A DNA stretch of 48,864 nucleotides from Granulicella sp. (GTDB lineage Bacteria > Acidobacteriota > Terriglobia > Terriglobales > Acidobacteriaceae). Every line of letters starts with the position of its first letter. The first letter of the stretch is position 1. The translations under genes and the position numbers were made by a program. The notes beneath the pieces were generated by a model that saw nothing but the letters and a program-made list of their open reading frames with translations, searched no databases and was not told the origin of the DNA. The stretch is taken from contig PKWU01000044.1 in assembly GCA_003132145.1 (NCBI GenBank), positions 1 through 48,864 on the forward strand, given 5' to 3'. Below are positions 1 through 48,864 of this stretch, one piece after another.

Positions 1-1214
1 TGCAGCCCATGGCGCAGGCCATCCTGATGGATTCCTTTCCGGCCAACAAGCGTGGCCCGGCGGCGGCGCTGTTTGCGGTCAGCGTCTTTGCGGCGACGGC
101 TGTAGGGCCGACCGTGGGCGGCTGGATCACGGACAACTACTCCTGGCGATGGATCTTTCTGCTCAAGCTGCCGCTGTGCCTACTGTGCTTGGTGATGGTC
201 TATCGCGTGGTGGAGGACCCGCCATTCCTGAAGCGGCTGAAGAGCTTCCGCTTCGACTACATCGGTTTCTCGCTGTTGATACTTGGGGTGGGCGCGTTGC
301 AGATCTTCCTCGACAAAGGGCAGGAGGACGATTGGTTCGGCTCGCACTTCATCGCCACTTTGGTGGTGACCTCGGCGGTCTGCCTGGTCGCGCTGCCCCT
401 CTGGGAGTGGTACCAGAAAGACCCGCTAGTGGATGTGCGGCTGTTCAAGAATGTGAATTTTTCCGCATGCTGCGTGCAGATGTTTTTTATCGGCTTCATC
501 GGGTTCGCCAGCATCGTGCTGATGCCGCTGTTTTTGCAGACGCTGATGGGATATACGGCGTCGCTGGCGGGCGAGGCGGTCTCGCTGGGCGCGCTGGTGA
601 TGTTCGTTACCATGCCGGCGGTGGGTCTGCTCAGCTCGAAGATCCAGGCCCGCTATCTGCTGGCCGCTGGGTGGGTGATGATTGCGGGCAGCATGTGGTT
701 CACCAGCCGGATGATGGACCTGCAGATGAGCTTCAGCGCGGCCTCGTGGGTGTGCGTGGTGCAGCGGATTCCGATTGGGCTGATCTTCATTCCGGCCAGC
801 CTGGCTGCGTACTTTGGACTCTCGCTGGAAAAGAGCACGGCGATTGCGGGGCTGGTGAACTTTGTGCGCAACATCGGGAGCAGCGTGGGGACTTCGTTTG
901 TGACGACCATGCTGGCGCGCCGCGCGCAGTTCCATCAGAACAGGATGGCGAGCAACATCTCCATCAACGACCCGACGTTTCGCAACTCCGTCGCCGGGCT
1001 GGCGCAGCATCTGGGGCGGGCCGGGCTGGGCTATCCCGCGTCGCTCAACCAGGCCGTGGCGCGCATCTATGCGGAGGTGTTGCGCCAGGCCGCGGCGCTG
1101 TCGTTTATCGATGCGTACTGGCTGCTGTTTGTCTTCTCCGCCGCGATGATCTTCACCGTCTTCTTTGTGGCGAAGAACAAGCCGGGCGAAGACAAGGCCG
1201 GAGCGGCTTACTAG
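1..1214 (+). CDS. MFS drug-efflux transporter, DHA2/EmrB-like, 5' truncated
   Basis: Inner-membrane proton-driven exporter of the major facilitator superfamily, DHA2 (14-helix, EmrB-like) type. The frame is open from base 3 and enters the window inside the protein: the first residues (QPMAQAILMDSFP, then a KRG turn) match the loop between helices 4 and 5 of this family, so about 100 N-terminal residues lie to the left. The internal ATG at base 9 is therefore not the start. The rest shows alternating hydrophobic helices, the conserved GPTVGGWITDNYSWRWIF segment of helix 5, and a hydrophilic C-terminus ending in AGAAY. Substrate cannot be told from sequence. An emrA-like partner would be expected to the left. 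It converges with the amidase gene at 1284. Confidence 0.85.
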   Translation, partial: QPMAQAILMDSFPANKRGPAAALFAVSVFAATAVGPTVGGWITDNYSWRWIFLLKLPLCLLCLVMVYRVVEDPPFLKRLKSFRFDYIGFSLLILGVGALQIFLDKGQEDDWFGSHFIATLVVTSAVCLVALPLWEWYQKDPLVDVRLFKNVNFSACCVQMFFIGFIGFASIVLMPLFLQTLMGYTASLAGEAVSLGALVMFVTMPAVGLLSSKIQARYLLAAGWVMIAGSMWFTSRMMDLQMSFSAASWVCVVQRIPIGLIFIPASLAAYFGLSLEKSTAIAGLVNFVRNIGSSVGTSFVTTMLARRAQFHQNRMASNISINDPTFRNSVAGLAQHLGRAGLGYPASLNQAVARIYAEVLRQAAALSFIDAYWLLFVFSAAMIFTVFFVAKNKPGEDKAGAAY

Positions 1215-1234
1215 AAGCAAGAGCAAGGACAAAA

Positions 1235-1255
1235 GCAGATCCCTGCGGGATGACC
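1235..1255. repeat. Short intergenic hairpin repeat remnant
   Basis: The segment GCAGATCCCTGCGGGATGAC folds into a 5-bp ATCCC/GGGAT hairpin. It shares its flanks (GCAGAT before, ATGAC after) with the longer element at 4917-4949. It lies between two convergent genes, so it could also help transcription end, but there is no T-run. Confidence 0.5.
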
Positions 1256-1283
1256 AAGCAAGAGAACAAGCGAGGTTGCGGCT

Positions 1284-2240
1284 TCAGTCGAGCAGGCGGT
1301 TGGTGATGGCGCTGTAAGCGTCGATGCGGCGGTCGCGCAGAAAGGGCCAGTGCTGGCGCGTGGTCTCCACCAGCGCGGGGTCAAGCGTCGCGGTCACAAT
1401 CTCTTCCTGGTTGTGGCTGGCCTGGGCGAGGATGCGGCCGAAGGGATCGGCGATGAAGCTGCCTCCCCAGAACTCGATGCCGCTGGCGGTGCTGTGGTCG
1501 CCGGGGCCGCGGACCTCGGTTGTGCTGCCGTCGGGATTGGAGTGGATCACGTCGCCGTGCTCATGGCCCACGCGGTTGACGGCGCAGACGAAGACTCCGT
1601 TGGCGATGGCGTGAGCGCGCTGGATGGCCTTCCACGCGGAGTACTGCGCTGCGCCGAACTCGGATTTTTCGCTGGGGTGCCAGCCGATGGCGGTGGGGAT
1701 GAAGATCGACTGCGCGCCCGCCAGCGCGGTGAGGCGCGCGGCCTCCGGGAACCACTGGTCCCAGCAGATGAGCGCGCCGAGGGGGCCATGGCTGGTGGGG
1801 ATGGCGCGAAAGCCCAGGTCGCCGGGCGCAAAGTAGAACTTCTCGTAGTAGAGCGGGTCGTCGGGGATGTGCATCTTGCGGTAGATGCCACTGATGTTGT
1901 CAGGCTCGGTGGATTCATGATCCAGCACGGCGACCGTGTTGTGGTAGAGACCCGGGGCGCGGCGCTCAAACAAGGACGCGATCAGCGTGATCTTGGCTTC
2001 TCGTACGACTGCGGAAAGACGCGCAGTCGAAGGGCCGGGGATCGGCTCGGCGAGGGCGAAGAGGGCGTGGTCCTCGCGCTGGCAGAAGTACTGGGAGCGG
2101 AAGAGCTCGGGCAGGCAGATGAGCTCGGCCCCGGCGCGCGCGGCCTGGCGGACGAGGCCGGCGGCGTGGTCGAGGTTCTCCTCGGTGGAGGGCGCGCAGG
2201 CCATCTGGATGAGTGCGACGCGAACGGGATCGGCTGGCAT
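1284..2240 (-). CDS. aguB: Carbon-nitrogen hydrolase, N-carbamoylputrescine amidase-like
   Basis: Nitrilase-superfamily amidohydrolase of 318 residues, closest in overall pattern to N-carbamoylputrescine amidase, the last step of the agmatine-to-putrescine route (N-carbamoylputrescine to putrescine, CO2 and ammonia). The Glu-Lys-Cys triad is visible: E45 in LPELF, K122 in YRKMHIPDD and C159 in ALICWDQWFPE. Length and the YYEKFYFAPGD segment fit the AguB branch. The start is secure: an AGGAGG ribosome binding site sits 4 bases before the ATG and overlaps the end of the upstream dapA-like gene, so the two are translated as a pair. No agmatine deiminase (aguA) is in the window, so the exact substrate is inferred from family resemblance. 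Confidence 0.85.
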   Translation of the reverse strand: MPADPVRVALIQMACAPSTEENLDHAAGLVRQAARAGAELICLPELFRSQYFCQREDHALFALAEPIPGPSTARLSAVVREAKITLIASLFERRAPGLYHNTVAVLDHESTEPDNISGIYRKMHIPDDPLYYEKFYFAPGDLGFRAIPTSHGPLGALICWDQWFPEAARLTALAGAQSIFIPTAIGWHPSEKSEFGAAQYSAWKAIQRAHAIANGVFVCAVNRVGHEHGDVIHSNPDGSTTEVRGPGDHSTASGIEFWGGSFIADPFGRILAQASHNQEEIVTATLDPALVETTRQHWPFLRDRRIDAYSAITNRLLD

Positions 2241-2252
2241 AGTTCCTCCTCT

Positions 2253-3335
2253 CTAGTTGCGCAGTGGCTTCATAATATGCTCGATGGCGGCGCGCTGGTC
2301 GCCCGTGGGCGGCAGCAGCGGCAGGCGCGGAAGGCCGCCGAAGTAGCCGTTCAGGTCACAAGCGAATTTTAGACCGCCGAGACTTTCTTCGGTGAGGCGC
2401 GCGGCCTCATTGAGTCGGGATTGCTTCTCATCGGCCAGCGTTTGGTCGTCGTCCTTCCATGCGGCGAAGACCTCGTAGCAGGCCTGCGGAGCGGCGGCGG
2501 CCAGGGCTGGCGCGGCTCCGACGGCTCCGGCGCGCAGGGACCCGAGGATTGCCTGCGTGTCTCCGGTAAGAATCTGGAAGCCTGCGGACTTGGTGCGCGT
2601 GCGGAGTTGCGTCGTTGGTGGCGCTTCAGCGACAGCGTTTGCGGATGCGGCCCGGTCTGAAGCCAGCGAATCCGCGGAGACGAGCGATGCAGTCGCGCGA
2701 CTGGCGGCGATCTTCATGCGCGCGGTGATGGCGGCGAAGAGCTGCGTGACAGTGACTTCGCGCTTGATTGACGCGGTGCGGCGAAGGATGGATTCGATCT
2801 CGGCGGGGCTAGCCGCGGCATCCAGCAGGCCGAGGATGCGGGGATGGGCGGCGAGCTCGACCAGCGCGTCGATGGGAATGCGGCGCGCGCGGCTGCTGAA
2901 TAGAACGACGGGGAGCGGGGATCGGTCGGCAACGGTCTTGAAGTAGAGAAGAAGTTCGCGGCGGCTGGCTGTTCCTGGTTGATCGCTGGAGGCAAAGTTC
3001 TCATCGTAAAAAATCGAAGGCGCGCCGATGAGGATTGCATCGTAGTGCAGCTCGTCGGCGCATTCGGCGAGGGCAAGCGTTGCGCGGACGCTCGAGCGGG
3101 AGATGCCGGCGAGGAGAACTTTTTCCGGTGCGGCGGTCTGGGATGCGACGCGCAGGACCTCGCGCGTCTCCTCGTCCGTGAGCAGGGCCGGTTCGCCGCT
3201 GGGGCCGAGGACGACGAGTCCGGCGGCGTGCGACTTCGAGGTGCGCACGATGTTTGCGGCCAGCTTGGGCAGGTTGAGGCGGCCATCCGGATGGAAGGGG
3301 GTGGTCAGCGGGATGTGCAGGCCTTCGAGCAGCAT
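2253..3335 (-). CDS. DapA-family (DHDPS/NAL) TIM-barrel protein lacking the Schiff-base lysine
   Basis: A 360-residue member of the dihydrodipicolinate synthase / N-acetylneuraminate lyase family. The N-terminal hallmark is present (IPLTTPFHPDGRLN, then GPSGEPALLTDEE at 44-56). Family enzymes use a lysine in an IKE-like motif and a tyrosine in an LYN-like motif. Here the corresponding stretches read ILGLLDAAAS (L170-L171) and VVLFSSRAR (F146), so both catalytic residues appear lost. Residues about 207-250 are an Ala/Ser/Thr-rich insertion. It may be a non-catalytic or altered-function relative. It sits 12 bases upstream of the aguB-like gene and is co-oriented with it. A tandem 14-bp repeat lies immediately before its ATG, and no ribosome binding site is evident there. 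The family call is firm; the role is unknown. Confidence 0.75.
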   Translation of the reverse strand: MLLEGLHIPLTTPFHPDGRLNLPKLAANIVRTSKSHAAGLVVLGPSGEPALLTDEETREVLRVASQTAAPEKVLLAGISRSSVRATLALAECADELHYDAILIGAPSIFYDENFASSDQPGTASRRELLLYFKTVADRSPLPVVLFSSRARRIPIDALVELAAHPRILGLLDAAASPAEIESILRRTASIKREVTVTQLFAAITARMKIAASRATASLVSADSLASDRAASANAVAEAPPTTQLRTRTKSAGFQILTGDTQAILGSLRAGAVGAAPALAAAAPQACYEVFAAWKDDDQTLADEKQSRLNEAARLTEESLGGLKFACDLNGYFGGLPRLPLLPPTGDQRAAIEHIMKPLRN

Positions 3336-3338
3336 AAA

Positions 3339-3370
3339 GTCAGCGGTAAGTGGTCAGTGGTAAGTGGTCG
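3339..3370. repeat. Tandem 14-bp repeat, copy 1 (CAGYGGTAAGTGGT)
   Basis: Two head-to-tail 14-base units, CAGCGGTAAGTGGT (3341-3354) and CAGTGGTAAGTGGT (3355-3368), fill the gap between the HAD phosphatase stop and the DapA-like start. The same units recur at 15551-15589 between ftsY and ribD. Two copies in intergenic positions point to a dispersed repeat family. Confidence 0.75.
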
Positions 3371-3379
3371 GAGGAAGAG

Positions 3380-4105
3380 CTACGGCGCGACGGAGGCGGG
3401 GTAGTAGATGGGCCAGCGCTCGTGTACGCTGTGCGCGAGCAGGGCCGGAGTGGGGTCGATGGGGAAGGCGCGGCGCGCGATGGCCAGCATTGCGGCGTCG
3501 TGAATGGAGTTGCCGAATGCGGCGTCGGGCCGCGTGATGCCGACACGGGCCAGCGATGCGACCTTGGCCTCGTCGGTGGGGACGTCGATGAGGGTGGGGG
3601 TGACGAGGCCAGCTTCGGAATCGACGGCGACGCGCGCGGCGAGGATGCGCTCGGAGGGAATATCGAATCGGCTCATGCCCTCCTCGATGACCCAGTTGCA
3701 GGTGGAGCTGACGGCCCATATCTCGCAGCCGCGAGCTTGCAGTTGGCGGACCAGGCTGTGCATCTCTGGAAAGATATTTTTCTCGATGCGCTCGGCGAAA
3801 AACTCGGCGGCGGCGGCGCGCATCTCGCTCTCGCGCAGGCCATGGTAGATCTGCACCATCTCGCCGCAGATGGCCAGCTCCGAGACATCGCCGCGCAGGT
3901 AGCCGCGATAGCGGTCGTCGAGCCAGTCGATGGCGTCGCGCGAGAGCAGACCGCCATCGACGGTCCAGCGCATGAAGCCGATGCCGGCGTCGCCCGACCA
4001 GAGCGTGCCGTCGCAGTCGAAGACGGCGACCCCGGGCGCAAGCGCGTGGACGGCGGCGTGGAAGTCGGCGGTGGTCAGGGTTTTGGGCTTTGCGGCGGTG
4101 CTCAC
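3380..4105 (-). CDS. HAD-superfamily phosphatase, SerB-like
   Basis: Haloacid dehalogenase phosphohydrolase of the phosphoserine phosphatase-like group, 241 residues from the GTG start. Motif I is FDCDGTLWSGD (nucleophile D30, acid/base D32), motif II is the SST of WAVSSTCNW, and motifs III/IV are seen as DEAKVASL and FGNSIHDAAML, so all catalytic motifs are intact. The cap region between motifs I and II is helical, as in SerB-type enzymes. The substrate is unknown. An earlier in-frame TTG at 4165 would add 20 residues of uncharacteristic sequence without a ribosome binding site, so GTG at 4105 is preferred, though not certain. It follows lolA in the same direction. Confidence 0.75.
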   Translation of the reverse strand: MSTAAKPKTLTTADFHAAVHALAPGVAVFDCDGTLWSGDAGIGFMRWTVDGGLLSRDAIDWLDDRYRGYLRGDVSELAICGEMVQIYHGLRESEMRAAAAEFFAERIEKNIFPEMHSLVRQLQARGCEIWAVSSTCNWVIEEGMSRFDIPSERILAARVAVDSEAGLVTPTLIDVPTDEAKVASLARVGITRPDAAFGNSIHDAAMLAIARRAFPIDPTPALLAHSVHERWPIYYPASVAP

Positions 4106-4186
4106 TTGTGGGGCTGCTCTTCTGCACGAACCTTCGTGCGCGCGAAAAATGGCGTGATTCAGCAATTTTACATCGGATGGAACCGT

Positions 4187-4834
4187 CTAGATGGGGGGCT
4201 GCGCCGCGACGATAGGGATTCCGGGGGGTGGGGTGAAGATGAAGTCGGTGGCGGGCAGCGGAATGTCTTCTTCGAGGTTGCTGAAGGTGAACTCGGTGCT
4301 GGCGCCGTCCGTCTCTTCCAGCTTCAGGCGCTCAATGGCTCCATTGGGAGCGACGATGAGCGTGAGCAGATGGACGCGCTGGGCCATGCCCTTGGGGACG
4401 CCGGTGATGCGGAAGCTGGCGCCGTCGGGCGCGGTAGCGAGCTGCTCGAGTTCCTTTGCGAGCTGGGTGTGGCCGAGCAGAAGACGCAGCGGGGAGCGCA
4501 GGTCGTCCAACTGCTTGGCCGGGGCGCGCGAGACCTGTGCGTCGCCGGGCGTGTAGAACCAGGCGAACTTGCCGTCCAGGACAAAGAGCTTGCCGGGCGG
4601 CGCGCCGTAGCTCCAGCGCATGAGGCCGGGTTTTTTGAGGGTGAGCGTGCCGCTCTCGCTGCGATCCATGCCCATGCCGGTGTAGCGCTCGGTATAGCGC
4701 GCGCGCAGGCTGCGCAGGTGGTTGTAGTGGTCGTCTACGCGGCGGATGAGGGCGGGGTCCTGCGCACGGGCTTGTGCGATGAGTGCAATGATGAGGCAGA
4801 TAAATGCGAGATGTTTTGCTGCGGTGGGATTCAT
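4187..4834 (-). CDS. lolA: LolA-like outer-membrane lipoprotein carrier protein
   Basis: Periplasmic lipoprotein chaperone of the LolA family, 215 residues. An N-terminal signal peptide (residues 1-24, hydrophobic core HLAFICLIIALIAQ, cleavage near ARA-QD) is followed by the family pattern: VDDHYNHLRSLRARYTERY, GTLTLKKPGLMRWSY, LFVLDGKFAWFYTPGDAQV and a C-terminal TEFTFSNLEEDIPLPATDFIFTPP. The frame stays open upstream to 5047, but that part is repeat DNA (4838-4949). The ATG at 4834 directly precedes the signal peptide and is the sensible start. LolA normally takes lipoproteins from LolCDE to the outer membrane; no lolB or lolCDE gene is nearby. Confidence 0.85.
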   Translation of the reverse strand: MNPTAAKHLAFICLIIALIAQARAQDPALIRRVDDHYNHLRSLRARYTERYTGMGMDRSESGTLTLKKPGLMRWSYGAPPGKLFVLDGKFAWFYTPGDAQVSRAPAKQLDDLRSPLRLLLGHTQLAKELEQLATAPDGASFRITGVPKGMAQRVHLLTLIVAPNGAIERLKLEETDGASTEFTFSNLEEDIPLPATDFIFTPPPGIPIVAAQPPI

Positions 4835-4837
4835 CGG

Positions 4838-4949
4838 GGTCCTTCGACTGCGTTTGGCGCAACTACGCCAAACTCCGCTCAGGATGACAGAAAAAACTGA
4901 CAACGGCAAAGGAAGAAGCAGATTCCTCCGCTGCGCTGCGGAATGACAA
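4838..4949. repeat. Composite intergenic stem-loop repeat
   Basis: Two modules fill most of the gap between the pilin gene and lolA. Module 1 (4839-4890) carries a perfect 8-bp hairpin, GTTTGGCG (4852-4859) and CGCCAAAC (4866-4873), flanked by TCCTTCGACTGC and CTCAGGATGAC. Module 2 (4917-4949) begins GCAGATTCC and ends GGAATGAC with a CG-rich stem between. Module 2 resembles the remnant at 1235-1255. From memory such 'cagtcgaaggac / aggatgac' elements are frequent between genes in acidobacteria; I cannot check this here. Confidence 0.7.
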
Positions 4950-4982
4950 ACGAAACGCTGCGAAATCACTGACAGCGCGCGG

Positions 4983-5525
4983 CTACTGGAGGGACTGGGT
5001 GCAGTTGGTGGCACCGGTGGGGTCGATCTTGACGATGTTGTTCTCATCCGAGCAGTAGCCGTTGTCGCCCGTCTTGCCTACAGACTGCGGCACACCCGTC
5101 ACCTCGTAGGAGTTGTACACGTCCTGGTTGTTGATGGTGACCTTGGTGCCGCAGGTGATGGTGAAGGTGTAGCCGGACTTCTGTCCCGTCGCCGCAAGCA
5201 CGGGATCGAGGACCTGCGCGGAGGTGGCCGTGGGCGCGCCAGACTTGGGATCGCCGCCCAGAGCGGCCAGCGGGCAGGCGTATCCGTTGTACGAGGAGTT
5301 GTACATCGTCTCGGCCTGGCCGATGGTGCGGATGGTCTGCGCGGCGGAGGTCTCGTCGGCGTGCTTCTTCAGCTTGAGCATCTGCGGCACGGCCAGAGCC
5401 ATCAGGATCAGCATGATCGACATGACGATCAGCAGCTCGATGAGCGTGAAGCCGGATTCCAGGTTCGAGGTTCGTGGTTCAAGGTTCGAGGTGTGCTGCG
5501 CGTCGGTTCGAGCGGTGGTCATCAT
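4983..5525 (-). CDS. Type IV pilin / type II secretion pseudopilin-like protein
   Basis: A 180-residue protein with a class III prepilin signal: G25, then F26-T-L-I-E-L-L-I-V, with the conserved Glu at +5, followed by a hydrophobic helix to about residue 46 and a charged KLKKHADETSAAQ stretch typical of PilA/GspG N-terminal domains. The C-terminal domain has several cysteines (TCGT, YCSDE, NCTQ) that could form disulfide loops. An AGAGGA ribosome binding site precedes the ATG at 5525 (a second ATG at 5522 is equally placed). The 25-residue leader is long and contains a doubled TSNLE, encoded by the DNA repeat at 5458-5494. The prepilin peptidase at 35960-36895 is a plausible processing enzyme. 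It follows the M16 protease gene by 59 bases. Confidence 0.85.
   Translation of the reverse strand: MMTTARTDAQHTSNLEPRTSNLESGFTLIELLIVMSIMLILMALAVPQMLKLKKHADETSAAQTIRTIGQAETMYNSSYNGYACPLAALGGDPKSGAPTATSAQVLDPVLAATGQKSGYTFTITCGTKVTINNQDVYNSYEVTGVPQSVGKTGDNGYCSDENNIVKIDPTGATNCTQSLQ
5458..5494. repeat. GGTTCGAGG/GGTTCAAGG tandem repeat inside the pilin leader
   Basis: Imperfect tandem units of AGGTTCGAGGTTCGTGGTTC and AAGGTTCGAGG encode residues 12-23 of the pilin leader (TSNLEPRTSNLE on the minus strand). A shorter relative (TCGAACCTTG...CTTGAACCT) sits at 34946-34967 between nuoD and nuoC. Here the repeat is in-frame coding DNA. Confidence 0.65.
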
Positions 5526-5584
5526 GGTTCCTCTGCGGCGAGATGAGCGTTTCGATCTCGTTTGAAACTGTATCAGGGCGCGGC

Positions 5585-6898
5585 TCAACATGCGAGAGCT
5601 TCGCGCGTGACGTCGAGCGGGCCGAGGTTGCCAAGCACGGTCAGCGCGATCGCCTCGGGGCGGAAGAGCTGGCGGGCCAGCGCCTGCACGTCGGCGGCGG
5701 TGACGGCTTCCACTTCGGAGACGATCTCGTCGACCGAGAAGAAGCGGCCGAAGTACATCTCCTGCCGCGCCAGATTCGACATGCGGCTGGCGGAGCTTTC
5801 CAGGCCGAGCACGATGTTGCTCTTCAACTGGTCTTTGGCGCGCTTCAACTCTGCCTCCGGGACGGGCTCTTCTTTCAGACGGCGCAGCTCTTCGATGGTG
5901 AGCCGAATCACCTCGGGGGTCTTCTCGGCGGAGGTGCCGGCGTAGATCGAGAGCGCACCCGTGTCGCGGAAGGGGCTGGTCTCGGAGTAGATGGAGTAGG
6001 CCAGGCCGCGGTCTTCGCGAATGGTCTGGAAGAGGCGCGAGCTCATGCCGCTGCCCAGCATCGAGTTCAGCAGATAGACGGCGAAGCGAGCGGGCGAATC
6101 CACCGGCGGGGCCGGAACGCCCAGGCAGAGCTGAACCTGCTCCAGCGACTTCTTGCGCTTCAGCGTGATTTCGGCGAAGGTGGCGGGTGCCGGTGGCTTG
6201 GCGGGCGGAGCGCCGGTCGAGGCCCCCAGCCCACTGAATCGCTCGCCGACCTGCGCCACAAAGCGGTCGTGGTCCAGGTTCCCGGCGGCCGAGAAGACCA
6301 TGTTGCGCGGCGTGAAGCGGCTGAAGTAGAAGTCGAAGACGATCGGCTGGGTGAAGCTGGAGACGCTCTTCACCGTGCCCAGCGTGGGGCGGCCCAACGC
6401 GTTGCCCTTCCAGAATTGTTGCGTGAATGTCTCGTGGACCAGATAGTCGGGCGAGTCCTCGTCCATCTTGATCTCCTCCAGAATCACGCCCTGCTCGCGA
6501 CTAATGTCTTCGGGAGTAAAGGTGGGATGCAGGACGAGGTCCGTAAGAAGTTCAAGTGCAGGTGGAATATTTTCGTCCAGAACTTTGATATTGAAGCAGA
6601 TGTTTTCCTTGCCAGTGAATGCATCCAGGTTCCCGCCGATGGAGTCCACCTCGCGCGCAAACTGACGCGCGTCGCGCGTTGTCGTTCCCTTGAAGACCAT
6701 GTGCTCGACGAAGTGGGAGATGCCGTTCAGCTCCAGTGGCTCGTCGCGCGAGCCGGAGGCGATCCACACGCCCATGGAGACCGAGCGGACGTGGGGGATG
6801 CTCTCGGTGAGTACGAGCAGGCCATTGGGGAGGAGTGTCCGGCGGATGTTGCGGGAGGGGGATTCAGTGATGGCGGCTGGGGTGAGGATTGCGGACAT
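5585..6898 (-). CDS. M16-family zinc metalloprotease (PqqL/processing-peptidase-like)
   Basis: Insulinase/pitrilysin (M16B) peptidase of 437 residues. The inverted zinc motif HxxEH is present as HFVEH in NGISHFVEHMVFKGT, and the distal metal-ligand glutamate region appears as SREQGVILEEIKMDED. The C-terminal half contains the family's R/Y pattern (SSRLFQTIREDRGLAYSIYSE). The single-unit length fits bacterial M16B enzymes resembling mitochondrial processing peptidase beta. No signal peptide is visible, so a cytoplasmic role is likely. The ATG at 6898 has an AAGGAG ribosome binding site 4 bases away. It heads the leftward run of pilin, lolA, HAD, DapA-like and amidase genes; the promoter should lie in 6899-6977, divergent from rlmN. 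Confidence 0.88.
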   Translation of the reverse strand: MSAILTPAAITESPSRNIRRTLLPNGLLVLTESIPHVRSVSMGVWIASGSRDEPLELNGISHFVEHMVFKGTTTRDARQFAREVDSIGGNLDAFTGKENICFNIKVLDENIPPALELLTDLVLHPTFTPEDISREQGVILEEIKMDEDSPDYLVHETFTQQFWKGNALGRPTLGTVKSVSSFTQPIVFDFYFSRFTPRNMVFSAAGNLDHDRFVAQVGERFSGLGASTGAPPAKPPAPATFAEITLKRKKSLEQVQLCLGVPAPPVDSPARFAVYLLNSMLGSGMSSRLFQTIREDRGLAYSIYSETSPFRDTGALSIYAGTSAEKTPEVIRLTIEELRRLKEEPVPEAELKRAKDQLKSNIVLGLESSASRMSNLARQEMYFGRFFSVDEIVSEVEAVTAADVQALARQLFRPEAIALTVLGNLGPLDVTREALAC

Positions 6899-6986
6899 GC
6901 GGCTCCTTGCAGCTTTATTGTGTCACAGTGGGTTGGATGTTGCGTGGGCGCGCATGGTTGAGGGGCGGGTAAACTGAGTGCTGGCG

Positions 6987-8231
6987 ATGGCGAAGGATTC
7001 AATCACGATCGAGGCGGGACGAGCGGCTGCCGCGAAGCCGCTCTTTGGAATGACGCCGGAAGAGCTTCGCGTCGTGATGGTGGAGGCGCTGGGGCAGTCG
7101 AAGTATCGCGCCGCGCAGTTGGCGGAGGCGCTCTACAAGCAGCGGGTGCAGTCGCTCGACGAGATCACCACACTTCGTGAAGACCTGCGCCAGCGGCTCG
7201 CGGCCGAGGGCTACAGTGTGGGGCTGCCGCAGATCGCGCAGACCGCGCGTTCCGTCGACGGAACCGAGCGATATCTGATGCGCATGGCCGACGGCGAGAC
7301 CGTCGAGACGGTGTGGATGCCCGATGGCGATGGCGGCGAACGCGGCGACGGCAGCGAGGCCGCGTTGGAGGAAGAGGCAGAGGAATCTGTCGTAGCTTCG
7401 GCCGAGAAGAAGGTTCCCGTTGCCAATGACATACAGGACGGCTACAAGCGCGCGACCATCTGCATCTCCAGCCAGGTGGGCTGCGCGGTGAACTGCCAGT
7501 TCTGCCTGACGGCGCGGCTGGGGATGCGGCGCAACCTGACCGCGGGCGAGATTGCCGGACAGGTGGCTGCGGTGCTCAACCGCCAGCGCGTGCGCATCGG
7601 CAGCGGGCGCGGCGTCCAGACACCCTCGCGCATCAACCTGGTCTTCATGGGCATGGGCGAGCCGTTTCTGAACTACGACGCATTCATGCAGAGCGTCCAC
7701 GTCCTGCGCGCGATGGGCATTCCCGAGTCACGCATGACGGTCTCCACCAGCGGCATCGAGCCCGCAATCCGGCGCTTCGCCGCAGAACCCGTGAGGCCCA
7801 AGCTGGCGCTCAGCCTCAACGCATCGAACGACGCGGTGCGCCAGCAGATCATGCCGGTGACGCGCAAGTGGAACATCGCGGCGCTGCTGGATGCGTTGCG
7901 CGCCATCCCGCTGGGCAAGCGCGAGTACGTGACGTTTGAGTATGTGTTGCTGGGCGGCGTCAACGACCAGCCGCGGCACGCGCGCGAGGTCCTTGCGCTG
8001 CTCTCCGGGATGAAGGCCAAGGTGAACCTGATCGTCTGGAATCCCGGCCCGGGCATCGACTTCCGCGAGCCTGCGCCGACCGACGTTGCCGTCTTCCATC
8101 GGATGCTGATCGACGGGGGAATCCCCACCTTCACCCGCAAGCCGCGTGGCCGCGACATCTACGCCGCCTGCGGCCAGTTGAAGCGCACCGTGGACGCGCC
8201 CGGGCCACTGGTGGAGATTGCAACGAGTTAG
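6987..8231 (+). CDS. rlmN: Dual-specificity rRNA/tRNA adenine-C2 methyltransferase RlmN
   Basis: Radical-SAM methyltransferase that methylates C2 of A2503 in 23S rRNA (and A37 in tRNAs in some bacteria). The CxxxCxxC cluster motif is C166-AVN-C170-QF-C173 within SSQVGCAVNCQFCLTAR. GMGEPFLNYD and STSGIEPAIRR follow, and the C-terminal cysteine used in methyl transfer is in YAACGQLKR. Between the N-terminal helix-hairpin region and the radical-SAM domain there is an acidic low-complexity insertion (about residues 113-150, rich in Glu, Asp, Gly and Ala) that typical RlmN proteins lack. A GTG nine bases earlier (6978) is an alternative start; neither has a clear ribosome binding site. Confidence 0.93.
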   Translation: MAKDSITIEAGRAAAAKPLFGMTPEELRVVMVEALGQSKYRAAQLAEALYKQRVQSLDEITTLREDLRQRLAAEGYSVGLPQIAQTARSVDGTERYLMRMADGETVETVWMPDGDGGERGDGSEAALEEEAEESVVASAEKKVPVANDIQDGYKRATICISSQVGCAVNCQFCLTARLGMRRNLTAGEIAGQVAAVLNRQRVRIGSGRGVQTPSRINLVFMGMGEPFLNYDAFMQSVHVLRAMGIPESRMTVSTSGIEPAIRRFAAEPVRPKLALSLNASNDAVRQQIMPVTRKWNIAALLDALRAIPLGKREYVTFEYVLLGGVNDQPRHAREVLALLSGMKAKVNLIVWNPGPGIDFREPAPTDVAVFHRMLIDGGIPTFTRKPRGRDIYAACGQLKRTVDAPGPLVEIATS

Positions 8232-8305
8232 CTCAGATCGTGTGGATCCAGCGGTGGCGCGGAGGGGTTCTCATGCGAATCGAAGCGTCGTATCATAGGG
8301 GAGAA

Positions 8306-8527
8306 ATGCCATTTCCAATCAAAACTTGCGTAGTGTGTGAAGAGGAGTTCGAGCTGAAGCCGGACAAGCCCGGCTTTGCCAATCGCTGCCCAAAGTGCAG
8401 TCAGCCAGAGGCCGATGAGCAGGCGAGCAGCAAAGAGCGCATGGACGCCGACGAGCTGAAGAGCGTGCGCGAGGCGAACGCGGCGCGGCGCCAGGCGATC
8501 AAGGACCTGCTGTACAGCAAGAAGTAG
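8306..8527 (+). CDS. Small zinc-ribbon protein, 73 residues
   Basis: Short cytoplasmic protein with a CVVC...CPKC pair (two CxxC knuckles about 20 residues apart) at its N-terminus, suggesting one bound zinc, followed by a charged helical tail (KERMDADELKSVREANAARRQ, then AIKDLLYSKK). The ATG at 8306 is preceded by AGGGGAG at a good distance; an upstream in-frame extension to 8240 lacks such a signal and is dropped. It lies between rlmN and yacG in the same direction. The family's function is unknown to me; the fold suggests nucleic-acid or protein binding. Confidence 0.8.
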   Translation: MPFPIKTCVVCEEEFELKPDKPGFANRCPKCSQPEADEQASSKERMDADELKSVREANAARRQAIKDLLYSKK

Positions 8528-8556
8528 CGGCGCGGAGCCACATATCAGGTTTTAGA

Positions 8557-8802
8557 ATGGCGGGTATGGCGAAGAAACTGAAGACGCTGCGCTGTCCGAC
8601 GTGCCGGACGATTGTGCTGGCCGGGAGCGAGGACTTTCCCTTCTGCTCGGACCGCTGCCGCGTGATCGATCTGGGCAAGTGGGCCAGCGGAGGGTATGTC
8701 ATCAGCTCGCCGATACACGATCCTGAGTTGTTGGATGAGCTGGACGGCCTGCGCGACCGCCAACTCTCCGATTCTTCCGGCGGCAGAGGGGACGCCAACT
8801 GA
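8557..8802 (+). CDS. yacG: YacG-like zinc-finger protein (DNA gyrase inhibitor family)
   Basis: 81-residue member of the YacG family, a small zinc protein that in E. coli binds GyrB and inhibits gyrase. The zinc ligands are the CPTC near residue 13 and the CSDRC near residue 30, followed by the hallmark CRVIDLGKWASGGYVI, which corresponds to the CxxIDLGxWA signature. Its stop codon overlaps the pgpA start (ATGA at 8800-8804), so the two are translationally coupled. ATG at 8566 is an alternative start three codons in. Confidence 0.88.
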   Translation: MAGMAKKLKTLRCPTCRTIVLAGSEDFPFCSDRCRVIDLGKWASGGYVISSPIHDPELLDELDGLRDRQLSDSSGGRGDAN

Positions 8803-9326
8803 TGACGCATGGGAAGGGAATCGCCGGACCGGAGAGCGCGCGGCTGGTCTGCGAGAGCAAGACGCGCTGGGCGTGGGTTCTAGGGACGTGGTTCGGCGCG
8901 GGGCGGATGAAGCCCGGTCCAGGGACGTATGGCTCGGTGGCCGCGGTGTTGCTGTGGTACTTAGCGGCGCACCTGTTTCATCCGGGATGGTTTGCGCTGG
9001 CGATAGGAACTGCGCTTGCCGCGTTGGTGACGACACTGATCGGCATTCCTGCCTCCACGATTGTGGCGCGCGAGTCGGGCCGCGAGGACCCCGGCTTTGT
9101 GGTGATCGACGAGGTGGCCGGCCAGTGGATCGCTCTGATCGCAATTCGTCCGGACTGGCAGCACGCGGCGCTTGCGCTCGTTCTCTTCCGGCTCTTCGAC
9201 ATATGGAAGCCGTGGCCGATCCGGCGGCTGGAGGCGCTGCCCGAGGGCACCGGAATCATGCTGGACGATGTGGCGGCAGGAGCGCTGGCGCTTGCGGTGG
9301 GCTTGCTGTTGGCTCGCTGGGTGTAG
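8802..9326 (+). CDS. pgpA: Phosphatidylglycerophosphatase A
   Basis: Membrane phosphatase of 174 residues that converts phosphatidylglycerol phosphate to phosphatidylglycerol. Family motifs visible: FGAGRMKPGPGTYGS near the N-terminus, EDPGFVVIDEVAGQWIAL in the middle (acidic active-site residues), and FRLFDIWKPWPIRRLEAL followed by GTGIMLDDVAAG. Three to four hydrophobic helices separate them, as expected for PgpA. It overlaps yacG by 4 bases. With plsY and gpsA at 12.8-14.5 kb, this region holds several phospholipid genes, though not as one operon. Confidence 0.93.
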   Translation: MTHGKGIAGPESARLVCESKTRWAWVLGTWFGAGRMKPGPGTYGSVAAVLLWYLAAHLFHPGWFALAIGTALAALVTTLIGIPASTIVARESGREDPGFVVIDEVAGQWIALIAIRPDWQHAALALVLFRLFDIWKPWPIRRLEALPEGTGIMLDDVAAGALALAVGLLLARWV

Positions 9327-9365
9327 TTTGCGCTGTGGCGCGAGCCGGTCTACGCTTGGGGTGAG

Positions 9366-10475
9366 ATGAGCGCTATACTTCGAGGATCGAAGACAGATGG
9401 GCCGCATCTGGAGACACTGAGTCCACCGGCGGCGATGCCGGGCGGAGAAGTGGAACTGCGCGGCTCGGGGCTGCTGGGCGCTGTGCTGCCGCGCCTGACG
9501 GTGGGCGATACCGAGGCGGTGCTGTCGTTGAGCAGACCGGAGCGGGCTGTGATTCAAATTCCCGATGGGACAACCTCGGGTGCGGTGGTGTTGGTGCGCG
9601 ACGGTCGTGCGAGCAATGCGCTGCAACTGCGCGTCGCCGTGCCCATGGCGGCGGAGCTGCATCCGGTGGCCAACCCGGCGGTGGACGCGGAGGGCAACGT
9701 CTATGCGACGTTCTCCGGCGCGCGCGGCGAGAGCGTGCCCGTGTCGATCTATTCCATCGCGCGTGACTTCGAGATGCGCCCGTTTGTGCGCGGCATTCTG
9801 AACGCTACCGGGCTGGCCTTCGACGCGGACGGCACTCTCTATGCCAGCTCGCGTGCCGAGGGGACGGTCTATCGCATCTCGCGCGCGGGCGCGGTGACCA
9901 CCTACGCCGAGGGCATGGGCATCGCCACCGGCATTGCATTCGACCGCGAAGGAAACCTCTTTGTCGGCGACCGCTCGGGCACCATCTTCAAGGTGGGGCC
10001 GGAGAAGGGACGCACGGGCGGGACGCTGGCAAGCGGCGGGCAGGCTGGCGCGGAGCAGACCGGCGGCGAGCTGGCAGACCGCGAGATCTTTGTCTACGCC
10101 ACGCTCGAGCCCAGCATGGCCGCCTACCACCTGGCCTTCAACGACGAGGGCACGCTCTTTGTCACCGGGCCGACTACATCGAGCAATCAGGCGATCTACG
10201 CCATCGACCGCGACGGGCGCACCACGGTCTTCTATCAGGGACTGGGACGCGCGCAGGGCATGGCCTTCGACGTCGACGGCAACCTGTATGTCGCCGCGTC
10301 GCTGCATGGGCAGCGGGGAATCGTACGCATCACGCCGCAGCGCGAAGCATCGCTCGCCGTCTCGGGGAACAATCTCGTCGGCCTCGCGTTTCTGGACGAT
10401 GGCTGCGCCGCGCTCGCCACCCGCGACGCCCTCTACCATGTTGCCTTGGACATTGAGGGACGGCGGCTGGTGTAG
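9366..10475 (+). CDS. IPT/TIG domain plus NHL/SMP-30-like beta-propeller protein
   Basis: 369-residue protein with two parts. Residues about 18-90 resemble an IPT/TIG immunoglobulin-like fold (LSPPAAMPGGEVELRGSG, a DGTTSGAVVLV strand, ending SNALQLRVA). Residues about 95-369 are beta-propeller blades with recurring D-x-G-N/T-L-Y/F motifs (DAEGNVYAT, DADGTLYASS, DREGNLFVGD, NDEGTLFVTG, DVDGNLYVAA), as in NHL or gluconolactonase-like proteins. No signal peptide is obvious, which is odd for this architecture. A GGGGTGAG ribosome binding site directly precedes the ATG. Ligand or enzymatic role unknown. It follows pgpA by 39 bases and may be co-transcribed. Confidence 0.75.
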   Translation: MSAILRGSKTDGPHLETLSPPAAMPGGEVELRGSGLLGAVLPRLTVGDTEAVLSLSRPERAVIQIPDGTTSGAVVLVRDGRASNALQLRVAVPMAAELHPVANPAVDAEGNVYATFSGARGESVPVSIYSIARDFEMRPFVRGILNATGLAFDADGTLYASSRAEGTVYRISRAGAVTTYAEGMGIATGIAFDREGNLFVGDRSGTIFKVGPEKGRTGGTLASGGQAGAEQTGGELADREIFVYATLEPSMAAYHLAFNDEGTLFVTGPTTSSNQAIYAIDRDGRTTVFYQGLGRAQGMAFDVDGNLYVAASLHGQRGIVRITPQREASLAVSGNNLVGLAFLDDGCAALATRDALYHVALDIEGRRLV

Positions 10476-10592
10476 TGGGCGGGGATTCTCAAGCGTGCTA
10501 ATTTGATCGGTTGATTGCTTCCCCAAAGCCGACTGTTGAGGACTTACGTGGTCGGAATGTTCTTTGCAGTGGCTGGACAGGCGCTTGAATGA

Positions 10593-11387
10593 TTACTCTA
10601 CGACGCTATCCTTCGTGACCATCGAAACCTTCTCCCCTTGGCACCAGCGGTGAAGCAGATGACCGATGCCGTTCGGTCCGCCATTTGTGAATGGATCGGT
10701 TGGCCATTCCACTTTTTTCGGTGCATTCGGATAAATCTGGATCAGTCTCAAATCGCTGATGCTTGCCGGCGGCTGAATTTCAGGAATACCGAGAGCCTGA
10801 TATTCGGGATAGATGTGCTCGGTGACGACTTGAACTACGAAATAGCCGGTGTAAATAGTGTTCGCACAGCCTGTGCCGATTCGTGTCTTCTCGCCGTTGG
10901 CGAGAATGGTGAAGTCGGTGCCACGGCTCCCCAAATGAAACTCATTCAGCGCGCCAATCCAGGCCCTCGTTCGTGCCGGAATTTGAAGTCTTTCACGCAT
11001 TGCCACGCGTTCTTCCCGCGTGTAGAAATTCGCGTTTCCTATACGCGGCTTAATCGAATCCTGGACCATCGCCGTCTTTACGGCCCACTCTGTGAGTATC
11101 TTCATTCCACCAGGGTCGATGGTGAGCGGTATGTTCTGGAGCATAATCTTGAGGCGAGGAGCATTCTTGTCCTCGATCCGGCTCATCCATGTGTTGTTGC
11201 AGGTGTGGCATACGGTATTGATCGTCTTCTCGAGGTCGTTCTCGATTGTCTCCGGTTCTGATCCCTCTTGAACGCGGAGTGCGACCAGGTTTATGCCGTG
11301 TTCTTTCATGAAGCGATGCATCCAGTCAGGCCATAGATGCTCTTCACTTCCGGATTCGTTGTCGCAGAAGATGCAGGGAGGGTTCAT
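10593..11387 (-). CDS. Hypothetical HNH-endonuclease-like zinc protein
   Basis: 264-residue protein whose N-terminal 75 residues carry a CxxC...EEHLWP...CHTCN arrangement (PPCIFCDNESGSEEHLWPDW, then VCHTCNNTWMSRIEDK). This is the treble-clef/HNH layout of two zinc knuckles around an EH catalytic-type motif. The remainder shows no motif I recognise. The gene is isolated, opposite in direction to both neighbours and visibly less GC-rich, consistent with recent acquisition. ATG at 11387 is chosen over an in-frame TTG at 11393; neither has a ribosome binding site. It could be a defence or mobile-element-associated nuclease, but that is inference. Confidence 0.6.
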   Translation of the reverse strand: MNPPCIFCDNESGSEEHLWPDWMHRFMKEHGINLVALRVQEGSEPETIENDLEKTINTVCHTCNNTWMSRIEDKNAPRLKIMLQNIPLTIDPGGMKILTEWAVKTAMVQDSIKPRIGNANFYTREERVAMRERLQIPARTRAWIGALNEFHLGSRGTDFTILANGEKTRIGTGCANTIYTGYFVVQVVTEHIYPEYQALGIPEIQPPASISDLRLIQIYPNAPKKVEWPTDPFTNGGPNGIGHLLHRWCQGEKVSMVTKDSVVE

Positions 11388-11502
11388 GACCAATTATCAC
11401 ACCAAGCAGATCGATAGATAAACGCCATTCACGTAACGAATCTCGACGATGGATTGCAGGAAGGGGTAGAGCAAGGTGGGGTTGACGGCGTAAAACTAAG
11501 GG

Positions 11503-12777
11503 ATGATTGCTGAGATTATTGCCTCCGGGTCGGAGATGCTGACGCCCTTCCGGCAGGACACCAACTCGCTCTACCTGACGGCGCAGCTCAATGAGTTGGG
11601 CGTCTCGGTGGCGTTCAAGACCATCGTTGGCGACAACCTGGAAGACCTGACCGGCGCGGCGAGGGTGGCGCTGGAGCGCGCGGACATTGTGATCTTCTCC
11701 GGCGGGCTGGGACCGACCGAGGACGACCGCACGCGCGAGGCTGTGGCCGCGGCGCTCGGCGTGGAACTGCGGCGCGACGCGCAGATCGTGACCGCGATGT
11801 ACAAGCGATTTGCCGAGCGGCGCATGAAGATGCCGGAGAACAACGCGCGCCAGGCCGACGTGATCGAGGGCGCGGAGGTGTTGGCCAACGCCAATGGCAG
11901 CGCGCCGGGGCAGTACATCGACACCGTGGTGGGACGCCACCGCAAGATCGTGGTCCTGCTGCCTGGGCCGCCCAACGAGTTGAAGCCGATGTTCGAGGCC
12001 GAGTGCAGGCCGCGCCTGGCGGCCACGCTGCCGGAGCGGCACATGGCGCGGCGCATGTTGCGCATGGCGCTGGTGCCGGAGTCGCAGGTGGATGCGCGCA
12101 CCGCGCCCATCTACAAAAAATATAAAGATGTGGACACAACGATTCTGGCCGGTTCGGCGGAGATCCAGTTGCACTTCGTCTGCGCGAAGCCGACCGAGGC
12201 CGAGGCGCAGGCCCGCGTGGACGAGCTGGCGGAGAAGATCGAGCAGGAGATGGGCGAGGCAATCTTTTCGTCGCACGGCGAGTCGCTGGAGGAGGTGGTG
12301 CTGCTGATGCTTGGCCTGCGCCACATGACGCTGGCCGCAGCGGAGAGCTGCACTGGCGGCCTGCTGGCACAGCGGCTCACGGCGGTTGCGGGCAGCTCGC
12401 GCTACTTCCTGGGCGGCGCGGTGGTCTACGCGGACCGGCTGAAGACCATCTTCGCCGAGGTCCCCGAAGAGTTGGTGCGCGACGAGGGACCGGTGAGCGA
12501 GCCGGTGGCGCGCGCCATGGCCGAGGGGATTCGCCGGCGCACGGGCGCATCCGTGGGCGTGGGCATCACGGGCATCGCCGGGCCGGGGCCGGGCGCGCCG
12601 GGGCCGGACGCCGGGAAGCCGATCGGGCTGGTGTATATTGCGATCTCCTACGCCGGCCTCAGCGGGGGCACATCGGTGACGGAGCTGCATATTACCGGCG
12701 ACCGCGAGCGGGTCCGCTGGTGGGCCAGCCAGCACGCGCTGGAGCTGGTGCGGCAGGGCCTGCTGGAGCGCACATGA
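11503..12777 (+). CDS. cinA: CinA-like protein (COG1058 domain plus nicotinamide-nucleotide amidase)
   Basis: 424 residues, the usual two-domain CinA length. The N-terminal molybdopterin-binding-like domain (about 1-170) shows ASGSEMLTPFRQDTNS, VIFSGGLGPTEDDRT and LLPGPPNELKPMF, typical of COG1058, linked to ADP-ribose/NAD salvage. The C-terminal PncC domain (about 265-420) has AAAESCTGGLLAQRLTAVAG and FLGGAVVYADRLK, the nicotinamide mononucleotide deamidase signature, followed by GITGIAGPGPG. Both domains look complete. The gene stands alone between the leftward HNH-like gene and plsY; recA, the frequent partner of cinA, is not adjacent. Confidence 0.92.
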   Translation: MIAEIIASGSEMLTPFRQDTNSLYLTAQLNELGVSVAFKTIVGDNLEDLTGAARVALERADIVIFSGGLGPTEDDRTREAVAAALGVELRRDAQIVTAMYKRFAERRMKMPENNARQADVIEGAEVLANANGSAPGQYIDTVVGRHRKIVVLLPGPPNELKPMFEAECRPRLAATLPERHMARRMLRMALVPESQVDARTAPIYKKYKDVDTTILAGSAEIQLHFVCAKPTEAEAQARVDELAEKIEQEMGEAIFSSHGESLEEVVLLMLGLRHMTLAAAESCTGGLLAQRLTAVAGSSRYFLGGAVVYADRLKTIFAEVPEELVRDEGPVSEPVARAMAEGIRRRTGASVGVGITGIAGPGPGAPGPDAGKPIGLVYIAISYAGLSGGTSVTELHITGDRERVRWWASQHALELVRQGLLERT

Positions 12778-12846
12778 TCTTTTAACGCAGCTCTGTGCGA
12801 AGCATTCTGCAATTGCTTGATAGACTCTTGAGGGAGAAGGAATGAG

Positions 12847-13509
12847 TTGGCTTACACGTTGACGATGAATCCCTGGACTGTCTCCATCTCGATTGCTTAC
12901 CTGCTGGGGTCGATCCCTTTTGGCTATCTTCTGGTGCGCCTCTTCCGCCAGAAAGACGTCCGCGAGCAGGGAAGCGGCAACATTGGCGCAACCAATGTGG
13001 CGCGCTCGGGCGGCACGAAGCTGGGCGTGGTGACGCTTCTGCTCGATATTGGCAAGGCGGTTGCGGCGGTGATGATCGCGCGGCACCTGGCGCCGGGAGT
13101 ATATGACGTGCAGGTGGCTGCGGCGGTTGCCGCCGTTGTGGGCCATGTCTTTCCGGTGTGGCTTGGCTTTCGCGGAGGCAAGGGCGTGGCCAGCGCGCTG
13201 GGAGTATTTCTGGTGCTCACCTGGCCATCAACGGTGGGGATATTGCTGGTATTCGCGGCGGTCTTTGCGCTGACGCGCTATGTCTCGCTGGCGTCGATCG
13301 TGGGGTTGGCGACGTTTCCTCTCTTCGGCTTCTACTTTGTGGCCCAGCACACGCCGATCACGCCCATGATGAAGTTCGGATTTCTGTTTATTCCGCTGTT
13401 GATTATTTTGAAGCATCATGGAAACATCCGACGGCTGATGAATGGCACGGAGAGCCGCTTCAGAGTTGGCTCTGGATCGGGAACTGGAACGGGAGAGGCG
13501 GAGGCATGA
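12847..13509 (+). CDS. plsY: Acyl-phosphate:glycerol-3-phosphate acyltransferase PlsY
   Basis: Polytopic membrane enzyme (220 residues) that makes 1-acyl-glycerol-3-phosphate, the first step of phospholipid synthesis. Motifs: GSIPFGYLL, the glycerol-phosphate loop GSGNIGATNVARSGG, and GFRGGKGVASALGVF. A GGGAGAAGGA ribosome binding site at 12832-12841 is well spaced for the TTG at 12847. Alternatively it serves a 6-codon ORF, MSWLTR (ATG 12842, TGA 12860-12862), followed 2 bases later by the ATG at 12865, which gives a cleaner membrane-protein N-terminus. The last bases overlap gpsA (ATGA), so the two phospholipid genes are coupled. Confidence 0.92.
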   Translation: MAYTLTMNPWTVSISIAYLLGSIPFGYLLVRLFRQKDVREQGSGNIGATNVARSGGTKLGVVTLLLDIGKAVAAVMIARHLAPGVYDVQVAAAVAAVVGHVFPVWLGFRGGKGVASALGVFLVLTWPSTVGILLVFAAVFALTRYVSLASIVGLATFPLFGFYFVAQHTPITPMMKFGFLFIPLLIILKHHGNIRRLMNGTESRFRVGSGSGTGTGEAEA

Positions 13510-14495
13510 GCCGGATTGCTGTTTTGGGCGCGGGTGCGTGGGGAACGGCGCTGGCCATCTCGCTGGCGCGGCGCGGCGGACACTCGGTTGTGCTCTGGTC
13601 GTTCCTGCCGGAGTTGGCCGAAGAGATGAAGGACACGGGAGTCAACTCCCTCTTCCTGCCCGGCTACATTGTGCCGGCGGACGTGCTTGTGACCGCGGAT
13701 CTGGCGAAGGCGGTCAAGGCGGCGGAGATTGTGCTGTGCGTGACTCCGTCGGAGCATCTGCGCGGCGTTGTGGGGCAGATTGCGCCGCTGCTGTCGGAGG
13801 ATCAGATTGTAGTCAGCGCCGCCAAAGGGCTGGAGAAGACGAGCCTGCTGCGCATGTCGCAGGTGATTGCGTCGCTGACCGCGAACCCTTGCGGAGTGCT
13901 GAGCGGCCCGTCGTTTGCGGCCGAGGTTGCCGCCGGGATTCCCACCGCGATCGTGGCCGCCGGCGCGCCTGCGGTCGCGCAGTCCATCCAGCGCGTGTTC
14001 AGTTCGCCCACGCTGCGCATCTATACCAATGACGACGTGACCGGCGTGGAGCTGGGCGGCGCGCTGAAGAACGTGATCGCGCTGGCTGCGGGCGTGGTGC
14101 ATGGACTGAATCAGGGGAATAACGCGGCGGCTGCGCTCATCACGCGCGGCATTGCCGAGATTACGCGCCTTGCGGTGGCCTGCGGCGGACGGCGGCAGAC
14201 GCTGGCCGGCCTGTCGGGGCTTGGCGATCTGGTGCTCACCTGCACCGGCTCGCTCTCGCGCAACCGCATGGTGGGCATCGAACTGGGCAAGGGACGGCAG
14301 CTTGCGACGATTCTCGAGGAGATGAATGGCAAGGTCGCGGAGGGCGTTCTGAGCACCGCGGCGGCGCTGGGACTGGCCGCGCGATACGGCGTAGAGATGC
14401 CCATTACCGAGCAGATGGACGCGATCCTGCACCGCGGCAAGAGCCCGAAAGTTGCGATCCACGAGTTGATGACGCGTCCCGGCAAGGACGAGTAG
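13506..14495 (+). CDS. gpsA: NAD(P)-dependent glycerol-3-phosphate dehydrogenase
   Basis: Cytoplasmic enzyme of 329 residues reducing dihydroxyacetone phosphate to glycerol-3-phosphate, the substrate of PlsY encoded just upstream. The Rossmann motif is VLGAGAWGTALA (residues 6-17). The substrate and catalytic region shows VLSGPSFAAEVAAGIPTA and GGALKNVIALAAGVVHGL with the catalytic lysine, and LSGLGDLVLTCTGSLSRN near the C-terminus. The start is fixed by the ATGA overlap with plsY, although an open frame extends upstream. Length is normal. Confidence 0.95.
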   Translation: MSRIAVLGAGAWGTALAISLARRGGHSVVLWSFLPELAEEMKDTGVNSLFLPGYIVPADVLVTADLAKAVKAAEIVLCVTPSEHLRGVVGQIAPLLSEDQIVVSAAKGLEKTSLLRMSQVIASLTANPCGVLSGPSFAAEVAAGIPTAIVAAGAPAVAQSIQRVFSSPTLRIYTNDDVTGVELGGALKNVIALAAGVVHGLNQGNNAAAALITRGIAEITRLAVACGGRRQTLAGLSGLGDLVLTCTGSLSRNRMVGIELGKGRQLATILEEMNGKVAEGVLSTAAALGLAARYGVEMPITEQMDAILHRGKSPKVAIHELMTRPGKDE

Positions 14496-14534
14496 AAGCG
14501 CAGCACCGGCTCCGGTTGATAAACTAGACTCCTC

Positions 14535-15548
14535 ATGGCTTTTTCTCTCTTTGGCAAGCGCGGGCCCAACTCTGAAGCAACAGAGGAACGCAAGAATTTC
14601 GACGCGAATGGGGACGCGCCTTTAGTCGAGGAGAAGCGCGGCCTGTTCGATCGCATGAAGCAGGCCGTGACGCGCACGCGCGACTCCTTCTCGGAGTCGA
14701 TCGGTTCGGTGCTGGCGCTCACGCGCGAGGTGGACGAAACATCGCTGGCGGAGCTGGAGACAGTGCTGCTTGCCGCCGACATTGGAAGCGCGACCGCGCG
14801 AAAAATTATCGAGCGCCTGCGTCAGCGTGGCCTGCGCCAGGGAATCGAGGGCGGCGACGAACTGAAGCGCCTGCTCAAGCTCGAGCTGAAGGCGGTGCTC
14901 GACGAAGTGGCGACAGAAGATGTGGTTCCAACAGCCACGCCTGAAGTCGTGATGATGGTGGGCGTGAACGGCACCGGCAAGACCACCACCACCGGCAAGC
15001 TGGCCGCATACTACACTGCGCAGGATCGCTCGGTGATGATGTGCGCGGCGGACACATTTCGCGCGGCGGCGATCGAGCAGCTTGAGATATGGGCCGCGCG
15101 GTCTGATGTGCCGATGATCAAGACGAAGACGGGCGGCGACCCATCGGCCGCGCTCTACGACGCATGCACGGCGGCCAAGGCGCGCGCGACCGATGTGCTG
15201 ATCGTCGACACGGCGGGCCGCCTGCACACCAAGTCCGACCTGATGAAGGAACTGGACAAGATGCGCCGCACCGCTGAGCGGCTGGTCCCCGGCGCGCCCC
15301 ACCAGACGCTGCTTGTGATGGACGCGACCACCGGGCAGAACGGCCTGCAGCAGGCGCGGCTCTTTACCCAGGCGGCGCACGTGACCGGAATTGTTCTGAC
15401 GAAACTCGACGGCACGGCCAAGGGCGGAATCGTTCTGGCGATTGCCACCGAGCTTGGCCTGCCCGTGAAGTTTGTTGGTGTGGGCGAAAAGATGGAAGAC
15501 ATTCTGCCCTTTGACAGCGCGGCGTTCGTGGAGTCGATGGTGAAGTAA
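14535..15548 (+). CDS. ftsY: Signal recognition particle receptor FtsY
   Basis: SRP-receptor GTPase, 337 residues, receiving ribosome-SRP complexes at the membrane. It has a short charged N-terminus instead of the long acidic A domain of E. coli, then the NG domain: P-loop [55 protein letters not shown] and [10 protein letters not shown]. It ends [15 protein letters not shown], the usual C-terminus. The 39 bases before the ATG contain a small ACCGG/CCGGT inverted repeat and no clear ribosome binding site. A tandem repeat follows its stop. Confidence 0.95.
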
Positions 15549-15550
15549 GA

Positions 15551-15589
15551 CAGTGGTAAGTGATAAGTGGACAGCGGTAAGTGGTCAGC
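15551..15589. repeat. Tandem 14-bp repeat, copy 2
   Basis: CAGTGGTAAGTGAT (15551-15564), a partial unit (15565-15571) and CAGCGGTAAGTGGT (15572-15585) fill nearly the whole ftsY-ribD gap. The last full unit is identical to 3341-3354. Confidence 0.75.
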
Positions 15590-15601
15590 GTGGGAGATTC
15601 A

Positions 15602-16759
15602 ATGGAATCGCGTGAACAGTTCGACGAGCGGTTCATGCTGCGCGCGCTGGAGATGGCGCGTGCGACGGTGGGGCTTGCCTCGCCCAATCCGCAGGTGGGG
15701 TGCGTCGTGGTGCGCGCGGGCGAGATCGTCGGCGAGGGCGCGCATCTTTATGACCAGCGGGATCACGCGGAGATCGTTGCGCTGCGGCACGCGCGCGAAC
15801 GCATCGCCGATCTCACCGGCGCGACCGTGTATGTCACGCTGGAGCCGTGCAGCCATCAGGGGCGAACGGGGCCTTGTGCGGATGCGCTGATCGCGGCGCA
15901 AGTGCGGCGTGTAGTCGTCGCCACGGTCGATCCCAATCCGCAGGTCAGCGGGCGCGGGATCTCACGTCTGCGCGCTGTTGGAATCGACGTTGCCCTCGGA
16001 GTCTTGCAGCCTGAGGCACGCGCGATCAACGACGCCTTCGCGCGGTCCATCCGCGCGGGCCGTCCGCTGGTGACGCTGAAGACCGCGCTCTCGGCTGACG
16101 GAATGCTCGCACCGCCTGCCTCCGCGCGAACCGAGAAGAACCCTCACTGGCTCACCGGCGCGGAGTCACGCGCCGAGGTGCAACGCATGCGACACGCCGC
16201 GGATGCAGTGCTGACCGGCATCGGCACGGTGCTTGCGGACGATCCGCTGCTGACGGACCGCAGCGGTTTGCCACGGCGACGGCCGCTGCTGCGCGTGGTC
16301 CTGGACGCGCGCCTGCGCACGCCGCTGGACTCGCAGCTTGTGCGCTCGGCGCACGACGACCTGCTGATCTTCTGCGACGAGCAGGCAGCGACTAACCGCG
16401 CGACTGCGTTGCAAGCCGCGGGCGTTACGGTCGAGCGCATCGCGCAGCAGGATGAACGGATCGCTGGGCAGGGTGGGCGGCTCGATCTGAATACAGTGCT
16501 TGCGGCCCTTGCCGCGCGGCAGATTATTGGCGTTCTGCTGGAGTGCGGCTCGGAGCTGAACGGCGCCTTCCTCGCGCAGAATCTGGTGGACAAAGTTGTA
16601 CTCTTCCATGCGCCGACTGCGCTGGAGGCGGGCGCAATTCCATTCGCCGCAGGATTTGGCTCGCCGTCTCTGCTGGAACAATCGCTAAAGAAAATGTCGC
16701 GCACAAACTTCGGCGCGGACGATTGCGTGGCAGGCGTTCTGCGCGATCCCTGGGGTTGA
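15602..16759 (+). CDS. ribD: Bifunctional riboflavin biosynthesis deaminase/reductase RibD
   Basis: Carries out the second and third steps of riboflavin synthesis: deamination then reduction of the pyrimidine ring. The deaminase half (about 1-145) has HAEIVALRHA and PCSHQGRTGPCADALI, the zinc ligands of the cytidine-deaminase fold. The reductase half (about 150-385) has PLVTLKTALSADGMLAPP, TGIGTVLADDPLLTDR and GVLLECGSELNGAFL. GGGAG at 15592-15596 precedes the ATG at 15602 by 5 bases, so that start is preferred over a GTG at 15581 lying in the repeat. Riboflavin synthase (19208) is co-oriented but separated by the inverted ppk gene. Confidence 0.94.
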   Translation: MESREQFDERFMLRALEMARATVGLASPNPQVGCVVVRAGEIVGEGAHLYDQRDHAEIVALRHARERIADLTGATVYVTLEPCSHQGRTGPCADALIAAQVRRVVVATVDPNPQVSGRGISRLRAVGIDVALGVLQPEARAINDAFARSIRAGRPLVTLKTALSADGMLAPPASARTEKNPHWLTGAESRAEVQRMRHAADAVLTGIGTVLADDPLLTDRSGLPRRRPLLRVVLDARLRTPLDSQLVRSAHDDLLIFCDEQAATNRATALQAAGVTVERIAQQDERIAGQGGRLDLNTVLAALAARQIIGVLLECGSELNGAFLAQNLVDKVVLFHAPTALEAGAIPFAAGFGSPSLLEQSLKKMSRTNFGADDCVAGVLRDPWG

Positions 16760-16788
16760 TGAGAGCAGACCGCCGGTTCGATCTCATC
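16758..16788. terminator. Inverted repeat between convergent ribD and ppk
   Basis: GATGAGA (16758-16764) and TCTCATC (16782-16788) form a perfect 7-bp stem with a 17-base loop in the short gap between convergent genes. There is no adjacent T-run, so intrinsic termination is only possible, not shown. Confidence 0.4.
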
Positions 16789-16811
16789 GCACAACGAATA
16801 ACTCTCAACTT

Positions 16812-19064
16812 TTATTGCGTTCTTTGAGTGAGCTGCATCAGGTGTTCCTGCGCGTTGAAGGCGGGGCCGAGTTGCGGCGCACGCTTATAACTTCCGTCGG
16901 GCTGTAGCAGCCGCGCCTTGGTGTTGTCAGCCAGATACGCGGCCAGAATCTCGTTGAGCAGCCGCGCCGCGAGCGCCGGATCGTCGACCGGGAAGACAGC
17001 CTCGGAGCGCTCGACCAGGTTGCGCGGCATCCAGTCCGCGCTGCCGCAGAAGACCTCCGGCTGCCCGCCATTCGCGAAGCTGAAGATGCGGCTGTGCTCC
17101 AGAAACCTCCCCACAATCGAACGTACGCGGATGCGCTCGCTGAGTCCCTTCACGCCGGGTCGCAGCGAGCACATGCCGCGCACGATCAGGTCGATCTCAA
17201 CGCCCGCGTTCGATGCCTCATACAGCGCCTCGATGGTTGCGTGGTCGAGCAGCGCGTTCATCTTGGCGACAATCGCGGCGGCCCGTCCCGCCTTCGCGTG
17301 CGCCGTCTCGCGCGCGATCAGTTCCAGAATGGCAGGCGCCAGAGTCAGCGGCGCCACCAGCAGCGGCGCGTAGCTCTCGACGTCGGACTCGGCCGTCAGG
17401 TAGCGGAAGACGGATTGAATCGCGGAGGTGATCTCCGGTCGCGCGGTTAGCAGGCTAATGTCGGTGTAGAGCCGCGCGGTCACCGAGTTATAATTTCCCG
17501 TGCCCAGGTGCGCGTAGCGCCGGATCGCGCCGTCCGGATCGCGGCGCACCATCAGCGCCAGCTTGCAGTGCGTCTTCAGCCCCAGGATGCCCAGGAAGAC
17601 GCCCACGCCCGCGTCCTCCATCTCGCGCGCCCAGCGGATGTTCGATGCCTCGTCGAAGCGGGCCATTAGCTCCACCACCACCGTCACCTCTTTGGACTGC
17701 GCGGCCTCGGTCAGCGCCTTGAACAGCGGCGAGTCGGCGCTGGTGCGGTAGAGCGTCTGCTTCATGCTGACGACTGCGGGGTCCTCGGCGGCCGACTCGA
17801 TGAACTCCTCTACCGTGGCGTAGGAGTCGAAGGGGTGGTGCAGCAGGATGTCGCGCGTGCGCAGCTCGTCGAACAGGTTCTTCGACTTGGGCGAAAGGTG
17901 GGTGTGGCGGCCATGAAATTCTGTGTACTTCAGGTCGGGCCGGCGGACCAGGCCGGGAAGAGTCATCAGCCGCGTCAGGTTCACCGGCGCGTCGGTCTGG
18001 AAGACCTGCCAAGGGTCGAGCTCGAAGTTGGTGCGCAGACGTTCCACAATCTCCGGCGAGGCGGCGGACTCGATCTCCATGCGCACGGCGTCGCCCTTGC
18101 GCCGGTTGTACAGCTCCTCGCGGACGCTCTCCAGCACGGAGCGCGACTCCTCTTCCTGCAGGTAGAGGTTGCTGTTGCGCGTGACGCGGAAGGCCGCGCG
18201 CGACATCACCTGGTAGCCGCGGAACATGCACTCCACCTGCGACTCGATCAGCTTGTGCAGCAGGATGAAGTCGAAGCGTCCCTCGCCGCTGGGCAGTTGC
18301 ACCATGCGCGGCAGGGCGCGCGGCACGGTGACCACGCCCAGCGCGGCGCCGGGCCGCGGCACGCTTCTGGCCTTGCGCTTGGAGTGCAGCAGAAGAGCGA
18401 TGCACAGCGCCTTGTTCAGCACGCGCGGGAAGGGGTGCGATGGGTCGATGGTCACCGGCGTCAGCAGCGGATCGACCTCGGTCTCGTAGAAGCTGAGCGC
18501 ATAGGCACGCGCGCGTTCGTCGAGCTGTTTCCAGTCCAGGATGCGGATATTCTCGGCGGCGAGCGCGGGGCGCAGCTTCCGGCTCCAGCACGCGTACTGC
18601 GCGTCCACAAAATTGTGCAGCACCACGCTCAGCCGGTCCAGCCGCTGCTGGAGCGTCAGGCCGCTCTCGTCCGCGCGCTGCGGCTGGTCGTATTCGTCCT
18701 CGATCCGCTGCAGCAGACTGGCCACGCGGATCTCCACAAACTCGTCCAGATTGCTCGCCGTAATGGCAAGAAACTTCACCCGCTCCAGCAGCGGATTGCC
18801 CTCGTCCTCCGCCTCTTCCAGCACCCGCTGGTTGAAGAGCATCCAGCTCTCGTCGCGGTCGAAGAAACGCTCCTCCGGGAAGGGAGCGATGGCGGGCTTT
18901 TTGGCGGACGATTTCGCAGCCTTCTTCGCGGTCGGGTTCTTGGCGGAGGGCTTCTTTGCAGTGGGCTTGCGCGCGTTGACTGCGGGCTTCTGCGCGGCCT
19001 GCTTGCCTGGCACCGTCTTACCGGCATGGCTGGACTTCGCGGTGGATGGTTTCTTCTCAGACAT
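16812..19064 (-). CDS. ppk: Polyphosphate kinase 1 with a Lys/Ala/Pro-rich N-terminal tail
   Basis: Reversible ATP-dependent polyphosphate synthase (PPK1), 750 residues. The conserved core starts near residue 60 (FPEERFFDRDESWMLFNQRVLEEA). The phosphorylated histidine is H499 in GLKTHCKL; IRRYAHLGTGNYNSVTARLYTD and a C-terminal VFCGSADWMPRNLVERSEAVFPV complete the PLD-like halves. Residues 1-60 form a basic tail of repeated KPTAKK, KPSAKN, PTAKKAAK and SSAKKPA units, like histone H1 tails, absent from textbook PPK1. An open frame extends to 19121, but the ATG at 19064 fits best. Inverted relative to ribD and ribE on either side. Confidence 0.93.
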   Translation of the reverse strand: MSEKKPSTAKSSHAGKTVPGKQAAQKPAVNARKPTAKKPSAKNPTAKKAAKSSAKKPAIAPFPEERFFDRDESWMLFNQRVLEEAEDEGNPLLERVKFLAITASNLDEFVEIRVASLLQRIEDEYDQPQRADESGLTLQQRLDRLSVVLHNFVDAQYACWSRKLRPALAAENIRILDWKQLDERARAYALSFYETEVDPLLTPVTIDPSHPFPRVLNKALCIALLLHSKRKARSVPRPGAALGVVTVPRALPRMVQLPSGEGRFDFILLHKLIESQVECMFRGYQVMSRAAFRVTRNSNLYLQEEESRSVLESVREELYNRRKGDAVRMEIESAASPEIVERLRTNFELDPWQVFQTDAPVNLTRLMTLPGLVRRPDLKYTEFHGRHTHLSPKSKNLFDELRTRDILLHHPFDSYATVEEFIESAAEDPAVVSMKQTLYRTSADSPLFKALTEAAQSKEVTVVVELMARFDEASNIRWAREMEDAGVGVFLGILGLKTHCKLALMVRRDPDGAIRRYAHLGTGNYNSVTARLYTDISLLTARPEITSAIQSVFRYLTAESDVESYAPLLVAPLTLAPAILELIARETAHAKAGRAAAIVAKMNALLDHATIEALYEASNAGVEIDLIVRGMCSLRPGVKGLSERIRVRSIVGRFLEHSRIFSFANGGQPEVFCGSADWMPRNLVERSEAVFPVDDPALAARLLNEILAAYLADNTKARLLQPDGSYKRAPQLGPAFNAQEHLMQLTQRTQ

Positions 19065-19207
19065 ATAAGGCTCTATGAGACTACCGCACCGACGGCGAGA
19101 ATGAAATGAAGGGACGATCAATTCTGTTTGCGTGAGAGGTTCGTCTACAGGCGATGACAGGGCGAGATGGGAGGCGCGCGGACGAGGAGATGAGCTAGGC
19201 TAGAGAT

Positions 19208-19945
19208 ATGTTTACCGGACTGGTGGAGACGACAGGCGAGGTGATTGCGTTTACCCCGACGGCGGGCGCGGCGCGGCTCACGATTGCCGCGCCGGGCATC
19301 GTCGAGCGTCTGCATCTGGGCGACAGCGTCGCCGTCTGCGGGGTCTGCCTCACGGCGCTCACCATCGAGCCGGACGCCTTTCCTCCGCGATTTTCGGCCG
19401 ACCTTGCCGCGGAGACCATCGCGCGCACCACGCTCTCGCGCCTTGTGCCGGGTTCGCTGGTGAACCTGGAGCTGCCCACCGCGGCTGGATCGCCACTGGG
19501 TGGGCATCTGGTGCAGGGCCACGTCGATGGCACTGGCACGCTGATCTCGATTGAGCCGGTCGCAGCGGGAACCCAGCCTGACCTCGTGCAGAGCGGATGG
19601 ACTTCGCCGGTCGCACCACAGCCAGACGCGTCGCAGGCTGGCGCCGGGCTGACCGACTGGGTGGTTCGCGTGCGCCTGCCCCAGGAGCTGATGCGCTATG
19701 TGGTTCTGAAGGGATCGATCGCGGTGGAGGGGATCAGCCTGACGGTCGCGGGAATCGAGGGCGCGGAGATTTGGATTGCGATCCTTCCCCACACCTACTC
19801 GGCCACCAACCTACACACGCTGGCGCCGGGGATGGCGGTGAACATCGAGGTGGATGTGATGGCCAAGTACGCCGAGAGCCGCGCGCAGGCCGATGCATCA
19901 AAGCGCGAACTGACGGTGGAGTCTCTATTGGCCAACGGCTTCTGA
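19208..19945 (+). CDS. ribE: Riboflavin synthase, alpha chain
   Basis: Dismutates two 6,7-dimethyl-8-ribityllumazine molecules into riboflavin. The N-terminal MFTGLVETTGEV and the duplicated barrel are clear: first lobe with DSVAVCGVCLTA, second lobe with GGHLVQGHVDGTGTL, GSIAVEGISLTVAGIE and LPHTYSATNLHTL. At 245 residues it is about 30 longer than usual because of a loop insertion (about residues 120-150) before WVVRVRLPQELM. The C-terminal MAKYAESR is standard. No ribosome binding site is obvious. No ribBA or ribH gene lies in the window. Confidence 0.93.
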   Translation: MFTGLVETTGEVIAFTPTAGAARLTIAAPGIVERLHLGDSVAVCGVCLTALTIEPDAFPPRFSADLAAETIARTTLSRLVPGSLVNLELPTAAGSPLGGHLVQGHVDGTGTLISIEPVAAGTQPDLVQSGWTSPVAPQPDASQAGAGLTDWVVRVRLPQELMRYVVLKGSIAVEGISLTVAGIEGAEIWIAILPHTYSATNLHTLAPGMAVNIEVDVMAKYAESRAQADASKRELTVESLLANGF

Positions 19946-19953
19946 GCGCGCTT

Positions 19954-19994
19954 CGCCGCATCCTTCCGCTGAACCACTGTGAACGGATGCGGCG
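19954..19994. terminator. Strong inverted repeat between convergent ribE and amtB
   Basis: CGCCGCATCC (19954-19963) and GGATGCGGCG (19985-19994) are a perfect 10-bp inverted repeat with a 21-base loop, filling the 55-base gap between the two convergent stop codons. It is a good candidate bidirectional terminator, although no T-run follows on either strand. Confidence 0.6.
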
Positions 19995-20000
19995 CGAGAT

Positions 20001-21515
20001 CTAGCTCGTGCTGCTGTCCCAGTCGTAGCCCTGTTCGCCGTGCTGCGTCAGATCCAGGCCCTGTTCTTCTTCGTCCTCGCTGACGCGCAGTCCGACCAGA
20101 TGATCGACGAGAAAGAGAATCACCAGCGTGCCCACGATGGCAAAGCCCCATGCCATGCCCGCTGCGGTCAACTGATGCAGCACCTGCGCGGGGTTGCCGT
20201 CCACCCAGCCCGTGGGCCGCGGATGACCGAGGGCATCCTTGCCGAAGATGGGGTTGATCGCGCTCGATGCAAAGATTCCGGTCAGCAGCGCGCCCATCGT
20301 CCCGCCCACGCCATGCACGCCGAATGCGTCCAGCGAGTCGTCGTAGCCGAACCAGTTCTTCACCTTCACCACCATGAAGAAGCAGACGGAACCGGCGATC
20401 AGCCCGATCAGCACCGCCGAGATGGGTTGCACGAAGCCCGCAGCCTGGGTGATGGTTGCCAGTCCAGCGACTGCGCCGGAGACCGCACCCAGCGCGCTTG
20501 GCTTGCCGCTGCGGATCCACTCCGCCGCGCCCCAACTGATGGCGCCCGCCGCAGCCGCGAACTGCGTGTTGACGAAGGCGCTGGTGGCCAGCGGGCCAGC
20601 GCCCAGCGCGCTTCCCGCGTTGAAGCCGAACCAGCCCACCCACAGCAGCCCGGCGCCGATGAAGCAGAGAACCATGCTGTGCGGCGAGATAGGCTCCTTG
20701 GGGTAGCCAAGCCGCCTGCCCAGATAGAGCGCGGTGACCAGCGCCGAGACGCCCGAGGTGATGTGGACCACCGTGCCACCGGCGAAGTCCAGACAGGGAT
20801 GGCTGCCCGCCGCGTTCAGCAGTCCGCCGACGCCCCACACCATGTGCGCCACGGGACTGTAAACGAGCAGCGCCCACAGCACCGAGAAGAGCAGCATGGC
20901 GGAGAACTTCATGCGCTCAGCGAAGGCCCCGGCGATCAAGGCCGGAGTGATGATGGCGAACATGAGCTGATAGATCATGAAGCTCTGCTCGGGAATGGTG
21001 GGTGCATAGGCCAGGTTCGGCGTCAGTCCCACGCCGTGCAGGAAGGCATTGTGCAGGCCGCCGATGTAGGCGTTGCCCGGACCGAAGGCCAGCGAGTAGC
21101 CGCAGATGACCCACAGCACCGTGATGACGGCCATCATGGCAAAGCTCTGCATCATGGTGCCCAGCACGTTCTTCTTGCGCACCAGGCCGCTGTAGAACAG
21201 CGCAAGGCCTGGGCCGGTCATCATCAGCACAAGCAGCGCGCTGGTCAGCACCCAGGCGTTGTCGCCGGCAGACTGCGCGGTGGCCGTAGCGGCGGCTGCC
21301 GATGCCGCAGCGGCGGTCGAGGAGGCCTTGTTCTCGGACACCTGCTTCTCCAGTTGCGCGATGCGGTCGGCGTCGGCGGCGCGATCGGCCGCAGCGATGC
21401 GGTCGGCAGTGACGATGTGTGGCGCGACCAGCGCACGGCCAGTTGTGGCGAAGCAGGCGAAGAAGAGGAGGGAGACGAAGAATGCCCGGAGGCTTTTTAC
21501 GAAGCGTAGCTGCAT
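20001..21515 (-). CDS. amtB: Ammonium transporter AmtB with an N-terminal periplasmic extension
   Basis: Ammonium/ammonia channel of the Amt/Rh family, 504 residues. After the N-terminal part, eleven membrane helices follow, with DNAWVLTSALLVLMMTGPGLALFYSGLVRKKN, the twin pore histidines in GGTVVHITSGVSALV and DAFGVHGVGGTMG, and NPIFGKDALGH late. Before the first helix is an unusual segment: a signal peptide (1-27), a coiled-coil-like stretch (about 35-60, TADRIAAADRAADADRIAQL and on) and an Ala/Thr-rich linker (61-82). The C-terminus is acidic (SEDEEEQG). No glnK/glnB gene is adjacent, unlike many amtB loci. ATG at 21515 is chosen; GTG at 21530 is possible. Confidence 0.92.
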   Translation of the reverse strand: MQLRFVKSLRAFFVSLLFFACFATTGRALVAPHIVTADRIAAADRAADADRIAQLEKQVSENKASSTAAAASAAAATATAQSAGDNAWVLTSALLVLMMTGPGLALFYSGLVRKKNVLGTMMQSFAMMAVITVLWVICGYSLAFGPGNAYIGGLHNAFLHGVGLTPNLAYAPTIPEQSFMIYQLMFAIITPALIAGAFAERMKFSAMLLFSVLWALLVYSPVAHMVWGVGGLLNAAGSHPCLDFAGGTVVHITSGVSALVTALYLGRRLGYPKEPISPHSMVLCFIGAGLLWVGWFGFNAGSALGAGPLATSAFVNTQFAAAAGAISWGAAEWIRSGKPSALGAVSGAVAGLATITQAAGFVQPISAVLIGLIAGSVCFFMVVKVKNWFGYDDSLDAFGVHGVGGTMGALLTGIFASSAINPIFGKDALGHPRPTGWVDGNPAQVLHQLTAAGMAWGFAIVGTLVILFLVDHLVGLRVSEDEEEQGLDLTQHGEQGYDWDSSTS

Positions 21516-21616
21516 GGCCGGTATGCTCACTGATTGATTGAATGACGACGGATGCGGGTTGCAGCCGTCGCTGGAATTGTAATGAATTTGCGCCCGTTTG
21601 TATCTATTTGCGTAAG

Positions 21617-23185
21617 CTACCGGCTGTGGCCTGAGGGTGGCAGGCTGGAATGGCTGTTGACGGAGGACGCTGCAGACGGTGTGGTTGCGGAGGTTGCGCG
21701 CAGGCTGGAACTGGCGGAGTTGGCCAGGTGGAGGATGTTGCCGGGCAAAATGCCGAGCAGAAGCGTGGCAGCGGCGGTGAGCGTGAGGCCGATCCCCGCC
21801 GGAATGCTGATCGTTGGTGTTGCAGTGAGGCTGGCGCCGGTCTCTTTCGCGGTCTGGTCAACGGGCGCGGGGGCGGTCTCGGCGGGCTTCGTGTAGACCG
21901 AGCTGAGCAGCCTCAGGTAGTAGAAGCAGGCAACGCCGCTGTTGAGCAGACCGATGACGGCGAGCCAGATGTTGCCGGCCTGGATCGCGGCACTGAAGAC
22001 ATAGAACTTGCCGAAGAAGCCGCCGGTGAAGGGAATCCCGATCAGCGAGAGCAGGAAGAAGGCAAGCAGCGCGGCCAGCACGGGACGCCGCATCGCGAGG
22101 CCATGGTAGTCTTTGAAGCTGCGCAGCGTCTCTTTGTATCCACCAACCTGGGTGACGACGGCGAAGGCCCCAACATTCATCGCGGCGTAGGCTGCGGTGT
22201 AGAAGCAAGCGGCAGAAATGCCTGCGGCAGGAAACGCCGTGAAGGCGGCCAGCAGGTAGCCCGCGTGCGCAATGCTGGAGTAGGCCAACATTCGCTTCAC
22301 GTCGGTCTGCTTCAGCGCGCCGAGGTTGCCAATGGTCATGGAGAGTGCGGCCAGGCCCCACATCAGCATCGCCCAGCGGGTCTGCATCTGCGGGAATCCG
22401 CAGAAGGTGATGCGCAGCAGGACCGCGAATGCCGCGGCCTTGGGCGCGGTGGACATCAGCCCGACCACCGGCGCCGGCGCTCCCTGGTAGACATCCGGCG
22501 TCCACAGGTGGAATGGCGCGGCGGAGACCTTAAAGCCCAGGCCGACCAGCATCATGGCCAGACCGAGGAAGGCCATGCGAGGAGTGGCGCTGGTGGCGAG
22601 GCCCGCTGCGATGGCGGCAATGCTGGTCGATCCCGTCGCGCCGTAGGCCAGCGCGATGCCGTAAAGGAAAAATGCCGTGGCAAAGGAGCCAAGCAGAAAA
22701 TATTTAATCGAGGCTTCGACCGCCGTGCCGTGTCCCTTGCGGAAGCCCGCGAGGATGTAGGTCGAGATGGAGGAGATTTCGAGGCCGATGAAGACCATCA
22801 GCAGCTCGGTCGAGCAGGTCATCAACATCATGCCGACCGCGCCGAACAGAACCAACGCGAAGTACTCGCCCGCATGGCTTGCGTGGCCATCGAAGTAATC
22901 CAGCGAACCGAGCAGCGTGGCCACAACCACCGCGCCGATCAGCAGATGGAAGAAGATGCTGAAGGCGTCCACCTGGATGTTGCCGCTGAAGGCGGTGAGC
23001 ACGCCGAGGCGAAGCTGATACCAACTGATGAAGCCCGTTGACGCTGTTCCCGCGATGGCCAGCCAGCCCAGCGGCTTGCGGCTTGTGCCGGGCTTCAGCA
23101 CCGCCTCGATCAGCATGATGAGGACGCCGGTGAGTGTGAGAACGTACTCGGGCAGCAGCGCGATCACGGATGTGGGAAGGTTCAT
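21617..23185 (-). CDS. nuoN: NADH-quinone oxidoreductase subunit N
   Basis: Antiporter-like proton-pumping membrane subunit of complex I, 522 residues and about 14 helices. The key glutamate sits in [19 protein letters not shown], and the broken-helix region in [26 protein letters not shown] with its lysine. The start is set by the ATGA overlap with nuoM (ATG 23185-23183, nuoM stop 23184-23182); the frame stays open upstream but is there only a shadow of nuoM. The C-terminus carries a Ser/Ala/Thr-rich tail of about 35 residues. It is the last nuo gene. A CGACGG/CCGTCG stem (21546-21570) lies downstream and could be part of a terminator or the amtB leader. Confidence 0.95.
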
Positions 23186-24759
23186 CGGCGCGCGCCTCCG
23201 GTGGTGGTTTGAGGCGAAGTCGTCTGTAGCGCCGCGGGGTCGGCGGGCGGCGTTGCATGGATGGCTGCGAAGTGATCGGCCATCGACGCGCCGTAGCTGT
23301 CGATGGCGCGCATCCAGAGCGACGGGCAGAGGCCCATTGCGAGGAAGAGCGCGACCACAGGCCACAGAGCGATGTGTTCGCGCGCGTCCAGGTTCCACCC
23401 GGCAACCGCTTGCGGCTTGGGGCCAAGCTCGCAGTAGAAGACGCGCTGGATCATCCGCAGCATGTACGCCGCGCTGAGAATGACGCCGGTGGCTGCCAGC
23501 GCGGTCAACAGGTGATGGTGCGCGAAGGGCGACTGCATGGAGCCGGAGAGAATCAGGAACTCGCCGACGAAGCTGTTCAGTATGGGCAGGCCGATGATGG
23601 AGAGCGTCACCAGAACGAACACCGTGGCCACCCAGGGCAGCCGTTGCGCCAGCCCGCCGTACTGGCGCATGTCGTAGGTGCCGTAGCGCTCGTAGAGTAG
23701 GCCGAGCAGCATGAAGAAGGCTGCGCCAGCGAGGCTCTCGTTCAGAATTTGATAGATGCCGCCGTCCAGGCCCGCAATGGTGAACGTGAAGATGCCCAGC
23801 ATAATGAAGCTGAGTTGGCCCAGCGTGGAGTAGGCGGCGAGCTTCTTCAGGTCGTTCTGCACCAGCGCCAGCAGCCCGCCGTAGACGATGCCGATGGCAG
23901 CCAGCGCGATCATCAGCGGCGCGACGCGATGCGACTGCTCGGGGAAGATGGCGAACGAGAAGCGCAGCATGGAGTAGAGCGCCGTTTTGCCCGCCAACAC
24001 CATCACGGCAGCGGTGGGTGCCTCGGAGATGGCGTCGACCAGCCAGCCGTGCAGCGGGAAAACGGGGACCTTGACCGCGAAGGCCAGCAGAAAGCCCAGC
24101 GATGCAATCCACAGCGCGCCGGCGTTGGGCGAGATTGCATGTTGCGTGGCGAGTGCGGCCAGCTTCGGCAGATCGAAGGTGCCCGTCTGCGCATAGAGCC
24201 AGAGCATCGCGGCCAACAGCAGCCCTGACGGGATGAAGGCGTAAAGAAAATATTTGATCGCTGCGCGGCGGCGCTTCTCGCTGCGGCCGAAGGTGGCGAT
24301 AAGGACCGTCATCGGCACCAGCGACATCTCCCAGAATGCGTAGTAGAGAAACATGTCGAGCGAGACGAAGATGCCCATCATCGCAACCTGCTGCAGCAGG
24401 AACAGAACATAGAAGAGCTTCTTGCGCTGGTCGATGGCGCGCCACGAAATCAGCACTCCGAGCGGCGCGAGCAGGCCGGTCAGCACCATCAGCCACATCG
24501 ACAGGCCGTCGACGCCGAGGTGGTAGTGGATGGCTGGTGCGGCGATCCACGGCACATTCCGCTCGAACTGGAAGCCGCCCGGATGGCTCGCATACGAGTA
24601 GTGAAACGGCAGATGAAGCGTTAGCACGAAGGTGAGCAGTGTGACGGCGAGCGCGGCCCACTGCATCGTCTTGCCGCGGTCGGGCAGAAGCGTGAGCACG
24701 AGCGCTCCGGCCAGCGGCACGAAGACGATGAGGCTCAGAATGATGTGGTCGATGTTCAT
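23182..24759 (-). CDS. nuoM: NADH-quinone oxidoreductase subunit M
   Basis: Antiporter-like proton-pumping subunit, 525 residues. Family hallmarks: [27 protein letters not shown], the essential glutamate in [22 protein letters not shown], the lysine helix in [26 protein letters not shown] and [11 protein letters not shown]. The last residues ([13 protein letters not shown] tail of low complexity) extend past the final helix. It begins 7 bases after nuoL and ends overlapping nuoN. Confidence 0.95.
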
Positions 24760-24766
24760 CGTCTCC

Positions 24767-26755
24767 TCACAGGTGACCCCACATCGATTGACCGAAGAGC
24801 ATTACGGCGATCACAGCGGCGGCGCCGATGGCGAGCCATCCGGCGTAGGAGCGGATGTTGCCGGATATCTGCTTGCGCTCGATCCATGCCAGGCCGCGCG
24901 TTGCCGCTCCTGCCGCCTGGCCGGAGCCGTTGACAACTCCGCGCTCGACGACAATTTCCAGGATTCCGCGCGTGAACATCAGCAGCGGCGTAATCAGAAA
25001 TGCGTTGTAGAATTCGTCCACCCAGTACTTGTTCTTGACGACCGCGTAGGCGCGGCTGTTGCGCTCAGCGAGCGCGTCTGCGGTTCCCGGCTTCTCGTAG
25101 TAGAAGACGTAGGCGATGTAGAAGCCCGCGACTGCAACCAGAACGGAAACGAGGGTCAGGACGAGTTCGAGGGCGTGGCCGGTTGTGGCTGCGACGGCTT
25201 CGGCGGCCGTTCCATTTGTGAAGACCGGATCGAGGAATCGCTCCATTCCGTTGTTGCCGCCAAGCGCGGCGGGGATTCCAACCCATCCGCCGGTGACCGA
25301 AAGAAACGCGAGAACGACCAGCGGCAGCAGCATGAACCACGGCGACTCATGAATGCTGTGATGCGCGGTGGCGTGTGGATCGACGCGCGGCTCGCCGAAG
25401 AATGTCTTGAACCAGAGGCGGAACATGTAGAAGGAGGTCATGCCCGCGGTGGCCAGTCCGATGAGCCACAGAACAATGTGCAGCGGGTTGTTTGAGGCGA
25501 AGGTACGGTAGAGAATCTCATCCTTGGAGAAGAATCCCGCAAACGGCGGAATCCCAGCGATTGCGAAGACGCCCGCGCTCATGCACCAGAATGTGATAGG
25601 CGTTCGCGTGCGCAGTCCGCCCATCTTGCGCATGTCCTGCTCGCCGGAGAGCGCGTGAATGACAGAGCCAGCGGCGAGGAAGAGCAGTGCCTTGAAGAAA
25701 GAATGCGTCAGCAGGTGGAAGATCCCGGCGGCGTAGGCTCCCACTCCGCAGGCCATGAACATATAGCCGAGCTGCGAGATGGTGGAGTAGGCCAGCACTC
25801 GCTTGATGTCATGCTGCACCATGCCGATCGAGGCCGCAAAGATCGCCGTGGCCGCGCCGATGATCGCAACCACGCTGAGTGCAAGCGGCGAGCTGTTGAA
25901 GAGGACATGGCAGCGCGCGACCATGTAGATGCCTGCCGTCACCATCGTTGCCGCGTGGATCAGCGCGGAGACTGGCGTGGGACCCTCCATCGCGTCGGGC
26001 AGCCAGATGTAGAGCGGAATCTGCGCGGACTTGCCCGCCGCGCCAAGGATCAGCAGCAAGCAGATGGTGGGCAGGAAGTGCGCGCCCTGCTGCTGCCACT
26101 GGGGGTTCTGCGCGATGTCGGTGAAGACTTGCGAGAAGTCGAGGCTTCCGAAGTGGACGACAAGCAGGAACATCGCCAGCAGAAAGCCGAAGTCGCCGAT
26201 GCGGTTGACGATGAAAGCCTTCTTGCCTGCGTTGGCGGCAGATGCTTTCTTGAAGTAGAAGCCGATCAGCAGGTACGAGCAGAGACCCACGCCCTCCCAG
26301 CCGACGAAGAGAAGCAGGAAGTTAGCGGCCAGCACCAGCACCGACATGAAGAACATGAAGAGGTTGAGATACGCAAAGAAGCGCCAATAGCCCTCCTCGT
26401 GCGCCATGTATCCGACCGAGTAGATGTGGATGAGGAAGCCGACGCCGGTGACCACGCCGAGCATGATCAGCGTGAGGTGATCGACGGTGAAGGCAAAGTC
26501 GGCGTGGAAGCCGGTGATTGCGATCCATCCATATCCATAGGGCCGGATCACCGATTCGATTGTATTGGGTGCGCCGGAGGTGCACATCGTCGTCCACAGC
26601 CACGCGACCAGCGCGGCGGGCGCGGCGGTGAAGAGCAGCGCCACTGTGCTGACGACGGCGCGCGGCAGCCTTCGCCCCAGCGTCCCGTTGATGAGGAAGC
26701 CGGCGAAGGGAAGCAGCGGAATGAACCAGATGGTACTTGCAGGCATGGGGTTCAT
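24767..26755 (-). CDS. nuoL: NADH-quinone oxidoreductase subunit L
   Basis: Largest antiporter-like subunit of complex I, 662 residues, including the long amphipathic lateral helix region near the C-terminus. Motifs: [24 protein letters not shown], the glutamate in [57 protein letters not shown] and [29 protein letters not shown]. Its ATG overlaps the nuoK stop (ATGA arrangement at 26752-26755); a second ATG three codons in is an alternative. Confidence 0.95.
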
Positions 26756-27054
26756 GATTTCATCAGGTCGATCTCGTCGACGTTCAGCGTCTGGCGCGTG
26801 CGGTAGATGGAGATGATGATGGCGAGTCCGACCGCGGCTTCAGCCGCTGCGACCACCATCACGAAGAAGACGAAGATCTGCCCGCTCACCTGATGCCACA
26901 TGTGTGCGAAGGCGACGAAGGTCAGATTGACGGCGTTAAGCATCAGCTCGATCGAGATGAAGATCGTAATAACATTGCGCTTGATCAGGAACGCGGCAAT
27001 GCCGATGGAGAACAACATCGCAGCAAGGATGAGGTAGTACGCTGTGGGCACCAT
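26752..27054 (-). CDS. nuoK: NADH-quinone oxidoreductase subunit K
   Basis: Small three-helix membrane subunit, 100 residues, homologous to ND4L. The two conserved membrane glutamates are in [17 protein letters not shown] and [19 protein letters not shown]. Start [18 protein letters not shown] is typical. It begins 1 base after the nuoJ stop and overlaps nuoL by 4 bases. Confidence 0.95.
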
Positions 27055-27055
27055 G

Positions 27056-27562
27056 CTATTGCTCCTTCCGCGCGAGGACGACTGCGCCCAGGATGGCGAC
27101 GAGGATGAGGATCGAGGTGACCTCGAAGGGCAGCAGTTGTTTGGTGAAGAGCATCGCGCTGACCTCGGCGATGTTGTCGGTAGCGCTGCTCAGGTCGCCG
27201 CCGATGTTGGAGGACTTCAGCGCACCGCGCTCCGACAGAAATACAAAGCTGAGCAGGCAGAAGATCGCCGCCGCTCCGGGGATGCCGACCGCGTATGCGG
27301 CTCGGCTGCCGCGGGTGCGCTGTTCCGTGCCCGCGTTCAGCAGCATGATGACAAAGACGAACAGCACCATGATCGCGCCCGAGTAGACGATGACCTGCGC
27401 GGCAGCGAGGAACTCCGCGCCCAGCGACCAGTACAGCACCGCCAGCGACATCATCACCACCACCAGCGAGAGCGCGCTGTGGATGGGGTGGCGCTGCAAG
27501 AGCAGGTTCAGTGCCCCGCCCAGTGCCAGTGCGCCAAAGATGATGAAGAGTGCAAGTTGCAT
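27056..27562 (-). CDS. nuoJ: NADH-quinone oxidoreductase subunit J
   Basis: Membrane subunit homologous to ND6, 168 residues, five helices, with [23 protein letters not shown] and the conserved [23 protein letters not shown] helix. The start at 27562 ([16 protein letters not shown]) is preferred over an open upstream extension to 27685, which lacks family sequence. The nuoH-nuoJ gap of 100 bases, where nuoI normally lies, holds no gene. Confidence 0.94.
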
Positions 27563-27662
27563 GGGTTCCGCCGAGTCCTTCGTTTGATGCGTGCAGCGAC
27601 GATCAATTCCGTTTCTGGTGCAGAAGCTGTTGGTTATCCAGTGATTGTAAAGCAGTGCGGAG

Positions 27663-28730
27663 TTACCCCCGCATGGCGATGACAAAGCTGGTGACGATGA
27701 TGTTGGCCATGGCGAGCGGCAGCAGAAACTTCCAGCCGAAGCTCATCAGTTGGTCGTAGCGGAAGCGCGGCAGAGTGCCCCGCACCCAGATGTAGAGGGC
27801 GAGAAATGCGAAGACCTTGGCGACAAACCAGCAGACCGGAAAGACGGCGTTCAGAACTGGTGTGTTAAAAAAATCGTTGAAGATGTGTCCGAAGGGGCTG
27901 CTCGCGCCGCCGAAAAACAGCAGCGTGGCCACGCAACTAACGGTGATCATGTTGGCGTACTCGGCCATGAAGAACATGGCGAACTTCATGGAGCTGTACT
28001 CGGTGTGGTAGCCGGCGACCAGTTCGTTCTCAGCCTCGGGCAGGTCGAACGGCGCGCGGTTGGTCTCGGCGAAAGCGGCCATCAGGTAGATGAAGAAGGC
28101 GACAATCTGGAAGCCGCCAAAGATGTTCCACGAGAGAGCGCCGTGGGCGGACTGGCTGTTGACGATCGTGCGCAGGTTCAGCGACTGCGCGCGCAGCACA
28201 ACGCCCACCAGCGAGAGACCGAGGGCAAGCTCGTAGCTGATCACCTGCGCGGTGGAACGAAGCGAGCCGAGCAGCGAATACTTGTTGTTCGACGACCAGC
28301 CGGAGAGCGTGATTCCGTATACGCCGATCGACGTGATGCCAAGAATGACCAGCAGGCCTATATTGACGTTGGCGATCTGGAAGAGGTCCACTCCATGCAC
28401 TCGAGTGACCGCACCGAAGGGCACCACGGCGACTGAGATGAGCGCGCAGCCAAGTGCGATGATGGGTGCGAGAATGAACAGCGGACGCTCCGCGGCGAGT
28501 GGGTTCATGTCTTCCTTGAGGAAGCTTTTTGCGCCGTCCACCAGCGGCTGTAGCAGACCGAACGGCCCGACGCGGCTGGGGCCCCAGCGGTTCTGCATGC
28601 GCGCCAGCAACTTGCGTTCGAGCAACACGGTGTAGGCCACCGCAAGCAGCAGGATGACCAGCACCACCGCAACCTTGAGCACGCTCAGGAGCAGAAAAAG
28701 TTCGAAGTTGGTCAGGTGGGTCAAGGTCAC
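27663..28730 (-). CDS. nuoH: NADH-quinone oxidoreductase subunit H
   Basis: Membrane subunit forming the quinone chamber at the junction with the peripheral arm, 355 residues, eight or nine helices. Motifs: LLERKLLARMQNRWGPSRVGPFGLLQPLVDGAKSF, the ERPLF loop, FFIYLMAAFAETNRAPFDLPEAENELVAGYHTEYSSMKFA and WVRGTLPRFRYDQLMSFGWKFLLP. The likely start is GTG at 28730, 9 bases after the nuoG stop. Its two usual contact partners NuoB and NuoI are not encoded here. Confidence 0.95.
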   Translation of the reverse strand: MTLTHLTNFELFLLLSVLKVAVVLVILLLAVAYTVLLERKLLARMQNRWGPSRVGPFGLLQPLVDGAKSFLKEDMNPLAAERPLFILAPIIALGCALISVAVVPFGAVTRVHGVDLFQIANVNIGLLVILGITSIGVYGITLSGWSSNNKYSLLGSLRSTAQVISYELALGLSLVGVVLRAQSLNLRTIVNSQSAHGALSWNIFGGFQIVAFFIYLMAAFAETNRAPFDLPEAENELVAGYHTEYSSMKFAMFFMAEYANMITVSCVATLLFFGGASSPFGHIFNDFFNTPVLNAVFPVCWFVAKVFAFLALYIWVRGTLPRFRYDQLMSFGWKFLLPLAMANIIVTSFVIAMRG

Positions 28731-28739
28731 TCTCGGTTT

Positions 28740-31181
28740 CTAGTCGGATGCTGTCTGTACGTCGATCTGAATCAGGGATTGCCGTGGTCGGAATTGCCGC
28801 AGGTCGTTGAGGATCGCCGAATAGCGGCCAAGCGAGCCGGAGGTGAAAAGCGTGTCGCCGGCGGGCAGCACGAGGTCGCGGCGATTGCTGATCTGCACCA
28901 GGCCCGCGTTGTCGCGGATGGGCGCGGCCGCGGGCGAGAGGTGCTGGTCGTTGCCGGAGAGCAGTTGCAGCCGCAGTATTTCGTAGCCGGGAACGAGGCG
29001 CTGAATCTCGTCGAGGATCGCCGAGGGATCGAACGGGCTGAGGCGCGGCTCCAGATTGTTGGCGGTGAGCCAGACGGCGTGACGGTCGGCCTCGCCCGAC
29101 TGCGCGCCGCGCGTCTGGCCCATGTCCGCGCGGGTTCCCCCCGCATTGGAGACTGGCCCGAATGGAACGAGCTTGCGGACGTCGGCGCCCATCTTGTCTG
29201 CGATGCGCACGATCGTCTCGAAGTCGCTGCGCACGCCGGCGCGGTCGCCAGCTTTTTTGACCTGTTGCAGGTCGCCGTAGCTGTTGGTCACCGAGCCGGA
29301 TTTCTCGTAGAGGTTCGCGGCGGGAAGAACGACGTCGGCGATTGCGGCGGTCTCGGTGAGGAACATCTCCTGCACCACGACGAAGGTGTTCTTCAGCGTA
29401 GCGGGATCGACCGCGTAACGCGCGATGGGGTTCGACCCGACGACGTAGAACGCGGAGAGATTGCCTGTTTCGGCGGCCTCGAAGATCTCCAGCAGATCGA
29501 GGCCGGGCGTGGTGGGCGATCTGTACTCAAGGGCGATGCGGCTACTGGGGTCCTGCGTGTCGATGGGGCCGATGGGCGTGTAGCCGGGCAGCATGTCGGG
29601 CAGCAGGCCCATGTCTGCCGCGCCGCGCGAGTTGGCGTAGTCGGCCAGCAGCGCGAACTTCGTGCCTGGAATCGTGAGGCCGAAGTCGATGAGGCGCTTC
29701 AGCTCGGCGCCGCGCAGATCGTTGCCGATGAGGACCAGCAGCGACTCCTCGCTCCTGATCGCATCGCGAAAGCTGGCGAGCGCTGCGCTGTCTGGGGCGG
29801 CGATGTTGGCGGCGGAGTCGTCACCGGCGAGGAACGCCGCGAGCGCACCATAGCCATACTCCGCAACCTGCAGGAAGGCACTGGCCTGGCGGCGCAGCTT
29901 GATCTCTGCCGTGTTCGCAATGTAGAGCCTCGCTCCGTTGAGGCGGACGTTGCTGCGCAGGTTCCACGCCGTCGCGGGACTTTGGTTGGTAGGATCGCCG
30001 CCGACCAAGAGCACCGCCGGCGCGGTCAGCGTCTCGCGCAGCGACGCCGCGCGCCCTGTAGTTCCAGCCAGCGATTGCGCGAAGGCAACGTAATCCGCTG
30101 TGCGGTGGTGGTCGATGTTGTTGGTATGTAGCACGGAGCGCGCGAACTTTTGCAGCAGGTAGGCCTCTTCGTTGGTCAGCCGGTTGCCGCCGATCACGCC
30201 AATCGTCTTGCCGCCGCGTGTGTCGCGCAGCTCGGCAAACTTCTTGCCAACGCATGTGAGCGCCTCCTCCCAACTGACGGCCTTCAGCTCGCCGTTGGGC
30301 TGGCGCACCAGCGGCTGCGTGATTCGCTCGCTGCTGTTGGCAAAATCGAATGCGTAACGTCCTTTGTTACATAAAAAGTCGCTGTTAATGCCGGACTTGT
30401 CGCGGTTGTCTCCGCGAACGATCTCCGAACCATCCGCCGTGGAGCGCACGCCGAGCGTGGTCTTGCATCCGTCGCCGCAGTGCGTGCAGACGGTCGCAAC
30501 GTGGTTCATCTCCCACGGCCGCGTCTTATATCTATAAGTTCCGCTGGTCAACGCGCCCACCGGGCAGACGTCGATGCACATGCCGCACTGCTCGCAGTCC
30601 AGATGCGCGAGGTTGTCGGGAGTGAGCTTGGCGGGGACGTTGGGCACGATGGTGGACGACGAGCCGCGGTTCTCCACCGCCAGCGCGAAGACGTCCATGC
30701 CCTCGCTGCACGTCCTCACGCAGCGATAGCACAGGATGCAGCGTGGCCGGTCGAAGTACACCACCGGCGACCACTTCTGCTCCTCGCGATGGTTCTTCGG
30801 CTCGGCGTAGAAGCTGTCCGCCGCGCCGTACTTGAAGGTCATGTCCTGCAACTCGCACTCGCCGCCCGCGTCGCACACCGGGCAGTCCAGCGGGTGGTTC
30901 CCCAGCAGCATTTGCAGCGTGGCCTTGCGCGCCTGGATCACCTCCGGCGTATCGGTGAAGAAGACCTGCCCCTCGGCGATCTGCGTGGTGCATGCGGTCT
31001 GCAGCTTCGGCACTTTTTCCTGGCGCACGACGCACATGCGGCATGCCGCCTGCAGGCTCAGGCCGGGGTAGTAGCAGAACGCAGGGATCTCGATGCCCGC
31101 ACTCTTGCACACCTCAATCAGCAGCGAGCCCGCCGGTGCGGTGATCTTCTTGCCATCTACGGTAATGGTTACGTCAGCCAT
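28740..31181 (-). CDS. nuoG: NADH-quinone oxidoreductase subunit G
   Basis: Largest peripheral-arm subunit, 813 residues, molybdopterin-oxidoreductase type. Iron-sulfur ligands seen in order: a 2Fe-2S set in the N-terminal ferredoxin domain (IPAFCYYPG, AACRMCVV, HPLDCPVCDAGGEC), the His-containing N5 region, 4Fe-4S sets CILCYRCVRTC and CEQCGMCIDVCP, and CTHCGDGCKTTLG with a later LCNKGRY, matching the extra N7 cluster of some bacteria. ATG at 31181 has AGGGA 6 bases before it and starts MADVTITVDGKK, the family start; an upstream ATG at 31205 is less likely. A 46-residue membrane ORF ends 24 bases upstream. Confidence 0.94.
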   Translation of the reverse strand: MADVTITVDGKKITAPAGSLLIEVCKSAGIEIPAFCYYPGLSLQAACRMCVVRQEKVPKLQTACTTQIAEGQVFFTDTPEVIQARKATLQMLLGNHPLDCPVCDAGGECELQDMTFKYGAADSFYAEPKNHREEQKWSPVVYFDRPRCILCYRCVRTCSEGMDVFALAVENRGSSSTIVPNVPAKLTPDNLAHLDCEQCGMCIDVCPVGALTSGTYRYKTRPWEMNHVATVCTHCGDGCKTTLGVRSTADGSEIVRGDNRDKSGINSDFLCNKGRYAFDFANSSERITQPLVRQPNGELKAVSWEEALTCVGKKFAELRDTRGGKTIGVIGGNRLTNEEAYLLQKFARSVLHTNNIDHHRTADYVAFAQSLAGTTGRAASLRETLTAPAVLLVGGDPTNQSPATAWNLRSNVRLNGARLYIANTAEIKLRRQASAFLQVAEYGYGALAAFLAGDDSAANIAAPDSAALASFRDAIRSEESLLVLIGNDLRGAELKRLIDFGLTIPGTKFALLADYANSRGAADMGLLPDMLPGYTPIGPIDTQDPSSRIALEYRSPTTPGLDLLEIFEAAETGNLSAFYVVGSNPIARYAVDPATLKNTFVVVQEMFLTETAAIADVVLPAANLYEKSGSVTNSYGDLQQVKKAGDRAGVRSDFETIVRIADKMGADVRKLVPFGPVSNAGGTRADMGQTRGAQSGEADRHAVWLTANNLEPRLSPFDPSAILDEIQRLVPGYEILRLQLLSGNDQHLSPAAAPIRDNAGLVQISNRRDLVLPAGDTLFTSGSLGRYSAILNDLRQFRPRQSLIQIDVQTASD

Positions 31182-31205
31182 CAAGAATCCCTGTTCCTGC
31201 TGCAT

Positions 31206-31346
31206 TTAATTCTGGTGCGACCTCTGAATCAAAATCTCCTGATCGGCGCTTCGGTGTTGCATCCTCGAGTGGATCAGCACGCCGAGAACAAATACTGCAA
31301 ATGTCAGCGCGAGAACTACGGCGATCCTCAGCCCGCGATCGCTCAA
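31206..31346 (-). CDS. Small single-span membrane protein between nuoF and nuoG (46 residues)
   Basis: Not in any family I recognise. Read on the minus strand from a TTG at 31346, which overlaps the nuoF stop as TTGA, to a TAA at 31206-31208. The product has a basic N-terminus (MSDRGLR), one hydrophobic segment at residues 8-25 (AVVLALTFAVFVLGVLI) and a polar, basic tail (HSRMQHRSADQEILIQRS). The overlap with nuoF, the tight 24-base spacing to nuoG, and membrane-like sequence filling the whole gap argue for a real coupled gene. It could be a small accessory or assembly subunit of complex I. The TTG start and short length leave doubt. Confidence 0.6.
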   Translation of the reverse strand: MSDRGLRIAVVLALTFAVFVLGVLIHSRMQHRSADQEILIQRSHQN

Positions 31347-32677
31347 TGTCCCACTCCAATTAAATCGCGCTCCTCGGGCATAAGTGCGGTTCCGGCCTTC
31401 TTGCCTTCGATGTAATCCTCAAACTCCTTGCGGAACTTTTTGACGAAGCCCAGCGTGGGCATCGCCGCCGCGTCGCCGAACGGGCAGAAGGTCCGGCCCA
31501 TCATGTTTTCCGCGATGTACTGCACGGTGTCGATGTCCTTCTTCGCGCCTCCGCCCTCGTAGACGCGGGTCAGCGTCTTCTTGATCCAGTCGGTGCCCTC
31601 GCGGCATGGAATACACCATCCGCAGCTCTCGTGCTGGTAGAACTGGATCGTCCGCAGGGCGAACTCAACGATGGAGACGGTCTCGTCGAGCACGACAATC
31701 CCTCCCGACCCCAGCATCGATCCGGCCTTCGCCAGTTGGTCGAAGTCCAGGCCGATGTCGATCTCGTCGGCGCGCAGCACGGGGCAGGATGCGCCGCCGG
31801 GGACGACGGCCTTCAACTGCTTGCCGCCGCGAACGCCTCCGGCTACTTCATAAATTGCCCTTCGCAGCGAGTAGCCCATCGGCAGCTCATACACGCCGGG
31901 CCGCTCGACGTGGCCGCTAATTCCAAACAGGCGCGTGCCGCCGTTGCGCTCCGTACCCAGTGCCGCGTAAGCCTCGCCGCCCATCAGCAGAATGTGCGGC
32001 ACGTTGGCGATGGTCTCCGCGTTGTTGATGATCGTCGGCCCGTCATACAGGCCCACCACAGCAGGGAAGGGCGGTCGAATGCGTGGCACACCGCGCTTGC
32101 CCTCCAGCGACTCCATCAGCGCCGACTCCTCGCCCACCTCGTACGCCCCCGCGCCGGTCTGCGTGATGATGTCGAAGTCCAGGCCGGACCCAAAGATGTT
32201 TTTGCCCAGGAAGCCCTTCGCGTAGGCGTCGGCGACCGCGCGCTCCATAATCTCCAGCAGAGTGCGATACTCACCGCGCAGATAGATGAAGCCGGTCTTC
32301 GCGCCGATGGCCAGTCCCGCGATCATCGCACCCTCGATCACCGCATGCGGGTCTTCGCGGAAGATGAGGTGGTCCTTGCACGTCCCCGGCTCGCTCTCGT
32401 CGCCGTTCACCAGCACATACTTTGGCTTGGCCGAAGTCTTCGGCACAAAGCTCCACTTCATCCCGGTGGGGAATCCCGCGCCGCCGCGCCCGCGCAGCCC
32501 GCTGGACTTCATGGTGTCGATGATCCAGCCCGGCATCGCCTCCGCGCCCTGCGCAATGGCCTTCTGCACTGCCGCATAGCCGTCCAGCTCGATGTACCGG
32601 TCGATCTTCGCCGCGCCCTGGCCGAAGCGCCGCTTCAGCACGATGACTTCATCGGGATGGGATACAAGACGCGGCAT
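31343..32677 (-). CDS. nuoF: NADH-quinone oxidoreductase subunit F
   Basis: Peripheral subunit, 444 residues, binding FMN, NADH and cluster N3. The FMN/NADH glycine-rich loop is SSGLRGRGGAGFPTGMKWSF, and LVNGDESEPGTCKDHLI and GAYEVGEESALMESLEGKRG follow. Cluster N3 ligands are in ESCGWCIPCREGTDW plus the distal cysteine in TFCPFGDAAAMPTLGF. Its start overlaps the nuoE stop by one base. The C-terminus (RDLIGVGH) overlaps the TTG of the following small ORF. Confidence 0.95.
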   Translation of the reverse strand: MPRLVSHPDEVIVLKRRFGQGAAKIDRYIELDGYAAVQKAIAQGAEAMPGWIIDTMKSSGLRGRGGAGFPTGMKWSFVPKTSAKPKYVLVNGDESEPGTCKDHLIFREDPHAVIEGAMIAGLAIGAKTGFIYLRGEYRTLLEIMERAVADAYAKGFLGKNIFGSGLDFDIITQTGAGAYEVGEESALMESLEGKRGVPRIRPPFPAVVGLYDGPTIINNAETIANVPHILLMGGEAYAALGTERNGGTRLFGISGHVERPGVYELPMGYSLRRAIYEVAGGVRGGKQLKAVVPGGASCPVLRADEIDIGLDFDQLAKAGSMLGSGGIVVLDETVSIVEFALRTIQFYQHESCGWCIPCREGTDWIKKTLTRVYEGGGAKKDIDTVQYIAENMMGRTFCPFGDAAAMPTLGFVKKFRKEFEDYIEGKKAGTALMPEERDLIGVGH

Positions 32678-33201
32678 TACTTCCCGTCCTTTTGCGTGCT
32701 GTCGAGAATCTTCCCGGCGGCGTACTGGTCGAGAATCTCATCGACCTTGTCCGGGGTCAGCTCGTCGTGGAACTCGTAGTTGACCTGCATGGCCGGCGCG
32801 GAGCAGCAGTCGCCGATGCACTCCACCTCTTCCAGCGAGAACTGGCCGTCGGGCGTGGTCTGTTTGTTCTCGATGCCCAGCTTCTTCTTGCAGTGGTCGA
32901 GGATCTCGTAGCCGCCGCGCAACATGCAACTGATGTTGGTGCACACCTGCACGTTGTATTTTCCGGCGGGTTTGGTCCGCAGCATGGAGTAGTAGCTCAG
33001 CACCGAGCGCACGTCGAGATCGAACAGGTCCAGCCGCTGCGCGACCTCCTGAATCACCGCCTCCGACACATAGCCCACCTCGTCCTGCGCGTACAGCAGC
33101 ATCGGCACCAGCGCCGAGCGCTTCACCGGGTACAGCGTCACCAGCTTGTCAAACCGCGCCGCCAGCTCCGGCGAAAAAATCGAATTGGCAATCGTGCTCA
33201 C
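32677..33201 (-). CDS. nuoE: NADH-quinone oxidoreductase subunit E
   Basis: Thioredoxin-fold 2Fe-2S subunit (cluster N1a), 174 residues. The four ligands are in VCTNISCMLRGG and ECIGDCCSAPAMQVN. The helical N-terminus (FSPELAARFDKLVTLYPVKRSALVPMLLYAQDEVGYVS) is standard. The start codon is GTG at 33201; a GGAGA-led three-codon ORF (MQE, stop overlapping as GTGA) lies directly before it and may aid coupling to the upstream ORF. Confidence 0.94.
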   Translation of the reverse strand: MSTIANSIFSPELAARFDKLVTLYPVKRSALVPMLLYAQDEVGYVSEAVIQEVAQRLDLFDLDVRSVLSYYSMLRTKPAGKYNVQVCTNISCMLRGGYEILDHCKKKLGIENKQTTPDGQFSLEEVECIGDCCSAPAMQVNYEFHDELTPDKVDEILDQYAAGKILDSTQKDGK

Positions 33202-33218
33202 TCTTGCATTATCTCCGG

Positions 33219-33509
33219 TTACATCTTTACCAGCTTAGCCGCAAGGCGTTCCACGGCTAACTCCACATCTAAATTCTCGCCATCCAATGTGATGTTGCCA
33301 TCTGTCGACATTGACCATGGTCCCGCAGTCTCGTCGACATTTATAACCAACCAACTTCCAATGCCGCTTTCCGTATTGATCCATATGCTCAATATTTCGG
33401 CGGCAGTACTTATGAACACTTCATTCTCGAACGGCTCATCGATCTTCACACCGCCCAGCTTTCCTGATATTTCCAGCGCCGCTAGATGAGAACGGAATTG
33501 GCTAACCAT
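33219..33509 (-). CDS. Hypothetical 96-residue protein inside the nuo operon
   Basis: I do not recognise this family. The ORF lies between nuoD and nuoE in operon direction, ending 17 bases before nuoE. It is acidic, has no cysteine and no membrane segment. It reads as a small alpha/beta protein: a helical start (VSQFRSHLAALEISGKLGG), beta-like stretches (ENEVFISTAAEILSIWI, SWLVINVDE) and a final amphipathic helix (VELAVERLAAKLVKM). The local GC content is lower than in the nuo genes. ATG at 33509 is chosen; an in-frame TTG at 33566 is next to repeat DNA. A real gene seems likely, a role in complex I unproven. Confidence 0.5.
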   Translation of the reverse strand: MVSQFRSHLAALEISGKLGGVKIDEPFENEVFISTAAEILSIWINTESGIGSWLVINVDETAGPWSMSTDGNITLDGENLDVELAVERLAAKLVKM

Positions 33510-33574
33510 CGAGACCCAAAGTTCGTGGCGTATAAGCGTGTTCCGGTCGGATTGAGGCTCTTGCAACTCAATAC

Positions 33575-33643
33575 CTCAGGGGCTAAAGCCCGTCCTTCTT
33601 TTCATCTCTGCGGCACGGCTAAAGGCGTGCCCTTAAGCAAAAC
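33575..33643. repeat. Double-hairpin intergenic repeat between nuoD and the 96-residue ORF
   Basis: GGGCTAAAGCCC (33580-33591 region) and GGCACGGCTAAAGGCGTGCC (about 33613-33632) form two hairpins joined by a T/C-rich spacer and end at the nuoD stop. From memory, 'ggggctaaagccc ... ggcacggctgaagccgtgcc' elements recur between genes in Acidobacteriaceae; I could not check this here. It lies within the operon transcript. Confidence 0.65.
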
Positions 33644-33644
33644 G

Positions 33645-34925
33645 CTATCTGTCGATCTCTCCCAGCACAATGTCGATGCTTCCGATTACGGCGACTACAT
33701 CAGCCAGCAGCCGGCCCTTGCACATAGTCTCCAGGGCTTGCAGCGTGGCGAAGCTGGGATTCCGCATGTGTACGCGATACGGTTTGGCCGTCCCATCCGA
33801 GACGACGTAGTATCCCATCTCGCCGCGCGGGCTCTCCACCGCCTGATAGACCTCGCCCGCTGGCACCGCGAACCCTTCGGTCACAATCTTGAAGTGATGG
33901 ATCAACGCCTCCATCTCGGTCTTCATCTTCTCGCGGTTGGGCAGCACGATCTTGGGTGCGTCGGCCACAATCGGCCCGGGCTTTCCGTCCGCTCCGCGAG
34001 GCAGGCCCTCCAGCATCTGCATCGCCTGATGGCATATCTTCACCGACTCGCGCATCTCCAGCATGCGTACGACGTACCGCGCCCAAACATCGCCGTCGTT
34101 CGATACGGGCACGTCAAACTTGAACCTCTCGTAGCCGGAGTAGGGCATATCGCGGCGTAGGTCCCAATCCACTCCGCTGGCGCGCAGCGGCGGCCCGGTG
34201 ACGCCCAGCGCGATGGCCTGCGCAGCCGTAAGTGTGCCGACGCCCTTCAGCCGTCCCATCCAGATTGGGTTGCCCGTCAGCAGGCCCTCGTACTGGTCGA
34301 TGTGCGCGGGCATGGTGTCAAGGAAGGTCTGCACCGTCTCGAAGAATCCCATCGGCGGCTCCAGCGCCAGCCCCCCGATGCGGAAGTAGCTGGTCATCAT
34401 GCGCTGGCCGCTGACCGCCTCGAAGATGCGCATGGTGGCTTCGCGCTCGCGCCAGCAGTACAGGAACATCGTCAGCGCGCCGATGTCCATAGCGTGCGTG
34501 CCCAGCCACACCAGGTGCGACTCGATGCGCGTGATTTCGTTGAGCAGCACGCGCAGCAACTGGGCGCGCTCGGGAATCTCCAGTCCCAGCAGCTTCTCCA
34601 CCGCCAGGCAATACGCCAGGTTGTTGGTCATCGGGCAGAGATAGTCGACGCGGTCGGTCAGCGGGACAACCTGCTGGTAGAATTTGGCCTCGCATGTCTT
34701 TTCGATGCCGGTGTGCAGGTAGCCGATATCGGGTGCCAGCGAGACGACGATCTCGCCGTCCAGCTCCAGCACCATGCGCAGCACGCCGTGGGTTGACGGA
34801 TGCTGCGGCCCCATGTTGAGCACCATGGAGTGCTCTCCCGTGCCCGCGTTGCCGTGGCGCTTCGCGTCGGCAATGACGTCTTCGACGCCGGGAGTGATCC
34901 TGTCGGAAGCGGTGATGGGTGCCAT
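33645..34925 (-). CDS. nuoD: NADH-quinone oxidoreductase subunit D
   Basis: 49-kDa-type subunit lining the quinone site, related to NiFe-hydrogenase large subunits, 426 residues. Motifs: MVLNMGPQHPSTHGVLRMVLELDGE (with the quinone-site histidine), GYLHTGIEK, VDYLCPMTNNLAYCLAVEKLLGLEIPERA and RNPSFATLQALETMCKGRLLADVVAVIGSIDIVLGEIDR at the C-terminus. About 30 extra residues precede the conserved core. It starts 45 bases after nuoC; that gap holds a GAACCTTG-type repeat. Confidence 0.95.
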   Translation of the reverse strand: MAPITASDRITPGVEDVIADAKRHGNAGTGEHSMVLNMGPQHPSTHGVLRMVLELDGEIVVSLAPDIGYLHTGIEKTCEAKFYQQVVPLTDRVDYLCPMTNNLAYCLAVEKLLGLEIPERAQLLRVLLNEITRIESHLVWLGTHAMDIGALTMFLYCWREREATMRIFEAVSGQRMMTSYFRIGGLALEPPMGFFETVQTFLDTMPAHIDQYEGLLTGNPIWMGRLKGVGTLTAAQAIALGVTGPPLRASGVDWDLRRDMPYSGYERFKFDVPVSNDGDVWARYVVRMLEMRESVKICHQAMQMLEGLPRGADGKPGPIVADAPKIVLPNREKMKTEMEALIHHFKIVTEGFAVPAGEVYQAVESPRGEMGYYVVSDGTAKPYRVHMRNPSFATLQALETMCKGRLLADVVAVIGSIDIVLGEIDR

Positions 34926-34945
34926 CAGCGGTGCCTGCCTTTGTC

Positions 34946-34967
34946 TCGAACCTTGTGCCTTGAACCT
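34946..34967. repeat. GAACCTTG-type repeat in the nuoC-nuoD gap
   Basis: CTCGAACCTTGTGCCTTGAA with CCT following matches the unit seen (in the opposite orientation) at 5458-5494 inside the pilin leader. It fills about half of the 45-base gap. Confidence 0.5.
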
Positions 34968-34970
34968 GTC

Positions 34971-35462
34971 TTATCGGTAGCCTTCGACGGGATAGTCCTT
35001 GCGCAGCGGATGTCCCTCCCAGTTTTCGGGCATCATAATGCGGGTGAGGCGTGGATGGCCGGCGAAGTCGATGCCGAAGAGGTCGAAGACCTCGCGCTCG
35101 TAAAAGTTTGCCGCGGGCCACACGGATGTGATTGAGGGAACGCTCGCGGCGGTCGAATGCAGCATGACGCGCAGGCGAATCCGCTGCTTCAGGCTGTGCG
35201 AGAGGATGTGGTAGGAGAGTTGGAAACGCGGCTCCTGCGGAAACCAGTCAACGGCGGTAACGGTCTCGAAGAAGTTGTATCCCGCGGCTTTGACGGCCTC
35301 ACACGCTGCAACGATAGACTCGCGCGCGACGGTGATCGTCAGCTCATCGCGGTCGAACTTCGCGTCGGTGGCAAGCTCGCTGAGCGCCACGACGGCCGGG
35401 TTCTCCGCCATCGCCTCGAAGACGAAGGTCTTGCCTGTGAGCGCACTTGCCGGATCGTACAT
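34971..35462 (-). CDS. nuoC: NADH-quinone oxidoreductase subunit C
   Basis: 30-kDa-type peripheral subunit, 163 residues, not fused to NuoD as in E. coli. Conserved C-terminal signature: SVWPAANFYEREVFDLFGIDFAGHPRLTRIMMPENWEGHPLRKDYPVEGY. Its ATG directly abuts the nuoA stop codon (TAAATG), leaving no room for nuoB, which normally sits between nuoA and nuoC. Confidence 0.94.
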   Translation of the reverse strand: MYDPASALTGKTFVFEAMAENPAVVALSELATDAKFDRDELTITVARESIVAACEAVKAAGYNFFETVTAVDWFPQEPRFQLSYHILSHSLKQRIRLRVMLHSTAASVPSITSVWPAANFYEREVFDLFGIDFAGHPRLTRIMMPENWEGHPLRKDYPVEGYR

Positions 35463-35876
35463 TTACAAGTCTCCCTTGTCGTACGACCAGTTGAGAATGC
35501 CCTTCTTCCACACATAGAAGAGGCCGACGGCGACAAAGCCGAGGTAGACCAGCATCTCCCAAAAGCCGAACATCGGCGAGCCGGTGATGGCCGGCAGACG
35601 GCGGAAGATCACCGCCCACGGCAGCAGGAAGACCGCCTCCACATCGAACAAGATGAAGAGCATTGCCACCATGTAGAAGCGCACAGAGAAGCGGCCCCGC
35701 GCGTCGCCCACCGGGTCCATACCGCATTCGTAGGGGTCCAGCTTGACGCGGTAGTTGCGGTGCCTGCCGACGAAGTAGGACGCCACCACCATGCCGCCGG
35801 CGATGCCCAGCGCGCCCACAATATGCAGCGCCAGGGGAAGGTAGTTCCAGATGTATGGAGTTGTCTGCATCGCCAT
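35463..35876 (-). CDS. nuoA: NADH-quinone oxidoreductase subunit A
   Basis: Three-helix membrane subunit homologous to ND3, 137 residues. Conserved loop and helix: VKLDPYECGMDPVGDARGRFSVRFYMVAMLFILFDVEAVFLLPWAV. ATG at 35876 (MAMQTTPY) or 35870 (MQTTPY) can start it; the first lies only 5 bases from the -10 box of a good promoter, so a leaderless or nearly leaderless mRNA is possible. First gene of the nuo cluster. Confidence 0.94.
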   Translation of the reverse strand: MAMQTTPYIWNYLPLALHIVGALGIAGGMVVASYFVGRHRNYRVKLDPYECGMDPVGDARGRFSVRFYMVAMLFILFDVEAVFLLPWAVIFRRLPAITGSPMFGFWEMLVYLGFVAVGLFYVWKKGILNWSYDKGDL

Positions 35877-35881
35877 CTTCG

Positions 35882-35910
35882 ACTCTAGAATCGGGCCGGT
35901 CAAGTGTCAA
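35882..35910 (-). promoter_or_regulatory. Sigma-70-type promoter of the nuo operon
   Basis: On the minus strand TTGACA (35910-35905), a 17-base spacer and TAGAGT (35887-35882) match the -35 and -10 consensus (6/6 and 4/6). The expected transcription start falls at about 35875-35876, at or next to the first nuoA ATG. Confidence 0.6.
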
Positions 35911-35959
35911 GCAAACAAGGGCTGGCAGGGCCGTTTTTCGCTGCGATTCAGCGCAACCG

Positions 35960-36895
35960 CTATCGCAACATCTCCATGTACCAGGCCAGGACCTGCGGCC
36001 CGAAGAGCGCACTGAAGAGGCCGCCGGCGGCGAGAAAACTGCCCAGCGGTAGCTTGCTTGCGCCGCTGGCCCGATGCCGCGCCATCAGAAGGATGCCATA
36101 GACGCTGGCGGCAACGACCCCGGCAAAGAGCGCGAGCAGCGTCTCGCCGAATCCGAGAAACGCAGCGATCATCGCCAGCAGCTTCACGTCTCCCAACCCC
36201 ATACCGTCGCGTTTGCGCAGCGCCTTGTAGCCCCAGCGCACCGCAAGCAGGATCAGCGCCGCACTCGCGATCGCAGCGATGCGCCCCATGATCAGCGCCT
36301 CCGTGCCGGTCAGAAAGACGTTGCCCTGCGACGCAAAGCTCCCCGGACTGGACATCCGAAGCTGGTTCGTCGTGTTGAGCACGATGTCACCCTCGCCCGG
36401 CGCCAGAAAGAACGCCTGCACGCACACCAGAACCAACCCGATGCCGACGCCGGTCAGCGTGAACGCATCCGGCAGCCGCTGCGTCTGCCAGTCCATCACC
36501 ATCAACCCAATCAGCAGAAAGCCGAGGATGGCAATGCCGAATGTGAGGACTGTTTCTCCTGGCACCAGCACCCAACCATCGATCGCAAGATTGTAACGGA
36601 CTTCGTAGAGTCGAGCTGCGGCTACGGAGAACCACAGCCCCACCGCCAACTCCACCGCGGGGTACCGCCAGGAGATCGGCGCATTGCAGTCGCGGCAGCG
36701 GGCGCGCAGAACCACCCAGCTCAACACCGGCAGATTGTCATACCAGCGAATCGCGTGTCCACACGCCATGCAGTGCGAGCCGGGCGTCACGATGGACTTA
36801 TGCGCCGGCAGCCGCGAGATGCACACGTTCAGAAAGCTGCCGAACAGCAGTCCGATGAGCAAGCCGAGCAACTCGTATAGGTGTAGCAACGTCAC
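35960..36895 (-). CDS. pilD: Prepilin peptidase / N-methyltransferase (A24 family)
   Basis: Inner-membrane aspartic protease that cleaves and N-methylates prepilins, 311 residues. The N-terminal zinc-binding cysteines are CMACGHAIRWYDNLPVLS and RCRDCNAPISWRYP. The catalytic aspartates are in LMVMDWQTQRLPD and GLGDVKLLAMIAAFLGFG. FGSFLNVCISRLP is the usual N-terminal signature. A GTG at 36895 starts it just before the first helix; the frame stays open far upstream but only as a shadow of the porin gene. A loop of about 40 residues between the two aspartates (around 175-215) is longer than in E. coli GspO. Likely partner: the pilin at 4983-5525. Confidence 0.92.
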   Translation of the reverse strand: MTLLHLYELLGLLIGLLFGSFLNVCISRLPAHKSIVTPGSHCMACGHAIRWYDNLPVLSWVVLRARCRDCNAPISWRYPAVELAVGLWFSVAAARLYEVRYNLAIDGWVLVPGETVLTFGIAILGFLLIGLMVMDWQTQRLPDAFTLTGVGIGLVLVCVQAFFLAPGEGDIVLNTTNQLRMSSPGSFASQGNVFLTGTEALIMGRIAAIASAALILLAVRWGYKALRKRDGMGLGDVKLLAMIAAFLGFGETLLALFAGVVAASVYGILLMARHRASGASKLPLGSFLAAGGLFSALFGPQVLAWYMEMLR

Positions 36896-36953
36896 GTTTA
36901 AAGTATACGTTCCACCCACCTGCTTGCCTTCAACCAGCAACCAACAACCGTCT

Positions 36954-38435
36954 CTAAAAGTCCACATGCATGCGGACGGATTCCACCAGCACCGGCCCGC
37001 GGTCCTGGTTGTAGCCGGGGTGGGCGATGTACTGTGCGTCCAGCGCGTAGTACACGCCGCGCCACGCATGAACATTGTAGTAGCCCTCCAGAATGTCTTC
37101 GCGGGCGTAGTTCAGATTTCCATCGCCCAGCAGAAATCCCAACCCGCCCAGCTTCAGGTACGCCTGGTGGTCGCTCTTGATTGCATTCGAGATGAAGGCC
37201 AGACCGACTTTATCGTTGGCGCGTCCCCATTGCTTGCCCGCATAGTCGCCGCCCAGTTCGACCGTCTGATCGACCTCGGTGTACGCGAACGATTCGTGTT
37301 GCCCTTCGTTCCATCCGAATCGCCCAAAGACGCGCAGGCTCTCCGTCAACTCCTGCTCGGCGTTCAGTCCGAAGCCGTACTTCACCGCGCCGAACGTCTC
37401 ATGCTTCGTAATATCCGGCGTCGCATCCACCTTCGCCAGATACGCTGCATTCGCCGCGCGATAAAGCCCCATGTGCGCGTGGTTGACGTAGCTGAGCGCG
37501 CGAACCACGCCCTTGCGATCGGCGTTGAGCAGCCCGCCCAGCAGACCGCGCCGCCACTCGACCTCCATGTTCTGTCCGCTGGCGCGCCGCAGGTTCCAGT
37601 CGAGATCGATTCCATTGGCCACCGTCGGCATCAGCGCAACGGCGTAGCGCGCCGACCAGTCCTTATCGTCGTACTCGGCTATGGCGCCATAGGTGTAGCC
37701 GCGCGTGTCGGCGGCGTAGTCCCACGCGCCGTTGTTGTCGGTAGTCCAGTTCATGAACTGTAGGTGGCTGTCGGTGCCGACGCTGTTGAGATCAAAAAAA
37801 TCCGGCAGCCCCATCTTGCCCACGCGCAGCTCCAGCCGCCGCTCCGGAACCTCGGTGGCCAGCGAGAACGGCCCACGTTCGGCGGCCACAGTTTTGCTTG
37901 ATAGTCCGATGGTCTGGTGCAGTTGCACGCGCGCCATGTAGGGAATTGGCCCGAGGTTGGGGTTGCGCACAACGTCCAGGTTGGTGAATCCCGCCAGGCC
38001 GACCGCCTCGCTGATTCCGCGCCCGCCCGCCGACTCTTCGTCGTAGATCGCTTCAAAGTGGCGCGCCGGACTGCGCACCAGCTCTGCGCCCATATACAGC
38101 GTGCCAACCAGCGACGTCTTGTACTCTCCGCGCCCCAGCAGGCTGTTCGTTCCCTCGTACGGCGAGTGGAAGGGCCCATGCGCCTGGAAGATGATGTTGG
38201 CCTGCCCGGCAAGAAAATATCGCGTGCCGTCGGGGTGAGGAAACATCGTCGGGGTCGCCGTCTCCTCGGTTGCGGCTGGTGCCACAGGCCGGATGCGAGT
38301 CGGTCGCGTCGCATCCGCCAACACCGAATTGATCGACAGCGACGCCGCATCGGTCACGGTCTGCGCCCCCGCCGCACCGGCCGCGAAGCATATGGGAAGA
38401 CCGAGAAGGAGCCATATTAGGAACATTTTCAGCAT
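36954..38435 (-). CDS. OprB-like carbohydrate-selective porin
   Basis: Outer-membrane beta-barrel protein, 493 residues. A signal peptide (MLKMFLIWLLLGLPICFAA, cleavage near AGAQ) is followed by the pattern of carbohydrate porins: YFLAGQANIIFQAHGPFHSPYEG, LELRVGKMGLPDFFDLNSVG, alternating amphipathic strands such as YTYGAIAEYDDKDWSARYAV, FGRFGWNEGQHESFAYTEVD, and a C-terminal strand ending in Phe (VESVRMHVDF). ATG at 38435 has AAGG nearby. Together with the glycoside hydrolases at 39.7-47.3 kb it suggests sugar uptake; the substrate is unknown. Confidence 0.82.
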   Translation of the reverse strand: MLKMFLIWLLLGLPICFAAGAAGAQTVTDAASLSINSVLADATRPTRIRPVAPAATEETATPTMFPHPDGTRYFLAGQANIIFQAHGPFHSPYEGTNSLLGRGEYKTSLVGTLYMGAELVRSPARHFEAIYDEESAGGRGISEAVGLAGFTNLDVVRNPNLGPIPYMARVQLHQTIGLSSKTVAAERGPFSLATEVPERRLELRVGKMGLPDFFDLNSVGTDSHLQFMNWTTDNNGAWDYAADTRGYTYGAIAEYDDKDWSARYAVALMPTVANGIDLDWNLRRASGQNMEVEWRRGLLGGLLNADRKGVVRALSYVNHAHMGLYRAANAAYLAKVDATPDITKHETFGAVKYGFGLNAEQELTESLRVFGRFGWNEGQHESFAYTEVDQTVELGGDYAGKQWGRANDKVGLAFISNAIKSDHQAYLKLGGLGFLLGDGNLNYAREDILEGYYNVHAWRGVYYALDAQYIAHPGYNQDRGPVLVESVRMHVDF

Positions 38436-38547
38436 AGAGCCTTTGCAGTATATAGATGCAAGATGGACGGAATGTAAACGGCGGCTGAAGACATTGAGAC
38501 AATACTTCCACGTCTCATTTACGCACACGGAGGCTCCTTTGAGGCTT

Positions 38548-38674
38548 CGCCTAGAAGATCCTGTGCAGTACCCCGGCCGGGTCCAACACGCGATAGCCGA
38601 GCATCAGGGTCATCAAAATGCGGAGTCTCTTCTGCAAGACCGGCATCGGATGCGAGTACGAGTTCTTCTAGGCG
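38548..38674. repeat. Perfect 11-bp inverted repeat, 105 bases apart
   Basis: CGCCTAGAAGA (38548-38558) and TCTTCTAGGCG (38664-38674) bracket a 105-base segment between the porin and the 58-residue ORF. The right arm contains that ORF's stop codon. Inside is a CCCGGCCGGG palindrome. It could be a structured RNA 3' end or a small mobile-element relic; no transposase is present. Confidence 0.4.
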
Positions 38675-38844
38675 CACAGTAGCATCCCCCCCGATTTATC
38701 GTTCGAGGAGGATGCCTCTTTGCAATTGTTCCGTGCGTTGGAATCCACCCAGACACAAGCGAGCGGATTCCGTGGATTGCCCGTGCGGACCCAGAAACAG
38801 GTTAGGCGGAGGGGCTTATGGAGAGTGAGGATGTTGTTGTACAT
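38668..38844 (-). CDS. Small cysteine-containing protein with a very strong RBS (58 residues)
   Basis: Family unknown to me. AAAGGAGGAACC directly before the ATG at 38844 is a near-perfect ribosome binding site, the best in this region. The product repeats a C-[FV]-W-V motif (C16-FWV and C30-VWV, around TGNPRNPLAC), has four cysteines in all (16, 30, 41, 57), and a polar Asn/Ser/Lys-rich tail. No signal peptide or membrane segment. Cysteine content and the nearby RcnR/FrmR-type sensor gene invite a metal or redox link, but that is speculation. Co-oriented with the porin. Confidence 0.6.
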   Translation of the reverse strand: MYNNILTLHKPLRLTCFWVRTGNPRNPLACVWVDSNARNNCKEASSSNDKSGGMLLCA

Positions 38845-39189
38845 GGTTCCTCCTTTGGCGGTCCATGCGCGCGCAACCAGATTCAGCGCCAACGGCGCAG
38901 ATCGGTTGTGCTGCACAAATCATCGGTTCGGGAGGGGTGAGTCGGACGTTCTGTTGCTGGCCCACGCGCTCAAATCACAGGTTGAAATGCTGGATGAGCG
39001 GTGAGAGAATCGTCTATGGTCGGGCTATAGGCGATTGTCTAAGTGCTCTTCGCAACACAGAGTTGAGCTCCCGGTACTTGGAGGCTCTTGTGCGGATTCA
39101 TTGCTCATAAAGTTTTCGTTTCTCCGGCGGGCAAGATCCCCCGTCCTCTATATTGTATCATATCCCCCTAGGATATAGTCAAGGAAAAT
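38845..39189. other. 345-base intergenic region upstream of both the 58-residue ORF and the regulator
   Basis: No gene is supported here. Short open frames exist on the plus strand but lack ribosome binding sites and family features. The region should hold divergent promoters for the leftward 58-residue ORF and the rightward regulator; only the regulator's operator-like palindrome (39160-39176) is clear. Confidence 0.6.
39160..39176. promoter_or_regulatory. Operator-like palindrome of the RcnR/FrmR-type regulator
   Basis: ATATCCCCCTAGGATAT has 6-bp arms (ATATCC/GGATAT) around a C-tract, ending 13 bases before the regulator ATG and close to TATATT/TATCAT boxes. CsoR/RcnR-family repressors bind sites with a short G/C tract flanked by A/T-rich inverted arms, so self-repression is likely. 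Confidence 0.65.
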
Positions 39190-39465
39190 ATGACACCCGT
39201 TGAAAAAGAAAAACAGAAGCTGATCGCTCGCATCAAGCGCATCCGCGGACAGGTCGATTCCATCGAACGCTCGCTCACCACCGGCGACGACTGCGCGGAC
39301 GTCCTCATGCTGCTGGCCAACGTTCGCGGTGGCATCAACAGCTTGATGGCCGAGGTGCTTGAAGACCACATCCGCCTGCACCTGCTCTCCTCGGATAAGA
39401 CCGGAATCCAACCCTACGAGCTGGCCGAAGACCTCATCGACCTGGTCCGCGCCTATCTGAAGTAG
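39190..39465 (+). CDS. Metal- or formaldehyde-sensing repressor, RcnR/FrmR branch of the CsoR family
   Basis: All-helical DUF156 repressor, 91 residues, with KQKLIARIKRIRGQVDSIERSL, DDCADVLMLLANVRGGINSLMAEVLEDHIRLHL and a final LIDLVRAYLK. The sensor positions are C35, H60 and H64. RcnR uses Cys35, His60, His64 and His3; FrmR uses Cys35 and Pro2-region chemistry; CsoR would have a second cysteine at the H64 position. This protein therefore fits RcnR/FrmR, not copper CsoR, but position 3 is Pro. AAGGA at 39181-39185 precedes the ATG. No efflux pump or formaldehyde dehydrogenase gene is adjacent, so its target is unknown. Confidence 0.88.
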   Translation: MTPVEKEKQKLIARIKRIRGQVDSIERSLTTGDDCADVLMLLANVRGGINSLMAEVLEDHIRLHLLSSDKTGIQPYELAEDLIDLVRAYLK

Positions 39466-39568
39466 CGCTCGCCGGACGCGCGAATCCCCGTCAGCCGCAT
39501 CTTGACCATCCCGCCCCGCTCGCGTACGCTGCATCTACACGGGAAAGGAGGATTATCCATACACCATC

Positions 39569-39599
39569 AAAATACATGTTATTTTGTGGGATTGATCCC
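39569..39599. promoter_or_regulatory. Two adjacent palindromes upstream of the GH43 gene
   Basis: AAAATACATGTTATTTT (6-bp arms, 39569-39585) and GGGATTGATCCC (5-bp arms, 39588-39599) lie in the 214-base gap between the regulator and the hydrolase operon. They could be operator sites for sugar control. No convincing -35/-10 pair was found beside them. Confidence 0.35.
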
Positions 39600-39679
39600 T
39601 GTGTCGATAGGTGTACGATTGGCAAATTGGAACTCTTCGAATCAGTGAAATGGTTCTCTATCAAGGAGATACGGACACC

Positions 39680-41245
39680 ATGCTCACTCTTTACCACAGA
39701 CACCTTAAAGTCATCGAAATCACACGTCGCCGCTTCTTTCAGAACGCCTCGGCAACATCCATCGCGCTCGCGCTCCAACCTGGTTATCAGTGGGCATCGG
39801 CTCAGGTGCCGAACGTCTATCGCAATCCGATCATGGGCGGCGATCACCCGGATGCGAGTCCCATCCGGGTTGGCGGAGAGTTTTACCTTACGCATTCCAG
39901 CTTCGACTATGCTCCCGGCCTGCTGATCTGGCATTCATTGGATCTGATAAATTGGCGTCCTGTCACGGCAGCGCTGCGGCGCTACTATGGCAGCATATGG
40001 GCCCCCTATCTCTGTCAGTACGAGGGCCGTTTCTTTATCTACTTCCCGTCTGATAACCACCTCTTCGTAGTCCATGCTGGTCACCCGGCCGGGCCGTGGA
40101 GCGAACCTGTCGCCCTCGGCATCTCCGCGATCGACCCCGCACACATTGCCGAAAACGGCCGGCGCTTCTTGTACATGAATGGAGGTCAGATGGTGGAGTT
40201 GACACCCGATGGCCTCGCCGTCAAATCTGCTCCGCGAGCTGCCTTCGAACCCTGGCCTGTACCGGCCACGACGCGTATGGAATGCACCTGCCTGGAGGGC
40301 CCGAAGCTGCTGGAGCACAACGGCTACTTCTATCTCAATGTCGCCGAAGGAGGCACCGCTGGCCCGGCTACCAGCCATTCCGTCATCAGTGCCCGCAGTC
40401 GCCATGCTGAGGGTCCATGGGAGTTCTCTCCCTACAATCCCGTTGTACACACACAGTCTCGGGACGACCGCTGGCTAAGTATGGGTCACGGGCGTTTAGT
40501 CGATACACCTGACGGCAAATGGTACCTGACGGTTCACGCTTACGAAAACGGCTATCGCACACTCGGCCGGCAGTTGCTCCTGCTTCCTGTAGAGTGGACA
40601 GCCGACGGCTGGTTTAGAGTTCTACCGGAGATTGCGGCGAGTTCCAGTATTCCGATGCCCGTATCCACCGGGAGCCAAGAGCCGTTCTTCGATCCCTCGG
40701 ACAGATTTGAGAGTCCAGAATTAGGTCTCCAGTGGGGTTTCTGGCATGAGTACGATCCGACGCGCTTTGAGACAGGAAAGGGGTTCCTTCGGCTCGCTGC
40801 ACGGGGCAGCAATCTTCAGGACACGTCGGTGCTTACCACTCCTGTAGGGGGCCATGCCTACACGATCGAGGTGGATGTCGAGGTTGAACCGGGATGTGAG
40901 GCGGGATTGCTACTCTTCTATAACCCTGAGCACGCGACCGGGATCACACTGGGGCCGGAAGGAATCAGCATACGCCTTGGGGATGGGTACACCCCCACGC
41001 ACCAAGAAGACGGAATGCAGCGCGCGACGCTTCGCATCGTAAATGATCGGCAGGAGATCGACTTCTATTTTCGGCGTCCCAATCAAGACTGGCAGCGAGT
41101 TCCAGAATCGGCCGAGATTTCCGGGATGCACCACAACGTGCTCGGCGGTTTTCTTGATGTGAGACCGGCCCTCTCCGCCTGGGGTACCGGCAACGCAATC
41201 TTCCGCAGTTTTCGTTATTGGCCTGAGACTAAGGTGGTCGGATGA
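39680..41245 (+). CDS. Tat-exported glycoside hydrolase, GH43-like, with C-terminal beta-sandwich
   Basis: 521 residues. An AAGGAGAT ribosome binding site and the ATG at 39680 give a Tat signal peptide (TRRRFFQNASATSIALAL), so a folded export route is likely. The five-bladed propeller shows the GH43 triad: base D58 in GDHPDASP, D152 in AIDPAHI and acid E206 in CLEGPKL. Residues about 345-515 form a concanavalin-like sandwich (FDPSDRFESPELGLQWGFWHE, VDVEVEPGCEAGLLLFYNPEH) as in GH43 beta-xylosidases. Likely beta-xylosidase or alpha-L-arabinofuranosidase. Its stop overlaps the GH2 start (ATGA). Confidence 0.88.
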   Translation: MLTLYHRHLKVIEITRRRFFQNASATSIALALQPGYQWASAQVPNVYRNPIMGGDHPDASPIRVGGEFYLTHSSFDYAPGLLIWHSLDLINWRPVTAALRRYYGSIWAPYLCQYEGRFFIYFPSDNHLFVVHAGHPAGPWSEPVALGISAIDPAHIAENGRRFLYMNGGQMVELTPDGLAVKSAPRAAFEPWPVPATTRMECTCLEGPKLLEHNGYFYLNVAEGGTAGPATSHSVISARSRHAEGPWEFSPYNPVVHTQSRDDRWLSMGHGRLVDTPDGKWYLTVHAYENGYRTLGRQLLLLPVEWTADGWFRVLPEIAASSSIPMPVSTGSQEPFFDPSDRFESPELGLQWGFWHEYDPTRFETGKGFLRLAARGSNLQDTSVLTTPVGGHAYTIEVDVEVEPGCEAGLLLFYNPEHATGITLGPEGISIRLGDGYTPTHQEDGMQRATLRIVNDRQEIDFYFRRPNQDWQRVPESAEISGMHHNVLGGFLDVRPALSAWGTGNAIFRSFRYWPETKVVG

Positions 41246-44200
41246 GTGCTTGTAAGACCTTTGGTCGTTGTGCGGGTCAACTTGGCAGTATCGCTGTTCT
41301 CTGTTTGGCTCTGCCGTCGGCGTGGTCGCAGAGCGCGAGCGATCTGGTTTCTCCGCTGCTGATCCAGCGACCCACGAACGTGATCGCAGGCCCATACAAC
41401 GCTTTTTTCCTCCAGGGAGGAATAGGTCTCTCCAAACCGCTGCACGATCATGAACCACTGGCCGCGGCACAACGTAGCTGGTCCATGTCTCTCAGGCTCA
41501 AGACGGAAGAGCGCGGCGCGACCACGCTTCTGGCTGGGGTAGGACGGTCTCAAGAGGCGTTTCCCAGGTACCTTGCCTTGATCGATGGACGGCCCGCTTT
41601 CTGGTCGGGTGGAAGCGGGTCCGGCCACGTACTGGAGGGCGATGCCGTTCTCTCCACGGGGATGTGGCATTCCTTGGCCGTATCGGTGGATCAGCAGGGA
41701 ATAACGTGGCTCTATGCGGATGGAGTCCCGGTGGCGTCCGGCACGGTGGCCCTGGGAACTGCGGGAGACGTTCTGGAGATGGCTCCGGCCTCGTCGCCGT
41801 GGCCTGCTGGTCACGCTCTGACGCACTTCGGCGGGCACCTCGCGCAGGTGAGCCTGGTCAGTGGGGAACTCTCCGCGGCACAGCTCGAGAGCCTGAAGTC
41901 GACGCCAGCCGGCCTCGATAACCTCCCCTTTGAAGAGGGGTCGAAGCCCTGGTTCGTGCAGACCCGCGGGCCGTCTGGAATGCACGCTCCGCAGGACCCA
42001 TCCAGCCTGCCCCATAGCGCTGCCGCTGCGCAGGCGCCGGTCGCGGTAGAGCCGCCGGCTGGGAAAGACGAGCCATCCGAAGACGGAGCTTCGCTGACGT
42101 TGAGGCATGCGTGGCAGATGGCAGATGCGGCGACGGTGAAGGACGGAGGCTCGTCGATCTCCAGCAGCAGCTACGACTCGTCGAAGTGGATGCGGGCAAC
42201 CGTGCCGGGTACAGTTCTCACCACCTTGATCGACCGCGGCGTGTACCCCAATCCGGACTACGGCTTGAACAACATGGCGATTCCGGAGTCGCTCAGCAGG
42301 AAGAGCTTCTGGTTCCGGACCCAGTTCACCGTGCCCAGCGGAATGCGTGGACGGCAGATAAACCTGACTTTCGATGGCATCAACTACAAGGCGTCGGTCT
42401 GGCTCAACGGCACTCCCATTGGGGAGGTGGTCGGGGCGTTTCGGAAGAAGTCGTTCGACGTGACGGCGAACGTCAAGCAAGGCGCAACTGATACGCTTGC
42501 CGTCCTGATCGAACCGCCTCCGCACGGAGGCATCGCGCACGAACAGAGTCTCACCGCGGGCGCCGGCGACAACGGCGGAGTGATGATGCTGGATGGGCCG
42601 ACGTTCGGCGCTACCGAAGGATGGGACTGGATTCCAGGCATACGCGACCGGAACATGGGACTCTGGCAGGATGTTGTTCTGACCGCGAGTGGTGCCGTGC
42701 GGATTGACGTGCCCCAGATCATCACCAAGGTGTCATTGCCGGATGCCAAGCAGGCGCAGCTTACGGTGCGGGTGCCGCTGGCCAACGCAACGACCTCCGT
42801 GGTGCGTGGCACGCTGGCCATTGACTTCGACGATGTGCACCTCTCCAAGACGGTCACGGTTCTGCCCGGCGGAACCATGGTCGAATTTGCGCCGAAGGAG
42901 TTTAGCCAGCTCGTGATCGACCATCCGCGGCTTTGGTGGCCCAACGGTTACGGCGCTCCAGAGCTGCATACCATGAACCTGGTGTTCAAGGCGGGCGACA
43001 AGGTGTCGGACAGCCGTAAGGAGCGCTTCGGCATCCGCGAGCTGACCTATGAGATCAGCGCGTTCGACAGATCGGGACACGTTCGGCGGGTTGAAGTCGA
43101 GCCAACCGAGGCGGAACTGCTGGGCAGCGGGCCAGTGGTGGAGCAGACCCATGAAGGATTTCGCGAGACGCCGCAGGGCTGGGTCACATCGCTGGTTGCG
43201 GGCGAGGAAGACTCACCTGCTCTGCGGACTTTATCCGACGATCGTCCGGCACCGTTCCTGGTCGTCAAGGTAAACGGCGTGCGGATCGCGGTCAAAGGCG
43301 GAGCCTGGGGGATGGACGACATGCTGAAGCGCGTATCGCGCGAGCGCATGGAACCGTTCTTTCGGCTGCACCGGGAAGCCAATCTCAACATGATCCGCAA
43401 CTGGATGGGCCAGGATACCGAGGACGTCTTCTACTATCTGGCCGATGAATATGGGATGTTGGTTTGGAACGACTTTTGGATGTCCACCCAGGACTGGAAC
43501 CTCGAGCCGGACGACTCCGGCCTCTTCCTCGAGAATGCGAAGGACACGATCCATCGCTATCGCAACCACCCGTCGATTGCAGTCTGGTGCGGCCGCAATG
43601 AAGGTGTGCCCCCACCGACCATCAACCGCGGACTGGCCAGGCTTATCTACGATGAGGATGGGACGCGGTATTACTCAGCTGACTCGAACAAGATCAATCT
43701 CCACGACAGCGGGCCCTACAAATACCAGGATCCGGAAGACTACTTCACCAAGCTGTCGCAGGGCTTCGCAGTGGAAGTTGGAGTCGCTTCGCCTCCGACT
43801 CTGGAAGCCTTTCAGGCCTTTCTGCCCAAGGAAGACCAATGGCCGATCAGCGATGATTGGGCCTATCACGACTGGCACCAGGGAGGAAACGGAGATACGG
43901 CGCCCTTTATGGAGACGATGTCCCTGGAGTTCGGTGCACCCACCAGTCTGGCTGACTTCGACCGGAAGGCGCAGATGATCAACTACGAAGCGCATCGCGC
44001 TATCTTCGAGGGCTTCAACGCTCATCTGTGGTCACCCAACAGCGGACGTCTTCTGTGGATGACGCAACCTGCGTGGCCGAGCACACAATGGCAGATCTTC
44101 AGCCACGACTACGATACCCAGGCCTCGTTCTATGCGGTGAAGAAGGCGGCGGAGCAAATCCACGTCCAGATGAACCTGCCGACGCATGATGTTGTTGTCG

Positions 44201-44775
44201 TGAACAACAGCCAGGTGCCGCTGACTGGCATCACGGTTCATGCGCGCGTTTTCGACCTTGCCGGCAAACTGCTCCAGGAAAAAACGACTACCGTTACAGC
44301 GCAACCAGCGACCACGACCTTTGCCACTGGTTTGGAGTTGCAGGCTGCAATGCAATCGGCGGGTGTTGTTCTGGTGAAGCTGGAGTTGAAGGATAGTTCG
44401 GGGAAGCCAGTCTCCAATAATTTTTACTGGCTGGCCGATCACAAGCAGGATTATCGCCGCATGGACGACATCGCACCGGCGTCTCTTACTGTCACGGCGC
44501 ATACCGCACCGGTAACGAATGGCGAGGGCCACACCACGGTGACCGTGGTCAACATCGGTACGGCGCCGGCTATCGCGGTGAAGCTCACCGTGGTGGAGGC
44601 TGAGAGCGCCGAGCGAGTTCTACCCGCATACTATAGCGACAATTACGTGTCCCTTTTGCCGAGCGAGACGAAGGTCCTTGATATCGCTTATCCGCAGACC
44701 GCGGCGCACGGAACGATGAGCGTCAACGTGCGTGGATGGAATGTGCCGCCGGTTTCGATTCGGGTGGTGCCGTAA
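41242..44775 (+). CDS. Exported GH2-family glycosidase with an N-terminal LamG-like domain
   Basis: 1177 residues. A signal peptide (about 1-30, cleavage after AWSQ-S) is followed by a LamG/concanavalin-like domain (about 55-225; WHSLAVSVDQQGITWLYADGVPVASG), a linker rich in Ala/Pro, and the GH2 core: jelly-roll (SFWFRTQFTVPSGMRGRQINL, FDGINYKASVWLNG), Ig-like and TIM barrel. Acid/base E787 is in WCGRNEG; the nucleophile is probably E845 in FAVEVGVASPPTLEAF. This resembles the exo-beta-D-glucosaminidase/mannosidase branch more than LacZ. The C-terminus has extra Ig-like domains. Overlaps GH43 by 4 bases. Confidence 0.88.
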   Translation: MSACKTFGRCAGQLGSIAVLCLALPSAWSQSASDLVSPLLIQRPTNVIAGPYNAFFLQGGIGLSKPLHDHEPLAAAQRSWSMSLRLKTEERGATTLLAGVGRSQEAFPRYLALIDGRPAFWSGGSGSGHVLEGDAVLSTGMWHSLAVSVDQQGITWLYADGVPVASGTVALGTAGDVLEMAPASSPWPAGHALTHFGGHLAQVSLVSGELSAAQLESLKSTPAGLDNLPFEEGSKPWFVQTRGPSGMHAPQDPSSLPHSAAAAQAPVAVEPPAGKDEPSEDGASLTLRHAWQMADAATVKDGGSSISSSSYDSSKWMRATVPGTVLTTLIDRGVYPNPDYGLNNMAIPESLSRKSFWFRTQFTVPSGMRGRQINLTFDGINYKASVWLNGTPIGEVVGAFRKKSFDVTANVKQGATDTLAVLIEPPPHGGIAHEQSLTAGAGDNGGVMMLDGPTFGATEGWDWIPGIRDRNMGLWQDVVLTASGAVRIDVPQIITKVSLPDAKQAQLTVRVPLANATTSVVRGTLAIDFDDVHLSKTVTVLPGGTMVEFAPKEFSQLVIDHPRLWWPNGYGAPELHTMNLVFKAGDKVSDSRKERFGIRELTYEISAFDRSGHVRRVEVEPTEAELLGSGPVVEQTHEGFRETPQGWVTSLVAGEEDSPALRTLSDDRPAPFLVVKVNGVRIAVKGGAWGMDDMLKRVSRERMEPFFRLHREANLNMIRNWMGQDTEDVFYYLADEYGMLVWNDFWMSTQDWNLEPDDSGLFLENAKDTIHRYRNHPSIAVWCGRNEGVPPPTINRGLARLIYDEDGTRYYSADSNKINLHDSGPYKYQDPEDYFTKLSQGFAVEVGVASPPTLEAFQAFLPKEDQWPISDDWAYHDWHQGGNGDTAPFMETMSLEFGAPTSLADFDRKAQMINYEAHRAIFEGFNAHLWSPNSGRLLWMTQPAWPSTQWQIFSHDYDTQASFYAVKKAAEQIHVQMNLPTHDVVVVNNSQVPLTGITVHARVFDLAGKLLQEKTTTVTAQPATTTFATGLELQAAMQSAGVVLVKLELKDSSGKPVSNNFYWLADHKQDYRRMDDIAPASLTVTAHTAPVTNGEGHTTVTVVNIGTAPAIAVKLTVVEAESAERVLPAYYSDNYVSLLPSETKVLDIAYPQTAAHGTMSVNVRGWNVPPVSIRVVP

Positions 44776-44887
44776 ACGGCAGATATGTGGCGACGCGCAA
44801 ATATTGTGATGTTCAGGATGCGAACGACTTCACGCAACGAGGCTCAGCGGTATGGCAAGTGGGAAATTCTAAATCTGGAAGGCGCAC

Positions 44888-47275
44888 ATGAAACAGTCAT
44901 TTTCTGTTTTGGTTGTACTCGGTGTCTCCACGGCCATGCTTGGGCAAACCGTTCCTCTCGAGCGCAATGGGCAGACAATAACGATTGAGCCGTACGCGCA
45001 GAACGTGGTGCGTGTCACCTTGAGCTTGATCGCTGGCGAGGCCACGGCGGGCCCTGGATATGGCTTCCTCGCGAAGCCGGACCAGGGTGGTTGGACGCAT
45101 TCCGTGGAGAGTTCGGGGGCTGACGTGTATAAGAGCTCGCGCATGACGGTGACTGTTGCGCCAGCCTATCGACATAATCCCAACGACAAACTGCCAGACA
45201 CGGCCAACTTCTTTTCCGGCTCGGTGCCCGGCGCCAACGTGTCGATCACGCTGCCGGACGGGTCGCCCCTGGCCGAGATGAACGGCTGGCAGATGGCAAC
45301 GTTGAACCAGAAGGACGACACGCTAAAAAACGCCCGCGGCATCGAGCCCAAAGACCTTCCTCTGTATACGGTCGGCGCCAGTTTCAAGGCGGCAGAGGAC
45401 GAACACTACTATGGCCTGGGCCAAAATCAAGAGGGTTATCTCGATCATCGCCAGCGCCCCATCACTTGTGCCGCGAACTATCTGGCGGCCGCATCGCCCT
45501 CGTATTGCGTTCCATTTATGGTTACCAATAAAGGGTATGGCATTGTATGGGATAATCCCTCGTCGACCAGCATCTACCCGGCCTTTGATGGCGAAACAAG
45601 GTGGACATCGACTGTTGGAAGACGAGTCTCGTTCTTTGTCATCGCGGGACGTGCGACGGACGAGATCTATGAAGGCTACCGCCTGCTGACGGGAACCACG
45701 CCGATGCTGCCCAAGGCCGCGTACGGCTTCATCCAGTGCAAGCAGCGCTACAGTTCGCAGGCGGAGGTGCTGGCCGTGGCGAAAGGCTATCGGGACCGTC
45801 ACCTGCCGCTCGACGTGATCGTGGTTGATTGGTTCTATTACACCAAGATGGGTGAGTACGACTTCGATCCCAGAGCGTGGCCGGATCCGGCGGAGATGAA
45901 CAAGCAGCTCCACGCCGAAAACGTCGAGTCGATGATCAGCGTTTGGCCCCGCTTCGCACCAGGTTCGCGGTATTACGACTTTCTCCTCAACAAGGGTTGG
46001 TTCGAACACTATCCAACGGGAGTTCCAGTGACAGTCGATGAGCCCACTCCGGGGAAGCCAGTGGATGGCATGCCCTACGATCTGGCCGGTTCCGACATCG
46101 ACACCACAAATCCGGATGCAGCGAAATGGTGGTGGGAGTTGGTGCGCGACAATATCGCCGCGAAGGGCTTCGATTACTTCTGGGCTGACGAGACCGAGCC
46201 CGACCTTCCTCCGGACGGAGCGTATTTGAGCATTGGACCGGGTACGCAGTATTTCAATGTGTATCCGTTGTTTCATACGGCGGCACTCTATGACGGCGTC
46301 CGCCGCGACAAGCCGCAGCAGCGCTCGCTCACCCTCGCGCGGGATGCCTATCTTGGCGCCCAACGAAACGGAACCATCTTCTGGTCGTCGGATATCTCGC
46401 CGACTTGGGACACGTTGCGCCGCCAGATCCCAACCGGACTCAACACTGCCGCCTCCGGCATTGCATATACCGGCAATGATATCGGCGGTTGGCAGGATCT
46501 TCCGTACAGCCACACGCCGAAGCATACCCCGCTCCTCAATCCCGCAGACGCGCGCGATAATGTCCACCACTACGACGATTATCCGGAGCTTTACGTGCGC
46601 TGGTTCGAGTATGGAACGTTCCTGCCAACCATGCGCACACACGGAACGCGGTCGCACAACGAGGTCTGGACCTACGGGGCAGAGGCCGAGCCGATCCTTG
46701 AGAAATATCTCAAGCTGCGCTACACGCTGATGCCCTACATCTATTCGCTGGGCTGGTTCACTCACCAGACCGGTGCGCCGTTCATGCGAGCGCTGTTCAT
46801 GGATTTCCCAAACGATATCAAGGCTGCAACGTTGACCGACGAGTACATGTTCGGCCCGGCGCTGCTGGTCGCGCCGGTGGTCGAGCAGGGAGCGACCACC
46901 CGTGAGGTCTATCTTCCCGCCGGAACCGACTGGTACAACTACTGGACTAACGAAAAGCTACACGGCGGCCAGACCGTCACCGTGAAGGCCCCGATCGACA
47001 CTATTCCACTCTTCGTTCGAGCTGGATCCATCCTGCCCCTGGGTGCTCCAGTCGAGAGCACCCATGCAAAGCAGGCGATCGCCAAGGTGAAAGTGTATCC
47101 AGGCGCCGACGGTCAGTTTACGCTGTATAACGATGACGGCGTAACCTACGCCTACGAAAAAGGGGACAGGCAGATCACCACCCTCCGGTGGCAGGACGCG
47201 ACCGGACGGCTTACCCAGGAAGGTCCCAAAGCATGGAACCAGAGCGACGCTAATGTGGTGGAGATTGTGCATTAG
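44888..47275 (+). CDS. Exported GH31-family alpha-glycosidase (alpha-xylosidase-like)
   Basis: 795 residues with a signal peptide (MKQSFSVLVVLGVSTAML, cleavage near GQT). The beta-sandwich (EDEHYYGLGQNQEGYLDHR) precedes the barrel: YGFIQCKQRYSSQAEVL, DVIVVDWFYYTKMGEYDFD, nucleophile D434 in DYFWADETEPD and acid/base D502 in FWSSDISPTWD. FLPTMRTHGTRSHNEVW and FGPALLVAPVV are typical of GH31 alpha-xylosidases. The C-terminal domain is normal. The start has GGAAGG before it. It follows the GH2 gene by 112 bases that hold no clear terminator. Substrate specificity is inferred only. Confidence 0.9.
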   Translation: MKQSFSVLVVLGVSTAMLGQTVPLERNGQTITIEPYAQNVVRVTLSLIAGEATAGPGYGFLAKPDQGGWTHSVESSGADVYKSSRMTVTVAPAYRHNPNDKLPDTANFFSGSVPGANVSITLPDGSPLAEMNGWQMATLNQKDDTLKNARGIEPKDLPLYTVGASFKAAEDEHYYGLGQNQEGYLDHRQRPITCAANYLAAASPSYCVPFMVTNKGYGIVWDNPSSTSIYPAFDGETRWTSTVGRRVSFFVIAGRATDEIYEGYRLLTGTTPMLPKAAYGFIQCKQRYSSQAEVLAVAKGYRDRHLPLDVIVVDWFYYTKMGEYDFDPRAWPDPAEMNKQLHAENVESMISVWPRFAPGSRYYDFLLNKGWFEHYPTGVPVTVDEPTPGKPVDGMPYDLAGSDIDTTNPDAAKWWWELVRDNIAAKGFDYFWADETEPDLPPDGAYLSIGPGTQYFNVYPLFHTAALYDGVRRDKPQQRSLTLARDAYLGAQRNGTIFWSSDISPTWDTLRRQIPTGLNTAASGIAYTGNDIGGWQDLPYSHTPKHTPLLNPADARDNVHHYDDYPELYVRWFEYGTFLPTMRTHGTRSHNEVWTYGAEAEPILEKYLKLRYTLMPYIYSLGWFTHQTGAPFMRALFMDFPNDIKAATLTDEYMFGPALLVAPVVEQGATTREVYLPAGTDWYNYWTNEKLHGGQTVTVKAPIDTIPLFVRAGSILPLGAPVESTHAKQAIAKVKVYPGADGQFTLYNDDGVTYAYEKGDRQITTLRWQDATGRLTQEGPKAWNQSDANVVEIVH

Positions 47276-47281
47276 TGGTTC

Positions 47282-48864
47282 CTATTCTGTAGTTGTCCGG
47301 GGTGCGGCGGCGTCTTTGGGGACGGGCAGAGGAATCTCCAGCGTGCCGATCCGCTTCCCAATCTCATCGCGGACGGCCATGCGCAGCGAGACGGCACCTT
47401 CAGGGACTGCGAACAGCATGGATGCGTGGTATCCCTCCGATTGTATCTTCTGGTACTGGGCCGCTGGGATCGCGTTCTTGATGCGGACCTCCGTGCCATT
47501 CAGCAGCTCACTCTCCGGGGTATATGCCGCCAGGCCAAAGCGCATGTCGGTGGCGTACTCTCCACTTTCTGTCGGTGGCATATCGAGTTGCCGTCCGATG
47601 ATGGCGAAGTCGATGTCGTAGTGCTGGATCCTCCGCGTGCCGCTCGCACTCTTTGTATGCAGACCTTTGGCGTTTTTTTGCAGGAACGTTTGCATGGTCT
47701 TGACTTCGTCCGCCGAGGCCGCCATCGGGCTGCCCACCGGCGTCACCTTGGCTTCAAAGAACAACTGCGAGGAGTTGGGCGCGCCGTGCTGCATGTTCAT
47801 ATCCAGCAGCAGCGGATGCACTGGAGCCGGATGTCTCGCGTCGTCAGCGAGATAACTTCTGCGATAGGACAACTGGTAGCCGGGTTCTTTCAGCTCAATT
47901 TTGATATTGCGCTCGCCGCCGTCCGCTTTGGTATTACTGGGCGCGTAGGTGAGTGTGTAGTACTCCGAACCTTGGCGGACGGCGGTGTCCATGGCTTCCC
48001 GCAGACCGTTGGTGTTGTAGAAGGCTCGTCCGCCGGTGCTGTCGGCGATGACGTCCATGGCGGCATGTTCGGTCTGCTGTCCGAGACCGAAGTAGTTCCC
48101 CTGAGGCGGTGGGTCCGTATACAGGTTGGCCGCGCTGTATAGCGGGTCCGTCTGGAGACCGCGAACGTCCACGGGATAAACCGCCACGCGACTCTCGTCC
48201 AACAGCTTCTTTGCCGCTCGTACACCCGGGTCAATAACGACCTGCCATTGTGAACCGGCGTACCTCATGCCGCTGGAAAATATCTCCGAGGGAAACGAGC
48301 CGGACATCCAGATGAGATTCTTACGTCCAGGCAGGGCGGAGACGAATCGCGCGATTTCAATAAAGGCATCCACCGTAATCCGATTGCGCTTGATCCCCTG
48401 ATACATCAGCTCTTCGATCTCTGACCAGAACAATAATTCGTCTTCGAACGCGTCCGCGGCAAAGGGCGCGGCGCGCAGTGACGAAGCCTGAGATGTTGCT
48501 CCTTTCGAATTGACGGCCTGCATCAGCCGGGTTTCGTCGTCGGTGAAGCCCTGTAGCATGTGCAAGCGATCGGTCAGCACGAAGATAGCAATCTTCGTGG
48601 AGTTTCCCTGGTCTTTGATGAACTTCACCAACGCCTGGTGGGCACTGGAAAACGACGTCTGGGGCGTGTCCAGCATGTCGTACAGCAATACAGTGACGGG
48701 CTTGTCTGATGGGGCCAAAGTGAGATTGGAAAAGGTGCCCGGAGGCAAATGGAGGTCGAGCGCCTGCTGCGATGCGCCTACGTCAACGCCGCCGGTGTGT
48801 ACATCGAAGAAGCGGAGCGGTTGAACCACTCCGTCCTCCATCACCTTGAAATCGCCCTGCTTTA
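47282..48864 (-). CDS. VWFA-related Acidobacterial domain protein, 5' truncated
   Basis: At least 527 residues run off the right edge; the first residues seen are KQGDFKVMEDGVVQPLRFFDVHTGG, split by the domain's standard opening (a 'DFxVxEDGxxQ' strand). A von Willebrand A-like fold follows (PVTVLLYDMLDTPQTSF, STKIAIFVLTDRLHML, LPGRKNLIWMSGSF, VYPVDVRGL, STGGRAFYNTNGL, YYTLTYAPSNTKADGGER), then a beta-rich C-terminal part. Families with this order are abundant in Acidobacteriota and otherwise rare. Function unknown; exported proteins are usual in the family, but the signal peptide is outside the window. It converges on the GH31 gene, 6 bases away. Confidence 0.85.
   Translation of the reverse strand, partial: KQGDFKVMEDGVVQPLRFFDVHTGGVDVGASQQALDLHLPPGTFSNLTLAPSDKPVTVLLYDMLDTPQTSFSSAHQALVKFIKDQGNSTKIAIFVLTDRLHMLQGFTDDETRLMQAVNSKGATSQASSLRAAPFAADAFEDELLFWSEIEELMYQGIKRNRITVDAFIEIARFVSALPGRKNLIWMSGSFPSEIFSSGMRYAGSQWQVVIDPGVRAAKKLLDESRVAVYPVDVRGLQTDPLYSAANLYTDPPPQGNYFGLGQQTEHAAMDVIADSTGGRAFYNTNGLREAMDTAVRQGSEYYTLTYAPSNTKADGGERNIKIELKEPGYQLSYRRSYLADDARHPAPVHPLLLDMNMQHGAPNSSQLFFEAKVTPVGSPMAASADEVKTMQTFLQKNAKGLHTKSASGTRRIQHYDIDFAIIGRQLDMPPTESGEYATDMRFGLAAYTPESELLNGTEVRIKNAIPAAQYQKIQSEGYHASMLFAVPEGAVSLRMAVRDEIGKRIGTLEIPLPVPKDAAAPRTTTE

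What the first reader, a model, noticed from the sequence alone, without database searches (positions are those of the whole stretch)
31206..31346. Unannotated-looking 46-residue membrane ORF locked between nuoF and nuoG
The TTG start overlaps the nuoF stop (TTGA) and the stop lies 24 bases before nuoG. The product has a basic head, one 18-residue hydrophobic span and a basic tail. Operon genes that overlap like this are usually translated, and complex I has many small lineage-specific single-span subunits in other organisms. A new accessory or assembly subunit is possible.
Basis: partly seen in the sequence, partly recalled or inferred. Interest (0 to 1): 0.7.

Follow-up and report, generated by a model that had tools for sequence, protein, structure and literature searches.

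The report
Tiny membrane protein inside complex-I operon
A tiny gene wedged between two genes of the respiratory enzyme complex I in some acidobacteria has been kept by selection as a protein, is predicted to cross the membrane once, and likely serves as an extra part or assembly helper of that enzyme.

Summary
The ORF is real and under selection as a protein. It lies on the minus strand (31346 to 31206): a TTG start overlapping the nuoF stop (TTGA), 46 codons, stop 24 nt before the conserved nuoG start. In the same genus, 15 of 58 genomes with this locus carry a homologue directly after nuoF, 13 with the same TTGA overlap. pN is below pS in 91 of 91 pairs of the 14 full-length copies; codon-model omega is 0.27, and omega = 1 fits far worse (2 x delta lnL 84.6). 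The first protein-database search gave 116 short homologues at E <= 1e-3; 148 of 153 members share a tail S-x-D-[QR]-x-I-L. No Pfam or NCBIfam model matches over its cut-off. No member was found in the gaps of 84 loci from other genera, nor a convincing one in family, class and phylum samples. Likely role, untested: a lineage-restricted single-span accessory or assembly subunit of complex I, comparable to NdhP or CydX. Against: 43 of 58 genus loci lack it, and no Nuo residues co-vary with it. The coding claim is supported; the complex I role is plausible only.

The parts
31206..31346 (-). 46-codon small gene, TTG start to TAA stop, predicted single-span membrane protein
   Evidence: homologues in the same place in 15 of 58 genus loci; omega 0.27
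31343..31346 (-). TTGA overlap of the small gene's start with the nuoF stop
   Evidence: same overlap with TTG in 13 of 15 carriers, CTG in one, GTG 4 nt after the stop in one
31354..31357 (-). GGAG Shine-Dalgarno-like site inside the last nuoF codons, 7 nt before the TTG
   Evidence: GGRG at exactly 7 nt in 10 of 15 carriers
31272..31325 (-). hydrophobic span, residues I8-I25
   Evidence: Sequence; model helix 3-45
31218..31253 (-). conserved tail, residues R32-S43 (RSADQEILIQRS)
   Evidence: S-x-D-[QR]-x-I-L in 148 of 153 members
31343..32677 (-). nuoF, upstream gene
   Evidence: PF01512, PF10589; TIGR01959 over its cut-off
28740..31181 (-). nuoG, downstream gene (conserved start)
   Evidence: PF00384, PF10588, PF13510, PF22117; start placed by relatives

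Best explanation
The ORF is a gene under purifying selection for a small, predicted single-span protein sitting in line with nuoF and nuoG, and the protein likely works as a lineage-restricted accessory or assembly subunit of respiratory complex I. Shown by sequence: position, TTGA overlap, Shine-Dalgarno-like site, conserved tail and selection on the protein. Predicted: ribosomes ending nuoF start again at the overlapping TTG and then pass on to nuoG; the protein inserts with its N-terminus out and its conserved tail in the cytoplasm. Inferred and untested: the span packs against the membrane arm of complex I, while the tail lies at the cytoplasmic surface as a short amphipathic helix and braces the complex or an assembly intermediate, as NdhP is needed for cyanobacterial NDH-1L. 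It is dispensable, since most genus members examined lack it.
For: Same place in 15 of 58 genus loci, always directly after nuoF, and in 13 of them nuoG starts 1-63 nt after its stop (in G202 the contig ends, in G228 nuoG is matched only from residue 115). Genus-wide, all 14 strong profile matches (E <= 8.2e-9) lie in this gap. Overlapping start in 14 of 15 (13 TTG, 1 CTG) and GGRG 7 nt upstream in 10 of 15. pN < pS in 91 of 91 pairs; omega 0.272, lnL -1546.45 against -1588.74 at omega 1. 116 database homologues at E <= 1e-3 with an almost invariant tail. Model: one confident helix, mean pLDDT 89. Charge bias predicts N-out/C-in (93 of 116). Precedents for tiny single-span subunits of respiratory enzymes: NdhP, CydX, CcoM.
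Against: 43 of 58 genus loci lack it and so do 84 of 84 loci of other genera, so it is not needed for complex I as such. A scan of 12 Nuo subunits over six carrier/non-carrier contrasts found 118 consistent columns against 95-153 in 32 label swaps, and its best column (4 of 6) was below the best of most swaps. No complex I chain among 14 PDB matches at E <= 10. Complex I 21 kDa subunit (PF10785) matches only 2 of 43 members, best E 0.086. The neighbours of the database homologues outside the genus loci are unknown. No expression or interaction data.
Confidence: 0.6

Rival explanations
1. A real small membrane protein that merely rides in the nuo operon for expression and acts on something else, for example another membrane enzyme or the envelope.
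For: Patchy presence and no co-variation with Nuo subunits. The same gap also hosts unrelated-looking genes in some relatives, so position alone is a weak guide.
Against: One fixed place and tight coupling with nuoF in all 15 carriers, and no strong second copy elsewhere in 62 genus genomes.
Confidence: 0.3
2. Only a translational coupler: ribosomes are carried from nuoF to nuoG and the peptide itself does nothing.
For: Start overlaps the nuoF stop and the stop often lies close to nuoG. NuoF end and start signal are tuned together.
Against: Strong selection on the amino acids and an almost invariant tail. In 32 of 42 measured non-carriers nuoG simply abuts nuoF (gap -1 to 5 nt), so no spacer is needed.
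Confidence: 0.04
3. A diverged CcmD-like protein of cytochrome c maturation.
For: Weak matches: Pfam CcmD in 7 of 43 members, best E 0.0062; NCBIfam CcmD in 5 of 43, best 0.018; two automatic database names say heme exporter protein D.
Against: All below cut-off (window protein 13.2 against 25.6 bits). Other single-span models do as well (DUF4094 in 8 of 43). The window ORF was not among the CcmD matches of its own genome at E <= 10. The neighbours tested are nuo genes.
Confidence: 0.03
4. A small hydrophobic toxin-like peptide that happens to sit in an insertion-prone gap.
For: The same gap holds toxin-antitoxin-looking genes in some relatives (identified by eye). One of 43 members has a sub-threshold Hok match, E 0.0037.
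Against: One fixed position in all 15 carriers, a charged conserved tail, and no partner gene seen between nuoF and nuoG in the window.
Confidence: 0.02

Closest known systems
NdhP / NdhQ, single-transmembrane peptides below 5 kDa of cyanobacterial NDH-1 (PMC4131877, abstract read)
   Same: About 5 kDa, one predicted span, tied to a complex I relative; NdhP is needed for NDH-1L formation.
   Different: No sequence link found here; NdhP was found in the purified complex, this one only as a gene; gene setting and tail motif differ.
CydX of cytochrome bd oxidase (PMC4325964, abstract read)
   Same: Small single-helix protein encoded with the respiratory enzyme it belongs to; lineage-limited; few highly conserved residues; many homologues unannotated.
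   Different: Different operon and enzyme; no family match; here no co-variation with the neighbours was found, whereas CydX shares mutual information with the CydA Q-loop.
CcoM, 36-aa subunit of cbb3 oxidase (PMC10433244, passages read)
   Same: Tiny subunit of a respiratory oxidase.
   Different: Different enzyme; no sequence comparison made here.
Known bacterial complex I accessory subunits: NDUFA9-like in Mycobacterium smegmatis; NDUFA12-, S4- and S6-like in Paracoccus (PMC12361115, passages read)
   Same: Extra subunits added to the 14 core subunits in some bacteria.
   Different: Those have mitochondrial counterparts, so that survey, built on mitochondrial profiles, would not be expected to see this one. 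That they are larger and not of this single-span type is recalled.

Membership tests
Accessory subunit of complex I | Gene in or tied to the nuo operon | tested here: met
   Between nuoF and nuoG in the window and directly after nuoF in 15 of 15 carriers
Accessory subunit of complex I | Present in the purified complex | not testable with these tools
   Needs biochemistry or a structure
Accessory subunit of complex I | Membrane or matrix-side protein able to bind the complex | tested here: inconclusive
   Single span predicted; no binding test; no co-varying Nuo residues
NdhP / NdhQ | Sequence homology | tested here: inconclusive
   No NDH or complex I chain among 14 PDB matches at E <= 10 and no Pfam or NCBIfam match over a cut-off; whether those libraries hold NdhP was not checked
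CydX | Encoded beside cydAB | tested here: not met
   Neighbours are nuoF and nuoG
CcmD | Match over the curated cut-off | tested here: not met
   13.2 against 25.6 bits in Pfam; 13.0 against 25.95 in NCBIfam
CcmD | Encoded among ccm genes | tested here: not met
   Neighbours tested are nuo genes

The most novel reading that the evidence does not exclude
A complex I subunit invented inside a single bacterial genus: a gene born de novo in the insertion-prone nuoF-nuoG gap, starting as a TTG overlapping the nuoF stop, fixed as a single-span subunit with a signature tail, and then lost repeatedly. That would be a natural record of how a respiratory complex gains and sheds a subunit.
Probability: 0.25. 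Interest if true: 0.78.

Novelty: new member of a known kind. Interest (0 to 1): 0.55.

Why it matters
Bacterial complex I is usually described by 14 core subunits, and the bacterial extras named in the one survey opened here have mitochondrial counterparts (PMC12361115, passages). A selected, single-span protein built into the nuo operon of one genus, with carriers and non-carriers side by side, gives a tractable case for asking how respiratory complexes recruit new subunits and what a dispensable one does. It also supplies a motif and profile for a family that sources name only as hypothetical protein or by scattered automatic names.

Tried and rejected
Single-sequence search of 200 family genomes gave, besides the own genome, six weak matches (E 0.004 to 0.05), of which one (G098) later proved a true homologue; the family became visible through the nuoF-nuoG gap comparison and profile searches. 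Weak hits inspected: L053 (66-aa frame, span only), L087 and L002 (spans of larger proteins), L069 (anchor of a thioredoxin-like protein, E 3.8e-4, which also shares a few tail letters). These were judged chance, since only the span, or an unrelated larger protein, matched. G730 (E 3.3e-5, profile positions 8-37 inside a 299-aa frame) was set aside without reading its sequence. The other weak hits were not inspected one by one.

Structured RNA: z +1.16 and no Rfam match in 31 kb-region bases 30900-31700. Tandem repeats: none in 31100-31500. A fold search of the model was not run, because a lone helix would match very many chains. Co-variation scan: negative. Paper searches were seen as listings, apart from two abstracts and passages of two papers; no listed title or abstract start describes this family. 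The library leaves out most subscription papers. The one genome-contig scan gave 2 loci, whose contig lengths equal those of G267 and G207 already held.

Full report
What is there. On the minus strand, nuoF (32677-31343) ends in CAT TGA. The TTG spanning that His codon and the stop opens a 46-codon frame that ends with TAA at 31208-31206, and the nuoG start conserved in relatives is at 31181. A GGAG lies 7 nt before the TTG. The product is a 7-residue head, an 18-residue hydrophobic span and a basic, His-containing tail. Pfam and NCBIfam have no match over a curated cut-off for it.

Is it a gene? In the genus of the own genome 62 genomes are held. 57 have a NuoF match at E <= 1e-125, and one more (G267) came in through the small ORF, giving 58 loci (57 fetched plus the window); four genomes gave no locus. 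A profile of the family finds the ORF in the nuoF-nuoG stretch of 15 of 58; one copy is cut by a contig end (G202), and in one nuoG is matched only from residue 115 (G228). Start codons are TTG overlapping the nuoF stop in 13 of 15, CTG in the same place in G216, and GTG 4 nt after the stop in G202; my script took the possible start nearest the overlap, and later in-frame starts exist in most. GGRG sits exactly 7 nt upstream in 10 of 15. Among the 14 full-length copies pN is below pS in 91 of 91 pairs (0.28-0.49 for the 14 closest pairs, median 0.58, maximum 0.89). A codon model gives omega 0.272 with lnL -1546.45; the best value with omega fixed at 1 on a kappa grid is -1588.74. The other reading frames are open in 0-7 of 14 copies. 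RNA structure does not explain the conservation.

How wide is the family? A first profile search of the protein database gave 117 proteins at E <= 1 out of 677 candidates, 116 of them at E <= 1e-3. Further searches gave 126 at E <= 10 out of the 7986 candidates scored (120 listed) and 128 at E <= 1 out of 2439 (120 listed), largely the same proteins. Candidates are chosen by shared 5-residue words, which favours tail-containing proteins, so motif frequencies are somewhat inflated. In 153 members examined (138 database proteins plus the 15 genus copies) S-x-D-[QR]-x-I-L is present in 148. Source names, where there are any, are hypothetical protein or scattered automatic names; three carry Acidobacteriaceae or Acidobacteriota names. 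Genome searches: genus, 14 of 62 with strong matches (E <= 8.2e-9); family, 398 genomes, no match as strong outside the genus, best 3.8e-4; class, 399, one non-genus match at 7e-4 in a larger protein; phylum, 347, one non-genus match at 3.3e-5 inside a 299-aa frame. In these large scans only the top 17 or 20 candidates per genome were scored, so weak relatives could be missed. Of 88 non-genus genomes with a NuoF match, I fetched or held 84 (L148-L231; G036, G074, G076 and G091 were left out); none has a profile match in the gap at E <= 1, and 82 have both nuoF and nuoG in the stretch. Two named contigs, both Granulicella sp. MAGs, carry it; Granulicella is in Acidobacteriota. Their contig lengths equal those of G267 and G207, and the genus label rests on that.

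History. On a FastTree of eight concatenated Nuo proteins (midpoint root, supports not printed, some genes missing in some genomes) the carriers fall in six separate groups. Fitch parsimony needs 6 changes with an absent root, and Dollo parsimony 11 losses from one origin. Vertical descent with losses and exchange of the segment between relatives are both open. NuoF ends in the one-residue-longer form (GAGH, GAAH, GVGH or RAGH) in 15 of 15 carriers and 11 of 43 non-carriers (Fisher 2.6e-7, not corrected for kinship). In the window and most carriers this puts the GGAG-like site 7 nt from the overlapping start. Five non-carriers with nuoG abutting nuoF keep the longer end, with 10-11 nt to nuoG; I read that as a possible scar of loss, but many short-end genomes also have 11 nt because of a 3-nt gap, so this is weak inference. 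In non-carriers the gap is -1 to 5 nt in 32 of 42 measured and longer in 10.

Shape and topology. AlphaFold2 on a 43-row alignment gives one helix, residues 3-45, mean pLDDT 89, pTM 0.50. The C-flank is more positive than the N-flank in 93 of 116 members of 42 residues or more, the reverse in 5, tie in 18, which by the positive-inside rule predicts N-out, C-in. The conserved Ser-x-Asp-Gln could cap a short amphipathic tail helix (inference; the model shows no break).

Mechanism. The economical reading is an accessory or assembly subunit of complex I, made in step with its neighbours. Precedents are NdhP (PMC4131877, abstract) and CydX (PMC4325964, abstract). The span would sit in the membrane arm. 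The NuoEFG module is at the far tip of the peripheral arm (recalled), so direct contact with NuoF or NuoG in the finished enzyme is unlikely, and any tie to them would be during assembly. Against this reading: 43 of 58 loci do without it, and a scan of 12 Nuo subunits across six sister contrasts found 118 consistent columns, within the 95-153 of 32 label swaps, with a best column of 4 contrasts where most swaps reach 5.

Verdict. A real, selected small-protein family without a curated model, found, as far as searched, in one acidobacterial genus and in metagenomic sequences. Coding status is close to certain; the complex I role is likely but untested.

Noticed in passing
nuoF-nuoG gaps of relatives, e.g. 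G201, G214, G277, G263 and L151, L157, L161 (HicAB-looking), G222 and L148 (DsbA/thioredoxin-looking), G255, G262, G150 (others): The gap is an insertion hot spot: 10 of 42 measured genus non-carriers and 28 of 82 measured loci of other genera have long gaps (75 nt or more in the genus; over 120 nt elsewhere), several with different genes. Gene labels are by eye, not by a family search.
   Followed up: partly
window 21617-35903 (-): The nuo operon here shows nuoA, C, D, E, F, G, H, J, K, L, M and N but no NuoB: PF01058 matches only three other contigs of the genome, one of which looks hydrogenase-like by eye. nuoI was not searched for; nuoH and nuoJ overlap, leaving no room between them.
   Followed up: partly
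window 33219-33566 (-): A 115-aa ORF without Pfam or NCBIfam match lies in the 443-nt gap between nuoD and nuoE; weak relatives in 2 of the 57 other genus loci (G196, G273).
   Followed up: partly
L069 (genome G348), 221-aa frame: The membrane anchor of a thioredoxin-like protein resembles the span and part of the tail of the family (E 3.8e-4); probably chance, but a possible clue to origin.
   Followed up: no
window 31343-31357 (-) and the last nuoF codons across the genus: The final NuoF codons double as the Shine-Dalgarno-like site of the next gene, so protein end and start signal seem to constrain each other.
   Followed up: partly
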